A stretch of 64,000 nucleotides of DNA from Ruminococcus sp. (GTDB lineage: Bacteria > Bacillota > Clostridia > Oscillospirales > Ruminococcaceae): contig SVNM01000004.1 in assembly GCA_015066875.1 (NCBI GenBank), positions 1 to 64,000 on the forward strand, read 5' to 3'. The notes below the pieces were generated by a model. It did no database searches and was not told the DNA's origin. It saw only the letters and a list, made by a program, of their open reading frames with translations. Every line of letters begins with the position of its first letter. The first letter of the stretch is position 1. The translations under genes and the position numbers were made by a program. Below, in pieces: positions 1 through 64,000 of this stretch.

Positions 1-751
1 CTGGCTTGTGTTCACACAGTCTCTTTCGGGAAAGAAGATACCCTACTCCTCTGCAATGCCCGTATATACAAGGTCGAATATATACAAGTATCTTCCGGGA
101 AACGTTTTTCAGTATGTGGGAAGAAATCAGCTTGCTTCGGATATGAACATCAGCCACGTTGATGTAGCCTGTGCAACTGTTCTTGACGTATTTTTCTGCG
201 TTCTGTGGACGGGAGTAATCTCGGTTATTCTTCTTGGCACAGCCATAACAGCTCTGCTTGAAAAGTACGGCAGAAATATCCTTATTATCGGAGCTGTGGG
301 TGTAGTAGCAGTTATAGTGCTTGCGGTTATAGTGCGGTTGAAATTTATGGATAAGGTAAAGGGATATCTTTCAAGATACTCTAAAGCCTTTGAAAAGGAA
401 AACAGGGGAAAGCTTATTCAGGGCGTGGTTTACTATCTTGTGCACAACAGCATTTCAGCGGTTATGTACTTTCTGTGCCTTGCTCTTGTTTTCGGTGACT
501 CAGCTACCGCTTCAGAGCTTGTATCTCTTACGGGAGCATTTCTCTTTGCGTGGATTATCGGTTTTGTAACTCCGGGCGCACCTGGCGGAATAGGCGTAAG
601 AGAATCGGTAATGATTTTTGTCTGCGGAGAAAAACACGAGGAAAAGGTGCTTCTTTTCGTGCTTGTAATGAGAATAGCGTCGGTTGTTGCAGATCTTACA
701 GCATTTCTTATAGGACACATCTATCTTAAAATCAAATCCAAAAAGGCATAA
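1..751 (+). CDS. Flippase-like / lysylphosphatidylglycerol synthase TM-region family membrane protein (5' truncated by window edge)
   Basis: Multi-TM protein ending with TPGAPGGIGVRES motif typical of UPF0104/flippase-like family; ORF open to window start. Confidence 0.75.
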   Translation, partial: WLVFTQSLSGKKIPYSSAMPVYTRSNIYKYLPGNVFQYVGRNQLASDMNISHVDVACATVLDVFFCVLWTGVISVILLGTAITALLEKYGRNILIIGAVGVVAVIVLAVIVRLKFMDKVKGYLSRYSKAFEKENRGKLIQGVVYYLVHNSISAVMYFLCLALVFGDSATASELVSLTGAFLFAWIIGFVTPGAPGGIGVRESVMIFVCGEKHEEKVLLFVLVMRIASVVADLTAFLIGHIYLKIKSKKA

Positions 752-785
752 AACAAGACCTGAGAGGTAACTCTCAGGTCTTGTT
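752..785 (+). terminator. Intrinsic terminator-like hairpin
   Basis: aacaagacctgagag-gtaa-ctctcaggtcttgtt inverted repeat just after stop codon. Confidence 0.75.
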
Positions 786-831
786 GCTTTCTGATATATC
801 CGCCCCTACATATTCGTAACCAATATACAAA

Positions 832-857
832 CAAAAAGGGCGGAAATTTCCGCCCTT
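832..857 (-). terminator. Rho-independent terminator of metH
   Basis: Palindrome AAGGGCGGAAATTTCCGCCCTT followed by T-tract on minus strand, directly downstream of metH. Confidence 0.8.
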
Positions 858-869
858 GCATCAGGTGTT

Positions 870-3263
870 TTATTTCTCCTCATAAACAGAAGAAGCGATA
901 TCCACAGTTTCCTTAGCGTCCTTAGCGTAGAAATCAGCGCCTATCTGCTGAGCATACGAAGCGGTAAGCACAGCTCCGCCCACAACGGTTTTACATTCGG
1001 GATACTGCTCGCTGAGTAGCTTTACAGTATCAGCCATAGCTCCGAGAGTAGTTGTCATAAGAGCGGAAAGTCCCACGAGCTTTACCTTGTGCTCAACAGC
1101 CTTATCAACGATAAGCTGAGGGTCAACGTCTTTTCCAAGGTCGATGACGGTAAAGCCATAGCTTTCAAGAAGCACCTTTACGATATTTTTTCCGATATCG
1201 TGGATATCTCCCTTAACGGTAGCAAGAACGATTTTTCCCTTTGAAACGGGAGCTTCGCCCTTTGCGGAGATTTTCTCCTTGATAATCTCAAAGCAAGCCT
1301 GTGCGGATGTAGCTGTGAGAATAAGCTGAGGAAGGAAGATTTTTCCCTTTTCAAATTTTGCTCCCGCAGAGTCCAGCGCAGGAATGAGGTAGTCGTTGAT
1401 AACAGACATAGCGTCTGTGGTTTCAAGCAGAGCCTGAGCAGATTTCACAGCGTCGTTTTTCAGTCCGTTTTCCACAGCGTAGATAAGGTCGCCGGTCTTG
1501 TCTGCAACGGCTTCGGGAGCCTTATTTGCAACAGGAGCCTGAGCATCTCCGCCGTAAGCCTTTACAAATTCGATGCAGTCCTTATCGATAGCGGAGAGAA
1601 GCTTGTAGGAGCGTACAGCTCCCATAATGGACTCAATATTCGGATTGATGATAGGAAGGTCGAGTCCCGCATAAAGTGCCATAGTGAGGAAGGTGCGGTT
1701 GAGCATTTCACGGTTTGGCAGACCGAATGAGATATTTGAAACTCCCAGCACAGTTTTAAGTCCCAGCTGTGATTTTACCTTGTTAAGAGCGTCAAGGGTA
1801 GCCATAGCGCCCTCCTGCTCAGCGGAAGCGGTAAGTGTAAGGCAGTCGATGTAGACATCTTCACGGGGGATACCGTATTCAAGGGCACGGCTGAGAATTT
1901 TCTCTGCGATTTCAAAGCGTCCCTGAGCTGTTTTGGGAATACCGTTCTTGTCGAGAGTAAGTCCCACCACAGAGGCACCGTATTTTTTTACAAGAGGAAG
2001 GATAGCGTCCAGAGACTCGTCCTCGCCGTTAACAGAATTCACAACAGGCTTGCCGTTATAGACTCTCAGTCCCGCTTCAAGCACTTCGGGAATGGTAGAG
2101 TCAAGCTGAAGGGGAGTATCGCAGATGCTCTGGATAGCCTTTACAGCGTTAATCATCATAGCTTTTTCGTCGATGCCGGGAAGTCCAACATTTACATCGA
2201 GAATATCCGCGCCCGCATTGACCTGTTCAACAGCTTGTCCCAGGATATAGTCCATATCGCCGGCAAGCAGAGCTTCTTTAAAGCGTTTTTTTCCTGTGGG
2301 GTTGATACGCTCGCCGATAACTCTCGGTTGAGAAATATCGACATAATTTACAGCAGAGCATACTCCCACCCTCTGTTTAACATTGCGGTCAGCGCACTTT
2401 TTATCCTTGAGAGCTTCAGCGACGGCTTTTATATGTGCGGGAGTTGTACCGCAACAGCCTCCGAAAATTTTAACACCCATTTCAGCAAGCACAGTTGCGC
2501 TTTCTGCAAACTCATCAGGACCCACACTGAATTGGTTTGTAACAGGGTCAGGAAGTCCCGCATTGGGTTTAGCAACAACAGGAAGCTTTGTAAGAGTGCA
2601 GATTTTCTCAATTACGGGAGCAAGCTCAACAGGTCCCAGCGAGCAGTTTACTCCCACAGCGTCAGCGCCCAGTCCCTCTGCAACAGCAATGAGACATTCA
2701 GGAGAAACTCCCGTAAAGGTACGCTGATTTTCCTCAAAGGTCATAGTAACGATTACGGGCTTGTCAGAATTTTCCTTTACCGCAAGCAGAGCAGATTTAA
2801 CTTCATAGAGGTCGGTCATAGTTTCGATAACGATAATATCAGCGTCTTTTCCCGCAAGAACAGTCTCCTTGTGGATTTCGTAAGCTTCTTCAAAGCTGAG
2901 GGTGCCCGAAGGCTCAAGAAGCTGACCTATGGGGCCTATATCAAGAGCAACAAGAGCTTTTCCCTCCACAGCCTTTCGTGCATTTGAAATTCCCGCAGAG
3001 ACGATTTCAGCGACAGTATAGCCTGTGCCTTCAAGCTTGAAGCGGTTTGCTCCGAAGGTATTTGCATAAACTATATCAGAGCCGTTTTCCGCATAAGCGC
3101 GGTGGATATTCATAACAGCCAGCGGATTTGTAATATTGAGAAGCTCAGGCACGTGACCGGTCTCTACGCCCGCTGACTGAAGCATAGTACCCATTCCGCC
3201 GTCAAGGAAGAGGAATTCACGGTTGTTGAGAAGCTCATAAAACTTATGGGACATACATATCAC
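870..3263 (-). CDS. metH: Cobalamin-dependent methionine synthase (homocysteine-binding, pterin-binding, B12-binding modules; no AdoMet reactivation domain)
   Basis: GGMGTMLQ, GGCCGTTP, RINPTGKKRF, GDIHDIGKNIV motifs; 797 aa; ATG alternative start at 3254. Confidence 0.93.
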   Translation of the reverse strand: MICMSHKFYELLNNREFLFLDGGMGTMLQSAGVETGHVPELLNITNPLAVMNIHRAYAENGSDIVYANTFGANRFKLEGTGYTVAEIVSAGISNARKAVEGKALVALDIGPIGQLLEPSGTLSFEEAYEIHKETVLAGKDADIIVIETMTDLYEVKSALLAVKENSDKPVIVTMTFEENQRTFTGVSPECLIAVAEGLGADAVGVNCSLGPVELAPVIEKICTLTKLPVVAKPNAGLPDPVTNQFSVGPDEFAESATVLAEMGVKIFGGCCGTTPAHIKAVAEALKDKKCADRNVKQRVGVCSAVNYVDISQPRVIGERINPTGKKRFKEALLAGDMDYILGQAVEQVNAGADILDVNVGLPGIDEKAMMINAVKAIQSICDTPLQLDSTIPEVLEAGLRVYNGKPVVNSVNGEDESLDAILPLVKKYGASVVGLTLDKNGIPKTAQGRFEIAEKILSRALEYGIPREDVYIDCLTLTASAEQEGAMATLDALNKVKSQLGLKTVLGVSNISFGLPNREMLNRTFLTMALYAGLDLPIINPNIESIMGAVRSYKLLSAIDKDCIEFVKAYGGDAQAPVANKAPEAVADKTGDLIYAVENGLKNDAVKSAQALLETTDAMSVINDYLIPALDSAGAKFEKGKIFLPQLILTATSAQACFEIIKEKISAKGEAPVSKGKIVLATVKGDIHDIGKNIVKVLLESYGFTVIDLGKDVDPQLIVDKAVEHKVKLVGLSALMTTTLGAMADTVKLLSEQYPECKTVVGGAVLTASYAQQIGADFYAKDAKETVDIASSVYEEK

Positions 3264-3280
3264 CCTTTACAAAAATAAGA

Positions 3281-4405
3281 TTAAACGTTTTCACAGCTTG
3301 TACCGAGGAAGCGGAAATATTCAAGGCTTGAGCTGAGGTCGTTGAGTATGATTTTGGCATTTTTATCGGTAACTCTGCCTGAAAAGTCCAGATAGAACAT
3401 AACCTCAAAGCTTCCGTCCTTAACGGGACGGCTTTCCAGCTTGCAAAGGTTCATACCGTTGATGTAGAACTTGGTAAGCAGGCGGTATAGGCTACCTTCG
3501 GTGTGTGGGATTTTCAGCATAACCGAGATTGTATCTGCGTCATCTGTAACCTGAAGATTTTTTGAAATGCAGATGAATTTTGTTCTGTTTACGGCGCAGT
3601 CTGAAACCGCATCTGAGATAATGTGAAGTCCAAGCCTTTCAGCGCACTCCTTAGAACAGATACAAGCGATATTTTCGTCATCAGAGCTGTTCTTCACAAG
3701 CTCTGCAGAAGTGGCGGTATTACTGTAATCGCTTGTTTTAAGCTTATGGTGAGCGATATAATCCGAGCACTGCGCAAGAGCCTGCGGGTGAGAGTAAATA
3801 CAGGAAATATCGCTGATGGGGATATCCTTTTTTGAAGCAAGGCAATGATTTATCTCAACGCAGACAGTCTTTACGATATAGACATTATACTTGCCCATAA
3901 GGTCGTATGTAGCCGTTACCGAGCCGGCGGTTGAGTTGTGTACAGGGAGAACTCCGTAATCGAGCTCACCGTTTTCCACAGCCTTGAAAACGTCCTCGAA
4001 GGTGGGGTAGAATTTCAGCGGTTTCTCACCGAAAAGAAGTCTTGTGGCAGTTTCAGAATTAGCGCCTGAGGTTCCCTGACAGCCGATATTGGAAGCATTT
4101 TCAAAATCGGGAACAGTGAATGAGTAATCGGGTGAATCGGCAAGGAGACTGCGGTTCTGAAGCTGTTTGCTTATATCCATAATTGTTGTGAAAAGAGCAC
4201 CTGTGCCGTCCTCAAGGGAAGGATCGCCTGTAAGCTCTTTTATACGGCTGATTATTTCAGCCTCACGGTTGCCCTGAAAAACAGGAAGATTATTTACACG
4301 CTTATATTCAGCAACGCCCTTGCAAAGCTCCATACGCTTGAGAAAAAGGCTTAAAATCTGATTGTCGATAGAGTCGATACCACTGCGAAGCTCGCTGAGA
4401 TCCAT
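3281..4405 (-). CDS. pheA: Bifunctional chorismate mutase / prephenate dehydratase
   Basis: N-terminal AroQ-type chorismate mutase (LRSGIDSIDNQILSLFLKRM) followed by PDT (GVLPVHNSTAGSV) and ACT-like region (ESRPVKDGSFEVMFYLDF). Confidence 0.9.
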   Translation of the reverse strand: MDLSELRSGIDSIDNQILSLFLKRMELCKGVAEYKRVNNLPVFQGNREAEIISRIKELTGDPSLEDGTGALFTTIMDISKQLQNRSLLADSPDYSFTVPDFENASNIGCQGTSGANSETATRLLFGEKPLKFYPTFEDVFKAVENGELDYGVLPVHNSTAGSVTATYDLMGKYNVYIVKTVCVEINHCLASKKDIPISDISCIYSHPQALAQCSDYIAHHKLKTSDYSNTATSAELVKNSSDDENIACICSKECAERLGLHIISDAVSDCAVNRTKFICISKNLQVTDDADTISVMLKIPHTEGSLYRLLTKFYINGMNLCKLESRPVKDGSFEVMFYLDFSGRVTDKNAKIILNDLSSSLEYFRFLGTSCENV

Positions 4406-4406
4406 A

Positions 4407-4510
4407 ATAATAAAACCTCCGTAAAGAAAAAATCAAAGCTCACGCCATAAATAACGGAGCTCTATATGGTCATTAGTACCTATTGTAGCAGATTTTTTTG
4501 TAAAAATCAA
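4407..4510 (-). promoter_or_regulatory. pheA promoter and structured leader (attenuator-like)
   Basis: Minus strand TTGATT-N17-TACAAT (4510-4482), then hairpin AGAGCTC...GAGCTTT followed by GATTTTTTC immediately before the RBS. Confidence 0.5.
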
Positions 4511-4665
4511 TAAAAAACGGATAAATATATTGCAAATTGAGGTGTGAATGTGCTATAATAAAATAGACTACGAATAGGCTGAAAAGGCAAGACTGCCCAC
4601 GACGCTGAGTTTCGTGGAATTCAGAAGTCCTGTTTTTGAATTCAGGCTCTTCAAGGAGATATAAG

Positions 4666-5145
4666 ATGAAAAGAATTCTGGGGATAGACCCCGGCTATGC
4701 TATTGTGGGATTCGGTGTTCTCGATTACGACGGCGTCAGATTTACTCCCGTTGAGTACGGCGCAGTGCTTACTGAGGCAGGAACTCCTTTTCCGGAAAGG
4801 CTTCGTGCTATCCACGAGGATATCGAGTTTATTTTTGACCGTTTCAAGCCCGATTGTATGGCGATTGAAAGGCTTTACTTCACCTCAAACCAGAAAACTG
4901 CCATTGATGTTGCTCAGGCAAGGGGAGTTACGGTGCTTTCGGCTTCCAAAAGAGGAATTCCCGTATCCGAGTACACTCCGCTTCAGGTAAAACAGGCGGT
5001 CGTAGGCTACGGCAAGGCTGAAAAGCATCAGGTAATGGAAATGACAAGAAGTATTCTCGGACTTGCACAGATTCCCAAGCCCGATGATGCGGCTGACGCT
5101 CTGGCAATAGCAATATGTCACGGTCACAGTACAAGATTTGATTGA
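4666..5145 (+). CDS. ruvC: Holliday junction endonuclease RuvC
   Basis: MKRILGIDPGYAIVGFGV and AIERLYFTSNQKTAIDVAQARG motifs. Confidence 0.95.
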   Translation: MKRILGIDPGYAIVGFGVLDYDGVRFTPVEYGAVLTEAGTPFPERLRAIHEDIEFIFDRFKPDCMAIERLYFTSNQKTAIDVAQARGVTVLSASKRGIPVSEYTPLQVKQAVVGYGKAEKHQVMEMTRSILGLAQIPKPDDAADALAIAICHGHSTRFD

Positions 5146-5156
5146 AGGGGATAAAG

Positions 5157-5783
5157 ATGATATACAGTGTAAGAGGCAGGCTTGCAGTCAAGGAACTGAA
5201 CTTTGCCGTTATTGAGTGTGCGGGCGTGGGCTACGGCTGTCGCACCACATATACAACAGTATCAAAGCTGGGCGAGATCGGTAGTGAGGCTATGCTTTAT
5301 ACCTACCTCTATGTGAGAGAAGATGTGGTAGAGCTTTTCGGATTTGCTACCCTTCAGGAGCTTAGCTGCTTCAAGCTTTTGATAAGCGTATCAGGAGTGG
5401 GCCCTAAGGCGGCGACAGCTATTCTGTCAGACGTTGATCCCGAACGCTTTGCATTCCTTGTTGCTTCGGGCGACAGTAAATTCTTTACAAAAACAAAGGG
5501 CATAGGCGCAAAAACTGCCCAGAGAATCGTGCTTGAGCTTAAGGATAAGATTTCTTCGGAAACGCTCAGCGGTTCGGTTTCAAAGGACGCTGCAGTCTTT
5601 TCACAGGCTGTTTCGGGCGGTGGCGCAACAACCTCGGTTTCAGAGGCTTTAGAGGCTCTTATGGTGCTTGGATATTCACAGGGCGAGGTTGCTCCCATAC
5701 TGGGCAAGCTTGACGCATCATTAAGCACACAGGACCTTATCAAGGAAACATTGAAATTAATCGCGGCAAAAAACCAGCGATAA
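5157..5783 (+). CDS. ruvA: Holliday junction DNA helicase subunit RuvA
   Basis: MIYSVRGRL start, GVGPKAATAILS and GIGAKTAQRIVLELKDK HhH motifs. Confidence 0.95.
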   Translation: MIYSVRGRLAVKELNFAVIECAGVGYGCRTTYTTVSKLGEIGSEAMLYTYLYVREDVVELFGFATLQELSCFKLLISVSGVGPKAATAILSDVDPERFAFLVASGDSKFFTKTKGIGAKTAQRIVLELKDKISSETLSGSVSKDAAVFSQAVSGGGATTSVSEALEALMVLGYSQGEVAPILGKLDASLSTQDLIKETLKLIAAKNQR

Positions 5784-5818
5784 CGATAATAAATCAAATA
5801 TGAAAGGAAGAAATAACC

Positions 5819-6547
5819 ATGAATCTCGACGAATTACTGAAAGCTGCAATAACCGATCCTTCAAAACGCTCGGTATTTTTACAGACTCTTATCAAGAGCG
5901 ACGTTTACGTAATCTGTAAAAATCCCGTAAAACAGGAAAGAGGAAATAACGAAGGCATCAAGCTTGAGCTTATTACCACACAGAATCCAGACGGGGATAT
6001 CTTTATTCCGTTTTTCACAAGCTTCCGTGCTCTTCAGCAGTTTGCAAAAAGATACGTTGACTGCTATAAGATCAACTGTCTGAGACTTTTCGACCTTATC
6101 CAGTCGGTTTCAGCTGTTCTTAACCCAAATTCATACGGCAAGGAGTTCTCTTCACAGGAAATAAAGAGTATCCTTCTTATTGCCCAGAACCTCAAAATCA
6201 AGGCAATTTCATATAACGAAGCCGATACTATTTCCTACCGTCCTTCAGAGCGTTCACTTGGACATATCACAAAGGCAGCTTCAAAATTCCTTGCAAAGCA
6301 GCCTAACGTAGAAAAAGCTTACATAATGGAAATGATCAAGGGCTGTGAAAGACCTCAGATCCTTATCGTTCTTGATATGATGGGAAGCACAAGAAAGCTC
6401 TTTGTGCCCCTTTCAAAGTACCTTTCAAAGGTTGTAAAGAGCAACGAGCACCTCTGCTTCATAAGCCTTGAGCAGGATATGGGCAAGAAGGCGGCCGCTA
6501 CGGTAGAGCCCTTCTACGTTCGTAAAAAGAGATATTTTGAAAAATAA
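5819..6547 (+). CDS. SseB-family protein
   Basis: GDIFIPFFTSFRALQQFAKR resembles SseB N-terminal domain; 242 aa. Confidence 0.7.
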   Translation: MNLDELLKAAITDPSKRSVFLQTLIKSDVYVICKNPVKQERGNNEGIKLELITTQNPDGDIFIPFFTSFRALQQFAKRYVDCYKINCLRLFDLIQSVSAVLNPNSYGKEFSSQEIKSILLIAQNLKIKAISYNEADTISYRPSERSLGHITKAASKFLAKQPNVEKAYIMEMIKGCERPQILIVLDMMGSTRKLFVPLSKYLSKVVKSNEHLCFISLEQDMGKKAAATVEPFYVRKKRYFEK

Positions 6548-6649
6548 AACCTGTGGCAGACATCGCTTTCTGTAAAGCTTTTCGGAAGGCGGTGTCTGCG
6601 TTGTGCCGATTAAGGCACTTTGATTATTCCCCGAACAGGAGTTGATAAA

Positions 6650-7708
6650 GTGATTCAGACAGAGGAAATGGAGTTTGCCCCGCGTGTTATTACTCCCGAA
6701 AATACCGCAGAGGATAACGAAATAGAGGGCAGTCTCAGACCTCAGACACTGCACGAGTATATCGGACAGGATAAGGTCAAGGAAAATCTGGCTATCTATA
6801 TCGAGGCCGCTAAGCGTAGGCAGGAGCCTCTTGACCACGTTCTGCTGTACGGCCCGCCCGGATTGGGAAAAACTACTCTTTCGGCAATTATTGCCCACGA
6901 AATGGGAGTAAACCTGAGAATAACAACGGGTCCCGCTATCGAAAAGCCCGGCGACCTTGTTTCGCTTCTTACAAGCCTTTCGGAAAACGATGTGCTCTTT
7001 ATTGACGAAATACACCGCCTTTCGCGTGCTGTAGAGGAGATCCTCTACCCCGCACTTGAGGACAGAGTTATAGACATTATCATAGGAAAAGGTCCTTCTG
7101 CACGTTCGATCCGTATGGATCTCAAGCCCTTTACTCTTATAGGCGCTACCACACGTGCCGGCCAGCTTTCTTCTCCTCTGCGTGACCGTTTCGGCGTTAT
7201 CCACCGTCTTGAGCTTTATACAAAAGAACAGCTTACGGATATCGTCCGCAGAAGCAGTATGATTTTAGGTATTCCCTGTACTGCTGACGGAGCATCGGAA
7301 ATCGCAGGCAGAGCACGCGGTACACCCCGAATTGCAAACCGTCTGCTTAAGCGTGTGCGTGATTTTGCCGATGTTATGGGAAACGGCGAGATCACTCAGC
7401 AGATTGCTACAATCGCACTCAGCCGTCAAGAAATAGACTCGCTGGGACTCGACAGCCTTGACAGACGTATGCTTGAAATGATTATCAAGGGCTATGGCGG
7501 AGGTCCTGTGGGACTTGAAACCCTTGCTTCGGCTATCGGCGAAGAGCCGGTTACTCTTGAAGATGTCTGCGAGCCCTTCCTTATGCAGCTCGGATTTTTA
7601 GGAAGAACTCCGAGAGGACGCTGTGCCACAAAGCTTGCCTATGAGCATCTGGGTTTTTCTGTGCCCGATAACGGCAATGGCTCTGACGACGGACAGCTTA
7701 CACTATGA
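6650..7708 (+). CDS. ruvB: Holliday junction branch migration DNA helicase RuvB
   Basis: [43 protein letters not shown] motifs; probable GTG start at 6650. Confidence 0.95.
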
Positions 7709-8226
7709 TTTATTCAAAACGGAATCTGCGACATAACCGCAGTGTTGAAAAAGACCTTCCCTGTGGAGCACTTCTAAATGGTCAGGGAATGGGCAGACTT
7801 TCACAGATGAGATACGGAGTCTCTTTCGTGAGACGCTGTGGCTGTGAGTGCATTGCCGTATATAACGCTCTTGCTTTTATGAAAAAGAAGGTGCCTCTTT
7901 CAGAGGTTATTTTCCGTATGGAGCGTTACGGCATAATTTTCGGTCTGCTGGGAAGCAGTCCCTTCTGCTTCAGAAAAGTGATGAAGCATTTTGACGCTGA
8001 ATATACGACAGAGGATTTCTCAGGCGAGGCTTACATCATAAGCTTCTGGACGAAAAAGCCTTTTCTGTCAGCAATACACACGGTTTTCTGCGTTGAGAAT
8101 AACGGCGCAGTAACCGTTTACAACAGATATAATAATCTCGCCGATAAAAAGATATATTCTTCACTGGGCGAGCTTACATACGGACGAAAGCCTGTTTCGG
8201 TTTACAGATTAAAAAAGTCCGTATAA
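7705..8226 (+). CDS. Conserved hypothetical, possible C39/papain-like cysteine-peptidase fold
   Basis: Good ORF overlapping ruvB stop; [12 protein letters not shown] (candidate Cys) and [22 protein letters not shown] (candidate His/Asn). Confidence 0.5.
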
Positions 8227-8251
8227 ATAAATTTTGATAGGAGATATTATA

Positions 8252-9604
8252 ATGGGAAGATTATTTGGTACAGACGGAGCAAGAGGAGTTGCTATTACTG
8301 AGCTTACTACTGAGCTTGCTATGCAGATAGGCAGAGCAGCAGCTCTGGTGCTTACAAAAAAGGTAAGCCATAAGCCTCAGATTGTTATCGGCAAGGATAC
8401 AAGAATTTCATCTGATATCCTTGAAGCTGCTCTTTGCGCGGGTATCTGCTCTGTCGGTGCTGACGCTATTATACTGGGAGTAGTTCCCACCCCTGCTGTT
8501 GCATTTCTCGTTCAGGAGAAAAATGCCGATGCGGGAGTTATGATCTCGGCTTCACATAACAGCGTTGAGTTCAACGGCATCAAGCTTTTTGCTTCAACAG
8601 GCTATAAGCTCAGCGACGAAACAGAAGAGGAAATCGAGCGTCTTATTCTTGATAATCCCGAGGAAATCACCCTCGCTTCACATACATCAGTGGGAAGAAT
8701 AACTCACTGTGATACAGCTGTAACTGAGTACATAGAGCACGTAAAGGCTTCCATAGATACGGATTTAAGCGGTCTGAGAGTTGCTCTTGACTGTGCAAAC
8801 GGAAGCTCATCAGCAACTGCAAAGCGTCTTTTTGAAGAGCTTGGTGCAGATGTAAAGCTTATCAGCGCAGAGCCCGACGGTACAAATATCAACAAGAACT
8901 GCGGTTCAACACATATGGAAAATCTTATGAGCTTTGTTGTGGAAAACAGCTGTGACTGCGGTCTTGCCTTTGACGGCGACGCTGACAGATGTCTTGCCGT
9001 TGACGAAAAGGGCGAGCTCATTGACGGCGATAAGCTCATTGCGATCTGCGCAAAGGCTTACAAGGAACAGGGCAGACTTAAAAATAATTCAGCTGTTGTT
9101 ACAGTTATGACAAACCTCGGCTTCAGATATTTTGCAAAGGATAACGATATCGATATCGTTACAGCCAATGTGGGCGACCGCTATGTGCTTGAAAAAATGC
9201 TCGACGGTGATTACAATATCGGCGGTGAGCAGAGCGGTCATATCATCTTCCTCGATAACGCTACAACAGGCGACGGACAGCTCTCAGGCGCAAAGGTGCT
9301 TGAGATACTTAAGAATTCAGGCAAGAAAATGAGCGAGCTTGCCGATGTTATGCAGAAATTCCCACAGGTAATGATAAATGTACGCATTACTCCCAAGGAT
9401 AAGGAAGTATGGAAAAACGACAAGGCTATTACAGGTCTTATCGAAGAGCACGAGAAGACTCTCGGCGAATCAGGCAGAATTCTTGTACGTGAAAGCGGTA
9501 CCGAGCCCCTTATCCGTGTAATGATCGAGGGTAAGGATTTTGCTCAGATAAACGCAATGGCTATGGAAATCGCAGATACTATCAAGGAGCGTTCGGGAAA
9601 GTAA
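8252..9604 (+). CDS. glmM: Phosphoglucosamine mutase
   Basis: MGRLFGTDGARGVA, ISASHNSVEFNGIK, DGDADRC, RESGTEPLIRVM. Confidence 0.96.
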   Translation: MGRLFGTDGARGVAITELTTELAMQIGRAAALVLTKKVSHKPQIVIGKDTRISSDILEAALCAGICSVGADAIILGVVPTPAVAFLVQEKNADAGVMISASHNSVEFNGIKLFASTGYKLSDETEEEIERLILDNPEEITLASHTSVGRITHCDTAVTEYIEHVKASIDTDLSGLRVALDCANGSSSATAKRLFEELGADVKLISAEPDGTNINKNCGSTHMENLMSFVVENSCDCGLAFDGDADRCLAVDEKGELIDGDKLIAICAKAYKEQGRLKNNSAVVTVMTNLGFRYFAKDNDIDIVTANVGDRYVLEKMLDGDYNIGGEQSGHIIFLDNATTGDGQLSGAKVLEILKNSGKKMSELADVMQKFPQVMINVRITPKDKEVWKNDKAITGLIEEHEKTLGESGRILVRESGTEPLIRVMIEGKDFAQINAMAMEIADTIKERSGK

Positions 9605-9624
9605 ACGTAAAAAAGGATTTGCTT

Positions 9625-10050
9625 ATGAAAACGATTAAGCTTTACTGGTCTATGCCTATTGAAATTGATGACTTCTTTGATAGCGAAGAGCGTAAGGATG
9701 TCGGAATTTATTATATCACACGAAAACACGGTAATAAGGAGACTCCGCTTTATATAGGTATGACTTCCGATAGTTTTAATAACCGTATGAAAAGTCACAA
9801 ATATTGGCTGAAAGAATATCGAGGCAAAATTTTCATTCGACTTGGGCGAATAATTTCCCCTAATTGGTATGAGTGGGATAAACATCAACAGCTTATCCAC
9901 GAAACAGAAAGCCTCTTGATTTACAATATGCGTGATATTCTTCGAGAAAATACAACAAACACCAAAAGCGTGTTTATTTCTGAGGATACCATTGTTATCA
10001 ATTACGGGCACAGCAGTGTAATTCCCAAAAGAATAACGCATTATGCCTGA
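9625..10050 (+). CDS. Stand-alone GIY-YIG domain protein
   Basis: VGIYYITR...PLYIGMTSDSFNNRMKSH...ETESLLIYN: GIY, YIG, Arg and Glu positions present. Confidence 0.7.
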   Translation: MKTIKLYWSMPIEIDDFFDSEERKDVGIYYITRKHGNKETPLYIGMTSDSFNNRMKSHKYWLKEYRGKIFIRLGRIISPNWYEWDKHQQLIHETESLLIYNMRDILRENTTNTKSVFISEDTIVINYGHSSVIPKRITHYA

Positions 10051-10129
10051 GCAGCCTGCGATACATTATCCATAAGATGTATTGCAGACATATTACTTTC
10101 AAAAAATACCCTGAAAGGGAGATATAAAT

Positions 10130-10999
10130 TTGAGAACAGCAAAAAACTGGAAAGACTATATAATTCTTGACACCTCAGACGGTGAAAAGCTTGAAACCTG
10201 GGGCGGAGTAAGCCTTGTGCGCCCCGATCCCCAGATAATCTGGAAAACCCATAAGAAGCACCCTCTCTGGAAAGGTGCCGACGGTCATTATCACCGCTCT
10301 GCTTCGGGCGGAGGTAAGTGGGAATTCCGCAAAAAGCTTCCCGAAAGCTGGAATATCAGCTACGGCAATCTTACCTTCAACATTCGTCCCACAGGCTTCA
10401 AGCATACGGGACTTTTCCCCGAACAGGCTGTAAACTGGGACTTTATGGCTGATAAGATAAGAAATGCAGGCCGTGAAATAAGCGTGCTCAACCTGTTTGC
10501 ATATACAGGCGGAGCTACTCTTGCCTGTGCAGAAGCCGGCGCTTCAGTGTGCCACGTTGACGCTTCAAAGGGTATGGTGCAGTGGGCAAGAGACAATGCA
10601 GGCGCATCAGGACTTTCAGATCGTCCTATCCGCTGGATCGTTGACGACTGCGAGAAATTCATCGCCCGTGAAATCCGCAGAGGAAGAAAATACGACGCTG
10701 TTATTATGGACCCTCCAAGCTACGGCAGAGGTCCGGGCGGAGAGGTATGGAAGCTTGAAAACTGCGTTTTCGATTTAGTGAAGCTCTGCGAGGGCGTTTT
10801 GTCCGACAATCCGCTGTTTTTCCTTATAAACAGCTATACTACTGGACTTTCACCCTCTGTAATGGGATACATCCTGGGCACAGTGCTTACCGATAAATTC
10901 GGCGGAGAGGTGTCCTTCGACGAAATCGGACTTCCCGTTCAGTCAACAGGAATGACTCTGCCCTGTGGCTCTACAGCTATATGGGAGGGCTCAAAGTAA
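10130..10999 (+). CDS. Class I SAM-dependent methyltransferase (RlmI/COG1092-like)
   Basis: VLNLFAYTGGATLACAEAGASVCHVDASKG and VIMDPPSYGRGPGGEVWKLE motifs. Confidence 0.85.
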   Translation: MRTAKNWKDYIILDTSDGEKLETWGGVSLVRPDPQIIWKTHKKHPLWKGADGHYHRSASGGGKWEFRKKLPESWNISYGNLTFNIRPTGFKHTGLFPEQAVNWDFMADKIRNAGREISVLNLFAYTGGATLACAEAGASVCHVDASKGMVQWARDNAGASGLSDRPIRWIVDDCEKFIAREIRRGRKYDAVIMDPPSYGRGPGGEVWKLENCVFDLVKLCEGVLSDNPLFFLINSYTTGLSPSVMGYILGTVLTDKFGGEVSFDEIGLPVQSTGMTLPCGSTAIWEGSK

Positions 11000-11021
11000 T
11001 CATCAGAGAGGAGAAGCTGTA

Positions 11022-11216
11022 ATGGCAAAAAAAGGAAAAAGATTTGTAAAGATATACTCTCAGGGACTTGCTCCCTCAATCGAAATATGGGTTGATAAGA
11101 CTACGGGAGTAAATTATCTTTTCCGTTCCGACGGATATGCAGGCGGACTTTCACCGCTTCTTGACAAGGACGGAAAGCCTGTAATAACTCCACAGAGCGA
11201 GCTTGAGGAACTTTAA
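11022..11216 (+). CDS. DUF6440-like small protein
   Basis: [45 protein letters not shown]. Confidence 0.65.
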
Positions 11217-12073
11217 TGGAAAAAATCATTGAAATAAAGGGACTCCGCTTTGCCTATCAGGCAGAGGGAGAAAAAGAAAAGGCTCCCGAGGTTTTAAAGG
11301 GAATAGACCTTGAAATCGGCGAGGGCGAGTTTGTTGCTGTGCTTGGACATAACGGTTCGGGAAAATCCACCCTTGCAAAGCACCTCAACGGCATACTTGT
11401 GCCGACTGAGGGCAAGGTTTACGTGGGCGGTATCGATACTGCCGACGAGGAAAAGCTCTTTGAGCTTCGTCAGTGTGCGGGAATGGTTTTTCAGAATCCC
11501 GATAACCAGATAGTTTCTTCCATTGTGGAGGAGGACGTTGCTTTCGGACTTGAAAATCTTGGGGTTCCCTATGAGGAAATGCGCGAAAGGGTAGACGAGG
11601 CTCTTAAAGCCGTTAATATGTACGATTACCGTATGCATTCCCCAAGTCAGCTTTCAGGCGGACAGAAACAGCGTGTGGCAATTGCGGGAATAATCGCAAT
11701 GCGTCCCAAGGTGATAATCCTTGACGAGCCCACAGCTATGCTTGACCCGAAGGGAAGAAAAGAGGTTCTTTCCACCATAAAGCAGATGAACAGGAAATTC
11801 GGCATTACCATAGTTCTTATCACACACTATATGGACGAGGTTGCGCAGTGCGGACGTGTTGTTGTTATGGATAAGGGCAGGGTTGTGCTTGACAATAAGC
11901 CCGAAAAGGTGTTTTCACAGGTAGAGCTTCTGAAGAAAATCGGTCTTGATGTTCCTCAGGTCACAGAGCTTATGTGGGAGCTTAAAAAAGAGGGCTTTGA
12001 TGTTTCAGACGAAATAATCACCGAACAGGACTGTATCAGCGAGATACAGAGACTTTTCGGAGTGAACTCTTAA
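11216..12073 (+). CDS. ecfA1: ECF transporter ATPase A1
   Basis: Walker [27 protein letters not shown], next to second ATPase and EcfT. Confidence 0.92.
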
Positions 12074-12103
12074 TTATTTATTAAGCAAGGAGCGATAAAA
12101 GAA

Positions 12104-12967
12104 TTGGCAATTCTTAAAACCGAAGAACTGACATATACCTACAGCGTGGGAACTCCGTTTGAGAAAACAGCTGTAGACCACGTAAATCTTGAAATTGAAG
12201 AGGGCGAAATGGTGGGCGTAATGGGTCATACAGGCTCAGGAAAATCCACCCTCATACAGCACTTCAACGGACTTTTACAGCCTACGTCGGGAAAAATATA
12301 CCTCGACGGCAAGGATATCTGGGAAGATAAAAAAAGCATACGTGATGTCAGATTCAAGGTGGGACTTGTATTTCAGTATCCCGAATATCAGATCTTTGAA
12401 GAGACCGTTTATAAGGATATCGCCTTTGGTCCGAAGAATATGGGGCTAGACGACGCTGAGATAAAGAGAAGAGTTCTTGAAACCGCAAACGATATCGGTA
12501 TTCCTGAGGAGCTTTTACAGCGCTCTCCCTTTGAGCTTTCAGGCGGACAGAAACGCCGTGTGGCTATTGCGGGCGTTATGGCTATGGAGCCTAAGGTTCT
12601 TATCCTGGACGAGCCTACTGCCGGTCTTGACCCAGCAGGAAGGGATAAAATCCTGGGACTTATAAAAAAATATCATCAGCGTACAAAAAATACAATACTC
12701 ATAGTCTCGCACAGTATGGAGGATATCGCAAAATTTGCCGATAAAATCCTTGTAATGAGCAAGGCAAAGCTCTTCTGCTATGACGAGACGGTAAAGGTTT
12801 TCAGCCGTGCCGATGAAATAGAGCAGATAGGTCTTGATGTTCCGCAGATAACACGTGTTTTCGGAAATCTTAAAAAATCAGGACTGGATTTCGGCAAGGA
12901 GGTCTACACAGTAGGCTATGCAAAGGAGCTTCTTATAAAAAAGCTCAGAGAAAGAGAGGGTCTGTAA
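12104..12967 (+). CDS. ecfA2: ECF transporter ATPase A2
   Basis: GHTGSGKST, LSGGQKRRVAIAGVMAM. Confidence 0.92.
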   Translation: MAILKTEELTYTYSVGTPFEKTAVDHVNLEIEEGEMVGVMGHTGSGKSTLIQHFNGLLQPTSGKIYLDGKDIWEDKKSIRDVRFKVGLVFQYPEYQIFEETVYKDIAFGPKNMGLDDAEIKRRVLETANDIGIPEELLQRSPFELSGGQKRRVAIAGVMAMEPKVLILDEPTAGLDPAGRDKILGLIKKYHQRTKNTILIVSHSMEDIAKFADKILVMSKAKLFCYDETVKVFSRADEIEQIGLDVPQITRVFGNLKKSGLDFGKEVYTVGYAKELLIKKLREREGL

Positions 12968-13771
12968 TTGCTCAAGGATATAACAATAGGACAGTTTTTT
13001 CCGGGCGAAAGCGTAATACACAGGCTCGATCCCCGATTCAAGATAATAATAACGCTCATTTTCATTGTAATGCTCTTCACAGGCGATTCGATAATCTGTC
13101 TTGCCATAGGAGGAGTTTTTACAATTTTATCAATTATATTGTCGCGTATTCCCGTGAAGATGTTTGCAAAAAGCATAAAGCCACTGTTGCCGTTTCTGCT
13201 TATTACAGCGGTGCTTAATCTGCTTTTTGTAAGCTCAGGCGAAATCTACTGGCAGTGGAAATTCCTTAAGGTAACCTCTGACGGAATAAATATAAGCGTG
13301 TTTATGATAATCAGAATTATTCTGCTTATTGCAGGAAGCTCTCTGCTTACCTATACAACATCGCCTATAACTCTGACAGACGCTATAGAAAGGCTCCTTT
13401 CACCGCTTAAGAAGTTTAAGCTTCCCGTGCACGAGCTTTCTATGATGATGTCGATAGCTTTAAGATTTATCCCCACCCTTATCGAAGAAACCGATAAGAT
13501 TATGTCGGCACAGAAGGCAAGAGGAGCCGAAATCGACACAGGAAGCCTTACAACAAGAACAAAAAATCTTATTTCTGTTATGATACCGCTGTTTGTTTCA
13601 GCTTTCAGACGCGCTGATGAGCTTGCTACTGCGATGGAGTGCCGATGCTATAACGGAGGCGACGGCAGAACAAGACTCAGACAGCTTAAATCTTCCGCAA
13701 GAGACTATATAGCTCTTGGAATTACAGTGCTGTTTCTTGTGGCAGTAATCGTAACCGACAGAATAGTTTAA
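12968..13771 (+). CDS. ecfT: ECF transporter transmembrane component EcfT
   Basis: HRLDPRFKI start region, KARGAEI and AMECRCYNGGDGRTR motifs. Confidence 0.92.
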   Translation: MLKDITIGQFFPGESVIHRLDPRFKIIITLIFIVMLFTGDSIICLAIGGVFTILSIILSRIPVKMFAKSIKPLLPFLLITAVLNLLFVSSGEIYWQWKFLKVTSDGINISVFMIIRIILLIAGSSLLTYTTSPITLTDAIERLLSPLKKFKLPVHELSMMMSIALRFIPTLIEETDKIMSAQKARGAEIDTGSLTTRTKNLISVMIPLFVSAFRRADELATAMECRCYNGGDGRTRLRQLKSSARDYIALGITVLFLVAVIVTDRIV

Positions 13772-13791
13772 CATAAATTCAAGGAGTATCT

Positions 13792-16755
13792 ATGGATAAG
13801 AACAAAACAGAAAATCTGCAGGGAAAAAGACTCAGCAGATTCAAGGAAAGCCGTTTATATGATTTTATGTACGAAAAGGGAGCTTTCAATTTCCTTCTTG
13901 CATTTCTCATTCCCGCAGTAATTATGACCTGCGCCTTTGCAAATCAGGGAATTCACCCTTTCGGAAATAATCAGATGCTTGTTGTTGACCTTTGGCATCA
14001 GTATTATCCCTTTTTCCGTGTTGTAAGGGAAAAGCTACTTACGGGGGGATCATTCCTTTATTCATGGCAGAATGGTCTGGGCACAAATTTCCTTTCGCTT
14101 ATCGCATATTACGCATCAAGTCCTCTTAACTGGATTTCAGTGTTTTTCAATGAGGAGCACGTCCGTGACGCCCTTACCTTTATTCTCATTGCGAAAATCG
14201 GCTTTGCGGGAGCATTCTTCAACTGCTTTTTAAGATACACCTTTAAAAGAAAAGATTTTTCAACCTGTATATTCTCAACATTATTTGCTCTTTCAAGCTA
14301 TATGCTGGGATACTACTGGAATGTAATGTGGTTTGATACAGTTGCTCTCTTCCCACTTGTTATGCTGGGAGTAGTGGCAATCTGCCGTGAAAAGAAGTGG
14401 AGAACCTTTACCTTTGCACTTGCTCTTTCACTTATCTCAAACTACTATATAGGATATTTTACCTGTATTTTCACAGTCTTTATGTTTGCCTGTGCAATTA
14501 TAATCTATGCAGAAGGCATAAAGGACTTCTTTGTAAAGCTGTGGATAATCGCCCGTTCGGCTGTGCTTGGAATAGCTCTGGGCGGATTTATCCTTCTTCC
14601 CGCATATTTCGGACTTCAGCTTACAAACAGCGCAAACAACAGCTTTCCTACAGACCGCTCATTCACAGAAAGCTGGATAGATATTTTCGCAAACCTTATC
14701 TCCTACAGCGAGCCGGCTACTAAGGAGGGACTTCCTAACTTTGCCTGTGGTATGCTTGCAATAGTACTTTTCGGAGTATTCCTCTTCAGTGCGGGAATAA
14801 AAATCCGCGAGAAGATATCAGCTCTGCTTATGCTTGCTCTTATAGCGGTAAGCTGTAACCTTAACATACTCAACTATATATGGCACGGTTTTCACTTTAC
14901 AAATATGATACCATACCGTTTTGCCTTTATATTCTCATTTGTGCTTATTGCATCAGCCTACAGGGCATTCGATGTTATGACGGCAAAGGGCATTAAGATA
15001 TATCAGCTTATATTTATGCCTGTTTTCCCGGCAATAGTTATCGCACTCAACTACTTCAAGGATAAAGAAGCTTTTGCCTTTAAGGGAGCTATACTCAGCT
15101 CGGTAATCATTGCGGGCTCATATATTCTTATATTCCTTGCGGTAAAGTGCTTCGGCTTCAAAAACAAAAAGGTTGCAACAGCTATTTTAAGCATTTTTGT
15201 GGGCGGAGCTGTCATTACCGAGTGCTGGAGCAATGCTTCGCTTGGCGTTAAGACCGTAGGTACTTCAAACTATACCTCATATCCTTCAAGAGGTCAGGAG
15301 GTTGAGTCGCTTCTTGATACAGCACGCTCAGCAGATGACTCTCCTTTCTACCGCACCGAGATGTATAAGACATACACTCTCAACGACAGTGCACTTTACG
15401 GCTTTACGGGAATTTCACAGTTCTCTTCCGCAGCAAATGTGTCTGTAACACGCTTTATGAAGGCTCTGGGACTTTACGCTTCAGAAGCAGGAAACCGCTA
15501 TTACTACAGAATAGCCACTCCCGTTGTAAATACTCTTCTGGGAGTAAAATACATTATCTCAAGAGAGGGCGATATAAAGTCAAATGAGCCCGCACTTGAG
15601 TTTTCGGGCGTTTCGGGAAGCACCTATATGTACGAAAACAAGTATCCGCTTTCACTGGGATATATGGTGGAAGGCAGAGTTTTCGATACAGAAAAGATAG
15701 CCTACGACCACCCCTTCGACTATCAGAATAAAATCGTAAAACTGCTTACAGGCATTGAAGAGAACTGCTTTGAACCTCAGCCTGTAGCTCTTGCAGAGTA
15801 CAAGAATCTCAAAGTTACAAAGAAAAATTACGGCAACTACTCGTATACCAAGGAAAACGGCGAAAACAGCGATGGTAGCGTAACATATACCTACGACGGC
15901 ATTGACGGCTGGTATCTTTTCGGCTATGCCAATAACGGTGCCTGTGATAAGGTCAGTGTTGTCAATGGTCGTGAGAGCATCGACGCTAATATCGCAATCG
16001 ACGATTATCCGATTATTTTCCCTATGGGCAATGTACAGTCAGGTGAAACGGCAGAGGTTACTCTGCACGCCGAAAAGGAAACAGGACAGGGAAGCTATAA
16101 AATCCTTGTTTACGGTATGAGCGAGGAGATTTTCCAGACAGCCTATGAAAAACTCGCCGATGAACAGCTGGAGATTACCTCTTTCAGCGACAGAAAAATC
16201 ATAGGCAGAGTAAATGCCCGGAAGGACGGAGCAATGCTCTTCTCAATGCCTTATGAAAAGGGCTGGAGCGTCTATGTTGACGGGCAGAAGGTAAAGACCG
16301 CAAAGGTTATGGGAGCTCTGCTTGGTGCACAGGTGCCTGCTGGCGAGCACGAAATAAAGCTTGTTTACACTCCTGAGGGCTTCACTGTGGGAGTCACAGC
16401 AACCTTTGTAAGCCTTGCACTGTGTATTCTGATTTCTTTCTTTGACAAAAAGAGGAGAAACAGACTCGCTGAGAGTGAATCTGAGGAAGCTGAGGACAGT
16501 AAGTCCGAGGAGACTTCCGCAGAAAACGCAGAGTCTGAGGGAACTCCAGCAGAAAACGGAGAGTCTGAGGAAACTCCAGCAGAAAATGCAGAGTCTGAAG
16601 AGACTCCTGTGGAAAACGCAGAGTCTGAGGTGACTTCCGCAGAAAACGCAGAGTCTGAGGAGACTCCTGTGGAAAATGCAGAGTCTGAGGGAACTCCCGA
16701 AGAGGAGGATAATGATAAATCTGCCGTGTGTGGAGATGAGAATGAGAAATCTTAA
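13792..16755 (+). CDS. YfhO-family large membrane protein with C-terminal acidic repeat tail
   Basis: Many TMs, VDLWHQYYPFFRVVREKL, FSMPYEKGWSVYVDGQKV; C-terminal ESEETPAENA repeats. Confidence 0.88.
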   Translation: MDKNKTENLQGKRLSRFKESRLYDFMYEKGAFNFLLAFLIPAVIMTCAFANQGIHPFGNNQMLVVDLWHQYYPFFRVVREKLLTGGSFLYSWQNGLGTNFLSLIAYYASSPLNWISVFFNEEHVRDALTFILIAKIGFAGAFFNCFLRYTFKRKDFSTCIFSTLFALSSYMLGYYWNVMWFDTVALFPLVMLGVVAICREKKWRTFTFALALSLISNYYIGYFTCIFTVFMFACAIIIYAEGIKDFFVKLWIIARSAVLGIALGGFILLPAYFGLQLTNSANNSFPTDRSFTESWIDIFANLISYSEPATKEGLPNFACGMLAIVLFGVFLFSAGIKIREKISALLMLALIAVSCNLNILNYIWHGFHFTNMIPYRFAFIFSFVLIASAYRAFDVMTAKGIKIYQLIFMPVFPAIVIALNYFKDKEAFAFKGAILSSVIIAGSYILIFLAVKCFGFKNKKVATAILSIFVGGAVITECWSNASLGVKTVGTSNYTSYPSRGQEVESLLDTARSADDSPFYRTEMYKTYTLNDSALYGFTGISQFSSAANVSVTRFMKALGLYASEAGNRYYYRIATPVVNTLLGVKYIISREGDIKSNEPALEFSGVSGSTYMYENKYPLSLGYMVEGRVFDTEKIAYDHPFDYQNKIVKLLTGIEENCFEPQPVALAEYKNLKVTKKNYGNYSYTKENGENSDGSVTYTYDGIDGWYLFGYANNGACDKVSVVNGRESIDANIAIDDYPIIFPMGNVQSGETAEVTLHAEKETGQGSYKILVYGMSEEIFQTAYEKLADEQLEITSFSDRKIIGRVNARKDGAMLFSMPYEKGWSVYVDGQKVKTAKVMGALLGAQVPAGEHEIKLVYTPEGFTVGVTATFVSLALCILISFFDKKRRNRLAESESEEAEDSKSEETSAENAESEGTPAENGESEETPAENAESEETPVENAESEVTSAENAESEETPVENAESEGTPEEEDNDKSAVCGDENEKS
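16501..16710 (+). repeat. In-frame 30-bp minisatellite, about 7 units (last degenerate)
   Basis: Consecutive 30-bp blocks resembling gagtctgaggaaactccagcagaaaacgca encoding ESEETPAENA. Confidence 0.92.
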
Positions 16756-17530
16756 AGTAACTATCGCCTACAGAGGCACAAATTATCACGGCTTTCAGCG
16801 TCAGAGCAACGCTGTTACCGTTCAGGAGACTCTTGAAAAGCACCTTTCAAAAATTCTGAATGAGCCTGTTACGATTACGGGATGTTCACGCACCGATACG
16901 GGTGTTCACGCAAATATGTTCTGCTTCAATGTGAAAACAAACAGTAAAATCCCTTGCCGTGGCTTTGTAAGAGGAGTCAACGGCGAGCTTCCTGAGGATA
17001 TTTCAATCCTCAGCTGTGAGGAAGCAGAGGAGGATTTCCACGCGCGTTTTGACTGCAAGGGTAAGGAGTATATCTATAAAATCCATTGCAGTGAGTCGAA
17101 AAATCCATTCGCAAGCGACCTGATGCTCCACTATCGCAGACCACTTGACCTTGAAGCTGTGCGCAGAGCCTGTGCTCATTTTGTGGGTACCCATGATTTC
17201 TCATCATTCTGTGCCGACTGCAGTACTGTTGCTACCGCAGTAAGAACAATCTACTCCTTCAGGGTGGAAAAATACGGAGATACCGTTGTTGCTGTTGTAA
17301 AAGGCAACGGATTTCTGTATAATATGATAAGAATAATGGTGGGAACTCTTTTAGATGTCAGTGAGAAAAGAATTTCCCCCGATGACATTCCCGACATAAT
17401 TCAGGCAAGGGACAGGTTAAGAGCCGGACGTACTGCTATGGCGCACGGACTTTACCTTAACCGAGTATTTTACAGCGAAGAAGAGCTTTTCAAGGAAGGA
17501 AAGGAGGCTGATATAAGTGCCTATGTATGA
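16742..17530 (+). CDS. truA: tRNA pseudouridine(38-40) synthase
   Basis: KVTIAYRGTNYHGFQRQ, GCSRTDTGVHA; start overlaps the YfhO stop. Confidence 0.94.
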   Translation: MRNLKVTIAYRGTNYHGFQRQSNAVTVQETLEKHLSKILNEPVTITGCSRTDTGVHANMFCFNVKTNSKIPCRGFVRGVNGELPEDISILSCEEAEEDFHARFDCKGKEYIYKIHCSESKNPFASDLMLHYRRPLDLEAVRRACAHFVGTHDFSSFCADCSTVATAVRTIYSFRVEKYGDTVVAVVKGNGFLYNMIRIMVGTLLDVSEKRISPDDIPDIIQARDRLRAGRTAMAHGLYLNRVFYSEEELFKEGKEADISAYV

Positions 17531-18683
17531 TGCCGATGATATCGTCGAGCTGAAAAACCGTAAAAAAAGACGAAAGCGCCTTATAAAGCTTCTGATATTC
17601 CTGCTTATTTCACTGATAGCACTGGGACTCTACCATTACAGGGGAGAGTGGCTTCCAAAGCTTCAGGGACTGGGCAAGCATTATCAGACAATCAGAAACT
17701 CAGGCCGTCTTGCCGAGGGAAACTTCCCCATAGAGATAAACGGCGGTGCAGAGTATCAGTTTGAATACAGCGAGGATACGCTGTTCAGACTTTCAGACGC
17801 ATATATATATTACTACAATACCGATGGCGGACAGCTTAAAAAGCGTCAGCACGCATTTACAAACAGCGTTCTCAATGTTGCAGGTGAAAATGCCCTCATC
17901 TTTGAAAGCGGAGGAAATGAGCTTGTTGTTGAAACTCAGGACAATATCCTCTACTCAAAGCAGATGGAAAACACCATAATTTTCGCAAGAATAAGCAAGG
18001 AAGCATATACAGCCGTTGTAACCACATCTGATAATTATGCCTGCCAGCTCACCGTTTATAACAACAAGGGCGAGAATATCTATCAGAGAAACTGCGTAGA
18101 GCGTATCAACGATATCAGCTTTACAGGCGACAGCGAGGGCTGTGTGCTCAGCTATCTTGGAGCAGAAAACGGTACCCTTGTCACAAGTGTTCAGAAGATA
18201 GACTTCAGCGATGAGAACGAGCTGTGGACATCGCCGGGAATCAACACCTTTGGTCTTGAGACATATTCGGCTAACAGCGGAGCCTTTGTGCTTGGATACA
18301 GCTCCTGTGCATATGTTGATAAAAACGGAGAGATTACCTCGTTTTACGAGTACGACGGCGACCTTGCAGGCGGTGACAGCAAGGGCGGAAAATCTGCCGT
18401 AATCATCAACGATGACGAGCGAAGAAAATATACAATGGTGCTTTTTGATAAGGAGGACGAAACTCCCATAACCATTGAATTTGACGATCCCCTTGAATAT
18501 GTAACCGTATATGACGGTCTTGCATATGTTATGAGCAAAGAGTCGCTATGTGCCTATGATTTCAGCGGAAATCTGAGATCTACAGCCGATGTAAGCGATT
18601 CCTGCACACAGTTCAGAAGAAGCAGTGATTACATCTTCCTTATGAGCTATAACCGAGTTGACAGAATAGACTACAACAGCTGA
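17517..18683 (+). CDS. DUF5711-like single-TM protein with beta-propeller-like ectodomain
   Basis: N-terminal basic segment plus TM, then repeated beta-rich segments. Confidence 0.6.
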   Translation: MPMYDADDIVELKNRKKRRKRLIKLLIFLLISLIALGLYHYRGEWLPKLQGLGKHYQTIRNSGRLAEGNFPIEINGGAEYQFEYSEDTLFRLSDAYIYYYNTDGGQLKKRQHAFTNSVLNVAGENALIFESGGNELVVETQDNILYSKQMENTIIFARISKEAYTAVVTTSDNYACQLTVYNNKGENIYQRNCVERINDISFTGDSEGCVLSYLGAENGTLVTSVQKIDFSDENELWTSPGINTFGLETYSANSGAFVLGYSSCAYVDKNGEITSFYEYDGDLAGGDSKGGKSAVIINDDERRKYTMVLFDKEDETPITIEFDDPLEYVTVYDGLAYVMSKESLCAYDFSGNLRSTADVSDSCTQFRRSSDYIFLMSYNRVDRIDYNS

Positions 18684-18710
18684 TAATATTTTAAAGGAGG
18701 CTTATTTATT

Positions 18711-19622
18711 ATGAATACAGAGTTCTGGTGGTTTTTTGATGCAGTGGCAGTTGTAATACTGCTTGTTACAGTTTTTCTTTCAGGAAAGCGAGGCTTTTCA
18801 AAATCAATCGTAACGTGCATAGGCTGTATCGTTGCAGTTGCACTTTCTTTCCCTCTGAGCAGACAGATGGGCGAGATATTCTACAACAGCAGTATCAGCG
18901 AGAGCAATGTGAAGGCATTAGATAAGGCTCTGGAAAAAAACAGCGTGCCCGATAAGATGAAAACCTACATAGAGGGACTTGGCTACAGCATAAGAATTGA
19001 TGAGGATATATTTGCGGATATTCTTACAAATGAGGAAAAAGATGTTTACGATGCCCTGTACACCTATGTAAACAACATAAACGGCAGAAATGTTGACGAA
19101 AAGTCTGAGTTTGAGGAAAAGCTCACAGAAGGCTTTGCACTTACAATCGGAAGTATCGTTAAACAGGAGCTTACTGCTTATGAAGCAGAATATGCCGAGA
19201 ATTTCATAAGAACAGAAGAGGGCAGAGCTCTGCTTGAAGAAAATATGTATAAGGTCTGCAATCCCAATACAATGGTGGGTGCAGAGTATATCGAAGCGAA
19301 CTTTGTAGCTACAGGTTCAAAGGAATTCGTGAGAGTTATGAGCTTTGTAATACTCGTTTTTGTGATTATGATTATCGTTAAGATAGTTGAAAAGCTCATT
19401 CACGGCGAGGAAAATCCCGACAGAATAAATAATGAGCTTGCAAGCCATATTGCAGGCGGAGTACTCGGCATTTTTGAGGGACTTATGCTTATTTTCGTGG
19501 CATCGGCTTGTGTAAGAGTAAACATAATACTCGGTTCAGACAATATGATGATGTTCAACAGCGAAACAATCGACAAGACAATTGTTTTCAAATATGTATA
19601 TAATCTTGTGCTGAAGATTTAA
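18711..19622 (+). CDS. CvpA-family membrane protein
   Basis: N-terminal VVILLVTVFLSGKRGFSKSIVTCIGCIVAVALSF and C-terminal TMs typical of CvpA. Confidence 0.7.
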   Translation: MNTEFWWFFDAVAVVILLVTVFLSGKRGFSKSIVTCIGCIVAVALSFPLSRQMGEIFYNSSISESNVKALDKALEKNSVPDKMKTYIEGLGYSIRIDEDIFADILTNEEKDVYDALYTYVNNINGRNVDEKSEFEEKLTEGFALTIGSIVKQELTAYEAEYAENFIRTEEGRALLEENMYKVCNPNTMVGAEYIEANFVATGSKEFVRVMSFVILVFVIMIIVKIVEKLIHGEENPDRINNELASHIAGGVLGIFEGLMLIFVASACVRVNIILGSDNMMMFNSETIDKTIVFKYVYNLVLKI

Positions 19623-19677
19623 CAATATGACCTTCAGCCATTCCATACAGCAAATTTTTTAGGAGGTTATCAGCCTG

Positions 19678-22023
19678 ATGATAATGTGCACAAGATGCAA
19701 AAAAAGACCCGCAGTAGTGTTTATAACATCAATGCAGGGCAATGAAAAGAAGAATGAGGGACTCTGCCTTTCCTGTGCAAAGCAGATGAATATTCCACAG
19801 GTTTCAGAGTATATGGAAAAGCTTGGTATTACCGATGAGGAAATCGACCAGCTTTCCGACCAGATGATGAATATGCTTGACGGCGACAGCTTTGAAATGG
19901 GCGGTTCGGGATTAATGCCCGAATTCCTCAGCAGTATGTTCCAGAATCCTCCCTTTGATGAGGCTTCGGGTGAAAGCTCAGCTGTTTCAGAGGGTGACGC
20001 TCAGACAGGCGGAGACAATGATAATAAGGAAGCTCAGGGAAAGGGCGAAAAACGCGGTCCCTTCGGCTTTGGCAGAAAGGATAAGAAGCCAAAGGAAAAG
20101 GAGCTTAAATTCCTTGGAAGCTACTGTACAAACCTTTCACAGAAGGCTTCTGAAGGAAAGCTTGATGCCATTATCGGCAGAGATAAGGAAATTGCAAGAG
20201 TTATCCAGATTCTTTCAAGAAGAACTAAGAACAATCCCTGCCTCATAGGCGAGCCGGGCGTAGGTAAAACAGCCGTTGCCGAGGGTATCGCTCAGCGGAT
20301 CAACGAGGGAAATGTTCCCTTTAATCTTGCAGATAAGAAGGTTTACCTGCTTGACCTTACCGCTCTTGTTGCGGGAACACAGTTCCGTGGCCAGTTTGAA
20401 AGCCGTGTAAAGGGACTTGTTGATGAGGTTAAGCGTGAGGGAAATATTATCCTCTTTATAGACGAGGTCCATAACCTTGTTGGCGCAGGCGACTCTGAAG
20501 GCTCAATGAACGCTGCGAATATCTTAAAGCCCGCTCTTTCACGAGGCGAGGTACAGGTTATCGGTGCTACTACCTTCGGCGAGTACCGCAAGTATATCGA
20601 AAAGGACTCTGCTCTTGAGCGCCGTTTCCAGCCCGTTACAATTACCGAGCCTACTGTTGAAGATACCGTTGATGTGCTTTTGGGAATCAAGAAATATTAC
20701 GAGGACTACCACAAGGTCAAGATTTCAGATTATCTGCTGAGAGTCTGCGCTGTTCTTTCCGAACGCTATATCACAGACAGATTTCTTCCCGATAAGGCTA
20801 TAGACCTTATGGACGAGGGCTGTGCAAGAGCAAGCATACGCTCGCCTGAAATTGCAGATTACGATAAGCTTAAAAAGGAAATACAGGCTCTTGAAGCAAA
20901 GGAAAAGGAGATTTCTGAGCAGACTGAGCCCGACTATCAGGCTCTTGCAGAGGTTAAGGGAAAGCTTATCCATACACGTGAGCGTGAGGAGGAGCTTCGC
21001 GTCAAGGCTGAAAATGTAGAGGTTACCGAAGAGGATATCGCTAAGGTTGTAGAGCTCTGGACGGGTATTCCCGCAAACAAGATTGCCGAAACAGAGTTTC
21101 TTAAAATTGCTCGTCTTGAGGGAGCACTCAAAAAGCGTATAATCGGTCAGGACGAAGCAGTAGAGCTTCTTGCAAAGGCTATCAAGCGTACAAGAGTTCA
21201 CCTCAGCAAGCGTCGCAGACCTGCTTCATTTATCTTTGTAGGACCTACAGGTGTGGGAAAAACCGAGCTTGTAAAGGCTCTTTCAGAGGAAATGTTCGAC
21301 TCTACCGAGCCTCTTATCCGTCTTGATATGACCGAGTATATGGAAAAGCACTCGGTTGCAAGAATGATAGGCTCTCCTCCCGGATATGTTGGCTATGACG
21401 AGGCGGGACAGCTTACCGAAAAGGTAAGACGCAAGCCCTATTCGGTAATTCTCTTTGATGAAATCGAAAAGGCTCACCCTGATGTAATGAATATTCTTAT
21501 GCAGATTCTTGACGAGGGTAAGGTTGATGACGCTCACGGAAGAACTGTAAACTTTGAAAATACAATTATCTGTATGACCTCTAATGCCGGCTCTACAGAC
21601 AAGTCTACAGGTGCGGGCTTTAACCGTACAGATAACGATATCACACGCGATAAGGCTGTAAAGGGACTGAGAGAGTTCCTTCGTCCTGAATTCCTTGGAA
21701 GAATAGACGAGGTTGTAGTATTCAGCCAGCTTACCAAGGAAAATTATGCCGAGATTGCAGGTCTTATGCTCAGCGAAATGCGTGAGCCTCTTGCAGAAAA
21801 GAACATTGCTCTTGAGTATGACGAGAAGGCTCTTAAGGCAATTGCAGAGAAGTCTCACGGAGGCAAGAGCGGTGCAAGAGATATCCGCCGTGTTATCCGT
21901 CAGGAGATAGAAGACTCTGTTGCAGAAATTATCATTGAAAAGGCATCTGAAATTAAGACTATTTCAATATCTGCAGATGATAATAATAATATAACCGTTA
22001 AGGGCATTGAAGGAGTGGAGTAA
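19678..22023 (+). CDS. ClpE/ClpC-like AAA+ unfoldase with N-terminal zinc finger
   Basis: CTRCKKRPAVVFITSM...CLSCAKQM zinc finger; two AAA modules (GEPGVGKTAVAEG, GPTGVGKTELVKAL). Confidence 0.92.
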   Translation: MIMCTRCKKRPAVVFITSMQGNEKKNEGLCLSCAKQMNIPQVSEYMEKLGITDEEIDQLSDQMMNMLDGDSFEMGGSGLMPEFLSSMFQNPPFDEASGESSAVSEGDAQTGGDNDNKEAQGKGEKRGPFGFGRKDKKPKEKELKFLGSYCTNLSQKASEGKLDAIIGRDKEIARVIQILSRRTKNNPCLIGEPGVGKTAVAEGIAQRINEGNVPFNLADKKVYLLDLTALVAGTQFRGQFESRVKGLVDEVKREGNIILFIDEVHNLVGAGDSEGSMNAANILKPALSRGEVQVIGATTFGEYRKYIEKDSALERRFQPVTITEPTVEDTVDVLLGIKKYYEDYHKVKISDYLLRVCAVLSERYITDRFLPDKAIDLMDEGCARASIRSPEIADYDKLKKEIQALEAKEKEISEQTEPDYQALAEVKGKLIHTREREEELRVKAENVEVTEEDIAKVVELWTGIPANKIAETEFLKIARLEGALKKRIIGQDEAVELLAKAIKRTRVHLSKRRRPASFIFVGPTGVGKTELVKALSEEMFDSTEPLIRLDMTEYMEKHSVARMIGSPPGYVGYDEAGQLTEKVRRKPYSVILFDEIEKAHPDVMNILMQILDEGKVDDAHGRTVNFENTIICMTSNAGSTDKSTGAGFNRTDNDITRDKAVKGLREFLRPEFLGRIDEVVVFSQLTKENYAEIAGLMLSEMREPLAEKNIALEYDEKALKAIAEKSHGGKSGARDIRRVIRQEIEDSVAEIIIEKASEIKTISISADDNNNITVKGIEGVE

Positions 22024-22025
22024 TT

Positions 22026-22631
22026 ATGAGGAAAAAGCTTTCATTAATTGCGGTGGCTTCAGTTTTGGCGCTCTTTGCAACAGGTTGCGGAGCCGATGGC
22101 AACGGCTCTGAAGAAAGCAAAGCGATAAAGCTTCCCAAATCAGGAGCTACTCCCGTTCTTTCCCTCAGTAATGCCGAGGGAAGCCCCGGCGAAACGGTAG
22201 AGATCACATTGTCTGTAAAAGGCGCAGACAACAAGTGGTGCTCAAGCGGTGTACACATAATTTACGATGAAAATCTTGTATGCGTTCCTTCAGAAGCAGA
22301 TCCCGAAACACCCTCTTATAAAAAGGGACCCGCTGTTGAGGAAATGATGGCGTGCATAGCAAAGCTCTGGACGGATAAGCTTCTGCCTGAGCTTGAAAAA
22401 GATAACAAACATTCAGTATTCTTCTGCTCTGCGGGCGACGGAGACTGCGGTAAGGACGGAGATATCGCTACCTTTGAATTTGTAATTCCCGCAGACGCTC
22501 AGTCGGGCAAGGTTTATGATATCGAGTTTTTCTACCGCGAGGGAGATATGTTTGCAAACAGCGCTTCAGAACAGGATTTTCAGGATTACGCATTCAGTAA
22601 CTGGCAGAATGGCTCAATTAAAGTAAAATAA
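22026..22631 (+). CDS. Lipoprotein with a single cohesin-like domain
   Basis: Lipobox LFATGCG; LSLSNAEGSPGETVEITLSVKGADNKWCSSGVHIIYDENL resembles cohesin N-terminal strands. Confidence 0.6.
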   Translation: MRKKLSLIAVASVLALFATGCGADGNGSEESKAIKLPKSGATPVLSLSNAEGSPGETVEITLSVKGADNKWCSSGVHIIYDENLVCVPSEADPETPSYKKGPAVEEMMACIAKLWTDKLLPELEKDNKHSVFFCSAGDGDCGKDGDIATFEFVIPADAQSGKVYDIEFFYREGDMFANSASEQDFQDYAFSNWQNGSIKVK

Positions 22632-22667
22632 TAAGGAGTTTTGAAGATGAAAAGACGATTTACAGCG

Positions 22668-24803
22668 TTTGTCACAGCAGGTATCACGCTTCTGACAGCA
22701 GGTCTGTCGGCTTTTACCGCTGTGCCCGATGAGGTTTCGGCAAGTACCTCTGAGGATATAAAAATAATGGCAATAGGCGACTCTATTACCGATGGCTACG
22801 GTATAACAGGCTCATACAGAAAATATCTTGACTATGCTCTCACACAGAAGGGCTACTCTACAGATTTTGTTGGCATCAAGGACGAGTATGACGTTACCTT
22901 TACCTACAATGGCGAAAGCTATACCTATGATAACGCCAATGTGGGCTACAGCGGTTACGCTATTCAGGCTTACAACGGCAGAAGCGGTATTTACGAGACT
23001 CTTTTCGACGGCTGGAATGTTATTACCGATAAGGATCCCGATATTATTCTCCTTCAGATCGGTACTAACGACCTTCTCGACGCTCGTCTTGACCCCGTAA
23101 GCAATGCGGGAGATGTTACTGCAACTACAAGTGCTTATGAGCGTCTTGAAAACCTTGTTGATAAGATTCTTGAAAGTATGGACGATACGGATATGCTTTT
23201 CCTGGCTTCCGTTCCCTATATCGACGCTGAGGTTCGTTATGACTGGCTCAGCGCATACAGCTGGAATTACGGACTTGATACAAGCTCTGCAAATGCTGAG
23301 CTTACCGCTAAAGTAAATGAGTGCGTTAATATATATAATGCTAATTTACAGGCTATGATCACTAAAAAAAGGGTTGATGCAACTTTGGCAAATGAAGAAT
23401 CAAGAATACGCTTCTGCGATATCAACAGTGTTGTTGATATGAAAACTCAGCTTGCTGACGGAGTTCACCCCAACGAGTCAGGCTATGAAAGTATGGGACT
23501 TCACTGGGCAGAGCTTATCGGTACATATCTTGAAAACGGCAATATTACAACTCAGCCGTCAACTTCAACAACTACAACAACCTCTACTTCCACAACTACC
23601 ACAACCACAACCTCATCTGAGATAACAACAACTACAACTACCACAGAGGCTTTCAAGTTTGAAACTCTTGTGTATGACATCGACATCTCAGACAGAGAAG
23701 AAGGCTATGAGTATACTGTAAAGGCTCAGTTTGACGGAGCACCCTATGCAAGTCTTGGTGGCTGTATCGGATACGGCACAGGCGCTTCTGACTGGGTAAA
23801 TCTTGACTGGAGCGGTTCTCTTGACGCAGACGGAAACAGTGTAATCTCAATTCCAATCAGCGATATCCCCGTGAGCTTTGAAAGCGCACAGATTCAGGTA
23901 TGGTGGTCAAATACATGGGATAACGAGGCAGGCGCTTCAGTTGACCAGCCTGTAGAGCTTATCGGCTACACAGTTGAAAGAGACGATACAGATATAGTTA
24001 CAACAACTACTACGACCACTACCACAACTACAACCACCACAAGTACTACTACGACTACAACTACTACCGAACGCATAGCTCTTTTCCCGCTTATCGAGCC
24101 TCTTTCAGACAGCGTGGTTGCAGGTGAGGAATTTGAAATAAATATTCTCGCTTATATGAAGGACGAGACAACGGCTATCCCTGTTGAAAAGCTTATGCTC
24201 GGCTTTGTGAATGAAGGCGGGTTTGAAATCGTTTCCGTTTCTGAGACTTCACCCGCACTGGGCGGAGCTGATGTTGCATATGACGAAAAGACAGGAATCA
24301 TCACAATTATCTGCGATAAGGCTACACAGGCAGTAAAGCAGGAAATCATTGTTACAGTTACATTAAAGGCTCCGGAGGATATTCAGCCCGGTGAATATGA
24401 CATTTACCTTGACGAAGCTCTGTGCGGACTCATCACAACAGGCGGAGCCGAAAGCGATCAGCTTAATATTCTTCTTTCAAAGCAGACAATAACTGTTGTT
24501 GACGAAAGCGAATACAGAATTGCCGATCTTGTAAAGCTTACAGATTATCTCCTTGGCAGAGACAACAGCGGAATAACAGCTGAAAACGCTGAAAAGTACG
24601 ATATGAACAGCGATAAGACTCTTGATGTATGGGATCTTATTGACCTTAAGGTTTATCTTACAACACCGACAAGAGTGACAAGTAGTAATTCGACGTCAAC
24701 CAACATTTACCGTCCTTCATCCTCTTTAACCGATATCGATGAGGAGTCAGACATTGAAGCAACTGTCGTTGACTACTTTAAAAACAGCGCAACCCTTTCA
24801 TAA
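22668..24803 (+). CDS. Secreted SGNH/GDSL hydrolase with Thr-rich linkers, CBM-like domain, cohesin-like domain and type I dockerin
   Basis: IMAIGDSITDGYG (block I), DGVHPNESGYESMG (block V), poly-Thr linkers, YRIADLVKLTDYLLG...YDMNSDKTLDVWDLIDLKVYL dockerin repeats; start assigned within the 22641 ORF. Confidence 0.88.
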   Translation, partial: FVTAGITLLTAGLSAFTAVPDEVSASTSEDIKIMAIGDSITDGYGITGSYRKYLDYALTQKGYSTDFVGIKDEYDVTFTYNGESYTYDNANVGYSGYAIQAYNGRSGIYETLFDGWNVITDKDPDIILLQIGTNDLLDARLDPVSNAGDVTATTSAYERLENLVDKILESMDDTDMLFLASVPYIDAEVRYDWLSAYSWNYGLDTSSANAELTAKVNECVNIYNANLQAMITKKRVDATLANEESRIRFCDINSVVDMKTQLADGVHPNESGYESMGLHWAELIGTYLENGNITTQPSTSTTTTTSTSTTTTTTTSSEITTTTTTTEAFKFETLVYDIDISDREEGYEYTVKAQFDGAPYASLGGCIGYGTGASDWVNLDWSGSLDADGNSVISIPISDIPVSFESAQIQVWWSNTWDNEAGASVDQPVELIGYTVERDDTDIVTTTTTTTTTTTTTTSTTTTTTTTERIALFPLIEPLSDSVVAGEEFEINILAYMKDETTAIPVEKLMLGFVNEGGFEIVSVSETSPALGGADVAYDEKTGIITIICDKATQAVKQEIIVTVTLKAPEDIQPGEYDIYLDEALCGLITTGGAESDQLNILLSKQTITVVDESEYRIADLVKLTDYLLGRDNSGITAENAEKYDMNSDKTLDVWDLIDLKVYLTTPTRVTSSNSTSTNIYRPSSSLTDIDEESDIEATVVDYFKNSATLS

Positions 24804-24809
24804 AAGCAA

Positions 24810-24836
24810 AAGCCTCTCTGAATTTCAGAGAGGCTT
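24810..24836 (+). terminator. Intrinsic terminator-like hairpin
   Basis: aagcctctctgaatttcagagaggctt. Confidence 0.75.
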
Positions 24837-24853
24837 AAATATTTGCATAAAGA

Positions 24854-24880
24854 AAGACCTCACGTATCCCGTGAGGTCTT
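24854..24880 (+). terminator. Second, probably bidirectional, terminator
   Basis: aagacctcacgtatcccgtgaggtctt followed by gtttttt, between convergent genes. Confidence 0.8.
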
Positions 24881-24900
24881 GTTTTTTACTTATTTACAGA

Positions 24901-25644
24901 TCAAGCACCTGTGCCTGTTACGTTGAATGTAACCTCAACTGTTGTCCAGCCGTCAGCGAAAACAGCCTTGTCAACGATCTGAGCTGAATACTCAGCGTTT
25001 CCGTAAACTGAACCCTCAGCAGTGTGAGCGTCCTCGGGAGCAGCTGAAACCCACTCGTTGTAGATGTTTGAACGCATTTCCTTGCCGTCATCAGAAGATG
25101 TGTAAGGCTTAGCGATCATCTCAACCTCGTTGCCGTCGATCTTGATGCTTGTGATGTCGATTGACATATTAGGATAAAGTGTAGTACCGTCCTTAACGAT
25201 TACAGAAGCGAAAGAACATCCGCTGGGAACATACTGGTCATTAACATCGCCTGTTGTGTCATAACGGAAGCCGTTTGTATCAGCAGTAACGCTTACAGTG
25301 TACTCGCCATCGCCATTGATAGTAGCAACGCCTGCATCATATGCGAGCATATAGCCTTCATCGTCAACGCTTCCCCAGTACTGAATCCACCACTGACCGT
25401 CAACGATAGCAAGGTAAGCATCGCCTGACTCAGCGCCGATGGGATCTTCAAAATCAGCTGTATCAGCAGCCTGAGGAGGAGCTGTAGTTTCAGCAGCCTC
25501 AGTAGTAGCTTCTGTAGTAGCCTCAGTAGTAGCCTCAGTAGTTGCTTCTTCCTTGCCACCTTCTGAGCTTTCGCCACAAGCTGTGAAAGCGCCACAAACC
25601 ATCATAGAAGCAAGAAGACAAGCTAAAAATCTTTTTGTTTTCAT
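24901..25644 (-). CDS. Lipoprotein with TTEA repeat linker and beta-rich CBM-like domain
   Basis: MKTKRFLACLLASMMVCGAFTACGES lipobox; EATTEATTEATTEATTEA; Trp-rich GQWWIQYWG region. Confidence 0.7.
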   Translation of the reverse strand: MKTKRFLACLLASMMVCGAFTACGESSEGGKEEATTEATTEATTEATTEAAETTAPPQAADTADFEDPIGAESGDAYLAIVDGQWWIQYWGSVDDEGYMLAYDAGVATINGDGEYTVSVTADTNGFRYDTTGDVNDQYVPSGCSFASVIVKDGTTLYPNMSIDITSIKIDGNEVEMIAKPYTSSDDGKEMRSNIYNEWVSAAPEDAHTAEGSVYGNAEYSAQIVDKAVFADGWTTVEVTFNVTGTGA

Positions 25645-25918
25645 AGAAATAACCTCTTTCTGATAATAATAAACATTTTTCACGGATACAGCCTACCTAA
25701 AGCCGTATCATAAAGCTGTGCAGATCAGTCCGTAAAGAACAGAGGGTGAATCCACACTATCAGCTATTATAATAATACACAATTTTCGCATCAAGTTCAA
25801 GATGCTAAATAGACAAAATTGAGCTGTCAGAACAGTGATATTTGTATAAACCTGACGTAAAACAGCCGAAAAATATTACAAATCGGTTAAAAATAACCAA
25901 ATCAAGCATCTGCGTATC

Positions 25919-27811
25919 TTATGAAAGCTCGAACATACCTGTGTAAAGCTGATAGTATTTACCCTTCTGAGCGATAAGGTCATCGTGATCGCCACGCTCG
26001 ATGATTTTGCCGTTTTCAAGAACCATAATAGCCTGCGAGTTGCGGACTGTTGAAAGGCGGTGAGCAATAACGAAAACGGTACGTCCCTCCATAAGACTGT
26101 CCATACCCTTTTCAATGTGGGATTCGGTACGTGTATCGATAGAGCTTGTAGCTTCATCGAGAATAAGCACAGGAGGGTCTGCAACGGCTGCTCTTGCGAT
26201 GGCAAGTAGCTGGCGCTGTCCCTGGCTGAGGTTGGCTCCGTCAGCGGTAAGCATAGTGCCATAGCCATTTTCAAGGTGGCGGATAAAGTAATCAGCGTTG
26301 GCCAGTTTAGCTGCGGCATAGATTTCCTCATCGGTAGCGTCAAGCTTTCCGTAGCGGATATTATCCATAACAGTACCTGTAAACAGGTGGGTATCCTGAA
26401 GAACGATAGACTGCGAGCGTCTTAAATCGTCCTTTTTGATTTTATTGATATTGATGCCGTCATAGCGGATTTTACCGTCGGGAACATCGTAAAATCTGTT
26501 GATAAGGTTAGTGATTGTGGTTTTTCCTGCACCTGTAGAGCCTACAAAGGCGATTTTCTGTCCCGGCTTAGCATAAAGGCTTATGCCATTGAGAACGGTT
26601 TTGTTGGGCTCATAGCCGAAAACAACGTCATCGAACTCAACATTACCGCGAACCTCGGTATAGGTGATAGTTCCGTCAGACTTGTGGGGGTGCTTCCACG
26701 CCCAGCGACCTGTACGCTTGTCGGTTTCGGTGATGGTGCCGTCCTGTGCGATTTCTGCATTTACAAGAGTAACATAGCCGTTATCCTCTTCAGGAGTTTC
26801 GTCAATTACCTTGAAAATTCTTTCAGCACCCGCAAGAGCTGTAAGCACCGAGTTAAGCTGTTGTGAAATCTGGGTAATAGGCTGTGAGAAGGAACGTGTG
26901 AACTGGAGATAGGAAATAACAGTACCCACAGTCATAGCACCGATGCCGTTGACAGCCATAACTCCGCCTGCAATAGCGGTCATAGCGTAGTGGAAGTAGG
27001 AAAGGTTATTCATAATAGGCATAAGGATATTTGCAAAGGTATTTGCACGTGTAGAAGCCTCGCAGAGACGATTGTTAAGCTCTTCGAACGCTTCGTCGGC
27101 GTTATCCTCATAGCAGAAAACCTTTACAACCTTCTGTCCCTCGATCATTTCCTCGATATAGCCGTTTACAGCTCCAAGAGCAGACTGCTGAGCGATAAAG
27201 CCCTTACTGCTTCTTGAACCGATAGCTCCGATAACTCTGATAATGATAAAGAGCATTACAATAACGATAATGGTAAGTTGCCAGCTGTAGATAACCATAG
27301 CTGTGAAAACTCCCACAATGGTGATAGCAGAGGAGATAAAGTTTGCCACACTGTTGCTGAGCATTTCACGGATAGTATCAGTATCGTTTGTAAAAAGGCT
27401 CATAAGCTCGCCGTGAGTATGCTTATCGAAGAAGCGTATAGGCAGAGCCTCCATTTTATCGAAAAGGTCAGTTCTTATACGCATAAGAGTTGTGGTAGAG
27501 ATAGTCATCATCATACGCTGATAGAAGAATGTGGAAAGAGCGCCGAGAGCGTAGATGCCTCCCATAACTGCGAGGATAGAGAGAAAGCCTGAAAGGTCGG
27601 GATTTTCCTTTCCGATAAACGGCTCGATATAGTTGTCTATAAGAGGCTTAAGCAGGTAATTTCCCGCAACGCCCGCGCCTGCGCTGAGGACAATTCCCAC
27701 GACAACAAGAACGAGCTGAAGCTTAAAGCCGTACATATAGCTGAAAATTCTCTTGAAGGTTTTAAAAACATTCTGCGGTTTTGCAACCGGTCCCATATTT
27801 CTTGGAGGCAT
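25919..27811 (-). CDS. ABC transporter, ATPase-permease fusion (multidrug-type exporter)
   Basis: TM domain plus GSTGAGKTTITNLINRFYD and NLSQGQRQLLAIARA. Confidence 0.93.
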   Translation of the reverse strand: MPPRNMGPVAKPQNVFKTFKRIFSYMYGFKLQLVLVVVGIVLSAGAGVAGNYLLKPLIDNYIEPFIGKENPDLSGFLSILAVMGGIYALGALSTFFYQRMMMTISTTTLMRIRTDLFDKMEALPIRFFDKHTHGELMSLFTNDTDTIREMLSNSVANFISSAITIVGVFTAMVIYSWQLTIIVIVMLFIIIRVIGAIGSRSSKGFIAQQSALGAVNGYIEEMIEGQKVVKVFCYEDNADEAFEELNNRLCEASTRANTFANILMPIMNNLSYFHYAMTAIAGGVMAVNGIGAMTVGTVISYLQFTRSFSQPITQISQQLNSVLTALAGAERIFKVIDETPEEDNGYVTLVNAEIAQDGTITETDKRTGRWAWKHPHKSDGTITYTEVRGNVEFDDVVFGYEPNKTVLNGISLYAKPGQKIAFVGSTGAGKTTITNLINRFYDVPDGKIRYDGININKIKKDDLRRSQSIVLQDTHLFTGTVMDNIRYGKLDATDEEIYAAAKLANADYFIRHLENGYGTMLTADGANLSQGQRQLLAIARAAVADPPVLILDEATSSIDTRTESHIEKGMDSLMEGRTVFVIAHRLSTVRNSQAIMVLENGKIIERGDHDDLIAQKGKYYQLYTGMFELS

Positions 27812-29544
27812 TATTCATCAGCTCCTTTCTGCTGAGAGTTGTAAACTTCCTGATAGATTTCATTTCTTGCAAGAAGCTCAGCGTGAGTACCCATATCGTC
27901 AATTTTACCGTCTTCCATAACAATGATTCTGTCAGCGTCCATAACAGATGAAATTCTCTGGGCGATAATAAAGGTCGTGGTATCCGCAAGCTTTTCACGG
28001 AATGCCTTTCTGATACTGCTGTCGGTAGCCGTATCAACAGCGCTTGTAGAGTCATCAAGGATAATGATTTTCGGCTTTTTCAGCAGAGCTCTTGCAATAC
28101 AGAGTCGCTGTTTCTGACCGCCTGAAACGTTCACACCGCCCTGACTGAGGTCTGTATCATAGCCATCGGGGAAACTCATAATGAAGTCGTGAGCGCAGGC
28201 AGATTTACAAGCGTCGATAATCTCCTCATCGGTAGCGTTTTCATCGCCCCATTTGAGATTTTCTCTGATAGTGCCGGAGAAGAGTACGTTTTTCTGAAGA
28301 ACCATACCAACCTGATTTCTCAGAGTTTCTATTGAGTAGTCTTTAACATCGTGACCACCCACTATAACTCTGCCCTCGGTAGCGTCATAAAGGCGGGGGA
28401 TAAGCTGTACAAGCGAGGTTTTTGATGAGCCTGTACCGCCGATAATACCGATGGTTTCGCCTGATTTTATATCGAGATTGATATTCTCAAGAGCAAGGTT
28501 ATTCATATCACCAAAGTAGCTGAAGCTTACATTTTCAAAGCGCACAGAGCCGTCCTGAGCGGAAATCTCAGAGCCCTCAGCGTCCTTGATAGTAGGCTCT
28601 TCCTTGAGCACCTCGTAGATACGTCCGAGAGAAGCACGTGAAACAACGAACATAATAAAGAGCATTGAAAGCATCATAAGAGACATAAGGATCTGCATAA
28701 CGTAGGTGATAAAGCTTGAAAGCTCGCCTGTACCCATATTGCCATCAATGGTCATATTACCGCCGAACCAGAGTATAGCGAGTATGCTTCCGTACATACA
28801 GAACTGCATAATAGGTCCGTTGAGGATAATGAGCTTTTCCGCAAAAACCTGAGCCTTTCTTACGTTGTCGGCAGTATCGCGGAAGTTCTTTTTCTCGTAA
28901 TCCTCACGCACGAAAGCCTTTACAACACGCATACCCACGAGATTTTCCTGAACACGTGCATTCATACTGTCGTATTTTTTAAGCATAGCCTCGAATCTCG
29001 GGTGAGCTTTGAGGATAATAAGAAATACCGCTGTTCCGAGTATGGGCACAGCACATAAAAATACCGTAGAAAGCTTAGGATTCATTCTCACAGCCATAAT
29101 AATTGCGCAGACAAGCATAATAGGTGATCTGAAGGCTGAACGTATGAACATCATAAACGAGTTCTGGATATTTGTAACATCGGTTGTAAGTCTTGTGATA
29201 AGCGAAGCCGTTGAGAACTTATCAACGTTTGCAAAGGAGAAGTCCTGAATTTTGCGGAAGAGAGCCTTTCTGAGATTTTTGGAAAATCCCATAGAAGCAA
29301 CGGCACTGAAGCGTCCTGCCAAAGCTCCGAAGAGAAGTGAAACAAGAGACATACAGATCATAAGAATGCCCATTTTCACAACATATCCCACATCGCCTGT
29401 CTTGATACCCTTGTCGATAATCGAAGCCATAACTGTAGGGATAAGCACTTCCATAGCAACTTCGCCTATAATTGTAAGAGGAGAGAGAATAGCATACTTT
29501 TTATATTCTCCCACATGAGAAAAAATAGTTTTAAACATTGTCAA
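27811..29544 (-). CDS. ABC transporter, ATPase-permease fusion (multidrug-type exporter)
   Basis: TM domain plus GGTGSSKTSLVQLIPRLYD and VSGGQKQRLCIARAL. Confidence 0.93.
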   Translation of the reverse strand: MTMFKTIFSHVGEYKKYAILSPLTIIGEVAMEVLIPTVMASIIDKGIKTGDVGYVVKMGILMICMSLVSLLFGALAGRFSAVASMGFSKNLRKALFRKIQDFSFANVDKFSTASLITRLTTDVTNIQNSFMMFIRSAFRSPIMLVCAIIMAVRMNPKLSTVFLCAVPILGTAVFLIILKAHPRFEAMLKKYDSMNARVQENLVGMRVVKAFVREDYEKKNFRDTADNVRKAQVFAEKLIILNGPIMQFCMYGSILAILWFGGNMTIDGNMGTGELSSFITYVMQILMSLMMLSMLFIMFVVSRASLGRIYEVLKEEPTIKDAEGSEISAQDGSVRFENVSFSYFGDMNNLALENINLDIKSGETIGIIGGTGSSKTSLVQLIPRLYDATEGRVIVGGHDVKDYSIETLRNQVGMVLQKNVLFSGTIRENLKWGDENATDEEIIDACKSACAHDFIMSFPDGYDTDLSQGGVNVSGGQKQRLCIARALLKKPKIIILDDSTSAVDTATDSSIRKAFREKLADTTTFIIAQRISSVMDADRIIVMEDGKIDDMGTHAELLARNEIYQEVYNSQQKGADE

Positions 29545-30154
29545 ACTCCTTTCCGTTTGATATTATGCTGTCGGAAGATTTTGCTTTGTTTTTCTCAGAC
29601 TCAGCTTCGGGAATGAGGGTGCCCATAGCTCTTCTGAGAAGCAGAGTAAGCTGGATAGAGTCGGTATTTTCCGCAATACCCTCAAGCTGTTTCATTTCTG
29701 AAATCATACGGCTGAGGTACTCTGCAAGCTGAGCCTTTTCGTTTTCGGAAAAGCTCCTGAAGATATGCTCGTCATACTGTTTAAACAGCACGCACTGCTG
29801 ATTGATAGCCTCTCTGCCCTTATCCGTAAGAGCAAGGCGCTTGCACCTTAAATTTTCCGAGTCAACGGTTTTGGTGATAAAGCCTGCCTTCTGAAGTCTT
29901 TTGGTTGATACAGCCACCGAAGCGGGAGTAACCTTAAGCTCTTCGGCAAGAGTAGCCTGAGTGCAGTTTTCATTCTGAGCGATAGTACGCATAATAGCCA
30001 CCTGACCGAAATGCAGTGGGGAATCAGCAGTACTTCTTCTGATAAACAGCTTACGCAGAAGGTGGATATTCTCAATCATACCGATAAGCGTACGGTTTTC
30101 TGTTTTTTTATTATTATCCAAGTCATCACCTCTGTCAGTTAAACGCAAAAACAA
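29531..30154 (-). CDS. MarR-family transcriptional regulator
   Basis: QNENCTQATLAEELKVTPASVAVSTKRLQKAGFITK wHTH; overlaps ABC genes as operon; TTG start at 30121 likely. Confidence 0.88.
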   Translation of the reverse strand: MFLRLTDRGDDLDNNKKTENRTLIGMIENIHLLRKLFIRRSTADSPLHFGQVAIMRTIAQNENCTQATLAEELKVTPASVAVSTKRLQKAGFITKTVDSENLRCKRLALTDKGREAINQQCVLFKQYDEHIFRSFSENEKAQLAEYLSRMISEMKQLEGIAENTDSIQLTLLLRRAMGTLIPEAESEKNKAKSSDSIISNGKEFDNV

Positions 30155-30167
30155 TTAAACGTTTAAT
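30154..30167. promoter_or_regulatory. Perfect 14-bp palindrome, candidate MarR operator
   Basis: ATTAAACGTTTAAT immediately upstream of marR-ABC-ABC operon. Confidence 0.6.
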
Positions 30168-30333
30168 AAATTGCCGTATTGAATTATAGCACTATTTACA
30201 TATTCTGTCAATGGATTTCATACAACTTTCACAAACATAAAAATAAACTGAAAAAATTTCGTCTTTTCTTTTTGGTAAAAACACTGTATAATATAAAGTA
30301 GTGTTATTATTTTCCGAAAGGAGAGGAATTATT

Positions 30334-31674
30334 ATGAAAAAAAGACTGATTTCGCTTATAACAGCAGTAGCCTGTATCTTCACAACGGCTTTGTACGGCT
30401 GTGAAGATAATGACAAAAACAAGAAGACTTCCGCAAACGAGGATAATGCTGTTACTGAGGAGATTATTTTCCGTGAGTGCAATCTGGCAGAGGCACAGAA
30501 AATCTCCGTACCGCTTACAATAGAGCGTAAGAATCCGCCTATAGAGCTTCACGAAGCAGAGCTTCCCGATTTTATGTGTCTTATGCCGGAGGAGTTTTCA
30601 TATCTTACTCAGCTTGGCGAGGATTATCAAGAGCCGGAAGCCAGGATTGCAAAAGTTCTTTATACGGGTGGAGTGTTTTACATATTGGTCACATATTTAA
30701 GTAGCGGTAAAACACTGAATAATCATGCTGAATTGTATAATGAACACGCAGTATTCTCCTTCGAGCCCGAATCGGAAAAAACAGAGCTGATATATAAGGG
30801 CGGTACAGATGAATTATCTGACGTTTCAGGCAATTTTTCAAGATATGAAGAGTTTGATTTTATAGTGGCGGGTGGAAGGCTTTACATAAGCTATGGTGAT
30901 ATAATCGGAGAGGGAGGTAACTCCTATGAAAAATCGGTAATACTTGAGTATAATCCGTCAGACAGCTCATTCAAGGAGATTTTCAACGAGCCAACTGAAA
31001 TGTGGAGAATAAACTTATACGGCAGTGATGATTCGCTCCTTATGAGTTATCTTGACGCTGATGAAAATTACGAAACAAGATATACCTATAAAGAATATGA
31101 CTGTACAACAGGGCAGTGGGAGATTATCTCTCAGGAATTTCCCACCGGAGGAGTTTATACCTCTTACAGCTATGAGGACGGCGGTCTGGTAAAAACTCTT
31201 TATGATAACGAGGCAGTTTACGAAATCGAGCGTGAGGGCTGTTACCGCATAACTATTGATGAGAAAACAGGAGAGCTTGGCACAAACTTCCACTCTACAA
31301 ATGAAGGTATTATGTGGGCAGAATACAAGGCGATCTATTACACGTCAAACGACTATATTTTCAATAAATACGATTTTGAAGATAATATGATATATTCCGT
31401 TGATGTAGGCAGTCTCGGATTAAGCTCGACAACCTCATACAGCTGGGGAGAGGACGTTTTTCTTGCGGGAAGTGATCTTGTTCACTATTTTATTCCCGAG
31501 CTGGGATTGGTATATCCTCTTGTTGATCTGGGACAGTATTCGTCATTTTGCCTGAGTGAAGGAGTATTCTCATTTACAGGTTATAAGAAAGCAAGCTACG
31601 AAGTGGAATGGGAGAATGGCGTTCAGAAAAATGACGGACCATTGTATCTTTTCTGGTTTGAAAATAACGAATAA
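30334..31674 (+). CDS. Putative lipoprotein of unknown function
   Basis: MKKRLISLITAVACIFTTALYGCED lipobox; beta-rich body. Confidence 0.7.
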   Translation: MKKRLISLITAVACIFTTALYGCEDNDKNKKTSANEDNAVTEEIIFRECNLAEAQKISVPLTIERKNPPIELHEAELPDFMCLMPEEFSYLTQLGEDYQEPEARIAKVLYTGGVFYILVTYLSSGKTLNNHAELYNEHAVFSFEPESEKTELIYKGGTDELSDVSGNFSRYEEFDFIVAGGRLYISYGDIIGEGGNSYEKSVILEYNPSDSSFKEIFNEPTEMWRINLYGSDDSLLMSYLDADENYETRYTYKEYDCTTGQWEIISQEFPTGGVYTSYSYEDGGLVKTLYDNEAVYEIEREGCYRITIDEKTGELGTNFHSTNEGIMWAEYKAIYYTSNDYIFNKYDFEDNMIYSVDVGSLGLSSTTSYSWGEDVFLAGSDLVHYFIPELGLVYPLVDLGQYSSFCLSEGVFSFTGYKKASYEVEWENGVQKNDGPLYLFWFENNE

Positions 31675-31677
31675 AAA

Positions 31678-31991
31678 AACGCTGACGGTTAATGTTAATG
31701 CTCATACAGAAGTTATACGTGTATTTATCGAGGGGAACCTTTCTGAAGAAAGTTTGCCCCTCGAGCTCCCCTACAAAGACTTTTAATCTGAATTTAAGCC
31801 CCATAGGGTACACACACAATTTTTATAAGAGTTCAATTTCTCAATATCTGTGTGTACCCTATGGGGCTTAAATTAAAACTTGAAAGTTTTAGGAAAGGAG
31901 TTTGAGGAATAACCCTTTTTCAAAAGGGTTTTCCTCAATAATACTTGTAAAATTTCTATAATAGCACTGACACTAAACTTCCGTCAGCGTT
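31678..31991. repeat. Palindromic structured repeat element, copy 1
   Basis: Shares a core of over 200 bp with 34822-35129; contains 25-bp perfect inverted repeat (31791-31815 / 31850-31874); outer arms AACGCTGACGG / CCGTCAGCGTT. Confidence 0.85.
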
Positions 31992-32488
31992 CCTTTGTAT
32001 GTCACTCCGTCGATGACGAGGGTGACTTTTTTTGTTGAGTGAGACTGCGCAGTCTGCTGTTTTGCAAGATAGCCGTCGTCGTAAGTACCGGGAGCGTTTG
32101 GAATTCCGGAAATATCGGAAATATTCCTGTGCTGTCCCTTTACACCGCCTTTTCTTACGCAGTAGTGACAGTGTGAGCCTGCAGAGCGTCCTGTACTGCC
32201 CTCAATGCCGATAACATCGGTAATTTTCACAGCATTGCCCTTTTTCACTTTGATTTCCGACAAATGCCCGAAATAGTAATAGTCATTAGTACCGTTCTGA
32301 CGGATTTTCACATACTGTCCGAAGCCCTGTGAGTGATCGGCAGAGTTCTCCCAGCCGGCAAAAACCACCTCTCCGTTGACGGTAGAGTGTATCTCCTTAG
32401 AGTCGATACCAACAAGGTCAAGTCCGTCGTGAGCGTCGCCCTTATACTGCTGAGAGACGCGGAATTTCCCCATATACGGTGAGTTCAT
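31973..32488 (-). CDS. M23/LytM-like peptidoglycan endopeptidase
   Basis: HDGLDLVG, YYFGHLSEI, GRSAGSHCHYCVR (HxH) arrangement. Confidence 0.8.
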   Translation of the reverse strand: MNSPYMGKFRVSQQYKGDAHDGLDLVGIDSKEIHSTVNGEVVFAGWENSADHSQGFGQYVKIRQNGTNDYYYFGHLSEIKVKKGNAVKITDVIGIEGSTGRSAGSHCHYCVRKGGVKGQHRNISDISGIPNAPGTYDDGYLAKQQTAQSHSTKKVTLVIDGVTYKGTLTEV

Positions 32489-32489
32489 A

Positions 32490-32702
32490 TCAGTTACCCT
32501 CCCTTTTGTCTGCTGAATTTTTCTGATGCTGAGTTCCGAAGTAAAAAGCGATCACCGTTGAAAAGACTGTCTGAAACTGCTCTGCCGAGAGTCTGCCAGC
32601 AAGCGAAAGCACTGCGAAAATCAGCGTGAGAGTCAGCGTTACAAGACTCTTTACATCGATAAGCTTTGTGAGTTTGTCAATCATTGTGTCCGCTCCTTTC
32701 AA
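32490..32702 (-). CDS. Phage-type holin-like small membrane protein
   Basis: MIDKLTKLIDVKSLVTLTLTLIFAVLSLAGRLSAEQFQTVFSTVIAFYFGTQ; next to M23 peptidase. Confidence 0.65.
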   Translation of the reverse strand: MKGADTMIDKLTKLIDVKSLVTLTLTLIFAVLSLAGRLSAEQFQTVFSTVIAFYFGTQHQKNSADKREGN

Positions 32703-32949
32703 GGTCTTCGATACGATGGTTTATGACTTTTATCTGCTCGTTGATTATGGGAATTTTCTCTGCGAAGCTGTTGTGCTTATCCACCTTTTTTTCAAGCTGT
32801 TCTATGCGGTAGCTTGTAAGCTTTGAGCTTACGAGAATTCCACCCAGTGAGCCTCCCAGCGTACCCAGCAGTGAGATTACGGAAACGATAATTTCCGACA
32901 TCATCAGATCACCTCCTTTATAAGAGGGCAAAAAAACAGGCCCATTCAA
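32677..32949 (-). CDS. Small TM + coiled-coil protein (XhlA-like, phage lysis-module type)
   Basis: IIVSVISLLGTLGGSLGGILVSSK then coiled coil; overlaps holin-like gene. Confidence 0.5.
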   Translation of the reverse strand: MNGPVFLPSYKGGDLMMSEIIVSVISLLGTLGGSLGGILVSSKLTSYRIEQLEKKVDKHNSFAEKIPIINEQIKVINHRIEDLERSGHND

Positions 32950-32975
32950 CCGAAAGAGGTTGAATAAGCCTTAAT
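32932..32975 (-). terminator. Intrinsic terminator after HINT remnant
   Basis: Minus strand aaggcttattcaacctctttcggttgaatgggcctgttttttt. Confidence 0.7.
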
Positions 32976-33014
32976 ATTAACTGAAAGTTTACATTTGGAG
33001 CAGTGGTGCAAAGT

Positions 33015-33129
33015 TTAATAGCAAGCGTCAAGCCAAACTCTGGCACATAGAAAGGATGATATGGTGTTGTAATTATTTCCTCGCCGTTTACTTTAAAATT
33101 ATTATACCATTTTTGTTCTCAGAAAGCAA
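33015..33129 (-). pseudogene. Degraded second copy of HINT-domain fragment
   Basis: 115 bp ungapped match (16 mismatches by my count) to 34130-34244; minus translation AF*EQKWYNNFKVNGEEIITTPYHPFYVPEFGLTLAIKL. Confidence 0.9.
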
Positions 33130-33223
33130 GATATATTTGAAAAAATGCGGTCAGTTTTACTGACCGCAAAACAAATATTAATTTGTAGATTTTTTTAAAT
33201 TCATTTTAGGATTAGCTTGCGAA

Positions 33224-33595
33224 TTATATGATTTGCTCAATAAAGAAACTTAAGTTGTCGTTTTTTAGTTTATTAACTTGTTCTATTTTCCCAAAGTCAT
33301 TATCTAGAAGACTGCCTTCCTGAAAACGAGTATTTTCAACAAATTTGCTTATAGCATCTTTGTCGGAAAAGCATATTGAATAAAAATAATAATTATCGAT
33401 TATTTGGCTGTTCAATTCATTTAAGTCATAATAATCACGTCCATTTTCAAGAGGATCTATGAAAAAATGACCTATCTCGGTTGCAATGCTTAGTCTATTA
33501 TTAAATACAAAATCACATTTTCCTTGCGCACTCCATTGATCAAAAATGCTCTTCAATTCATTGGGACTCGGTGATATTAATATAATTGCTCTCAT
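33224..33595 (-). CDS. Putative immunity protein for adjacent HINT-linked toxin
   Basis: 123-aa acidic soluble ORF starting 2 bp after the toxin ORF stop; low GC; no recognised family. Confidence 0.5.
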   Translation of the reverse strand: MRAIILISPSPNELKSIFDQWSAQGKCDFVFNNRLSIATEIGHFFIDPLENGRDYYDLNELNSQIIDNYYFYSICFSDKDAISKFVENTRFQEGSLLDNDFGKIEQVNKLKNDNLSFFIEQII

Positions 33596-33597
33596 AA

Positions 33598-34263
33598 TTA
33601 AATCCCCTTTATATACTCAAGCAAACTTTCTAAATCAGTAAAAACGTTATAACCGTTACGAGTCGCTTCTTTAAAAACAGACGGTTTAATGTCTGGAGCA
33701 TAACCAATCGCAATTTTACCAGAACTTTGTGAAGAAGCAATCAATTGTTTTGTTAATCCTTTAGCTCCTCCAGATTTTACTTGAATTATCATGTTATCCA
33801 GTACAATATCATAGTCAGTAAGAATTGTTCCATCTGCTCGATATGCAATTTGATTAACATCAATCACTTTACCTGGAACTGCATTATCTATTGCTGTTGC
33901 CACATCTCCTACAAGAGGATCGTTAGATGTAAACACTCTGCCACTATTATCATCTAATTCTGCACACATATTATGCACAAGCACAGAGCTCTCGCCGACA
34001 AAATAAGTATGGAAGTCCTGAACCTCAAAGTTATAAACCTTGATAGGCGATTCAAGAATCTCATGCTGAATTGCTTCAACAACTACATATTCGCCATTTG
34101 AAAGAACAAGGATGTCACCTGCACGAAGATTAATAGCAAGCGTCCAGCCAAACTTTGGTACATAGAACGGGTGGCTTGGAGTAGTAACGATTTCCTCGCC
34201 GTTTACTTTAAAGTTATTATACCATATCTGTTCACAGAAAGCAATAGCCGGAGCAGTTGACAA
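33598..34263 (-). CDS. Truncated HINT domain fused to C-terminal nuclease-like toxin domain
   Basis: TTPSHPFYVPKFGWTLAINLRAGD...VYNFEVQDFHTYFVGESSVLVHNMC is the C-terminal half of a pretoxin HINT domain; then DYDIVLDNMIIQVKSGG; only a TTG start and no N-terminal HINT motif. Confidence 0.7.
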   Translation of the reverse strand: MSTAPAIAFCEQIWYNNFKVNGEEIVTTPSHPFYVPKFGWTLAINLRAGDILVLSNGEYVVVEAIQHEILESPIKVYNFEVQDFHTYFVGESSVLVHNMCAELDDNSGRVFTSNDPLVGDVATAIDNAVPGKVIDVNQIAYRADGTILTDYDIVLDNMIIQVKSGGAKGLTKQLIASSQSSGKIAIGYAPDIKPSVFKEATRNGYNVFTDLESLLEYIKGI

Positions 34264-34285
34264 ACCGCTTTCCTCATAGTATAAT
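34257..34285 (+). promoter_or_regulatory. Consensus sigma70-type promoter for DUF2726 gene
   Basis: TTGACA (34257) - 17 bp - TATAAT (34280). Confidence 0.8.
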
Positions 34286-34321
34286 AGTACATATGTTCTG
34301 TAAAAAGAGGGAGGCGAGGCT

Positions 34322-34816
34322 TTGAATAAAGAGGATTTTCTGTCGGTAATAACCGCACTGCTTATGGTTACGGCACTTCTTGCGCTGATAGTTTTTCTTG
34401 TGCGACTTATGCGCAGAAAAGACTACACAAAAATGTATTGCCGTAAGGATATCCTCACAGGCAGAGAATACGGCTTTTACTGCTCACTTGCGCCACTTGC
34501 CGAGGAATACGGACTTCATATCTTTACAAAAGTGCGTCTTGCCGACCTTATCGAGCCTAAGGAGAAGAAAAACCGCTCGGTTTTTATGGAGTGCTTCAAC
34601 AAGATAAAGGCAAAGCATATCGACTTTGCTCTTGCAGACGACGAAGCGAATATTATTATGCTGATAGAGCTTGATGATTCCACACATTCACGTCCCGACA
34701 GACAGGAGCGTGATGTTTTTGTTGACGCAGTGCTTGCAAATACGGGATATCTGCTTATGCGCACCTACGGTGAGCTTGACGAGATAGTGCTTGCTCTTGA
34801 TGAGCTTTTATACTGA
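34322..34816 (+). CDS. DUF2726-domain protein with N-terminal TM
   Basis: GREYGFYCSLAPLAEEYGLHIFTKVRLADLI...HIDFALADDEANIIMLIELDDSTH...RDVFVDAVLANTGY. Confidence 0.75.
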   Translation: MNKEDFLSVITALLMVTALLALIVFLVRLMRRKDYTKMYCRKDILTGREYGFYCSLAPLAEEYGLHIFTKVRLADLIEPKEKKNRSVFMECFNKIKAKHIDFALADDEANIIMLIELDDSTHSRPDRQERDVFVDAVLANTGYLLMRTYGELDEIVLALDELLY

Positions 34817-34821
34817 AATGA

Positions 34822-35129
34822 AAAACCTCTGTATTATCGGTGATGTCCTAATAGGAATTTATGTGTATTTAGTGGGGGAACCTTTCTGAAGAAAGTTTGC
34901 CCCCACACCCCCTACAAAGACTTTTGAGTCTAATTTAAGCCCCATAGGGTACACACGGAGAAATAATTAAATTTCTTCTTTACTTGATGTGTGCACCCTA
35001 TGGGGCTTAAATTAAAACTTGAAAGTTTTAGGAAAGGAGTTTGAGGGATAACCCTTTTTCAAAAGGGTTTCCCTCAATATACTCATATATTCTCCTATAA
35101 GAATACCACCGTTATGGTACAGAGGTTTT
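34822..35129. repeat. Palindromic structured repeat element, copy 2
   Basis: Same core as 31678-31991 in direct orientation; internal inverted repeat 34932-34956 / 34989-35013; outer arms AAAACCTCTGTA / TACAGAGGTTTT. Confidence 0.85.
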
Positions 35130-35151
35130 GTTTGTGCTATGGATTTCAGCG

Positions 35152-38100
35152 TTAGAAATATCTCATACAGAACAGCATAAAGTCTATCATTGTAACCGAG
35201 CCGTCGCCTGAGATATCTGCAGAATACCTGGATTCATCTGTCGGGAAACCATTTACTATATATCTTCTGAATATCAGCATATCGAAAACATCTATATAAT
35301 TATTTCCGTCGATATCTCCGATCAGATAGTCGAGAGCCACAGTTTCGGTGTAACCGCAGTCGATACAGGTTCGTGTCTGAGTATTCTGGTAGATATTGTT
35401 GCTTGTTTCAAAGACGTGTTCTGAAGCTTCAATATTACCGCAGTCATCACAAATGTATATATGCTTTTCTCTTGTTGAAGGTATACAGCTTGTGCAGTTA
35501 TGATTTTCTTCGGTGGTTGCATTGCATATACTGCAGGTGCCTGTATGCTTGCCGTTAAGGTTATCAGAGCAATTTGTGCTGATATGCTTATTGGTCTGAG
35601 TAATTAAGCATATATCACAGGTTCTTGAATGAGTACCATCGCCGTTATTTGTCCAGCTACTGTAGTTATGGAGATAAGTTTCAATGTGTCCGCAGTCTAT
35701 ACAGGTTCTTGAATGAGCACCGTTGCAGTTATCTGCCCAGTCGCCGTAGTTATGGTTGCCGTGCTCAGAAATACCGCATCCTGTGCAGAATCTCATATGA
35801 TTTCCGTCATAGTCAATCCAATCGGTGTATGTGTGATATCCCTTCTGAACACTTCTGCAATCAGTACATATTCTTTTGTGCTGACCATTGCCCAGGTCTT
35901 CCCACTTGCCGACGCAGATTGTTGGTCCTTCACGATATGCGCAGGCGGTACAGCTTCTTGTATACTGACCATTGTTCAGTTCCCATTGGCTGAAGCAATG
36001 AGTTTCAGTTTCCACATATCCACAGTCAGAGCAAATTTTTGAATGTGTGCCGTCGGCATTGCTGAACCATTCGCCGAAGGTATGGCTTTGGGGAATCATA
36101 TTGTAGCAATCAGCACAGACCAGCTGATGCTGGTGTTCTGATATGCTGAAGCAAACGGTATAATTATGTTCTGCCTTTGAAGACTTACTGCAGATTTCGC
36201 AGAATGCTGAATGAGAAGCATCTGAACTGTAATACCAATGCTCTGATTGATGTTTGCCTGATTCTGTATAATCACATATCCCGCAGTATCTGCTGTGGTT
36301 TTCGCCTTCGGTGCAGTTCCAGTCTGACATAGTATGAAGCTCAGGTAAAGAATAACCGCAGATATCGCAGATTTTATTATGATAAATATTGTTGTCAGAA
36401 GAAATCTGATTAAAAGAATGGTCTGATGAAACTTCAGCCTTGCAGTAGATACAGAAACCGGAGTGAGAAGAAATATCTGCAAGGTTATATTCCGAAATCA
36501 CGTGTTCTTCCTGTTCGGTAGCAGAGCACAGACTGCAGATTCTTTCATGTGCCTCATGGTTCAGATTGGCATACTCAGAGTAATCGTGGGGTTCGATTTC
36601 AGACTTGTTGCATACAGAGCAGACTTTTTTATGAACGAACTCATTGTTATTCTCGTATTTTTCATAGGTATGTTCTGCTCTTTCAGGCAAACCACACTCT
36701 CTGCAGACTCTGATGTGGTAACCGTATTCGGCAGATGTCCAGAAGCTGAATTTATGGATATGCTTCTGTGAATAGTCACAGTCCTTGCAGTTTACCATAT
36801 TCGTACCATCGGGCAGAACTGTGTAATCATTGAGGATATGAAGATTTGTTTCTGAATATCCGCAGGTATTGCAACGGCGGTTGTGTGAATGTTCATTGCA
36901 CTGTGTCCACTGGCTGAAATCATGCTTTTCAGTTTCGGGAGCACCGCATGTCGTACATACACGGATATGAATTGCACTTGTCAGCGCTTTCCAGTCCTTA
37001 AAGGTATGCGGATTTTCCAATGTGGCGTCACAGTGAGCGCAATACTGAATGTGACAGCCGTTTTTGTAATTGCAGGCGGGACTGAATTTGTGTTCAGCTG
37101 TTGATTCTGCATTACAGTCGGTACATTTTTGCGTATGGGTACCATCGCCGTTGTTGATAGTTTCAGAGTAGTTATGGGGAACTGTAAATTTGTCTCCGCA
37201 GACAGAACAGCTATTGGTATGGGTACCGTTGCGGTTATCGGTTACAGAGTCGATATCGTGGGGGAAAGAAATACTGTGTTTGCAATCCTGACAAATCTGT
37301 TGATGTTCATAGTCTGATACAGAATACAAATCACCGTAATTATGTTTTCCCTCCAATTCATAACCGCAGTCAGAGCAGACCGAGATGTGCTTGATATCAT
37401 TTTTAATGACAAAGGTATCAAAGCTGTGCTGGTTGTGCTGTGGAGCCTTACACAATTCGCAGTATCTTACATGACCAGAGTCTGAAGCCGGGCTCCAGCC
37501 ACTGTAAATATGCTTTGAGGGAACAGGAGCATACCCGCAATCGGCACATTTCTGTGAATGGGTGCCATTTCCGAGGTCGCACCATTCATCGTCATTGAAA
37601 GAATGCTCTGCATCTGTGCGTACACCGCAGTCAATACAGGTTAATGAATGAGAATCGCTGTTAATAAAAGTTCCGTTTCCGTAATTATGAGAAACATTGT
37701 CAAGCTTAATTGAGAATTCGCGGTAATAGTTATTTCCGCAGTAATAGGTATAGGTTATACTAACTACATCGGCAGAATCGGGCTGTAAGCGTCCGTTTAC
37801 AACAGATGCGCCTGAAATATGTGACATTCTTGACAGATCGAGTCCGAGCTTGTTTATTTCACTGCAGTTTACATCAGAAATAGTTGTAACGCAGTTAGGA
37901 GTATACAAGAGACTTAAAGCGTCATATCCTGTGACATCGATAAAAGGCAGATATGTTTCGTGGATATAAAGATTTACAAGCCCTGCAAGACCATCAATAT
38001 TAAGGCTTGTCAAAGGGTTTTGACCGCATCCGAGATTATACATTTCCTTGCAGGCACTAACGTCAAGGGAGCTTATCTTGTTACCGTTACAGTACAGCCA

Positions 38101-40200
38101 GGTCAGGCCTGTCAATCCACTGACATCAATTGATTCAAGCAGATTTTCTTTACATTCAATGGTTTTCATATTGCTGTTATTGCCCGGCTTAAGAGATGTG
38201 AGCTTATTATTATTGCAATAGACAGATTCAAGCTCAGTATTGTTTGAAAGGTCAAGAGCTGTAATCTGATTATCATTTGCGTTTAAGAATTTCAGCAAAG
38301 GAGCGTATTGAACATCAAGCGCTGTAAGCTTATTATTATTGCAATAAAGGTCGGAAAGCTTACTACAGCTTGTAATATCAAGCTGTGTGATTTCATTTAT
38401 CTCACATTTTATTGTTTCCAAAGCAGTACAGCCGTTCAGATTAAGTGTAGTTAAGGAGTTGTTGCTACACTCAAGCGTTTTCAGGGAAGCAAGACCACTT
38501 ACGTCAAGTGAAGTGAGCTTGCAGTTACTGCACACAAGCTGTTCCAATGATGAGAAGTATTTTATTCCTGTGAGGTCTGAAGTATTGCTACCTGCAACAT
38601 TGATTTCAGTTACCGCTGAAAGTTCTTGATAAGACAGAAGATTGTTGTTGTCAGCATCAAAACCCTTGACCTTGCTACGGAATTCAGTGTCAGGGAAATT
38701 TTCTTCACTGATGAGAACATCGTTGCTTGTCATGGCTTTGAGACATACATCTTTGCCCATTGTTTTCTGAGTACATTTCCAGCCATCTCTTTGATTTGTT
38801 GCCACATTGTAGTCTGCAATGAAAGAGCCTGTATCGGAATTAGTACCGTTGTCAACATATATAAGTGATTTTGAATCGGTTTCGCAGATATCGAGAACAA
38901 CAGAGAAGGTCTGATTTCCCTCCAGTGCAACAGCAGAGGGCAGTTCAATGGTATGATAGCCTTTATAGGCGATGTTGCCTTCAAAGACACTTTTTAATGT
39001 ACCGTTTGCGGGATCATCTGATGAAACATCGGTATATATGCTTATTCTGTAGTCGGTGTCGTTTTCGGCAGTATAAAATCCCACGCATTTAAGAGTGCTT
39101 TTACTGTCGGCGGTAAAAATATTTGCTACGCTTATGCCATATCCGCTCTTTTCAGGAGCAACAGACGATGTGCGTAAACTGTCGTATTGATAGATTTTGT
39201 CATAATAATCTGCGGGCGCCATTACAAAGGAACGACATTCAGCAGTTAAAGAAGGCTCTTCATAAGATATATAGAAGTATCCGTCATCTTTTGAAGAGGT
39301 GCCACCGCTGTTCTTGCAAAGCCACGCTCCGTCTTTTGAGGGGGTTCCGCCGTTAACGAAATTGAATCTGGAATAATTATCATCCCAGCCCACGATGGCA
39401 ATAGCGTGTTCTGCTACGTCGGGTGAATGTGTTTTATTGTAATAATAGCTTGTTTCCCAGATAAACGGGTTAAAAGTGTATCCGGCGTCAGATGTATAAC
39501 TTGCATAAAGAGCACTTTTGGTCATTATAGCTTCTTTTACGCTTTGCTGATCTTCAAAGGAATAGGATTCACTGAACTGAAGGCGTGCATTATACTGATA
39601 ACGCTTGCTTTCATCAAAGACAGGCCTTGTAACGACATCGGGCGCATAATCATTAAAAACAGGTCCGTTGCCTCTTGCCAGAGCATTTAAAGCCAGAGCA
39701 TCATAACCGCCCGATTCATAACACTCCACGCCTTTATAGATGTTTGCGTCGTATTCATTATACAGGGGAGAAGATGCATCGGTAATATCCTGTCCTTTTG
39801 TATACCAGATGAGATGGGATTCAGCAAAGTTGACATTATTATCTGCGATGCCCTTCATAATCATACTTGATTCACATGAAGCAATGACTGCATGAGCCCA
39901 GCAGGTTTTTGTACTTCCCTGGGAAACTACATTTGAAGTATAGCCCATATCAACCATACTGTATTTTGAAGGAAGACACCCGCCTCGCGCAGAAGAGGAG
40001 ACAAGGCTGTAATCATAAACATTGCTGTTGATTATCTGAGAGGGCGATGCTTCAGGCTGAGAAAACGGTTCAGCGTCGGTATTCTGAGCATAAACGCAAT
40101 TAACTGAGGCACTGATGCCTGTTATATATACTGCAAGAAGTGCCGGGAAAAAACGCGCAAAAAATTTATTGTTTCGTTTCATAAATATGTCACGCATCAA
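35152..40200 (-). CDS. Secreted C1A-like cysteine protease with LRRs, tandem CxxC/His repeats and C-terminal dockerin
   Basis: Signal peptide; VVSQGSTKTCWAHAVIASCES; HAIAIVGWDDNYSRFNF; LRRs; 28 CxxC repeats; LIGDIDGNNYIDVFDMLIFRRYI...ADISGDGSVTMIDFMLFCMRYF dockerin. ATG at 40182 likely start. Confidence 0.88.
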   Translation of the reverse strand: MMRDIFMKRNNKFFARFFPALLAVYITGISASVNCVYAQNTDAEPFSQPEASPSQIINSNVYDYSLVSSSARGGCLPSKYSMVDMGYTSNVVSQGSTKTCWAHAVIASCESSMIMKGIADNNVNFAESHLIWYTKGQDITDASSPLYNEYDANIYKGVECYESGGYDALALNALARGNGPVFNDYAPDVVTRPVFDESKRYQYNARLQFSESYSFEDQQSVKEAIMTKSALYASYTSDAGYTFNPFIWETSYYYNKTHSPDVAEHAIAIVGWDDNYSRFNFVNGGTPSKDGAWLCKNSGGTSSKDDGYFYISYEEPSLTAECRSFVMAPADYYDKIYQYDSLRTSSVAPEKSGYGISVANIFTADSKSTLKCVGFYTAENDTDYRISIYTDVSSDDPANGTLKSVFEGNIAYKGYHTIELPSAVALEGNQTFSVVLDICETDSKSLIYVDNGTNSDTGSFIADYNVATNQRDGWKCTQKTMGKDVCLKAMTSNDVLISEENFPDTEFRSKVKGFDADNNNLLSYQELSAVTEINVAGSNTSDLTGIKYFSSLEQLVCSNCKLTSLDVSGLASLKTLECSNNSLTTLNLNGCTALETIKCEINEITQLDITSCSKLSDLYCNNNKLTALDVQYAPLLKFLNANDNQITALDLSNNTELESVYCNNNKLTSLKPGNNSNMKTIECKENLLESIDVSGLTGLTWLYCNGNKISSLDVSACKEMYNLGCGQNPLTSLNIDGLAGLVNLYIHETYLPFIDVTGYDALSLLYTPNCVTTISDVNCSEINKLGLDLSRMSHISGASVVNGRLQPDSADVVSITYTYYCGNNYYREFSIKLDNVSHNYGNGTFINSDSHSLTCIDCGVRTDAEHSFNDDEWCDLGNGTHSQKCADCGYAPVPSKHIYSGWSPASDSGHVRYCELCKAPQHNQHSFDTFVIKNDIKHISVCSDCGYELEGKHNYGDLYSVSDYEHQQICQDCKHSISFPHDIDSVTDNRNGTHTNSCSVCGDKFTVPHNYSETINNGDGTHTQKCTDCNAESTAEHKFSPACNYKNGCHIQYCAHCDATLENPHTFKDWKALTSAIHIRVCTTCGAPETEKHDFSQWTQCNEHSHNRRCNTCGYSETNLHILNDYTVLPDGTNMVNCKDCDYSQKHIHKFSFWTSAEYGYHIRVCRECGLPERAEHTYEKYENNNEFVHKKVCSVCNKSEIEPHDYSEYANLNHEAHERICSLCSATEQEEHVISEYNLADISSHSGFCIYCKAEVSSDHSFNQISSDNNIYHNKICDICGYSLPELHTMSDWNCTEGENHSRYCGICDYTESGKHQSEHWYYSSDASHSAFCEICSKSSKAEHNYTVCFSISEHQHQLVCADCYNMIPQSHTFGEWFSNADGTHSKICSDCGYVETETHCFSQWELNNGQYTRSCTACAYREGPTICVGKWEDLGNGQHKRICTDCRSVQKGYHTYTDWIDYDGNHMRFCTGCGISEHGNHNYGDWADNCNGAHSRTCIDCGHIETYLHNYSSWTNNGDGTHSRTCDICLITQTNKHISTNCSDNLNGKHTGTCSICNATTEENHNCTSCIPSTREKHIYICDDCGNIEASEHVFETSNNIYQNTQTRTCIDCGYTETVALDYLIGDIDGNNYIDVFDMLIFRRYIVNGFPTDESRYSADISGDGSVTMIDFMLFCMRYF
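35335..37690 (-). repeat. Region encoding 28 tandem CxxC/His repeats (about 27-30 aa each)
   Basis: Pattern such as H-(N/T)YSxWTxNxDGTHSRTCxDCGxxE counted in the translation. Confidence 0.88.
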
Positions 40201-40258
40201 GGCGTGCCTTCACTTCCTCTCTTGTGTAATTTGTTGATGTGCTATGTAACTATAACCA

Positions 40259-40287
40259 ATTATAGCGTATTTTTATGCAAATTGCAA
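40259..40287 (-). promoter_or_regulatory. Promoter for the dockerin protease gene
   Basis: Minus strand TTGCAA - 17 bp - TATAAT. Confidence 0.6.
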
Positions 40288-40451
40288 TACAAAAACTGAA
40301 GAAAAGTTAACAAAAACGTAATATAATTTTTGTGTGTTATGGAAATGAGAGGAAGCTGAAGCGCATTTTTATGGAATGTTGCTGTCCTGTGGCTGATTTC
40401 AGATAATGTGCAAAAAAATAAAGCCCTGTACAAAATGTACAAGGCTTTGTG

Positions 40452-40529
40452 TGGGGTGGGAGATGGGATTCGAACCCACGATCTTCGGGACCACAATCCG
40501 ACGCTTTAACCAGCTAAGCTACACCCACC
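40452..40529 (-). tRNA. tRNA-His (GTG)
   Basis: GGTGGGTGTAGCTTAGCTGGTTAAAGCGTCGGATTGTGGTCCCGA...GTGGGTTCGAATCCCAT...CCA; anticodon loop TTGTGGT. Confidence 0.93.
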
Positions 40530-40589
40530 ATATAAATACAAACGAAACGCTCCATTGAATAGCATTGTATTAAACGGAGCATTTCGGAA

Positions 40590-40666
40590 TGGCACGCCTT
40601 ACTGGATTCGAACCAGTGACTTACTGCTTAGAAGGCAGTTACTCTATCCAGCTGAGTTAAAGGCGC
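40590..40666 (-). tRNA. tRNA-Arg (TCT)
   Basis: GCGCCTTTAACTCAGCTGGATAGAGTAACTGCCTTCTAAGCAGTAAGTCACTGGTTCGAATCCAGTAAGGCGTGCCA; anticodon loop CTTCTAA. Confidence 0.95.
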
Positions 40667-40690
40667 ATAAATAAACCGTCAATCTGACGG

Positions 40691-40764
<74 letters not shown>

Positions 40765-41033
40765 ATATTGAATATTATCGTTTCAACAGAAGTTATTTTA
40801 TCATAAAAAACAGGAGTTGTCAAGTGGAAAAAACAAAAAAAGCACTTTGCACAAAAAAAGAGTATATACAGCTATTCTGATGTCAAAAGTGACGAGCGTT
40901 TACAGGACGACAAGAAACAATAAAGTTAAAATAAAAAAATATATTTTTTCTTCGTCTTTTTTCGTCGCAGAAAACACTGTATTACAGAAAGTACTGTAAA
41001 AGGGGATAATTATCCTCTGAAAGGAGTGGTTGT

Positions 41034-41927
41034 ATGGACAAAAAAAGAAAGAAAAGGAAGGTTCAGTGCGGTAGAAGAGGAGAGAGGATTTTCAGTAATA
41101 TATGCGTAGCTCCCGGCTTTGTGGGAGCACTGATATTCTTTTTCATACCATTCTGCATCGTGATTTACTATTCTCTTGTGAATAATCCCGTAATGCATGA
41201 ATTTGTATATCTTGATAATTTCAAGGCGCTTTTCAAGAACTCAGCCTTTATAACGGCGGTAAAGAATACTGCTCAGTTTTCGGTTGTGGCAGTACCGCTT
41301 GCGGTGATCCTGTCGCTGATGCTTGCGGTTATGCTTGAGGCGAAAATCCCCGGAAAGAGCGTTTTCAGAACATTTTTCCTCAGTCCGCTTATGGTTCCCA
41401 CTGCGTCGGTAGTTCTTGTGTGGCAGGTTCTTTTCCACAATCACGGAACCATTAATCAGGTGATTGAAATGTTTGGCGGACAGCCTGTTGACTGGCTTAA
41501 ATCACAGCACGGACAGATCATCATAGTCTGTATGTTCCTGTGGAAGAACCTTGGCTATAATATGATACTTTTTATGTCGGCATTAAGTGCAATCCCAAAG
41601 GATATTATAGAGGTTGCCCGTCTTGAAGGGGCAGGCGGATTTTACCAGTTTGTGCATATCAAGCTGAGATATCTTTCGCCCACAGTAGTTTTCGTGTTCA
41701 TTCTGTCGCTGATAAACTCGTTCAAAATTTTCCGTGAGGTCTATCTGCTTACAGGTGATTATCCCTATGACAAGCTTTATATGCTTCAGCACTTTATGAA
41801 CAACACCTTCAACAGTCTTGATTATCAGAAGCTTTCGGCTGCGGCGGTGCTTTTCGCTGTTGTGATGATAGTGATAATCGGAGTTCTTATGTTTGTTGAA
41901 AATAAATACGGAGAGGATGTGGAATAA
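41034..41927 (+). CDS. Carbohydrate ABC transporter permease (MalF/UgpA-like)
   Basis: Six-TM; EVARLEGAGGFYQFVHIKLRYLSPT (EAA loop). Confidence 0.9.
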   Translation: MDKKRKKRKVQCGRRGERIFSNICVAPGFVGALIFFFIPFCIVIYYSLVNNPVMHEFVYLDNFKALFKNSAFITAVKNTAQFSVVAVPLAVILSLMLAVMLEAKIPGKSVFRTFFLSPLMVPTASVVLVWQVLFHNHGTINQVIEMFGGQPVDWLKSQHGQIIIVCMFLWKNLGYNMILFMSALSAIPKDIIEVARLEGAGGFYQFVHIKLRYLSPTVVFVFILSLINSFKIFREVYLLTGDYPYDKLYMLQHFMNNTFNSLDYQKLSAAAVLFAVVMIVIIGVLMFVENKYGEDVE

Positions 41928-42871
41928 TGAGAAATCTGCGAAAAAGCAAAAAAAAGCTTTTCACTGTGGTTATTACGGCATTTGCCTTTGCTGTGGCAGT
42001 GTCATTTCTGCTTCCCACAGTGCTTACCATAGCAAATTCGTTTATGGCAACAAGCGAAATTTCGTCAAACTACGGTGTGATGTACGGAAATATGACAGGT
42101 GACAGGAAAACCTATATTTCCGAAAATGTTAATCTGAAATTCATACCCGATTTTGTATCCTTTGAGCAGTACTCCACTGTATTGTTCAAGAGTCCCGAAT
42201 ATCTGTTTAAATTCTGGAATTCCGTAATACTTACCGTTCCGATAACCGTTTTCCAGATACTTGTTGCGATTTTTGCGGCATATGGTTTTTCCCGCTATGA
42301 AGGCAAGGTCAAGAGCATAATTTTCTTCTCGTACATAATTCTTATGCTTATGCCCTATCAGGTAACTCTTGTGCCGAATTTCCTCGTTGCTGATTTCATA
42401 AAGAATACCGCAACCGAGTTTTTCACTCAGCAGGGCAAGCCTCTGCCTGAATATATAAGCAATATGCGCTGGTCTATAATCTTGCCGGGAATATTCTCGC
42501 CCTTCAGCGTGTATCTTCTCACAAAGGTTATGAAGAGAATTCCCGTTTCATATATCGAGGCTGCAAAGCTTGACGGGGCAAATGAGCTTCAGGTGCTTTT
42601 CGGGGTATGTCTGCCTCTGTGCAAGGGAGCTCTTGTATCGGTGGTAATGCTTGTATTCATCGACTACTGGAATATGGTCGAACAGCCCATTGTAATGATG
42701 AAGGAATCAGATCTGCACCCGCTTTCCGTATTCCTGTCGCAGATAAACACAGGCGATGTGGGTATGGCGTTTGCTGTGGGAGTTGTATATATGATCCCGA
42801 CAATACTTATGTTCCTCTACGGTGAAGAGTACCTTGTTGAAGGTATTACCGCTGGCGGAATCAAAGGCTGA
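41927..42871 (+). CDS. Carbohydrate ABC transporter permease (MalG/UgpE-like)
   Basis: Six-TM; EAAKLDGANELQVLFGVCLPLCKGAL (EAA loop). Confidence 0.9.
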   Translation: MRNLRKSKKKLFTVVITAFAFAVAVSFLLPTVLTIANSFMATSEISSNYGVMYGNMTGDRKTYISENVNLKFIPDFVSFEQYSTVLFKSPEYLFKFWNSVILTVPITVFQILVAIFAAYGFSRYEGKVKSIIFFSYIILMLMPYQVTLVPNFLVADFIKNTATEFFTQQGKPLPEYISNMRWSIILPGIFSPFSVYLLTKVMKRIPVSYIEAAKLDGANELQVLFGVCLPLCKGALVSVVMLVFIDYWNMVEQPIVMMKESDLHPLSVFLSQINTGDVGMAFAVGVVYMIPTILMFLYGEEYLVEGITAGGIKG

Positions 42872-42897
42872 TTATAACGTGAAAAGGAGTTTTAACT

Positions 42898-44649
42898 ATG
42901 AATGAAAAGAATAATGCAGTAAATACAGCGGAAAAGGAAATTCCCGCGTCAATCCTCAGAGATGACGAAGCAGACAGAAAAGATCCCGCAAGAAAGCGTG
43001 AGATCATCAAGAATATACTTATTGTTTTTCTTGCAGTGATGCTTGTGCTCACATTTTTCTCAAATACAATTATGAACCGCTCGCTTGCTGAAATTTCTAC
43101 AGATTCCGTTACAGACGGAACTCTTACCGAGCGTGTAAGAGGAAGCGGTGTTGTTGAGGTCAATCAGGCTTATGAGATAAAGCTTGACGACAACAGAATT
43201 GTGGATACGGTTTTCATAAGAGAGGGACTTGAGGTCGCAAAGGGAGATGTGCTCTTTACTGTAGGCACAGGCGATAGTCCCGAACTTGCCGAAGCAGAGG
43301 CAATGCTCAACAATCTTCAGCTTGACTATCAGAAGTCGCTTCTTGTGGTGCCGTTTGACTACTCTGCTGAAAATCAGGCGATAAAAAATGCCCGTGAGGA
43401 CCTTAATACCGCTATTTCCGCAAGAGACAACGCTGTTGCTCAGCAGGGAATCTACAACAGCGCATTGACTTCATACAACAATAACAAGACCTCTCTTGCA
43501 AAGAAGCAGAATGAGCTTGCGGGAATTATCTCTGCCATTTCCGCAGTTGACAGCGATAATTACGCTATGGCAGACGCCGGATATACAGGAGATCTTATGG
43601 CACTGTACAACGCATATCTTTCGGCAGAGGAAGATTTTGCAAAGGCAAACGAACTCTATGAAAAACAGCTCAGCGAGGGAGCCGACACAACCGCAGCAAA
43701 GGCTGACCTTGATGCAAAAGCTCTTGCAAGGGATACGGCAAAATCCGCTTTTGACGCTGAAAAAACTACAGTCAGAACTACTCTTTCAGGCAGAAAGACA
43801 GCTCTTGAAAACGAAATAATCAATCTTGAAGCCTCAATCAGAGCTTTTGAAACAGGTAATCAGGGACAGCCCGCGGATATAAACGCTCTTAACGCAGATG
43901 TTACCGCAAAACAGCGTATCCTTGAGGACCTTATAATAGCTCTCAACAAGACACAGAATTCCGATAATATAAGCAAGCAGATCGCTGACCTCGACCTTGA
44001 CGCGAAGCAGGCAGAAATCGAAAAACAGCAGAAAAAGGTTGACGAAATCAAGGCAGAGTGCGGTATGACCGAAATAAAATCCGAACACAGCGGAGTTGTA
44101 AGTATGGTGAACATCGATCCCGGTGATATGACCGTTCCCGGCGAGCCTGTTGCGGTAATCGACATCACTGAGGGAGGCTATACCGTAAAGGTCAGCGTTG
44201 AAGCCGAAAAGGCAGACAAAGTCAGCGTTGGCTCCAAGGCAGAGGTAATCAACAACTGGACAGGCGATGTTACTGCTGTTCTTACGGAAATCAGAAACGA
44301 TACGGAAAGCAACTCCAAAAACAGAATTCTCGTATTCGACGTAACGGGAAATGTTGATTCGGGAACTTATCTTGACCTTTCTATCCCCTGTGGCAGAGGT
44401 GAATATCAGACAATTGTTCCCAAGAGTGCCGTTTATGAGGACGCTAACGGTTGCTTTGTACTTGTTGTAAGATCAGAGAGCACTCCTCTGGGCAACCGCT
44501 ACTATGCGGAAAGAATTGACGTTCAGGTTTCCGCTTCCGACGAGGTTTCAAGTGCTGTTATGGGAGGCGACCTCAAACCCGGACAGTATATAATTACAGC
44601 GTCAAGTGCTCCCATAGCATCGGGTGATCAGGTTCGTATGAAGGATTGA
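42898..44649 (+). CDS. HlyD/RND-type periplasmic adaptor (membrane fusion) protein with long coiled coil
   Basis: N-terminal TM, lipoyl-like IVDTVFIREGLEVAKGDVLFTV and SGVVSMVNIDPGDMTVPGEPVAVI halves separated by coiled coil. Confidence 0.85.
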   Translation: MNEKNNAVNTAEKEIPASILRDDEADRKDPARKREIIKNILIVFLAVMLVLTFFSNTIMNRSLAEISTDSVTDGTLTERVRGSGVVEVNQAYEIKLDDNRIVDTVFIREGLEVAKGDVLFTVGTGDSPELAEAEAMLNNLQLDYQKSLLVVPFDYSAENQAIKNAREDLNTAISARDNAVAQQGIYNSALTSYNNNKTSLAKKQNELAGIISAISAVDSDNYAMADAGYTGDLMALYNAYLSAEEDFAKANELYEKQLSEGADTTAAKADLDAKALARDTAKSAFDAEKTTVRTTLSGRKTALENEIINLEASIRAFETGNQGQPADINALNADVTAKQRILEDLIIALNKTQNSDNISKQIADLDLDAKQAEIEKQQKKVDEIKAECGMTEIKSEHSGVVSMVNIDPGDMTVPGEPVAVIDITEGGYTVKVSVEAEKADKVSVGSKAEVINNWTGDVTAVLTEIRNDTESNSKNRILVFDVTGNVDSGTYLDLSIPCGRGEYQTIVPKSAVYEDANGCFVLVVRSESTPLGNRYYAERIDVQVSASDEVSSAVMGGDLKPGQYIITASSAPIASGDQVRMKD

Positions 44650-44660
44650 CAGGTGATTTT

Positions 44661-45743
44661 ATGAAGCTGAAAATTACTAAAAGAGCAGTGCTTATCGGGA
44701 TAAATATTCTGTGTATTTCTGCCGTGACAGCTCTTTCCTGTATAGGAAACAAGCTTGCTTTGTCACAGGATTACAACTACGGAGCACAGCGCTGGAACTC
44801 AGAGGACGGTCACAGCCAGGTAAGCTGTTTTTTTCCTGACTCTCCGGGATTTGAGCTTTCCTCTGTGGCAGAGATAAGAAAGAATCTGCTTAACAATCTG
44901 AGAACGGTATCCATAGCTCCCGAAGAGGGCAAGAGGCTTTGTCCCGACGCATACAGCGCAGAGCTTGGCAAGGCAGATGTATCAAGCGATATAAACGGAT
45001 ATGCTCCCGCAGAGGTTACTGCTGTGGGCGGAGATTTCTTCCTTATGCGCAATTTTACCCTTCTTGACGGAGCGTACTTTACCGACAGCGATGTTATGCA
45101 GGACGGAGCTGTTATAGACCGCAGTCTTGCCTGGTCGCTTTACGGCTCTGAGGACATTGCGGGAATGAACATAAAAATCGGCGGACTTCAGTTTCGTATA
45201 TCCGCTGTAATTGATACTCCACATACAAAAGAGGAGAAAAAATGCCGTGGAGATTTTCCACAGCTTTATGTAACCTATGAGGGCGCATCTGCCATAAGCA
45301 ATATGATGGGACAAGGGGATTTCACAAAGGTAAGCTGTTACGAAGCAATTATGCCGGAGCCCGTAACAAGCTACGCGTACAATACAATCAGCGGAATAAC
45401 ATCTCAGTGGCAGGCAGATACCGTTGAAAACAATGGGCGCTTTGAATGGGGAAGGACATTGGGGAAAATAAAGACGCTCCACGAAAGAGAGCTTAAAACA
45501 AAGGCGGTAAAATATCCCTGGTGGGAAAATGCATCGCTTATGGTTGAAAGCAAGCTGAGCTTTATTTACCTGTGGCGAATAATATTTATGATACCTCCCG
45601 CAGTAACGCTTGTGTGGCTTGCTGTCAAGGGAGCAAGGCTTGCCAAAAAGTATATCATCAAGGGAGTAAAGCTTGTCCTTGATCTTATAGAAAAACGAAA
45701 AATGAAGAAATGGAGAGAAAAGAATGAACAGAAAGAAATTTAA
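44661..45743 (+). CDS. MacB periplasmic-core-like domain protein with only two predicted TMs
   Basis: TM near N-terminus; FFLMRNFTLLDGAYFTDSDVMQDGAVIDRSLAWSLYGSEDIAGMNIKIGGLQFRISAVI resembles MacB_PCD; single C-terminal TM. Confidence 0.7.
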   Translation: MKLKITKRAVLIGINILCISAVTALSCIGNKLALSQDYNYGAQRWNSEDGHSQVSCFFPDSPGFELSSVAEIRKNLLNNLRTVSIAPEEGKRLCPDAYSAELGKADVSSDINGYAPAEVTAVGGDFFLMRNFTLLDGAYFTDSDVMQDGAVIDRSLAWSLYGSEDIAGMNIKIGGLQFRISAVIDTPHTKEEKKCRGDFPQLYVTYEGASAISNMMGQGDFTKVSCYEAIMPEPVTSYAYNTISGITSQWQADTVENNGRFEWGRTLGKIKTLHERELKTKAVKYPWWENASLMVESKLSFIYLWRIIFMIPPAVTLVWLAVKGARLAKKYIIKGVKLVLDLIEKRKMKKWREKNEQKEI

Positions 45744-47013
45744 CAGAGCTGTATGTCTTACAGCAGTCCTCTCGCTGTGCACAACAGTATTGGCGTGCAG
45801 TGAAAAGGGAGAGGAAAACAAAAACAGCGGTATCAACCGAGTGCCTGTAACAACTGAGATAAGCGAGGTAAACGAAAGCGGAGAAAAGGTTATCGACTTT
45901 GCGCTGGCTGGCTGTCTTAAAGACGAGTATGAGGGTGCTGTAAGCCGTTTCAACAAGCAGTATGAGGGGCAGTATGAGGCTGTACTGCGTCAGATACAAA
46001 ATACCGAGATGACAAAGGATTTTTCAACCGCACTCAATATGGAAATCGTTTCGGGTAACGCTCCCGATATAATCTGCGTAATGGATTACAGCCTTATAAA
46101 AAATCTGGCAGGCAAGGGAGCAATAGCTGATATGTATTCCCTTATCGACAGCGAAAGCTCTCCCCTTGCACGTGAGGATTTCCTTTCAAATCTGCTTACT
46201 GCCAATGAAGATGACGGAAAGCTTATTGCAATGCCCACAAGATTTTTTATTTCCACAGCCATTGCAAAAAAGAAAAATGTACCGGGAGTAAGCGAAAACT
46301 GGACTCCGGAGCAGATGGTTGAAGCTCTGGAGAAGATGCCTGAGGATACTCTCATAAGCGTGGGAGCATCAGACCCCGTAACAAATCTTTTCAATTTTAT
46401 CTACCGCTCTACCTCAAGATATATCGACTACAACACAGGGGAATGTTCTTTTAACGGGGAAGAGTTCACAAAGCTTATAGAGCTTACCAAGGAGCTTTCA
46501 ACACGTGGCGACGCTACCTATCAGTATGACCTCAATGTTTTTGCAGTGGATAGGGCTCTTGTCTATTTCGGAGCTGTTCACAATGAGAAGATTTTTGAAG
46601 AGATGAAAACAGGTACCTTCGGCGATGATGAGCTGATATTTGTGGGAACTCCCACCTACGACGGCAAGGGCGGAGGCTTTTCATACGACAGTGTTATGAG
46701 TATAATGGAAAGCTCTGACTGCAAGGAGGGCGCATGGCTTCTTGTTGAAGAATTCCTTGGCGACAAGCATTTCGAGTCACTTCCCGTTGGATTTTCTCCC
46801 CTTGAGAAAAATCTCGGCTTCAAGGACGAGTACCTTGATTCCTATATGAGAAGCCTTACCGATAATAATTTCTATGACTACGACGTTATGGATATTATTG
46901 AGGAGGAAGTTGCATATTATTATGATGGAGTGCGCACCGCTCAGGAGTGCACCGAGATAATAAACAACAGAATTTCCATAAAAATTGCCGAGCAGACATG
47001 GCAGACAGACTGA
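45724..47013 (+). CDS. Extracellular solute-binding lipoprotein (sugar ABC type)
   Basis: LSLCTTVLACSEKGE lipobox; EYEGAVSRFNKQYEGQYEAVL and SGNAPDIICVMDYS. Confidence 0.87.
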   Translation: MNRKKFNRAVCLTAVLSLCTTVLACSEKGEENKNSGINRVPVTTEISEVNESGEKVIDFALAGCLKDEYEGAVSRFNKQYEGQYEAVLRQIQNTEMTKDFSTALNMEIVSGNAPDIICVMDYSLIKNLAGKGAIADMYSLIDSESSPLAREDFLSNLLTANEDDGKLIAMPTRFFISTAIAKKKNVPGVSENWTPEQMVEALEKMPEDTLISVGASDPVTNLFNFIYRSTSRYIDYNTGECSFNGEEFTKLIELTKELSTRGDATYQYDLNVFAVDRALVYFGAVHNEKIFEEMKTGTFGDDELIFVGTPTYDGKGGGFSYDSVMSIMESSDCKEGAWLLVEEFLGDKHFESLPVGFSPLEKNLGFKDEYLDSYMRSLTDNNFYDYDVMDIIEEEVAYYYDGVRTAQECTEIINNRISIKIAEQTWQTD

Positions 47014-47100
47014 GTGCTGTTGTCAAATCCACAGAGCTTTTACGCTTACAATAATCAGATTGTGTCTCCGGCGACACGCCGGTACAACCTCCTTTTACAG

Positions 47101-47137
47101 AAAGACTCCCGCAGACAGCTGAGGGAGTCTTTTTCTG
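47101..47137 (+). terminator. Intrinsic terminator after solute-binding gene
   Basis: aaagactcccgcagacagctgagggagtctttttctg. Confidence 0.8.
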
Positions 47138-47162
47138 TATTTCATAGAATTTTGTATATTGG

Positions 47163-47238
47163 GTGTAGGGGCGAACTGTGTTCGCCCGTATTTTGGAAAA
47201 AATCAGAATAAAAGGGCGAACACAGTTCGCCCCTACAC
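47163..47238. repeat. REP/MITE-like 25-bp perfect inverted repeat
   Basis: GTGTAGGGGCGAACTGTGTTCGCCC (47163-47187) ... GGGCGAACACAGTTCGCCCCTACAC (47214-47238). Confidence 0.85.
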
Positions 47239-47263
47239 AATCACGTATATAATTCCGCACACG

Positions 47264-48028
47264 TTAGCCCTCGTTATATCTCTTCAGGAACTGCTTTGTA
47301 CGCTCGGTAGCGGTATTTCCGAAGAGCTGTTCGGGCGCACCTTCCTCAACGATAACTCCGCCCTCCATAAAGATAACGTGGTCGGCAACATCACGGGCAA
47401 AAGCCATTTCGTGAGTAACGATAACCATAGTCATACCGTCCTTGGCGAGCTCTTTGATAACCTTGAGGATTTCGCCTGTAAGCTCAGGGTCAAGAGCAGA
47501 TGTAGGCTCGTCGAAAAAGAGCATATCGGGATTAAGGGCAAGTGCACGTGCAATTGAAACACGCTGTTGCTGACCGCCTGAAAGCTCGCAGGGATAAGCC
47601 TTTGCCTTATCGGCAAGTCCCATTTTCTTCAGAAGCTCCATAGCATTTTTTTCAGCGTCAGCCTTAGCCTGCTTCAGCACAGTTACGGGAGCCTCGGTAA
47701 TATTTCTCAGCACATTGAAGTGGGGGAAAAGGTTGAAATTCTGGAAAACAAGACCGATTTTCAGTCTGATATCACGCAGAGTCTTAGGGTCGGTATAGAC
47801 GGTTTTGCCCTTCTGATTTTTCACAAGCATATCCATATCGCACACCTTGATTGTGCCTCCGCTTGCTGTTTCAAGCTGGTTTATACAGCGGAGCAGTGTG
47901 GATTTTCCCGAACCCGAAGGTCCGATAATAGCCACAACATCGCCCTTTTCCACGTTAAAGGAGATGTCCTTCAGTACGCAGAGCGAGCCGAAGCTTTTTG
48001 AGAGATTTTTTACTTCAAGCATAGCCAT
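47264..48028 (-). CDS. Polar amino-acid ABC transporter ATPase (GlnQ-like)
   Basis: [44 protein letters not shown]. Confidence 0.95.
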
Positions 48029-48043
48029 AACAAAGGCACCTCC

Positions 48044-48760
48044 TTATTTGTAGTAGTTCAGCTTCTTTTCGACAGCTGAAGCGATAACGGTTAAAATCAT
48101 AGCAAGCACGAAATAGAATGCTCCGGCGATAAACAGGGGAGTAAGCGAGCTGTAATTCTGCATCTGCTGTTTAGCCTTGAGAGTGATTTCCTCATAGGCA
48201 ACAACGTTTGCCAGCGAGGTATCCTTGATAAGAGTGATAACCTCATTTGCGCTTGCGGGAACTACTCTTTTCACAACCTGGGGCAGAATAATTCTGAAGA
48301 AGGTCTGAGTCTTTGTAAAGCTCAGCGAAGCGGCAGCCTCGTACTGTCCTTTGGGGATAGCCTCGATACCTCCGCGGAAAATCTCCGCAAAGTAGGCTGC
48401 GTAGTTGAGCACAAAGGCAACCAGCACTGCATTGAACATAAAGTTTTCGTCCTGGATATTGATTTTCTCAAGGAAATGCATCAGGAATGAAGGCAGTCCT
48501 TCCTGCTGTCTCAGCATAGGCACGGCATAGAAAACCACGATGATCTGAAGCATCAGCGGAGTTCCTCGCATTACAAGTATGTAAAGATTCGTAAGCCACG
48601 AAACGGGCTTGAATCTGCACATTTTCAGCAAAGCCACAATCATTCCCAGCGGAATTGAATAAAGAAGAGTAAAACCAAAGATTTTCAGCGTAGGTACAAG
48701 GTAATCCAGCAGGATTAAAAAGACCTTTTGTATTTCAGCGCCTGACATAGGAAAATTCAC
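48044..48760 (-). CDS. Amino-acid ABC transporter permease (HisM-like)
   Basis: YVLVMRGTPLMLQ-like LYILVMRGTPLMLQIIVVFYAVP, EAAASLSFTKTQTFFRIILPQVVKRVVPA. Confidence 0.93.
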   Translation of the reverse strand: MNFPMSGAEIQKVFLILLDYLVPTLKIFGFTLLYSIPLGMIVALLKMCRFKPVSWLTNLYILVMRGTPLMLQIIVVFYAVPMLRQQEGLPSFLMHFLEKINIQDENFMFNAVLVAFVLNYAAYFAEIFRGGIEAIPKGQYEAAASLSFTKTQTFFRIILPQVVKRVVPASANEVITLIKDTSLANVVAYEEITLKAKQQMQNYSSLTPLFIAGAFYFVLAMILTVIASAVEKKLNYYK

Positions 48761-48804
48761 CTCATTAATACATTAGTATAATAAAAACATACAAAGTCAT
48801 TATA

Positions 48805-48845
48805 CCAAAAAAAATCCCGCATAGCAATAGCTTACGGGATTTTTT
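48805..48845 (-). terminator. Terminator-like hairpin between SBP and permease genes
   Basis: Minus strand aatcccgtaagctattgctatgcgggatttttttt. Confidence 0.75.
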
Positions 48846-48865
48846 GCAAAATTTTCTGTTTTATC

Positions 48866-49690
48866 TTACTTTACAGTAGTAACGTCGCTTCCGAACCACT
48901 CTGTTGAGATTTCGCCGAGAGTTCCGTCAGCCTTCATTTCGCCGAGGATCTTCTGAACCTCATCTCTGAGCTTCTGATCGTTCTTGCGGAAGCCGATAGC
49001 GTACTCTTCTTCCTGAAGTCCGTCGGGAAGGATAACGTAGTCCTTACCGCTTGAAGTGATCTCATAGCCGGCAACGATTGAATCAAGGAATACAGCGTCA
49101 ACGATGCCGAGCTCCATCTGCTGAAGAGCCTCGATGTTTGTAGCAAGTGCCTGAACTGAGCAAGTACCGCCGATTTCGCTTTCCTCAAGGATTGTCTGAG
49201 CTGTAGAGCCGTTCTGAACGCCGATCTTCTTATCGCTCAGGTCAGCCATACCCTTAGCGTCGCTGTCAGCGGGAACAACGAATACCATTTCGTTCTTCAT
49301 ATAGGGGTCTGAAAGGTTCATAGATTCAGCTCTTGAGGGGTTAACAGACATACCGTTCCAGATACAGTCGATTCTGCCGGCGTTGAGGTCCTCTTCCTTA
49401 GTATCCCAGTTGATAGGCTGTTTAACCAGCTCAACGCCCATTCTCTTGCACACTTCCTCAGCAACGTCGATATCGAAGCCAACGATCTCGTCGTTTTCGT
49501 CTGTGTAGCCCATAGGCTTGAATGTAGCGTCAAGACCGAGAACGAACTTACCGCTGTCCATAACAGCCTGGAGAGAGTTATCCTCGCCTGAAGCAGTGCT
49601 CTTGGCGTCAGAGTCTTCCTTGCTTCCGCAACCGGCAGAAACAGCGAGCATTGTTACAGCAACAGCAGTTGTAAGGATTCTTTTAAGCAT
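48866..49690 (-). CDS. Amino-acid ABC transporter substrate-binding lipoprotein
   Basis: AVSAGCGSK lipobox; DDEIVGFDIDVAEEVCKRMG-like GFDIDVAEEVCKRMGVE; ADLSDKKIGVQNGSTAQ. Confidence 0.93.
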   Translation of the reverse strand: MLKRILTTAVAVTMLAVSAGCGSKEDSDAKSTASGEDNSLQAVMDSGKFVLGLDATFKPMGYTDENDEIVGFDIDVAEEVCKRMGVELVKQPINWDTKEEDLNAGRIDCIWNGMSVNPSRAESMNLSDPYMKNEMVFVVPADSDAKGMADLSDKKIGVQNGSTAQTILEESEIGGTCSVQALATNIEALQQMELGIVDAVFLDSIVAGYEITSSGKDYVILPDGLQEEEYAIGFRKNDQKLRDEVQKILGEMKADGTLGEISTEWFGSDVTTVK

Positions 49691-49850
49691 TGATTTTTTT
49701 CATAGAAATATCTCCTTATAAAAATAATAAAGTATTACTTTACAATGATAGCACAATGACTGTGCAAAGTAAAGCGGATATGTAAACTTTTGGAGTTTCA
49801 CATAAATAATCCCCGATTTACCGCCTGTTTTAGAGCATTTTTCCCACAGA

Positions 49851-49875
49851 AAAGGGACGGCACAGCCGTCCCCTT
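49851..49875 (-). terminator. Intrinsic terminator after ABC-2-like permease gene
   Basis: Minus strand aaggggacggctgtgccgtccctttt. Confidence 0.75.
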
Positions 49876-49883
49876 GCAAGATA

Positions 49884-50669
49884 TTATTCAAGATTGAGCT
49901 TCTTTGAAACAAGAAGATTTGTTATAAAGAAGAGTCCTGTGCATATTACAGTATAATACACAATGGAAACGATATTTTCTGTCAGAGCGAAGTCATCTCT
50001 GAGTATGTCTGTATCTGTAACCCCCGAAACTATTCCGAGAATAATTGCAAGAGCGATTACATTCGCAAACAGCAGACCTATTGCACAGAGAATTGAAACA
50101 AACTTGCTCATTCTGAAAGACGACTGCATAGCAAGACACATATAGCTCATAAGAATGAAAGCGCTGTAGGTGAGTATTCCCGATAAGAAATCAGTGATGA
50201 TCTCTGCCATTGAGCTGTCGTAAGATGAACTGCCGAACTCAAGAAGCAGTGTGGAGAAATCGAACTCATCAAGAAGAACGATCTGCCATACAAATGAGCA
50301 GACAATTCGTGTGATAATGTAGAATACCACTGTTGTAGTCAGCTTTACGGAAATAAGAGAAGCCGATGTTACAGGCAGAGTGTTTGTAAGATAGCCTTCT
50401 GATGAAAACATACTCTTATTGAAGCGTTTTATTCCCACAAAATATGAGATGACCGAGGCTCCGAAGAGAATGAATGTGATGCCTCCGATAAGAAGTGAAA
50501 TAAAGAAGATAATAACAACGTGGAAGAGTGTTTCAGATTCCTCGGAAACTCCCTCTACAAGAGTAGGAAGAAATTTTGTAAGTACTGCGGTAACAGCGAT
50601 TATTATGTACACAGCACTGTAAATTCTGATGTAGTACTTGAACTCGTGTTTAAAAAGCTTGCTTAACAT
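49884..50669 (-). CDS. ABC-2-like membrane permease
   Basis: Six-TM protein downstream of and overlapping ABC ATPase. Confidence 0.65.
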   Translation of the reverse strand: MLSKLFKHEFKYYIRIYSAVYIIIAVTAVLTKFLPTLVEGVSEESETLFHVVIIFFISLLIGGITFILFGASVISYFVGIKRFNKSMFSSEGYLTNTLPVTSASLISVKLTTTVVFYIITRIVCSFVWQIVLLDEFDFSTLLLEFGSSSYDSSMAEIITDFLSGILTYSAFILMSYMCLAMQSSFRMSKFVSILCAIGLLFANVIALAIILGIVSGVTDTDILRDDFALTENIVSIVYYTVICTGLFFITNLLVSKKLNLE

Positions 50670-51361
50670 CTGAACACCTCCCTGAAAAGTGCGTCGATTG
50701 ACATTCCCTTTTCCTCACGTATAGCGTCGGCAGAGCCGTACATTCTCAGGTTGCCGTACTGAAGCATAATCACGTCGTCAAGCACGCGCTCGATATCCTG
50801 AATAAGATGAGTAGAAATAATAACCGAAGCTTCGGGATTATAGTTTGTGATAATCGTATCGAGGATATAGTCTCTTGCAGCAGGGTCAACGCCTGCGATA
50901 GGCTCGTCAAGGAGGTAAAGCTTTGCATTTCTGCTCATAACGAGAATAAGCTGAACCTTTTCCTTAGTACCCTTTGAAAGAGTCTTTATCTTTGATTCGG
51001 TATTGATGTTGAGCTTTCTGAGCATTTCCTCTGCCACATCTTTTCTGAAATCAGCATAGAAATCGCAGAAATAGGCGATAATCTCCTTCACCTTCATATG
51101 TTCGGGGATATAGGTTCTTTCAGGAAGATAGGAAATAACAGCCTTTGTTTCGGGGCCGATTTTCTTTCCGTCAGCATAAATCTCGCCTCCCGAAGGTGTT
51201 AAAAGTCCGCATATCATTTTGATAAGTGTAGTTTTTCCGGAACCGTTCGGTCCTAAAAGACCGATGATTCTTCCGCTTTCAAGAGTCAGGTTAAGCGGGT
51301 GCAGAGCCTCGTTCTTACCGTATGACTTTGAAAGATTAACGCATCTGAGAATCTCAGACAT
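50663..51361 (-). CDS. ABC transporter ATPase (YtrB-like)
   Basis: GPNGSGKTTLIKMICGLL, LSKGTKEKVQLILVMSR, LLDEPIAGVDPAARDYI. Confidence 0.9.
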   Translation of the reverse strand: MSEILRCVNLSKSYGKNEALHPLNLTLESGRIIGLLGPNGSGKTTLIKMICGLLTPSGGEIYADGKKIGPETKAVISYLPERTYIPEHMKVKEIIAYFCDFYADFRKDVAEEMLRKLNINTESKIKTLSKGTKEKVQLILVMSRNAKLYLLDEPIAGVDPAARDYILDTIITNYNPEASVIISTHLIQDIERVLDDVIMLQYGNLRMYGSADAIREEKGMSIDALFREVFRC

Positions 51362-51747
51362 TAGTCATTACCCCTTTCAGATTGATTTTCATTGTTTGTG
51401 TACTCCTTCACAAGCGTAACAGCCTGTTCGGAATCAATACCCAGTTCCCTCATTTTGCTGACAAACTCGCTGATAATATCGGTATAAAGCAGGCTTTTAA
51501 GCTTGCTTACTGTTTCGGGGTTATCCGTAACGAACTTACCCGATGTTCTCAGCGAAAAAAGATAGCCCTCTCTTTCAATTTCCGAAAGAGCCTTCTGCAT
51601 TGTATTAGGGTTTACTCTTGCTTCCTCTGCCAGATCTCTTACAGAGGGGATTCTTCCGCCCACAGGGTACTGACCTGTAGCGATACGAAGCTTGATAACG
51701 TCCATAATCTGCAGATAAACAGGACGATCGTTGCTGAAATTCCACAT
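51361..51747 (-). CDS. GntR-family regulator (YtrA subfamily)
   Basis: RPVYLQIMDVIKLRIATGQYPVGGRIPSVRDLAEEARVNPNTMQKALSEIEREG. Confidence 0.93.
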   Translation of the reverse strand: MWNFSNDRPVYLQIMDVIKLRIATGQYPVGGRIPSVRDLAEEARVNPNTMQKALSEIEREGYLFSLRTSGKFVTDNPETVSKLKSLLYTDIISEFVSKMRELGIDSEQAVTLVKEYTNNENQSERGND

Positions 51748-51779
51748 AAAAAGCTTGCACCTCTTTTCCTTATTGTCAG

Positions 51780-51830
51780 GTTGTATTATTCAACTAATGA
51801 AATAATAACATATTTTTCTCCCGTTGTCAA
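51780..51830 (-). promoter_or_regulatory. GntR-ABC operon promoter with GTTG...CAAC imperfect palindrome
   Basis: Minus strand TTGACA-N17-TATTAT; GTTGTATTATTCAAC at 51780-51794. Confidence 0.55.
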
Positions 51831-51887
51831 GAGGTGTTATACTGAAAAGTGAGGATTTAACTGTGGGGAGAGAGCTTTTGCTACGTT

Positions 51888-52127
51888 TTATTTTGCTGTC
51901 CTGTTTTCAATTTCAATTACGATGTCGCTCATTTTAACCTCAAGGGCATTGGCGATACGATACAATGTTTCAAGAGTGGGTTTTCGTTCACCTCGCTCAA
52001 TTGCACTCAGATGAGTTCTTCCGATATCGGCAAATCCGCTGAGAACTTCTTGTGAAACACCCTTTTTCTTGCGGAAATCCGCAATAACCTTTCCTACAAT
52101 TACTGAATCAAGAGTCGGAATAAACAT
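51888..52127 (-). CDS. XRE-family HTH regulator
   Basis: VIADFRKKKGVSQEVLSGFADIGRTHLSAIERGERKPTLETLYRIANAL; start ATG 52127 with RBS. Confidence 0.92.
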   Translation of the reverse strand: MFIPTLDSVIVGKVIADFRKKKGVSQEVLSGFADIGRTHLSAIERGERKPTLETLYRIANALEVKMSDIVIEIENRTAK

Positions 52128-52183
52128 ATAATCACCTCTGAGTATATGATAAACGCTTTCAGAGGATTTTATGAATACATATG

Positions 52184-52212
52184 TTGACATTTGAACACTT
52201 ATGTGTTATAAT
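52184..52212 (+). promoter_or_regulatory. Consensus promoter overlapping AACAC-N4-GTGTT palindrome
   Basis: TTGACA-N17-TATAAT; AACACTTATGTGTT at 52194-52207. Confidence 0.75.
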
Positions 52213-52247
52213 TAACTTATAAATCTATATTATAGGAGGTACTTGAT

Positions 52248-53153
52248 ATGTTTTGCAAAAATTGTGGAAATGAATTGGTTGACGATTATTGTAGTAAATG
52301 TAATAAACAATATAATTCTACACGAAAAAAGTATAAGTATTTGTTTGTTGGTGTTATTGTAATAGTAATATTAATATTTATTATTAAACTTGTTTCTTTG
52401 ACAAAAAATCATCAAGTTTCAAATGAAAAGAAAAATGTTAAAGCAGAAATAAGTAACGAAATACAAACAGAAGCGATTGAAGTGAGTACCAAATCGCCAG
52501 AAGTTAGGGTAGATGATGATTTTAAATTATATGAGCAAGAACGTATTGGAACAATTCGCTTTGATAATGGGTTCTTATCTACAAATGTGTATGAAGATTC
52601 TGTAAATGATATTTATTATGATACTATTTCATGGGGAGAAGATGTTGAGATACTTGGTAGAGATGAGGGGGCTTGTTATATAAGTTATGGATATAAAAAA
52701 ATAGGTTATGTTCCAGAGTCTTATGTTTTTGAATGGGTTGAATCCAATTACTATATGGCTATGTATTATTTGAAAAAGTATGGTTATGAAATATATGATT
52801 TAGGCGATGCTATTGAACTTAATCATAATGAAGCAAAAAATATTAATAATTTCTTTGTTGATGCTTCATATTCCTATCATTGTGATAATGAAGGAAAAAT
52901 TGATAGTATAGGCATTATGCCAGGGTATGAGGTAATCGATGGATTAGTTGTAGGTGATTTTACTTATTCGGATATACAAGACAGGTTTGAGTTTGGATAT
53001 AACTCACCATTCTATGATGTGGATACACAAGTATATAAAGAGATTGTGTATGTTTATCACGGGAATGCTCCATACAAGATTGAATTTTATTTTGCAGAGC
53101 CCTATTCAGAATCAATTTGCTTTTTCACGTTTATAAAAAGAATGGAATGTTGA
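52248..53153 (+). CDS. Zinc-ribbon / TM / SH3-like protein
   Basis: MFCKNCGNELVDDYCSKCNKQY, one TM, then ILGRDEGACYISYGYKKIGYVPESYVFEW SH3-like; AT-rich gene. Confidence 0.65.
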   Translation: MFCKNCGNELVDDYCSKCNKQYNSTRKKYKYLFVGVIVIVILIFIIKLVSLTKNHQVSNEKKNVKAEISNEIQTEAIEVSTKSPEVRVDDDFKLYEQERIGTIRFDNGFLSTNVYEDSVNDIYYDTISWGEDVEILGRDEGACYISYGYKKIGYVPESYVFEWVESNYYMAMYYLKKYGYEIYDLGDAIELNHNEAKNINNFFVDASYSYHCDNEGKIDSIGIMPGYEVIDGLVVGDFTYSDIQDRFEFGYNSPFYDVDTQVYKEIVYVYHGNAPYKIEFYFAEPYSESICFFTFIKRMEC

Positions 53154-53177
53154 TTTAATTATCATCCGCCCGAAAGA

Positions 53178-53210
53178 AAAAGCTGTCACACGTTTTTGTG
53201 TGACAGCTTT
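53178..53210. terminator. Bidirectional terminator between convergent genes
   Basis: aaagctgtcacacgtttttgtgtgacagcttt. Confidence 0.8.
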
Positions 53211-53216
53211 AATTTT

Positions 53217-54569
53217 TTATTCCTCGTTATTATTACCCGAATTCTTCTTGAACTTAGCCTTCTGACCGAAATTAAGCGAGATAGTGAAAATCTTATCTGA
53301 CTTGAACAGTCTGAGGGCAAAGAACATACAGATTGCGAAGAACACAGCCTGATAGATGAGTCCGCCGAAGAAAATAGCGTCGTTTCCGAACATAAGGTTA
53401 GACATTGCCGAGAATGTATGTGTAAAGGGAATAGCGTAAACCAGCATGCGTACAGCTGTAGGCATAGCGTTTACATCGGCAAGCATAGAAATCATATAGG
53501 GAACCATTGCCAGCATCATAATGGGCATGATCATAGTCTGTGATGACTTTGTATCGTTGACCATAGCTCCGAGAATAAGAGATACGGAAAGACAGATCAT
53601 AATTGTAAGGAAGAGCTGAATTCCGATGAAGAGGTAGTCAGTAATTCCCAGTGAGAGTCCCAGCTGAGCAAGAGCGACCTCAACGGAAATAGCCTGTGTA
53701 ACAACAGAGGTTGAAAGCTCTTCGCTAACGGTATCGGTAGCACCCGAAACGAAAACCGAGAAGCCTACCATATAAACTGCAGCATTGATGAGAGCAACTA
53801 CAGCGGCGGCAATCATTTTTGCTGAGATTACAGCTGTTCTTGATACAGGAGCAGAAAGCAGTGTTTCAAGAGTCTTGTCGATTTTCTCGTTTGAGATTGC
53901 ACTCATAAGAGTCTGTGATGTCATCATAATGAGTACGAAAACGATAAGGGGAAGAATCATATTCTGCATCATAACCTTGCTCATAACGTTATCCATAGAA
54001 ACAGCTGCTGACTTGTCGTCGATTACCGTATTTTCGGAAACGCTTATGGGAGCGTCCATAAGAGCCAGGTCTTCAGCAGTAAGTCCTGAATTTTCAGCAA
54101 GAAGGTTTGTAATGCATTTTTCGATTACGCTTACAGCTCCGCTTGTGTCGTTTGAAAGGTTTGACATAGTAGCGGCAGATGTCATACGTGAAATGCTTAT
54201 AAGCTCAGCGGGCTTTCCCTCTGCAAGAGTGTCGCTGAAGCCTTCGGGAATGATTATAAGACTGCTTATATCGTTATCGTTGATGATATCGGCATAGTCT
54301 TCGCCCTGAGCTTCCACAACCTTTAAAGTGAGAGCGTCATTTTCGCCCATCTGGCTGAGCATATCCATAAGGCGGTCTGACATATCGCCGTCGTCGTTGT
54401 TGCAGATATTCAGCGAATATGTTTCGTTCACTGCATCGCTGATAGTGGTTTCCATAATATTGCCCACAAACATAAAGATAAGTGTTGTGAGTATGAGTCC
54501 GATAAACATCTGCTTATTAAGAAGCTCTGAAAGCTCTTTTTTCAAAAGGTTAATGAACTTCATTCTCAA
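53217..54569 (-). CDS. ABC-2-type permease (NatB-like)
   Basis: N- and C-terminal TM blocks, ISNEKIDKTLETLLSAPVSRTAVISAKMIAA. Confidence 0.87.
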   Translation of the reverse strand: MRMKFINLLKKELSELLNKQMFIGLILTTLIFMFVGNIMETTISDAVNETYSLNICNNDDGDMSDRLMDMLSQMGENDALTLKVVEAQGEDYADIINDNDISSLIIIPEGFSDTLAEGKPAELISISRMTSAATMSNLSNDTSGAVSVIEKCITNLLAENSGLTAEDLALMDAPISVSENTVIDDKSAAVSMDNVMSKVMMQNMILPLIVFVLIMMTSQTLMSAISNEKIDKTLETLLSAPVSRTAVISAKMIAAAVVALINAAVYMVGFSVFVSGATDTVSEELSTSVVTQAISVEVALAQLGLSLGITDYLFIGIQLFLTIMICLSVSLILGAMVNDTKSSQTMIMPIMMLAMVPYMISMLADVNAMPTAVRMLVYAIPFTHTFSAMSNLMFGNDAIFFGGLIYQAVFFAICMFFALRLFKSDKIFTISLNFGQKAKFKKNSGNNNEE

Positions 54570-55290
54570 TCACCACCCTTTCAAAGACTTCCTCAAGATT
54601 AGCGGCATTATAACGCTCTTTAAGCTCAGGAATACCGCCTGTAACCATAAGTTTTCCCTTTGAGATGATACCTACTCTGTCGGAAACAAACTCTATTTCT
54701 AGCATATTATGTGAGGAAAGCAGGAATGACATACCCTCTTCCTTGGCGAGCCTCTTTATCATTTTTCTGATTTCGATTGCGTTGAGAACGTCAAGACCGC
54801 TTGTAGCCTCATCGAGAATAGCAAGCTTAGGCTTTGTCATAACAGCTCTTGCAAGAAGAAGCTTTCTTATCATACCACGGCTGTAGGTGCCGATTTTATC
54901 ATTCAGTCTATCCCCGAGACCGCAGATATCGGAAGCTCTTTTAATATAGCCGTCGATTACATTTTTATCGGTAGAGAAGAGTCCTGCCATAAACTTAAGA
55001 TAGGCGATACCTGTCATAGTCTTGTAGGCGCCTGCCTCATCGGGAAGGTATGTGATGCACTCACGGACCTTTTCGGGCTCTTTCACAATACTGTATCCAT
55101 TGACTATAGCATCTCCGTCTGTGGGAGTAAGCAATGTGGATATCATACGTATAGTTGTTGTCTTTCCGGCACCGTTGGGACCGATAAGAGCAAAGATTTC
55201 GCCTTCGCCGATATCGAAGGAAACCTTGTTTGCGGCAAGCACCTTTGAATACTGCTTCGAGAGTGCTTTTACCTCAAGAACCTTGTTCAA
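54550..55290 (-). CDS. ABC transporter ATPase (NatA-like)
   Basis: GPNGAGKTTTIRMISTLL, YSRGMIRKLLLARAVM, LDEATSGLD. Confidence 0.92.
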   Translation of the reverse strand: MNKVLEVKALSKQYSKVLAANKVSFDIGEGEIFALIGPNGAGKTTTIRMISTLLTPTDGDAIVNGYSIVKEPEKVRECITYLPDEAGAYKTMTGIAYLKFMAGLFSTDKNVIDGYIKRASDICGLGDRLNDKIGTYSRGMIRKLLLARAVMTKPKLAILDEATSGLDVLNAIEIRKMIKRLAKEEGMSFLLSSHNMLEIEFVSDRVGIISKGKLMVTGGIPELKERYNAANLEEVFERVVIENEVH

Positions 55291-55641
55291 TTAAATAACC
55301 CCTTTCATTTCTTTCTATATTGCTCGCTACGCAAATAGCTTATATCGAAGCGAATTGTGTATACAGAGCAATAATCAGCAGTTTATTGCGAAGCATATAC
55401 CCGCATACGCAACTGCACATACATTATATCATTATGCAATAGCATTGTCAACAAAGGAAACTATGCTCAGGTAAAGCGAAACGGCTATAGCAGATGTGAA
55501 ACTGCACAATTAAACCTGTTGAATACTGTACAGCCTGCAAGAAGTGGTGGTTAAATTAAACAAACATCTTGGTGCATATTGCTGTATTGTGTCTTATCTT
55601 TAAGCAAATTTATTATATTAAACAGATAATGTCTAATCTTC

Positions 55642-55670
55642 TTGACAATTTCAAATAAATTTGATATACT
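55642..55670 (+). promoter_or_regulatory. Strong promoter preceding a long leader
   Basis: TTGACA (55642) - 17 bp - TATACT (55665). Confidence 0.75.
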
Positions 55671-56024
55671 TATTGGGTAAGATTTATGCAGTTTAGTGAA
55701 AATGCATAATAATCAGAACGTGAGGCATAGGCAGCCGAAGTTTGGAACGGATTTTTTACAGCAATTTAACCAAATTTAATATTGAACTCCTGTGTATCAC
55801 GACAAAGGAGGTTTTTGCTTGATTTTTTATGCACGTAACCCGCACCCTCTCTCAACTTAAGCGGATTGTGCCGGAATCAGGCTTGTTTTCGTGGACTTTC
55901 TTTCTTTTTACAACGGCTTTTGTCGCTGATTATGACTTACAAGGGGGTATTGTACCCTTTTGCATAGGAAAACTATGCCATTATATACTTTTGCACCGTC
56001 TGCGTGCGGAAAGGTGGAGATTAA

Positions 56025-58982
56025 GTGAATAAAAAACTTTTTGCAAGTAAGTTTACTGCCGGATTTCTTTCGTGCCTTATGATGTCCGGAAGCTTTGTTT
56101 CTTCGCTTCAGGCAAGTGCTGTCGAAGCAGAGGCAGATACTGTTTCAGATGAAACGGCAAAGGCTATGCTTGATGATTACTATACTATCGAAATGATCGA
56201 CGCGGAACAGCTTACCTACAGCGATTATTACGATATCTATGCGGGCGAAAACCGTCCCGACAGCGAAATCACTGTTAAGGGAAGCGATTATGTTTCTGCT
56301 GAAAACGGCGATTTTTCCAAGGGAAGCTACGGTACTGCCGATGATATGCGCGATGACGTTCTCATCTGGGAAAGTCAGGAGGGCGAGCTTACATATAATA
56401 TTAATGTAGGGGAAACAGGTATCTACTGTGTGAATATCAACTATTTCCCTATGGAGTCAAACAGCTCTGCAATCGAGCTTTCAATGGAAATCGATGGGCA
56501 GATCCCTTACGATACAGCTTCACGTATTACTTTAAATAAGGTATGGGTGAACGAAAAGGATATCTATACCGACTCAAGAGGAAATCAGGTTAGACCTTCA
56601 CAGGTTCAGCAGGGCAAATGGTGCACCGGCGATTTCGGCGATGTTGACGGACTCTTCAACGAGCCACTTATCTTCTTCCTTGAAGAAGGTGAGCACGAAA
56701 TTACCTTTACATCGGAAAAAGCGGGGCTTGCTATCGAAAGCTTCAAGTTCTACAATCCCGCAGAGCTTCCTTCATACGGCGATTATACAGCTTCTGTAGA
56801 TGCTTCCGTAAGCGTTGAGCAGACTCCTTCAAATCTCTTCAGAATAGAAGGAGAATCGGCTGTTTATAAATCAGATTCAACTCTTTATCCCACTTCAGAC
56901 AGCACAAGCTATCTTATTTCGCCTTCACACCCCACAAAGGTGGTTTACAATACTCTGGGAAGCGGAAACTGGAAAAAGGCACTCCAGACTGCTACATGGG
57001 TTATCAAGGCTGAGGATATCAAGAGCGACGGCTGGTACAAAATCGGTATCAAGTCACGCCAGAATCAGATGCGCGGATTCTACTCAAACAGACGTCTTTA
57101 CGTTGACGGTCAGGTTATCTGCGAGGAGTTTGATCAGGTTAAATTCTTCTACGACAGCGAGTGGAGCGTTGTTTCTCCCAAAACTGCAGACGGTGACTAT
57201 ATATATGTATACCTCACAGCTGATAAGGACCACACCTTCACTATGGAGGCTGTGCCCGGCGAGATCGGAAATTCACTGAGAAAGCTCGACTCTATCGTTA
57301 CCGAGCTCAATACATATTACAGAAAGATACTGATGATAACAGGTCCTGCACCTGACCAGTATACCGACTACTACGTTCACGAGAAAATCCCGAACCTCAT
57401 TGAAGAGCTTGCAAGACTCTCTCAGGAGCTTAAGGATACTCAGGACGAGATCGAGGGACTTTCAGGCTCAGCCGGCTCTGAGGCTGCTGCTCTTGAAAGA
57501 ATGACAGTAATCCTTGACAAGTGCGTTGATAAGCCACTTAAAGTTCCGGATTACCTTTCACAGATCAAGGACAATATTACTTCAATCTCATCATGGATGA
57601 GAGATTACCGTGATCAGCCCCTTGAGGTTGACTATATCGAATTTGCTTCGGCAGATAAGAAGTTTTCAAGCACAGACGAAAAGTTCACAAAGAGCGTAGG
57701 CTTCAGCGTTAAGGCTTTTGTAGGCTCGTTCTTTGAGGATTATTCAACTCTTTCCGATGTTACAGGCGAGGACGCTATCAACCTGTGGGTAAGTCTCGGA
57801 CGTGACCAGGCTACCGTTGTTAAGGAAATGGTTGAGAATGAGTTTATGCCCGAATACGGTATTCCTGTTTCGGTTAATCTCGTTGTAGGCGGTGTTGTTG
57901 AGGCTACTCTCGCAGGAAAAGGCCCCGATGTTGCACTCTTCCTCGGCGGTGAATTCCCCGTCAACCTTGCTGCACGTGATCTGCTTGTTGATATTTCTCA
58001 GTTTGAGGATTACCGGCAGGTTTCCACACGCTTCCAAGAAAATGCTATGACTCCTTATGAGTACAACGGCGGAGCTTACGGTCTGCCCATCAGCCAGACT
58101 TTCCCTATGATGTTCTACCGTACCGATGTTCTTACAGAGCTTGGTTATACATCTCCGCCCGAAACATGGAACGACCTTATCGATATGCTTCCCGCTCTTC
58201 AGAGAAACTATATGAACGTGGGACTTATCCTTCCACCCGCAAATATCTCTCCCGCAACTGAGGCAGGCCATACATTTGCAATGCTCCTCCTCCAGAGCGG
58301 TACAAACTATTACAATGAAAAGCAGACTGCTTCAAACTTTGATTCAATCGAAGCGGTAAACGCTTTTGAGAAGTGGACTGACTTCTATACTCAGTACAGC
58401 TTCGTTCAGTCTTACGACGCCTTCAGCCGTTTCAGAACAGGCGAGTATCCTATCGTTATCGCAAACTACACCTTCTTCAATCAGCTTACTGTTGCTTCAC
58501 CTGAAATCAAGGGACTCTGGGATTTCGTTCAGGTTCCCGGAACAGTTCAGGCAGACGGCACTGTTTCCCACGCGTCAAACTCAGGCGGTTCGGGTGCTGT
58601 AATCTTCAAGAAGGTGGAGAATAAGGAAAATGCATGGGAGTTCATCAAGTGGTTTACCGGTACAGAGGCTCAGGTTCACTACGGTACACAGATCGAAGGA
58701 CTCCTCGGTACAATGGGACGCTTCGATACAGCAAATATCGAGGCTCTGCAACAGCTTTCATGGTCAAACGACGAGTATCAGCGTCTTTGGGATCAGCAGA
58801 GCGAGCTTGTTGAAATTCCCGTAATTCCCTCATCATACGCAGTAACAAGAAATATTATGAACGCCTTCAGAGAAGTTGTCAATGAAGCGGAAAATCCCCG
58901 TGATACTCTTATGTGGTACAACAGGGATATCAACGAGGAAATCGAGAGAAAACGTGAAAATCTCGGTCTCGATACAGAATAG
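56025..58982 (+). CDS. Composite extracellular solute-binding protein with N-terminal beta-sandwich/CBM-like domains
   Basis: Signal peptide; two beta-rich modules before an SBP type-1 domain (GKGPDVALFLGGEFPVNLAARDLLVDIS, GLPISQTFPMMFYRTDVLTELGY). Confidence 0.85.
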   Translation: MNKKLFASKFTAGFLSCLMMSGSFVSSLQASAVEAEADTVSDETAKAMLDDYYTIEMIDAEQLTYSDYYDIYAGENRPDSEITVKGSDYVSAENGDFSKGSYGTADDMRDDVLIWESQEGELTYNINVGETGIYCVNINYFPMESNSSAIELSMEIDGQIPYDTASRITLNKVWVNEKDIYTDSRGNQVRPSQVQQGKWCTGDFGDVDGLFNEPLIFFLEEGEHEITFTSEKAGLAIESFKFYNPAELPSYGDYTASVDASVSVEQTPSNLFRIEGESAVYKSDSTLYPTSDSTSYLISPSHPTKVVYNTLGSGNWKKALQTATWVIKAEDIKSDGWYKIGIKSRQNQMRGFYSNRRLYVDGQVICEEFDQVKFFYDSEWSVVSPKTADGDYIYVYLTADKDHTFTMEAVPGEIGNSLRKLDSIVTELNTYYRKILMITGPAPDQYTDYYVHEKIPNLIEELARLSQELKDTQDEIEGLSGSAGSEAAALERMTVILDKCVDKPLKVPDYLSQIKDNITSISSWMRDYRDQPLEVDYIEFASADKKFSSTDEKFTKSVGFSVKAFVGSFFEDYSTLSDVTGEDAINLWVSLGRDQATVVKEMVENEFMPEYGIPVSVNLVVGGVVEATLAGKGPDVALFLGGEFPVNLAARDLLVDISQFEDYRQVSTRFQENAMTPYEYNGGAYGLPISQTFPMMFYRTDVLTELGYTSPPETWNDLIDMLPALQRNYMNVGLILPPANISPATEAGHTFAMLLLQSGTNYYNEKQTASNFDSIEAVNAFEKWTDFYTQYSFVQSYDAFSRFRTGEYPIVIANYTFFNQLTVASPEIKGLWDFVQVPGTVQADGTVSHASNSGGSGAVIFKKVENKENAWEFIKWFTGTEAQVHYGTQIEGLLGTMGRFDTANIEALQQLSWSNDEYQRLWDQQSELVEIPVIPSSYAVTRNIMNAFREVVNEAENPRDTLMWYNRDINEEIERKRENLGLDTE

Positions 58983-58999
58983 TAAAGGAGGAGTTATTC

Positions 59000-59932
59000 T
59001 TGGATAAAGACAGTATAGGCAAAAAGACGCGTGCCGAAAACCGCCGTCTTACCCTGCTTGCAATGAAGCAGAACAAAGCGTGTTATTTTATGATAGCTCC
59101 GTTTATGATATTCTTTATCATTTTCACGGTTATTCCTGTTGTTATGTCGCTTCCTATGGGATTTACCGACTTCAATATGGCTCAGGCACCGAAATTCATC
59201 GGACTTTCAAATTATACGACACTTTTCCTTTCGGATAAGATTTTCATTGAATCAATCCGTGTTACAATTGTTTTCGCACTTTTCACAGGTCCTGTAAGCT
59301 ATGTGCTCTGCTTTGTGCTTGCGTGGCTTATCAATGAGCTTCACCCCAAGCTCAAGACCATATTCACACTTATATTCTACGCTCCGTCAATGGCAAACGT
59401 TTACACTGTATGGCAACTTATCTTCAGCGGTGATACATACGGATACATCAACTCATTCCTGATGAATCTCGGTCTGATAAATGCTCCTATCCAGTGGCTT
59501 ACAGACGCAAATTACGTTCTGGGCGTTTCAATTGTGGTTCAGCTGTGGATCTCACTTGGTGCAGGCTTCCTGTCGCTTCGTGCGGGCTTCCAGAATATCG
59601 ACGGCTCAATGTACGAAGCAGGCGCTATCGATGGTATCAGAACACGCTGGCAGAGCCTTATCCACATTACGATTCCTTCAATGGGACCTCAGCTTATGTT
59701 CGCTGCGGTTATGCAGATCGTAAGCTCGTTTACAGCGGGTACTGTTGCACAGAATCTCGTAGGATTCCCCAGTACCGATTACAAGGCACACACAATTATG
59801 ACCCACGCCTTTGACTACGGCTGGGTAAGATACGAAATGGGATATGCTTCGGCAATATGTATGGTGCTCTTCGTAGCGATGTACATATGCAATAAGCTGA
59901 TAAGCAGGGTTCTCAGCAAATATATGAACTAA
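59000..59932 (+). CDS. Carbohydrate ABC transporter permease
   Basis: Six-TM; YEAGAIDGIRTRWQSLIHITIPSMGPQL. Confidence 0.9.
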   Translation: MDKDSIGKKTRAENRRLTLLAMKQNKACYFMIAPFMIFFIIFTVIPVVMSLPMGFTDFNMAQAPKFIGLSNYTTLFLSDKIFIESIRVTIVFALFTGPVSYVLCFVLAWLINELHPKLKTIFTLIFYAPSMANVYTVWQLIFSGDTYGYINSFLMNLGLINAPIQWLTDANYVLGVSIVVQLWISLGAGFLSLRAGFQNIDGSMYEAGAIDGIRTRWQSLIHITIPSMGPQLMFAAVMQIVSSFTAGTVAQNLVGFPSTDYKAHTIMTHAFDYGWVRYEMGYASAICMVLFVAMYICNKLISRVLSKYMN

Positions 59933-59943
59933 GGAGGAGAAAA

Positions 59944-60822
59944 ATGGCTCAGGTTAATACAATGAAGCTCAAGGCTTCAAACAAGCAGGCCGGAAGAAAA
60001 ATCGGCGGAACCGTGTGCATCTTTCTGTTCCTCCTTATCCTCGGACTGTTTATGGCGCTTCCCATTTACCTTGCGGTAGTAATGTCAATAAAGCCGGTAG
60101 AAGAGCTTTTTATCTTCCCTCCGAAGCTTTATGCAATAGAGCCTACTCTTGAAAACTTCGGCGATATGTTTGCTGTTCTCAAGAGCAATCAGGTTCCTTT
60201 CTCAAGATACGTGTTCAACAGCGTGTTTGTAACTATTACAGTAACCGTTGCGCAGTGTGTTTTCGGCTCAATGGCAGCCTTTGTTCTTGCAAAGTGCCGT
60301 TTCCCCGGCTGTAAATTCCTCAACAGCGTTATCGTTATCGCACTTCTCTATCAGAGCAACGTTATCTACATTATGCAGTATATCGTTATGGCAGAGCTCA
60401 ATATGATCGATACATATATGGCGCTCATCTTCCCGTCAATCGCTTCACCAATGGGACTCTTCCTTATGAGACAGTCAATAGGTCAGGTTCCCGACGCTAT
60501 GATTGACGCGGCTAAGGTTGACGGTGCGGGACTCTTCCGTATATGCTGGCAGATCGTAATGCCCAACCAGAAGCCTGCGCTGATGACTCTTATCATCTTC
60601 GCCTTCCAGGCAGCGTGGAATATTCAGGCTGGCTCGGTAGTATTCAACGAAGCATACAAGACTCTGCCTACAGTTGTTCAGCAGGCAGCTACATCAGGTC
60701 TTGCAAGAGCGGGTGTGGCAATGGCTGCGGCAGTATTTATGCTTGTACCGCCTATTGTTGTATTTATGATAGCACAGAAAAACGTTATCGAAACAATGGC
60801 TCATTCGGGTATCAAGGAATAA
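59944..60822 (+). CDS. Carbohydrate ABC transporter permease
   Basis: Six-TM; IDAAKVDGAGLFRICWQIVMPNQKPAL. Confidence 0.9.
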   Translation: MAQVNTMKLKASNKQAGRKIGGTVCIFLFLLILGLFMALPIYLAVVMSIKPVEELFIFPPKLYAIEPTLENFGDMFAVLKSNQVPFSRYVFNSVFVTITVTVAQCVFGSMAAFVLAKCRFPGCKFLNSVIVIALLYQSNVIYIMQYIVMAELNMIDTYMALIFPSIASPMGLFLMRQSIGQVPDAMIDAAKVDGAGLFRICWQIVMPNQKPALMTLIIFAFQAAWNIQAGSVVFNEAYKTLPTVVQQAATSGLARAGVAMAAAVFMLVPPIVVFMIAQKNVIETMAHSGIKE

Positions 60823-60845
60823 GAAGCACAGAAAGGGTGAAATAA

Positions 60846-62375
60846 GTGAAAAAAGGATTGAAAAAGCTTTTGTCGCTGGTTTTTACGGGTGTGCTTCTCG
60901 GAGGTAGCGTTACCTCGCTTGCAGCATCAGCCGATGAACCATACGATGTTTACAACTATGACCGCTGGGGCGAGGCTATTCCTTCCCAGGCAGGATATAT
61001 CGCTGAAAAATCGGTTTCGGGAAATGACCTTGGCGTAGGACATTTCAGCTCGCCACAGGATATCTTCCGTGACCACAACGACATCTTCTATATCGTTGAC
61101 AGCGGAAACAACAGAATCGTCACTGTTAATTCTCAGTTTGACGAAGTTCTTAAAGTTTACGATGAGTTTACAATGCCTGATGGCTCAAAGACAACTCTCG
61201 CTGCACCTATGGGAGTTTATGTTTCTGCTGAAAATGACCTTATCTATATTGCCGATAATGAAAACGCAAGAGTTCTTATCTGCGATTACGACGCTAACGT
61301 TGTAAAGGAAATCACAAAGCCTACTTCTGAGGTTTTCGACCAGCAGAGAACCTTCCTTCCTCAGCGTGTTATTGCTGATAAGGCAGGAAACGTTTATATC
61401 GTTCTCGGAAACATTACCACAGGTGCGGCAATGTTTGCTCCCGACGGCGAGTTTATGGGATTTTACGGCGCTAACCGTGTAGAGCCTACTGCGGAAATCG
61501 TGGGCAACTACATTATGAACATCTTTACATCTGAGGAAAAAAAGGCAAGAAAGGCAAGAAATATCCCTACAGGTATCACAAGCTTTGATATTGAGGGCGA
61601 CTTTATCTTTACCTGTACATCTTCAACAACTCAGACCACAGATACAGTAAAGAAGCTCAATGCTGCAGGAAACAATATTTTCTCAGGTCTTGAGCTGAAA
61701 TTCGGCGACTATGTTCCTATGTATGATACATCATCAAACACAAGCTATGCTCCTAAAATCTGCGATATCGACATCGCTGACGACGGAAGCATCAACTGTC
61801 TTGACTTTACAACAGGTCGTGTTTTCCAGTACGATGAGGACTGCAACCTGCTGTTCATTACAGGTACAATAGCTAAACAGCTTGGCGGTTTTGATCAGGT
61901 TTCTGCTCTTGAATCAATGGGCAATAACCTCTACGTTGCCGATAAGCAGAAAAATACAGTTACTGTTTTTGTAGAGACTTCATTCGGTAAAATCGTTCAC
62001 GAGGCTACTGCTCTCTACAATGCAGGCTACTATGAAGAGGCTTTAGAGCCCTGGTATGAGGTTCTCAAGCGTGACGGTAACTACAGAAGAGCTTACATCG
62101 GCGTCGCTTCAGCACTTCTCAATGCGGGCGATTACGAGGGCGCTATGAAATATGCCGAGCTTGCTGATATGCCCGGTATCTACAATAAGGCGTTCGAGGG
62201 ATATCGTATGGACTTCCTGAAGGAACACTTCACAGCTATAATCGTTATAGTGATTATTCTGGCGATAGGTCTGATAATACTCGGCAGATACCTTAAAAAA
62301 CGCAGACTGGCAAAGGAAGCTATCGAAAGAGCAGAGCTTCTTGAAAGACGTTATAAAGCAGGAGAGGAGGAGTAA
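60846..62375 (+). CDS. Secreted NHL-repeat protein with TPR-like segment and C-terminal TM
   Basis: FSSPQDIFRDHNDIFYIVDSGNNRIVTVN (NHL), YNAGYYEEALEPWYEVLKRDGNYRRAYIG (TPR-like), terminal TM plus basic tail. Confidence 0.8.
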   Translation: MKKGLKKLLSLVFTGVLLGGSVTSLAASADEPYDVYNYDRWGEAIPSQAGYIAEKSVSGNDLGVGHFSSPQDIFRDHNDIFYIVDSGNNRIVTVNSQFDEVLKVYDEFTMPDGSKTTLAAPMGVYVSAENDLIYIADNENARVLICDYDANVVKEITKPTSEVFDQQRTFLPQRVIADKAGNVYIVLGNITTGAAMFAPDGEFMGFYGANRVEPTAEIVGNYIMNIFTSEEKKARKARNIPTGITSFDIEGDFIFTCTSSTTQTTDTVKKLNAAGNNIFSGLELKFGDYVPMYDTSSNTSYAPKICDIDIADDGSINCLDFTTGRVFQYDEDCNLLFITGTIAKQLGGFDQVSALESMGNNLYVADKQKNTVTVFVETSFGKIVHEATALYNAGYYEEALEPWYEVLKRDGNYRRAYIGVASALLNAGDYEGAMKYAELADMPGIYNKAFEGYRMDFLKEHFTAIIVIVIILAIGLIILGRYLKKRRLAKEAIERAELLERRYKAGEEE

Positions 62376-62380
62376 CAGCT

Positions 62381-63010
62381 ATGATGGATTTAACTCAGAA
62401 GCAGTGGGTAAAGCATGCCGTTACCCACCCCTTTGAAGGCTTTGAGGATATGAGATGGAAAAAGGCAGGCTCGCTTAAAATCGCAGGTCTTATAGTACTG
62501 CTCTTTTTCTTCGCAACCATTGCCTATGGAAGATTATACGGCTTTCAGTTCTATGTAAGCTATGATAAAACCTTCAATATCATTCCCTATCTCGTTAAGA
62601 GTATCGTCCTGTTTGCTACGTGGGTAGTGGGAAACTGGGCTGTGTGTACTCTCTTTGACGGCGAGGGAACAATGAAGAATATCTGCGTGTACAGTGCGTA
62701 TGCGCTTATCCCGTACATTGCTCAGATTTACATTAATGTAATTCTTTCGCATTTCCTCATCAGAGATGAGTACATCTTTATGCAGGCAATCGAAATAATA
62801 GGTACAGGCTGGACGGTTATACTGATTTTCTCAGCTATCAAGGCTGTGCATCAGTACTCCTTCCTCAAGACTGTGGGAGCAGTTGTGGCTACTGTTGTGG
62901 CAATGCTTATTATGCTGTTCCTTCTTGTACTTCTTCTTTCACTTATCCAGCAGGTTTGGGTATTCATTTTATCAATCTACACAGAGCTTTCATACAGAAT
63001 CAGAGTTTAG
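62381..63010 (+). CDS. Yip1-family membrane protein
   Basis: HPFEGFEDMRWKKAGSLKIAGLIVLLFFF and five-TM layout. Confidence 0.75.
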   Translation: MMDLTQKQWVKHAVTHPFEGFEDMRWKKAGSLKIAGLIVLLFFFATIAYGRLYGFQFYVSYDKTFNIIPYLVKSIVLFATWVVGNWAVCTLFDGEGTMKNICVYSAYALIPYIAQIYINVILSHFLIRDEYIFMQAIEIIGTGWTVILIFSAIKAVHQYSFLKTVGAVVATVVAMLIMLFLLVLLLSLIQQVWVFILSIYTELSYRIRV

Positions 63011-63030
63011 GAACGGCGGTGATATAAGAT

Positions 63031-64000
63031 ATGAAGAATAAATTCAAGAAATTTTTACTTTGTCTGCTTGCTGTTTCAATGATGTCAACAGCAGGTACTA
63101 TTCACGCCGTTAACGACGAGGAAGCAAATTCAGATGCAGTTTCTGCAGAAACAGAGGGTGATGAGACTTCCACTGAAAAAGAGGAGTCAAAGCGTCAGGA
63201 GTCCGTGGAAGAGGTCGAGCTTACCGCCCAGCAGGCTCAGGAGCTTCTTCACCATATAGGTAATGTGGACGGTCTGGATATCTATATGAAAAGCGATGAG
63301 TATGAGGATGAAATCTGGGCTATGCACGGAGGAAATCCCAAGGATAAGGAAGATTATGACAAGAACGCTGAGCCTACTGCCGAGCAGATCGAGGCAGAGG
63401 AGCAGATAGACCTTGTGAAAAAGCTTGGCGACCTCGTTGCCGTTGATCCCGAAAAGGGAAAGGCTGTGGCTTCCTTTGACGACAGCAGTAAATGCGATGA
63501 GGGCAAGGTTTATGTCAGCGAGGCAGGCAGATATCTGCTTTACGTTGATGAGGACCTTACAAAAGCTATAAAAATCCGCCAGGTTATCTCAACTCTTGAT
63601 GATCCTTATCTTTTCAGAACAGCTGACGGAAAAACTTTAGAGCTTATGGACGACGATTACAAGGATATCGAAGCCGTTTACACCTATGACCGCGAAGAAG
63701 ACGGCAAGCTTGTGTTTACCGATGAAGAAGGTACAGGCTTTGCATGGGTAAGTCCTGAGCTTGATAAGGTTTACGGCACATATCGCTATGCTACTGAAAA
63801 CGACAGCTTTAAAATGCTCGTTGATGACAGAAATGCCATTATCGGTCTTGAAAATAAGGAAACAGGCTATATCTGGTGGTCTTCTCCTGTGGGAGCTACA
63901 CGTGATGAGGTTGCTACACCTTTGCTTATCAATGAGCTTCGTTCATCTTCAGTACTTAAGTACGGAGTTCCCGAAAGACGTTCATCAACCTTCCTCCGTT
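63031..64000 (+). CDS. DUF5696-like secreted protein (3' truncated by window edge)
   Basis: Signal peptide MKNKFKKFLLCLLAVSMMSTAGTIHA; NAIIGLENKETGYIWWSSPVGATRDEVATPLLINELRSSSVLKYG; no stop before window end. Confidence 0.75.
   Translation, partial: MKNKFKKFLLCLLAVSMMSTAGTIHAVNDEEANSDAVSAETEGDETSTEKEESKRQESVEEVELTAQQAQELLHHIGNVDGLDIYMKSDEYEDEIWAMHGGNPKDKEDYDKNAEPTAEQIEAEEQIDLVKKLGDLVAVDPEKGKAVASFDDSSKCDEGKVYVSEAGRYLLYVDEDLTKAIKIRQVISTLDDPYLFRTADGKTLELMDDDYKDIEAVYTYDREEDGKLVFTDEEGTGFAWVSPELDKVYGTYRYATENDSFKMLVDDRNAIIGLENKETGYIWWSSPVGATRDEVATPLLINELRSSSVLKYGVPERRSSTFLR

Follow-up and report, generated by a model that had tools for sequence, protein, structure and literature searches.

The protein encoded on the minus strand at positions 35152-40182 of the window, the 64,000-nucleotide stretch of Ruminococcus sp. 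DNA analysed here, combines a C1A cysteine peptidase with an array of 28 tandem CxxC units and a C-terminal dockerin. The best explanation as a whole, held at a probability of about 0.62, is a cohesin-docked, Cwp84-like protease that is kept off the wall by a zinc-joined spacer of 28 units. This reading is built on the architecture itself, its recurrence across genera, the intact catalytic and calcium-binding residues, and the co-variation of the ligand residues of the array. In the mechanism proposed, a secreted Cwp84-like protease with a lectin-like domain beside its active site would be plugged into a cell-surface cohesin by its dockerin, while the leucine-rich repeats would bind a partner or the substrate. 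A rod of three-stranded beta units would keep the protease away from the wall, with structural zinc joining neighbours through His14 of unit n and His1, Cys18 and Cys21 of unit n+1.

Domain architecture, peptidase and dockerin

The open reading frame (1676 aa) starts with an ATG at 40182, a TTG at 40200 being equally open, and the multidomain anatomy proposed for it in the initial annotation is borne out, with peptidase, beta-rich domain, leucine-rich repeats, CxxC repeats and dockerin all matched by domain or repeat analysis. From the N-terminus, a signal peptide and propeptide region start (aa 1-40, 40063-40182, MKRNNKFFARFFPALLAVYITGISAS..., read directly from the letters) is signal peptide-like, and the product is taken to be of the secreted type. 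It is followed by a C1A (papain-like) peptidase (aa ~60-318, 39229-40005), by the beta-rich domain, which is PF18560 Lectin_like (aa 330-485, 38728-39195; E = 5.7e-27), and by leucine-rich repeats of the InlJ type (aa 494-776, 37855-38703; PF12799, 3.5e-15). The 28 units (aa 832-1616, 35335-37689) and a type I dockerin (aa 1620-1676, 35155-35325) complete the protein, all of these features lying on the minus strand. A short minus-strand ORF at 33598-34263 has a Pretoxin HINT/intein-like domain (PF07591, 4.3e-18) and adjoins a small ORF at 33224-33595; the pair resembles the terminal part of a polymorphic-type toxin gene and a neighbouring gene.

The peptidase matches PF00112 above the Pfam cut-off (E = 2.8e-9 for the excised domain) and the Cwp84 structures 4d59 and 4ci7 with E ~ 2e-25, and the Cwp84-type pairing is present, the Lectin_like domain following directly after the C1A domain. 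The initial annotation had staked its reading on the catalytic residues, and all of them are there: Q88, C94, H259 and N291 are invariant across the family alignment and stand in the papain order of Gln, Cys, His and Asn. The one departure is in the NS(W/Y)G motif, which reads NSGG, with Gly in place of Trp or Tyr after N-S; this form is unique to the window protein among the family members compared. Because of this replacement the activity of the peptidase may be reduced, and proteolysis, which the catalytic residues suggest, is subject to some doubt as to its full extent. That the domain is a dead binding module is nevertheless considered unlikely: the NSGG motif, confined to this protein, would speak for it, but all four of Gln, Cys, His and Asn are kept, and in the alignment Cwp84, which is active, itself carries Ser at the position of papain's Asn in the motif. 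The substrate would be an extracellular protein, whether of the cell itself, a competitor, the food or the host, with possible parallels in the S-layer processing of Cwp84 and the antibody cleavage of IgA protease.

The dockerin matches PF00404 (Dockerin_1) at E = 2.3e-9 and 37.8 bits, against a cut-off of 22.9, with two EF-hand-like calcium loops. Degenerate calcium-binding residues had likewise been named in advance as a point of refutation, and both loops are present. The first is canonical (D-x-D-x-N-x-Y-x-D-xx-D); the second (D-x-S-x-D-x-S-x-T-xx-D) carries Ser at position 3, a place taken by Asn in most of the 24 further dockerin proteins of the genome that were compared. The genome, from an assembly that is 88% complete, yields 54 dockerin matches and at least three cohesin-bearing proteins. 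One of these, encoded on the plus strand of the window at 22026-22631 (PF00963, 1.4e-7), is a single-cohesin lipoprotein with an LFATGC lipobox by sequence and a candidate surface partner; the other two (C70 and C79), by reading of their lipoboxes and tails, are one lipoprotein-like and one with a sortase-like tail. Since all three are small and match a cohesin only once, it is plausible that they anchor dockerin proteins singly at the surface, though larger scaffoldins could be missing from the assembly, and the docking of this dockerin on a cell-surface cohesin is a predicted pairing. Directly downstream of the cohesin lipoprotein lies a GDSL-lipase/Cbm74 protein (22641-24803) whose C-terminal part has a dockerin-like stretch. 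Pectate lyase, pectinesterase, rhamnogalacturonan lyase, deacetylase, GDSL and LRR proteins are among the other dockerin proteins of the genome.

The repeat array and its relatives

The units follow the pattern H1-x12-H14-x3-C18-x2-C21 with a period of 28 residues, 23 of the 27 spacings being exactly 28 and the others 27, 29 or 30. Both cysteines are kept in 28/28 units and His14 in 25/28; His1 stands at the exact position in 24/28, or in 27/28 when shifts of 1-2 residues are allowed. The count of 28 repeats, each with a CxxC, thus agrees with the initial annotation, which had assigned one conserved histidine to each unit where there are two; its figure of about 56 cysteines fits the CxxC pairs, the whole array region holding 68. 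Mean identity between the window units is 24.5%, and TRF finds no tandem repetition at the DNA level. Chance and expansion of a DNA repeat can both be rejected on these grounds, the regularity being far beyond chance. No model of Pfam or NCBIfam matches the window array.

Searched with the window's own repeats, the window genome contains them in this gene only, and none of the seven further members of the genus that were sampled has an array at E <= 1e-5. Arrays of this kind occur in 20/398 genomes of the taxonomic family. A contig scan with the peptidase/lectin alignment gave 80 loci, among which L044, L045, L046 and L047 have repeats downstream of C1A and Lectin_like domains, as does the genome G310. 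In three of these five other genomes the layout reaches a dockerin: directly after the repeats in L044 (a R. flavefaciens MAG) and L046, and in G310 (L038, G310:C26) past one in-frame TAG, ~6.6 kb in, that separates the repeats from the last unit with the dockerin and could reflect either a nonsense change or a fault of assembly. In L045 and L047 (genome G309) the array runs off the contig. As it is found in five other genomes, the succession of C1A, Lectin_like and repeats represents a real family. Many other C1A-Lectin_like proteins have dockerin-like, cell-wall or transmembrane tails and are without His/CxxC repeats, and the window genome itself has a C1A-lectin-dockerin paralog that likewise is without them (C24).

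A profile search with the repeats of the family, such as had been suggested at the outset, found related clostridial arrays, the L129-type ones among others (E = 1.3e-11). When their profile is aligned with that of these intermediate clostridial modules in hhalign, the window-family repeats match with a probability of 97.4% (E = 1.5e-11) and the ligands in register, and these modules in turn match the IgA protease of Thomasclavelia ramosa (9qa6) at E = 3.4e-30. As 9qa6 was not listed in the direct search with window-family profiles, the homology to the 'ZBD' modules of the IgA protease is transitive, the comparison of sequences pointing to it by way of the intermediate arrays. Among the other arrays, the repeats of L126 exceed the Pfam cut-off for zf-Sec23_Sec24, and L039 (G317:C14) encodes a protein of 1885 aa in which ~27 CxxC motifs are spread over units of both long and short types, good material for the comparison of ligands. 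In L130 and L040, from other Clostridia, the His/CxxC repeats come after a cohesin-like domain, by reading of the sequence.

The ZBD1 of the IgA protease was modelled as an elongated body of ~110 Å for 129 residues, and its authors propose a role as spacer or hinge, with protein binding as an alternative (PMC12237041). Scaled from that model, the 785 residues of the window array would span at most ~65-70 nm; the array would be rod-shaped. It could instead serve chiefly as a surface for ligand binding or adhesion, or as a store of zinc. The strong divergence of the units outside the ligands (24.5% identity), as would be expected with a separate partner for every face, and the amount of zinc that 25 sites would hold lend this some colour, but unit numbers among the homologs range from about 13 to 28, and the units of L046 are near-identical, which is typical of a spacer tuned in length. 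With the spacer or hinge proposed for the IgA protease also on the other side, if with protein binding as its alternative, such a role is regarded as improbable, and that of a spacer is preferred.

Predicted fold and metal sites of the array

AF2 predicts a three-stranded meander for each unit, with strands at about residues 3-8, 13-18 and 24-28 and the CxxC at a hairpin turn (pLDDT 83.5 for four units and 94.0 for two). This secondary structure agrees with the three-stranded up-and-down sheet per unit of the ZBD-type repeat; ZBD1 and ZBD2 of the IgA protease were modelled as such subdomains, with 2His-2Cys sites, putatively for zinc, where one subdomain meets the next (PMC12237041). Neither model has a significant Foldseek match in the PDB. 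The C-terminal segment of XPA (8ebt_K), in which an HxH, 16 residues and a CxxC are in register with His1 and CxxC, superimposes at 1.1 Å over 32 residues with probability 1.00, the E-values of 0.43 and 0.52 not being significant; XPA is a eukaryotic DNA-repair protein with one such unit only, and the likeness is a suggestive analogy.

Three possible groupings of metal ligands were weighed. Read from the strand positions in the predicted meander, His1 would adjoin the CxxC within the same unit, with His14 close to His1 of the next. These positions and the co-variation of the ligands favour a site between units, composed of His14 of one unit with His1, Cys18 and Cys21 of the following one. In the window, 25/27 of the predicted inter-repeat sites are complete. 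At units 21/22, one such site is without both its His14 and its His1; the only other internal loss of His14 is in unit 11, and unit 12 then has an HxH, i.e. a histidine two residues before His1. In 26 other clostridial loci, which are related to each other and were parsed with a simple pattern script, an HxH is found in 32/84 units whose predecessor is without His14 and in 0/60 whose predecessor has it (p = 1.6e-9). With distinct units only the figures are 29/81 and 0/59 (p = 1.4e-8), and counted by locus 14 and 0. The effect is carried by these other arrays, the corresponding figures within the C1A family alone, 1/13 and 1/85, not differing significantly.

The ends of the arrays point the same way. 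In 4/4 arrays that reach a dockerin (the window, L044, L046 and G310) the last unit, which has no successor, is without His14 and carries Q, Q, Y or R there, while His1 and the CxxC are kept; as they are possibly inherited from one ancestor, these four losses do not count as four independent events. Among other arrays His14 is present in 6/27 last units against 55/80 other units (p = 3e-5). The first window unit has no obvious fourth ligand. A cysteine in a YxCG motif stands 17 residues before the first His1 (aa 815 in the window protein), at the same distance in L044, L045 and L046; it occurs in most family members, not in G310, and may supply the ligand that the first site lacks.

A local HCCH knuckle (His14-x3-Cys18-x2-Cys21-x7-His29), which would make of the repeats independent beads on a string, draws on the fact that no other stretch of the unit is as rigid in its spacing as H-x3-C-x2-C-x7-H: the distance from Cys18 to the next His1 is 11 residues in 87/92 cases, and most length changes are located between His1 and His14. 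It would account for the two histidines missing together at units 21/22 and for last units being without His14. By contrast, it gives no reason for the retention of the first His1 and of the terminal CxxC, or for the HxH that appears after units missing His14, and it places His14 and Cys18, four residues apart on the same predicted strand (13-18), too far from each other for one ion. This grouping was set aside because of the strand positions and the HxH pattern, and is judged decidedly unlikely. Much the same low standing is given to disulfides, within the CxxC or between repeats, as the stiffening of the stalk, with the histidines structural or pH-sensing. Extracellular cysteine-rich repeats elsewhere are often disulfide-bonded, and the CxxC stays even in last units without His14; against this, two histidines are conserved alongside the cysteine pair and co-vary with it as ligands would, and the relatives of the organism are anaerobes. 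In the structures and models of the homologous IgA protease, furthermore, no disulfides were seen, and the enzyme needs a reducing agent for monodispersity (PMC12237041). Thioester repeats are rejected, no supporting feature having been found, and so is a classical C2H2 zinc finger (CxxC-x12-H-x3-H with a helix): the window-family profile matches C2H2 arrays at E = 3e-5, with period 28 and CxxC in agreement, but the His spacing differs and AF2 predicts no helix. Among the roles offered in the initial annotation for the array, metal binding and a stalk are thus supported, disulfides are disfavoured by comparison, and thioesters are without support.

The metal bound would be zinc, and the array units are probably held together by it. 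A bolder extension is that ~25 zinc-stapled joints weld the array into a rod, so that repeat number and available zinc set the reach and stiffness of the protease; this is a doubtful proposition, under which the withdrawal of zinc would soften or release the docked protease.

Comparison with known systems and significance

Cwp84 of Clostridioides difficile has the same pair of peptidase and Lectin_like domain (E ~ 2e-25), but is attached by cell-wall-binding repeats, matures the S-layer, and is without leucine-rich repeats, repeat array or dockerin (PMC4089489). The leucine-rich repeats, with their cysteine-containing type, are common to internalin J (3bz5; E = 1.6e-39), the likeness being confined to that domain. 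With the IgA protease, a member of M64, the window protein would share the predicted three-stranded meanders and putative 2His-2Cys sites between units, along with repeats placed C-terminal to a secreted protease and a proposed spacer role; the former is a metalloprotease with two modules of 2-3 units and a sortase anchor, the latter a C1A protease with 28 units and a dockerin.

A non-glycan role for the cohesin/dockerin system, as first suggested from this protein, is right in direction and not new, because peptidases that carry a dockerin, some of them papain-like, had been described before. In R. flavefaciens FD-1, 16 peptidase modules and 28 LRR modules are dockerin-borne (PMC2930009), and 71 dockerin-associated peptidases have been reported in B. 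cellulosolvens (PMC5590126). The papain-like cysteine peptidase RflaF_05439 of R. flavefaciens binds the cell-surface cohesin of ScaE (PMC3573020, PMC5301203) and, like the window protein as predicted here, is a cysteine peptidase attached to the surface through a dockerin; it has an NlpC/P60-like module and an X-dockerin, and lectin-like domain, leucine-rich repeats and His/CxxC array are not described there. When the literature was searched for tandem CxxC repeats combined with a dockerin, none came up. Each part of the protein has known relatives; what appears to be undescribed is a docked protease that carries a long zinc-repeat arm.

Many gut Clostridia have the repeat, but neither Pfam nor NCBIfam has a model for it. 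The authors of the IgA protease study regard the ZBDs as a possible novel metal-binding fold, with experimental validation pending (PMC12237041). The compensatory pattern of histidines described here supports that fold by comparison and opens it to a direct mutational test, for which the 28-unit array offers a regular system. One conserved protein type unites Cwp84-like proteases, cohesin docking and the zinc-binding modules of IgA protease.
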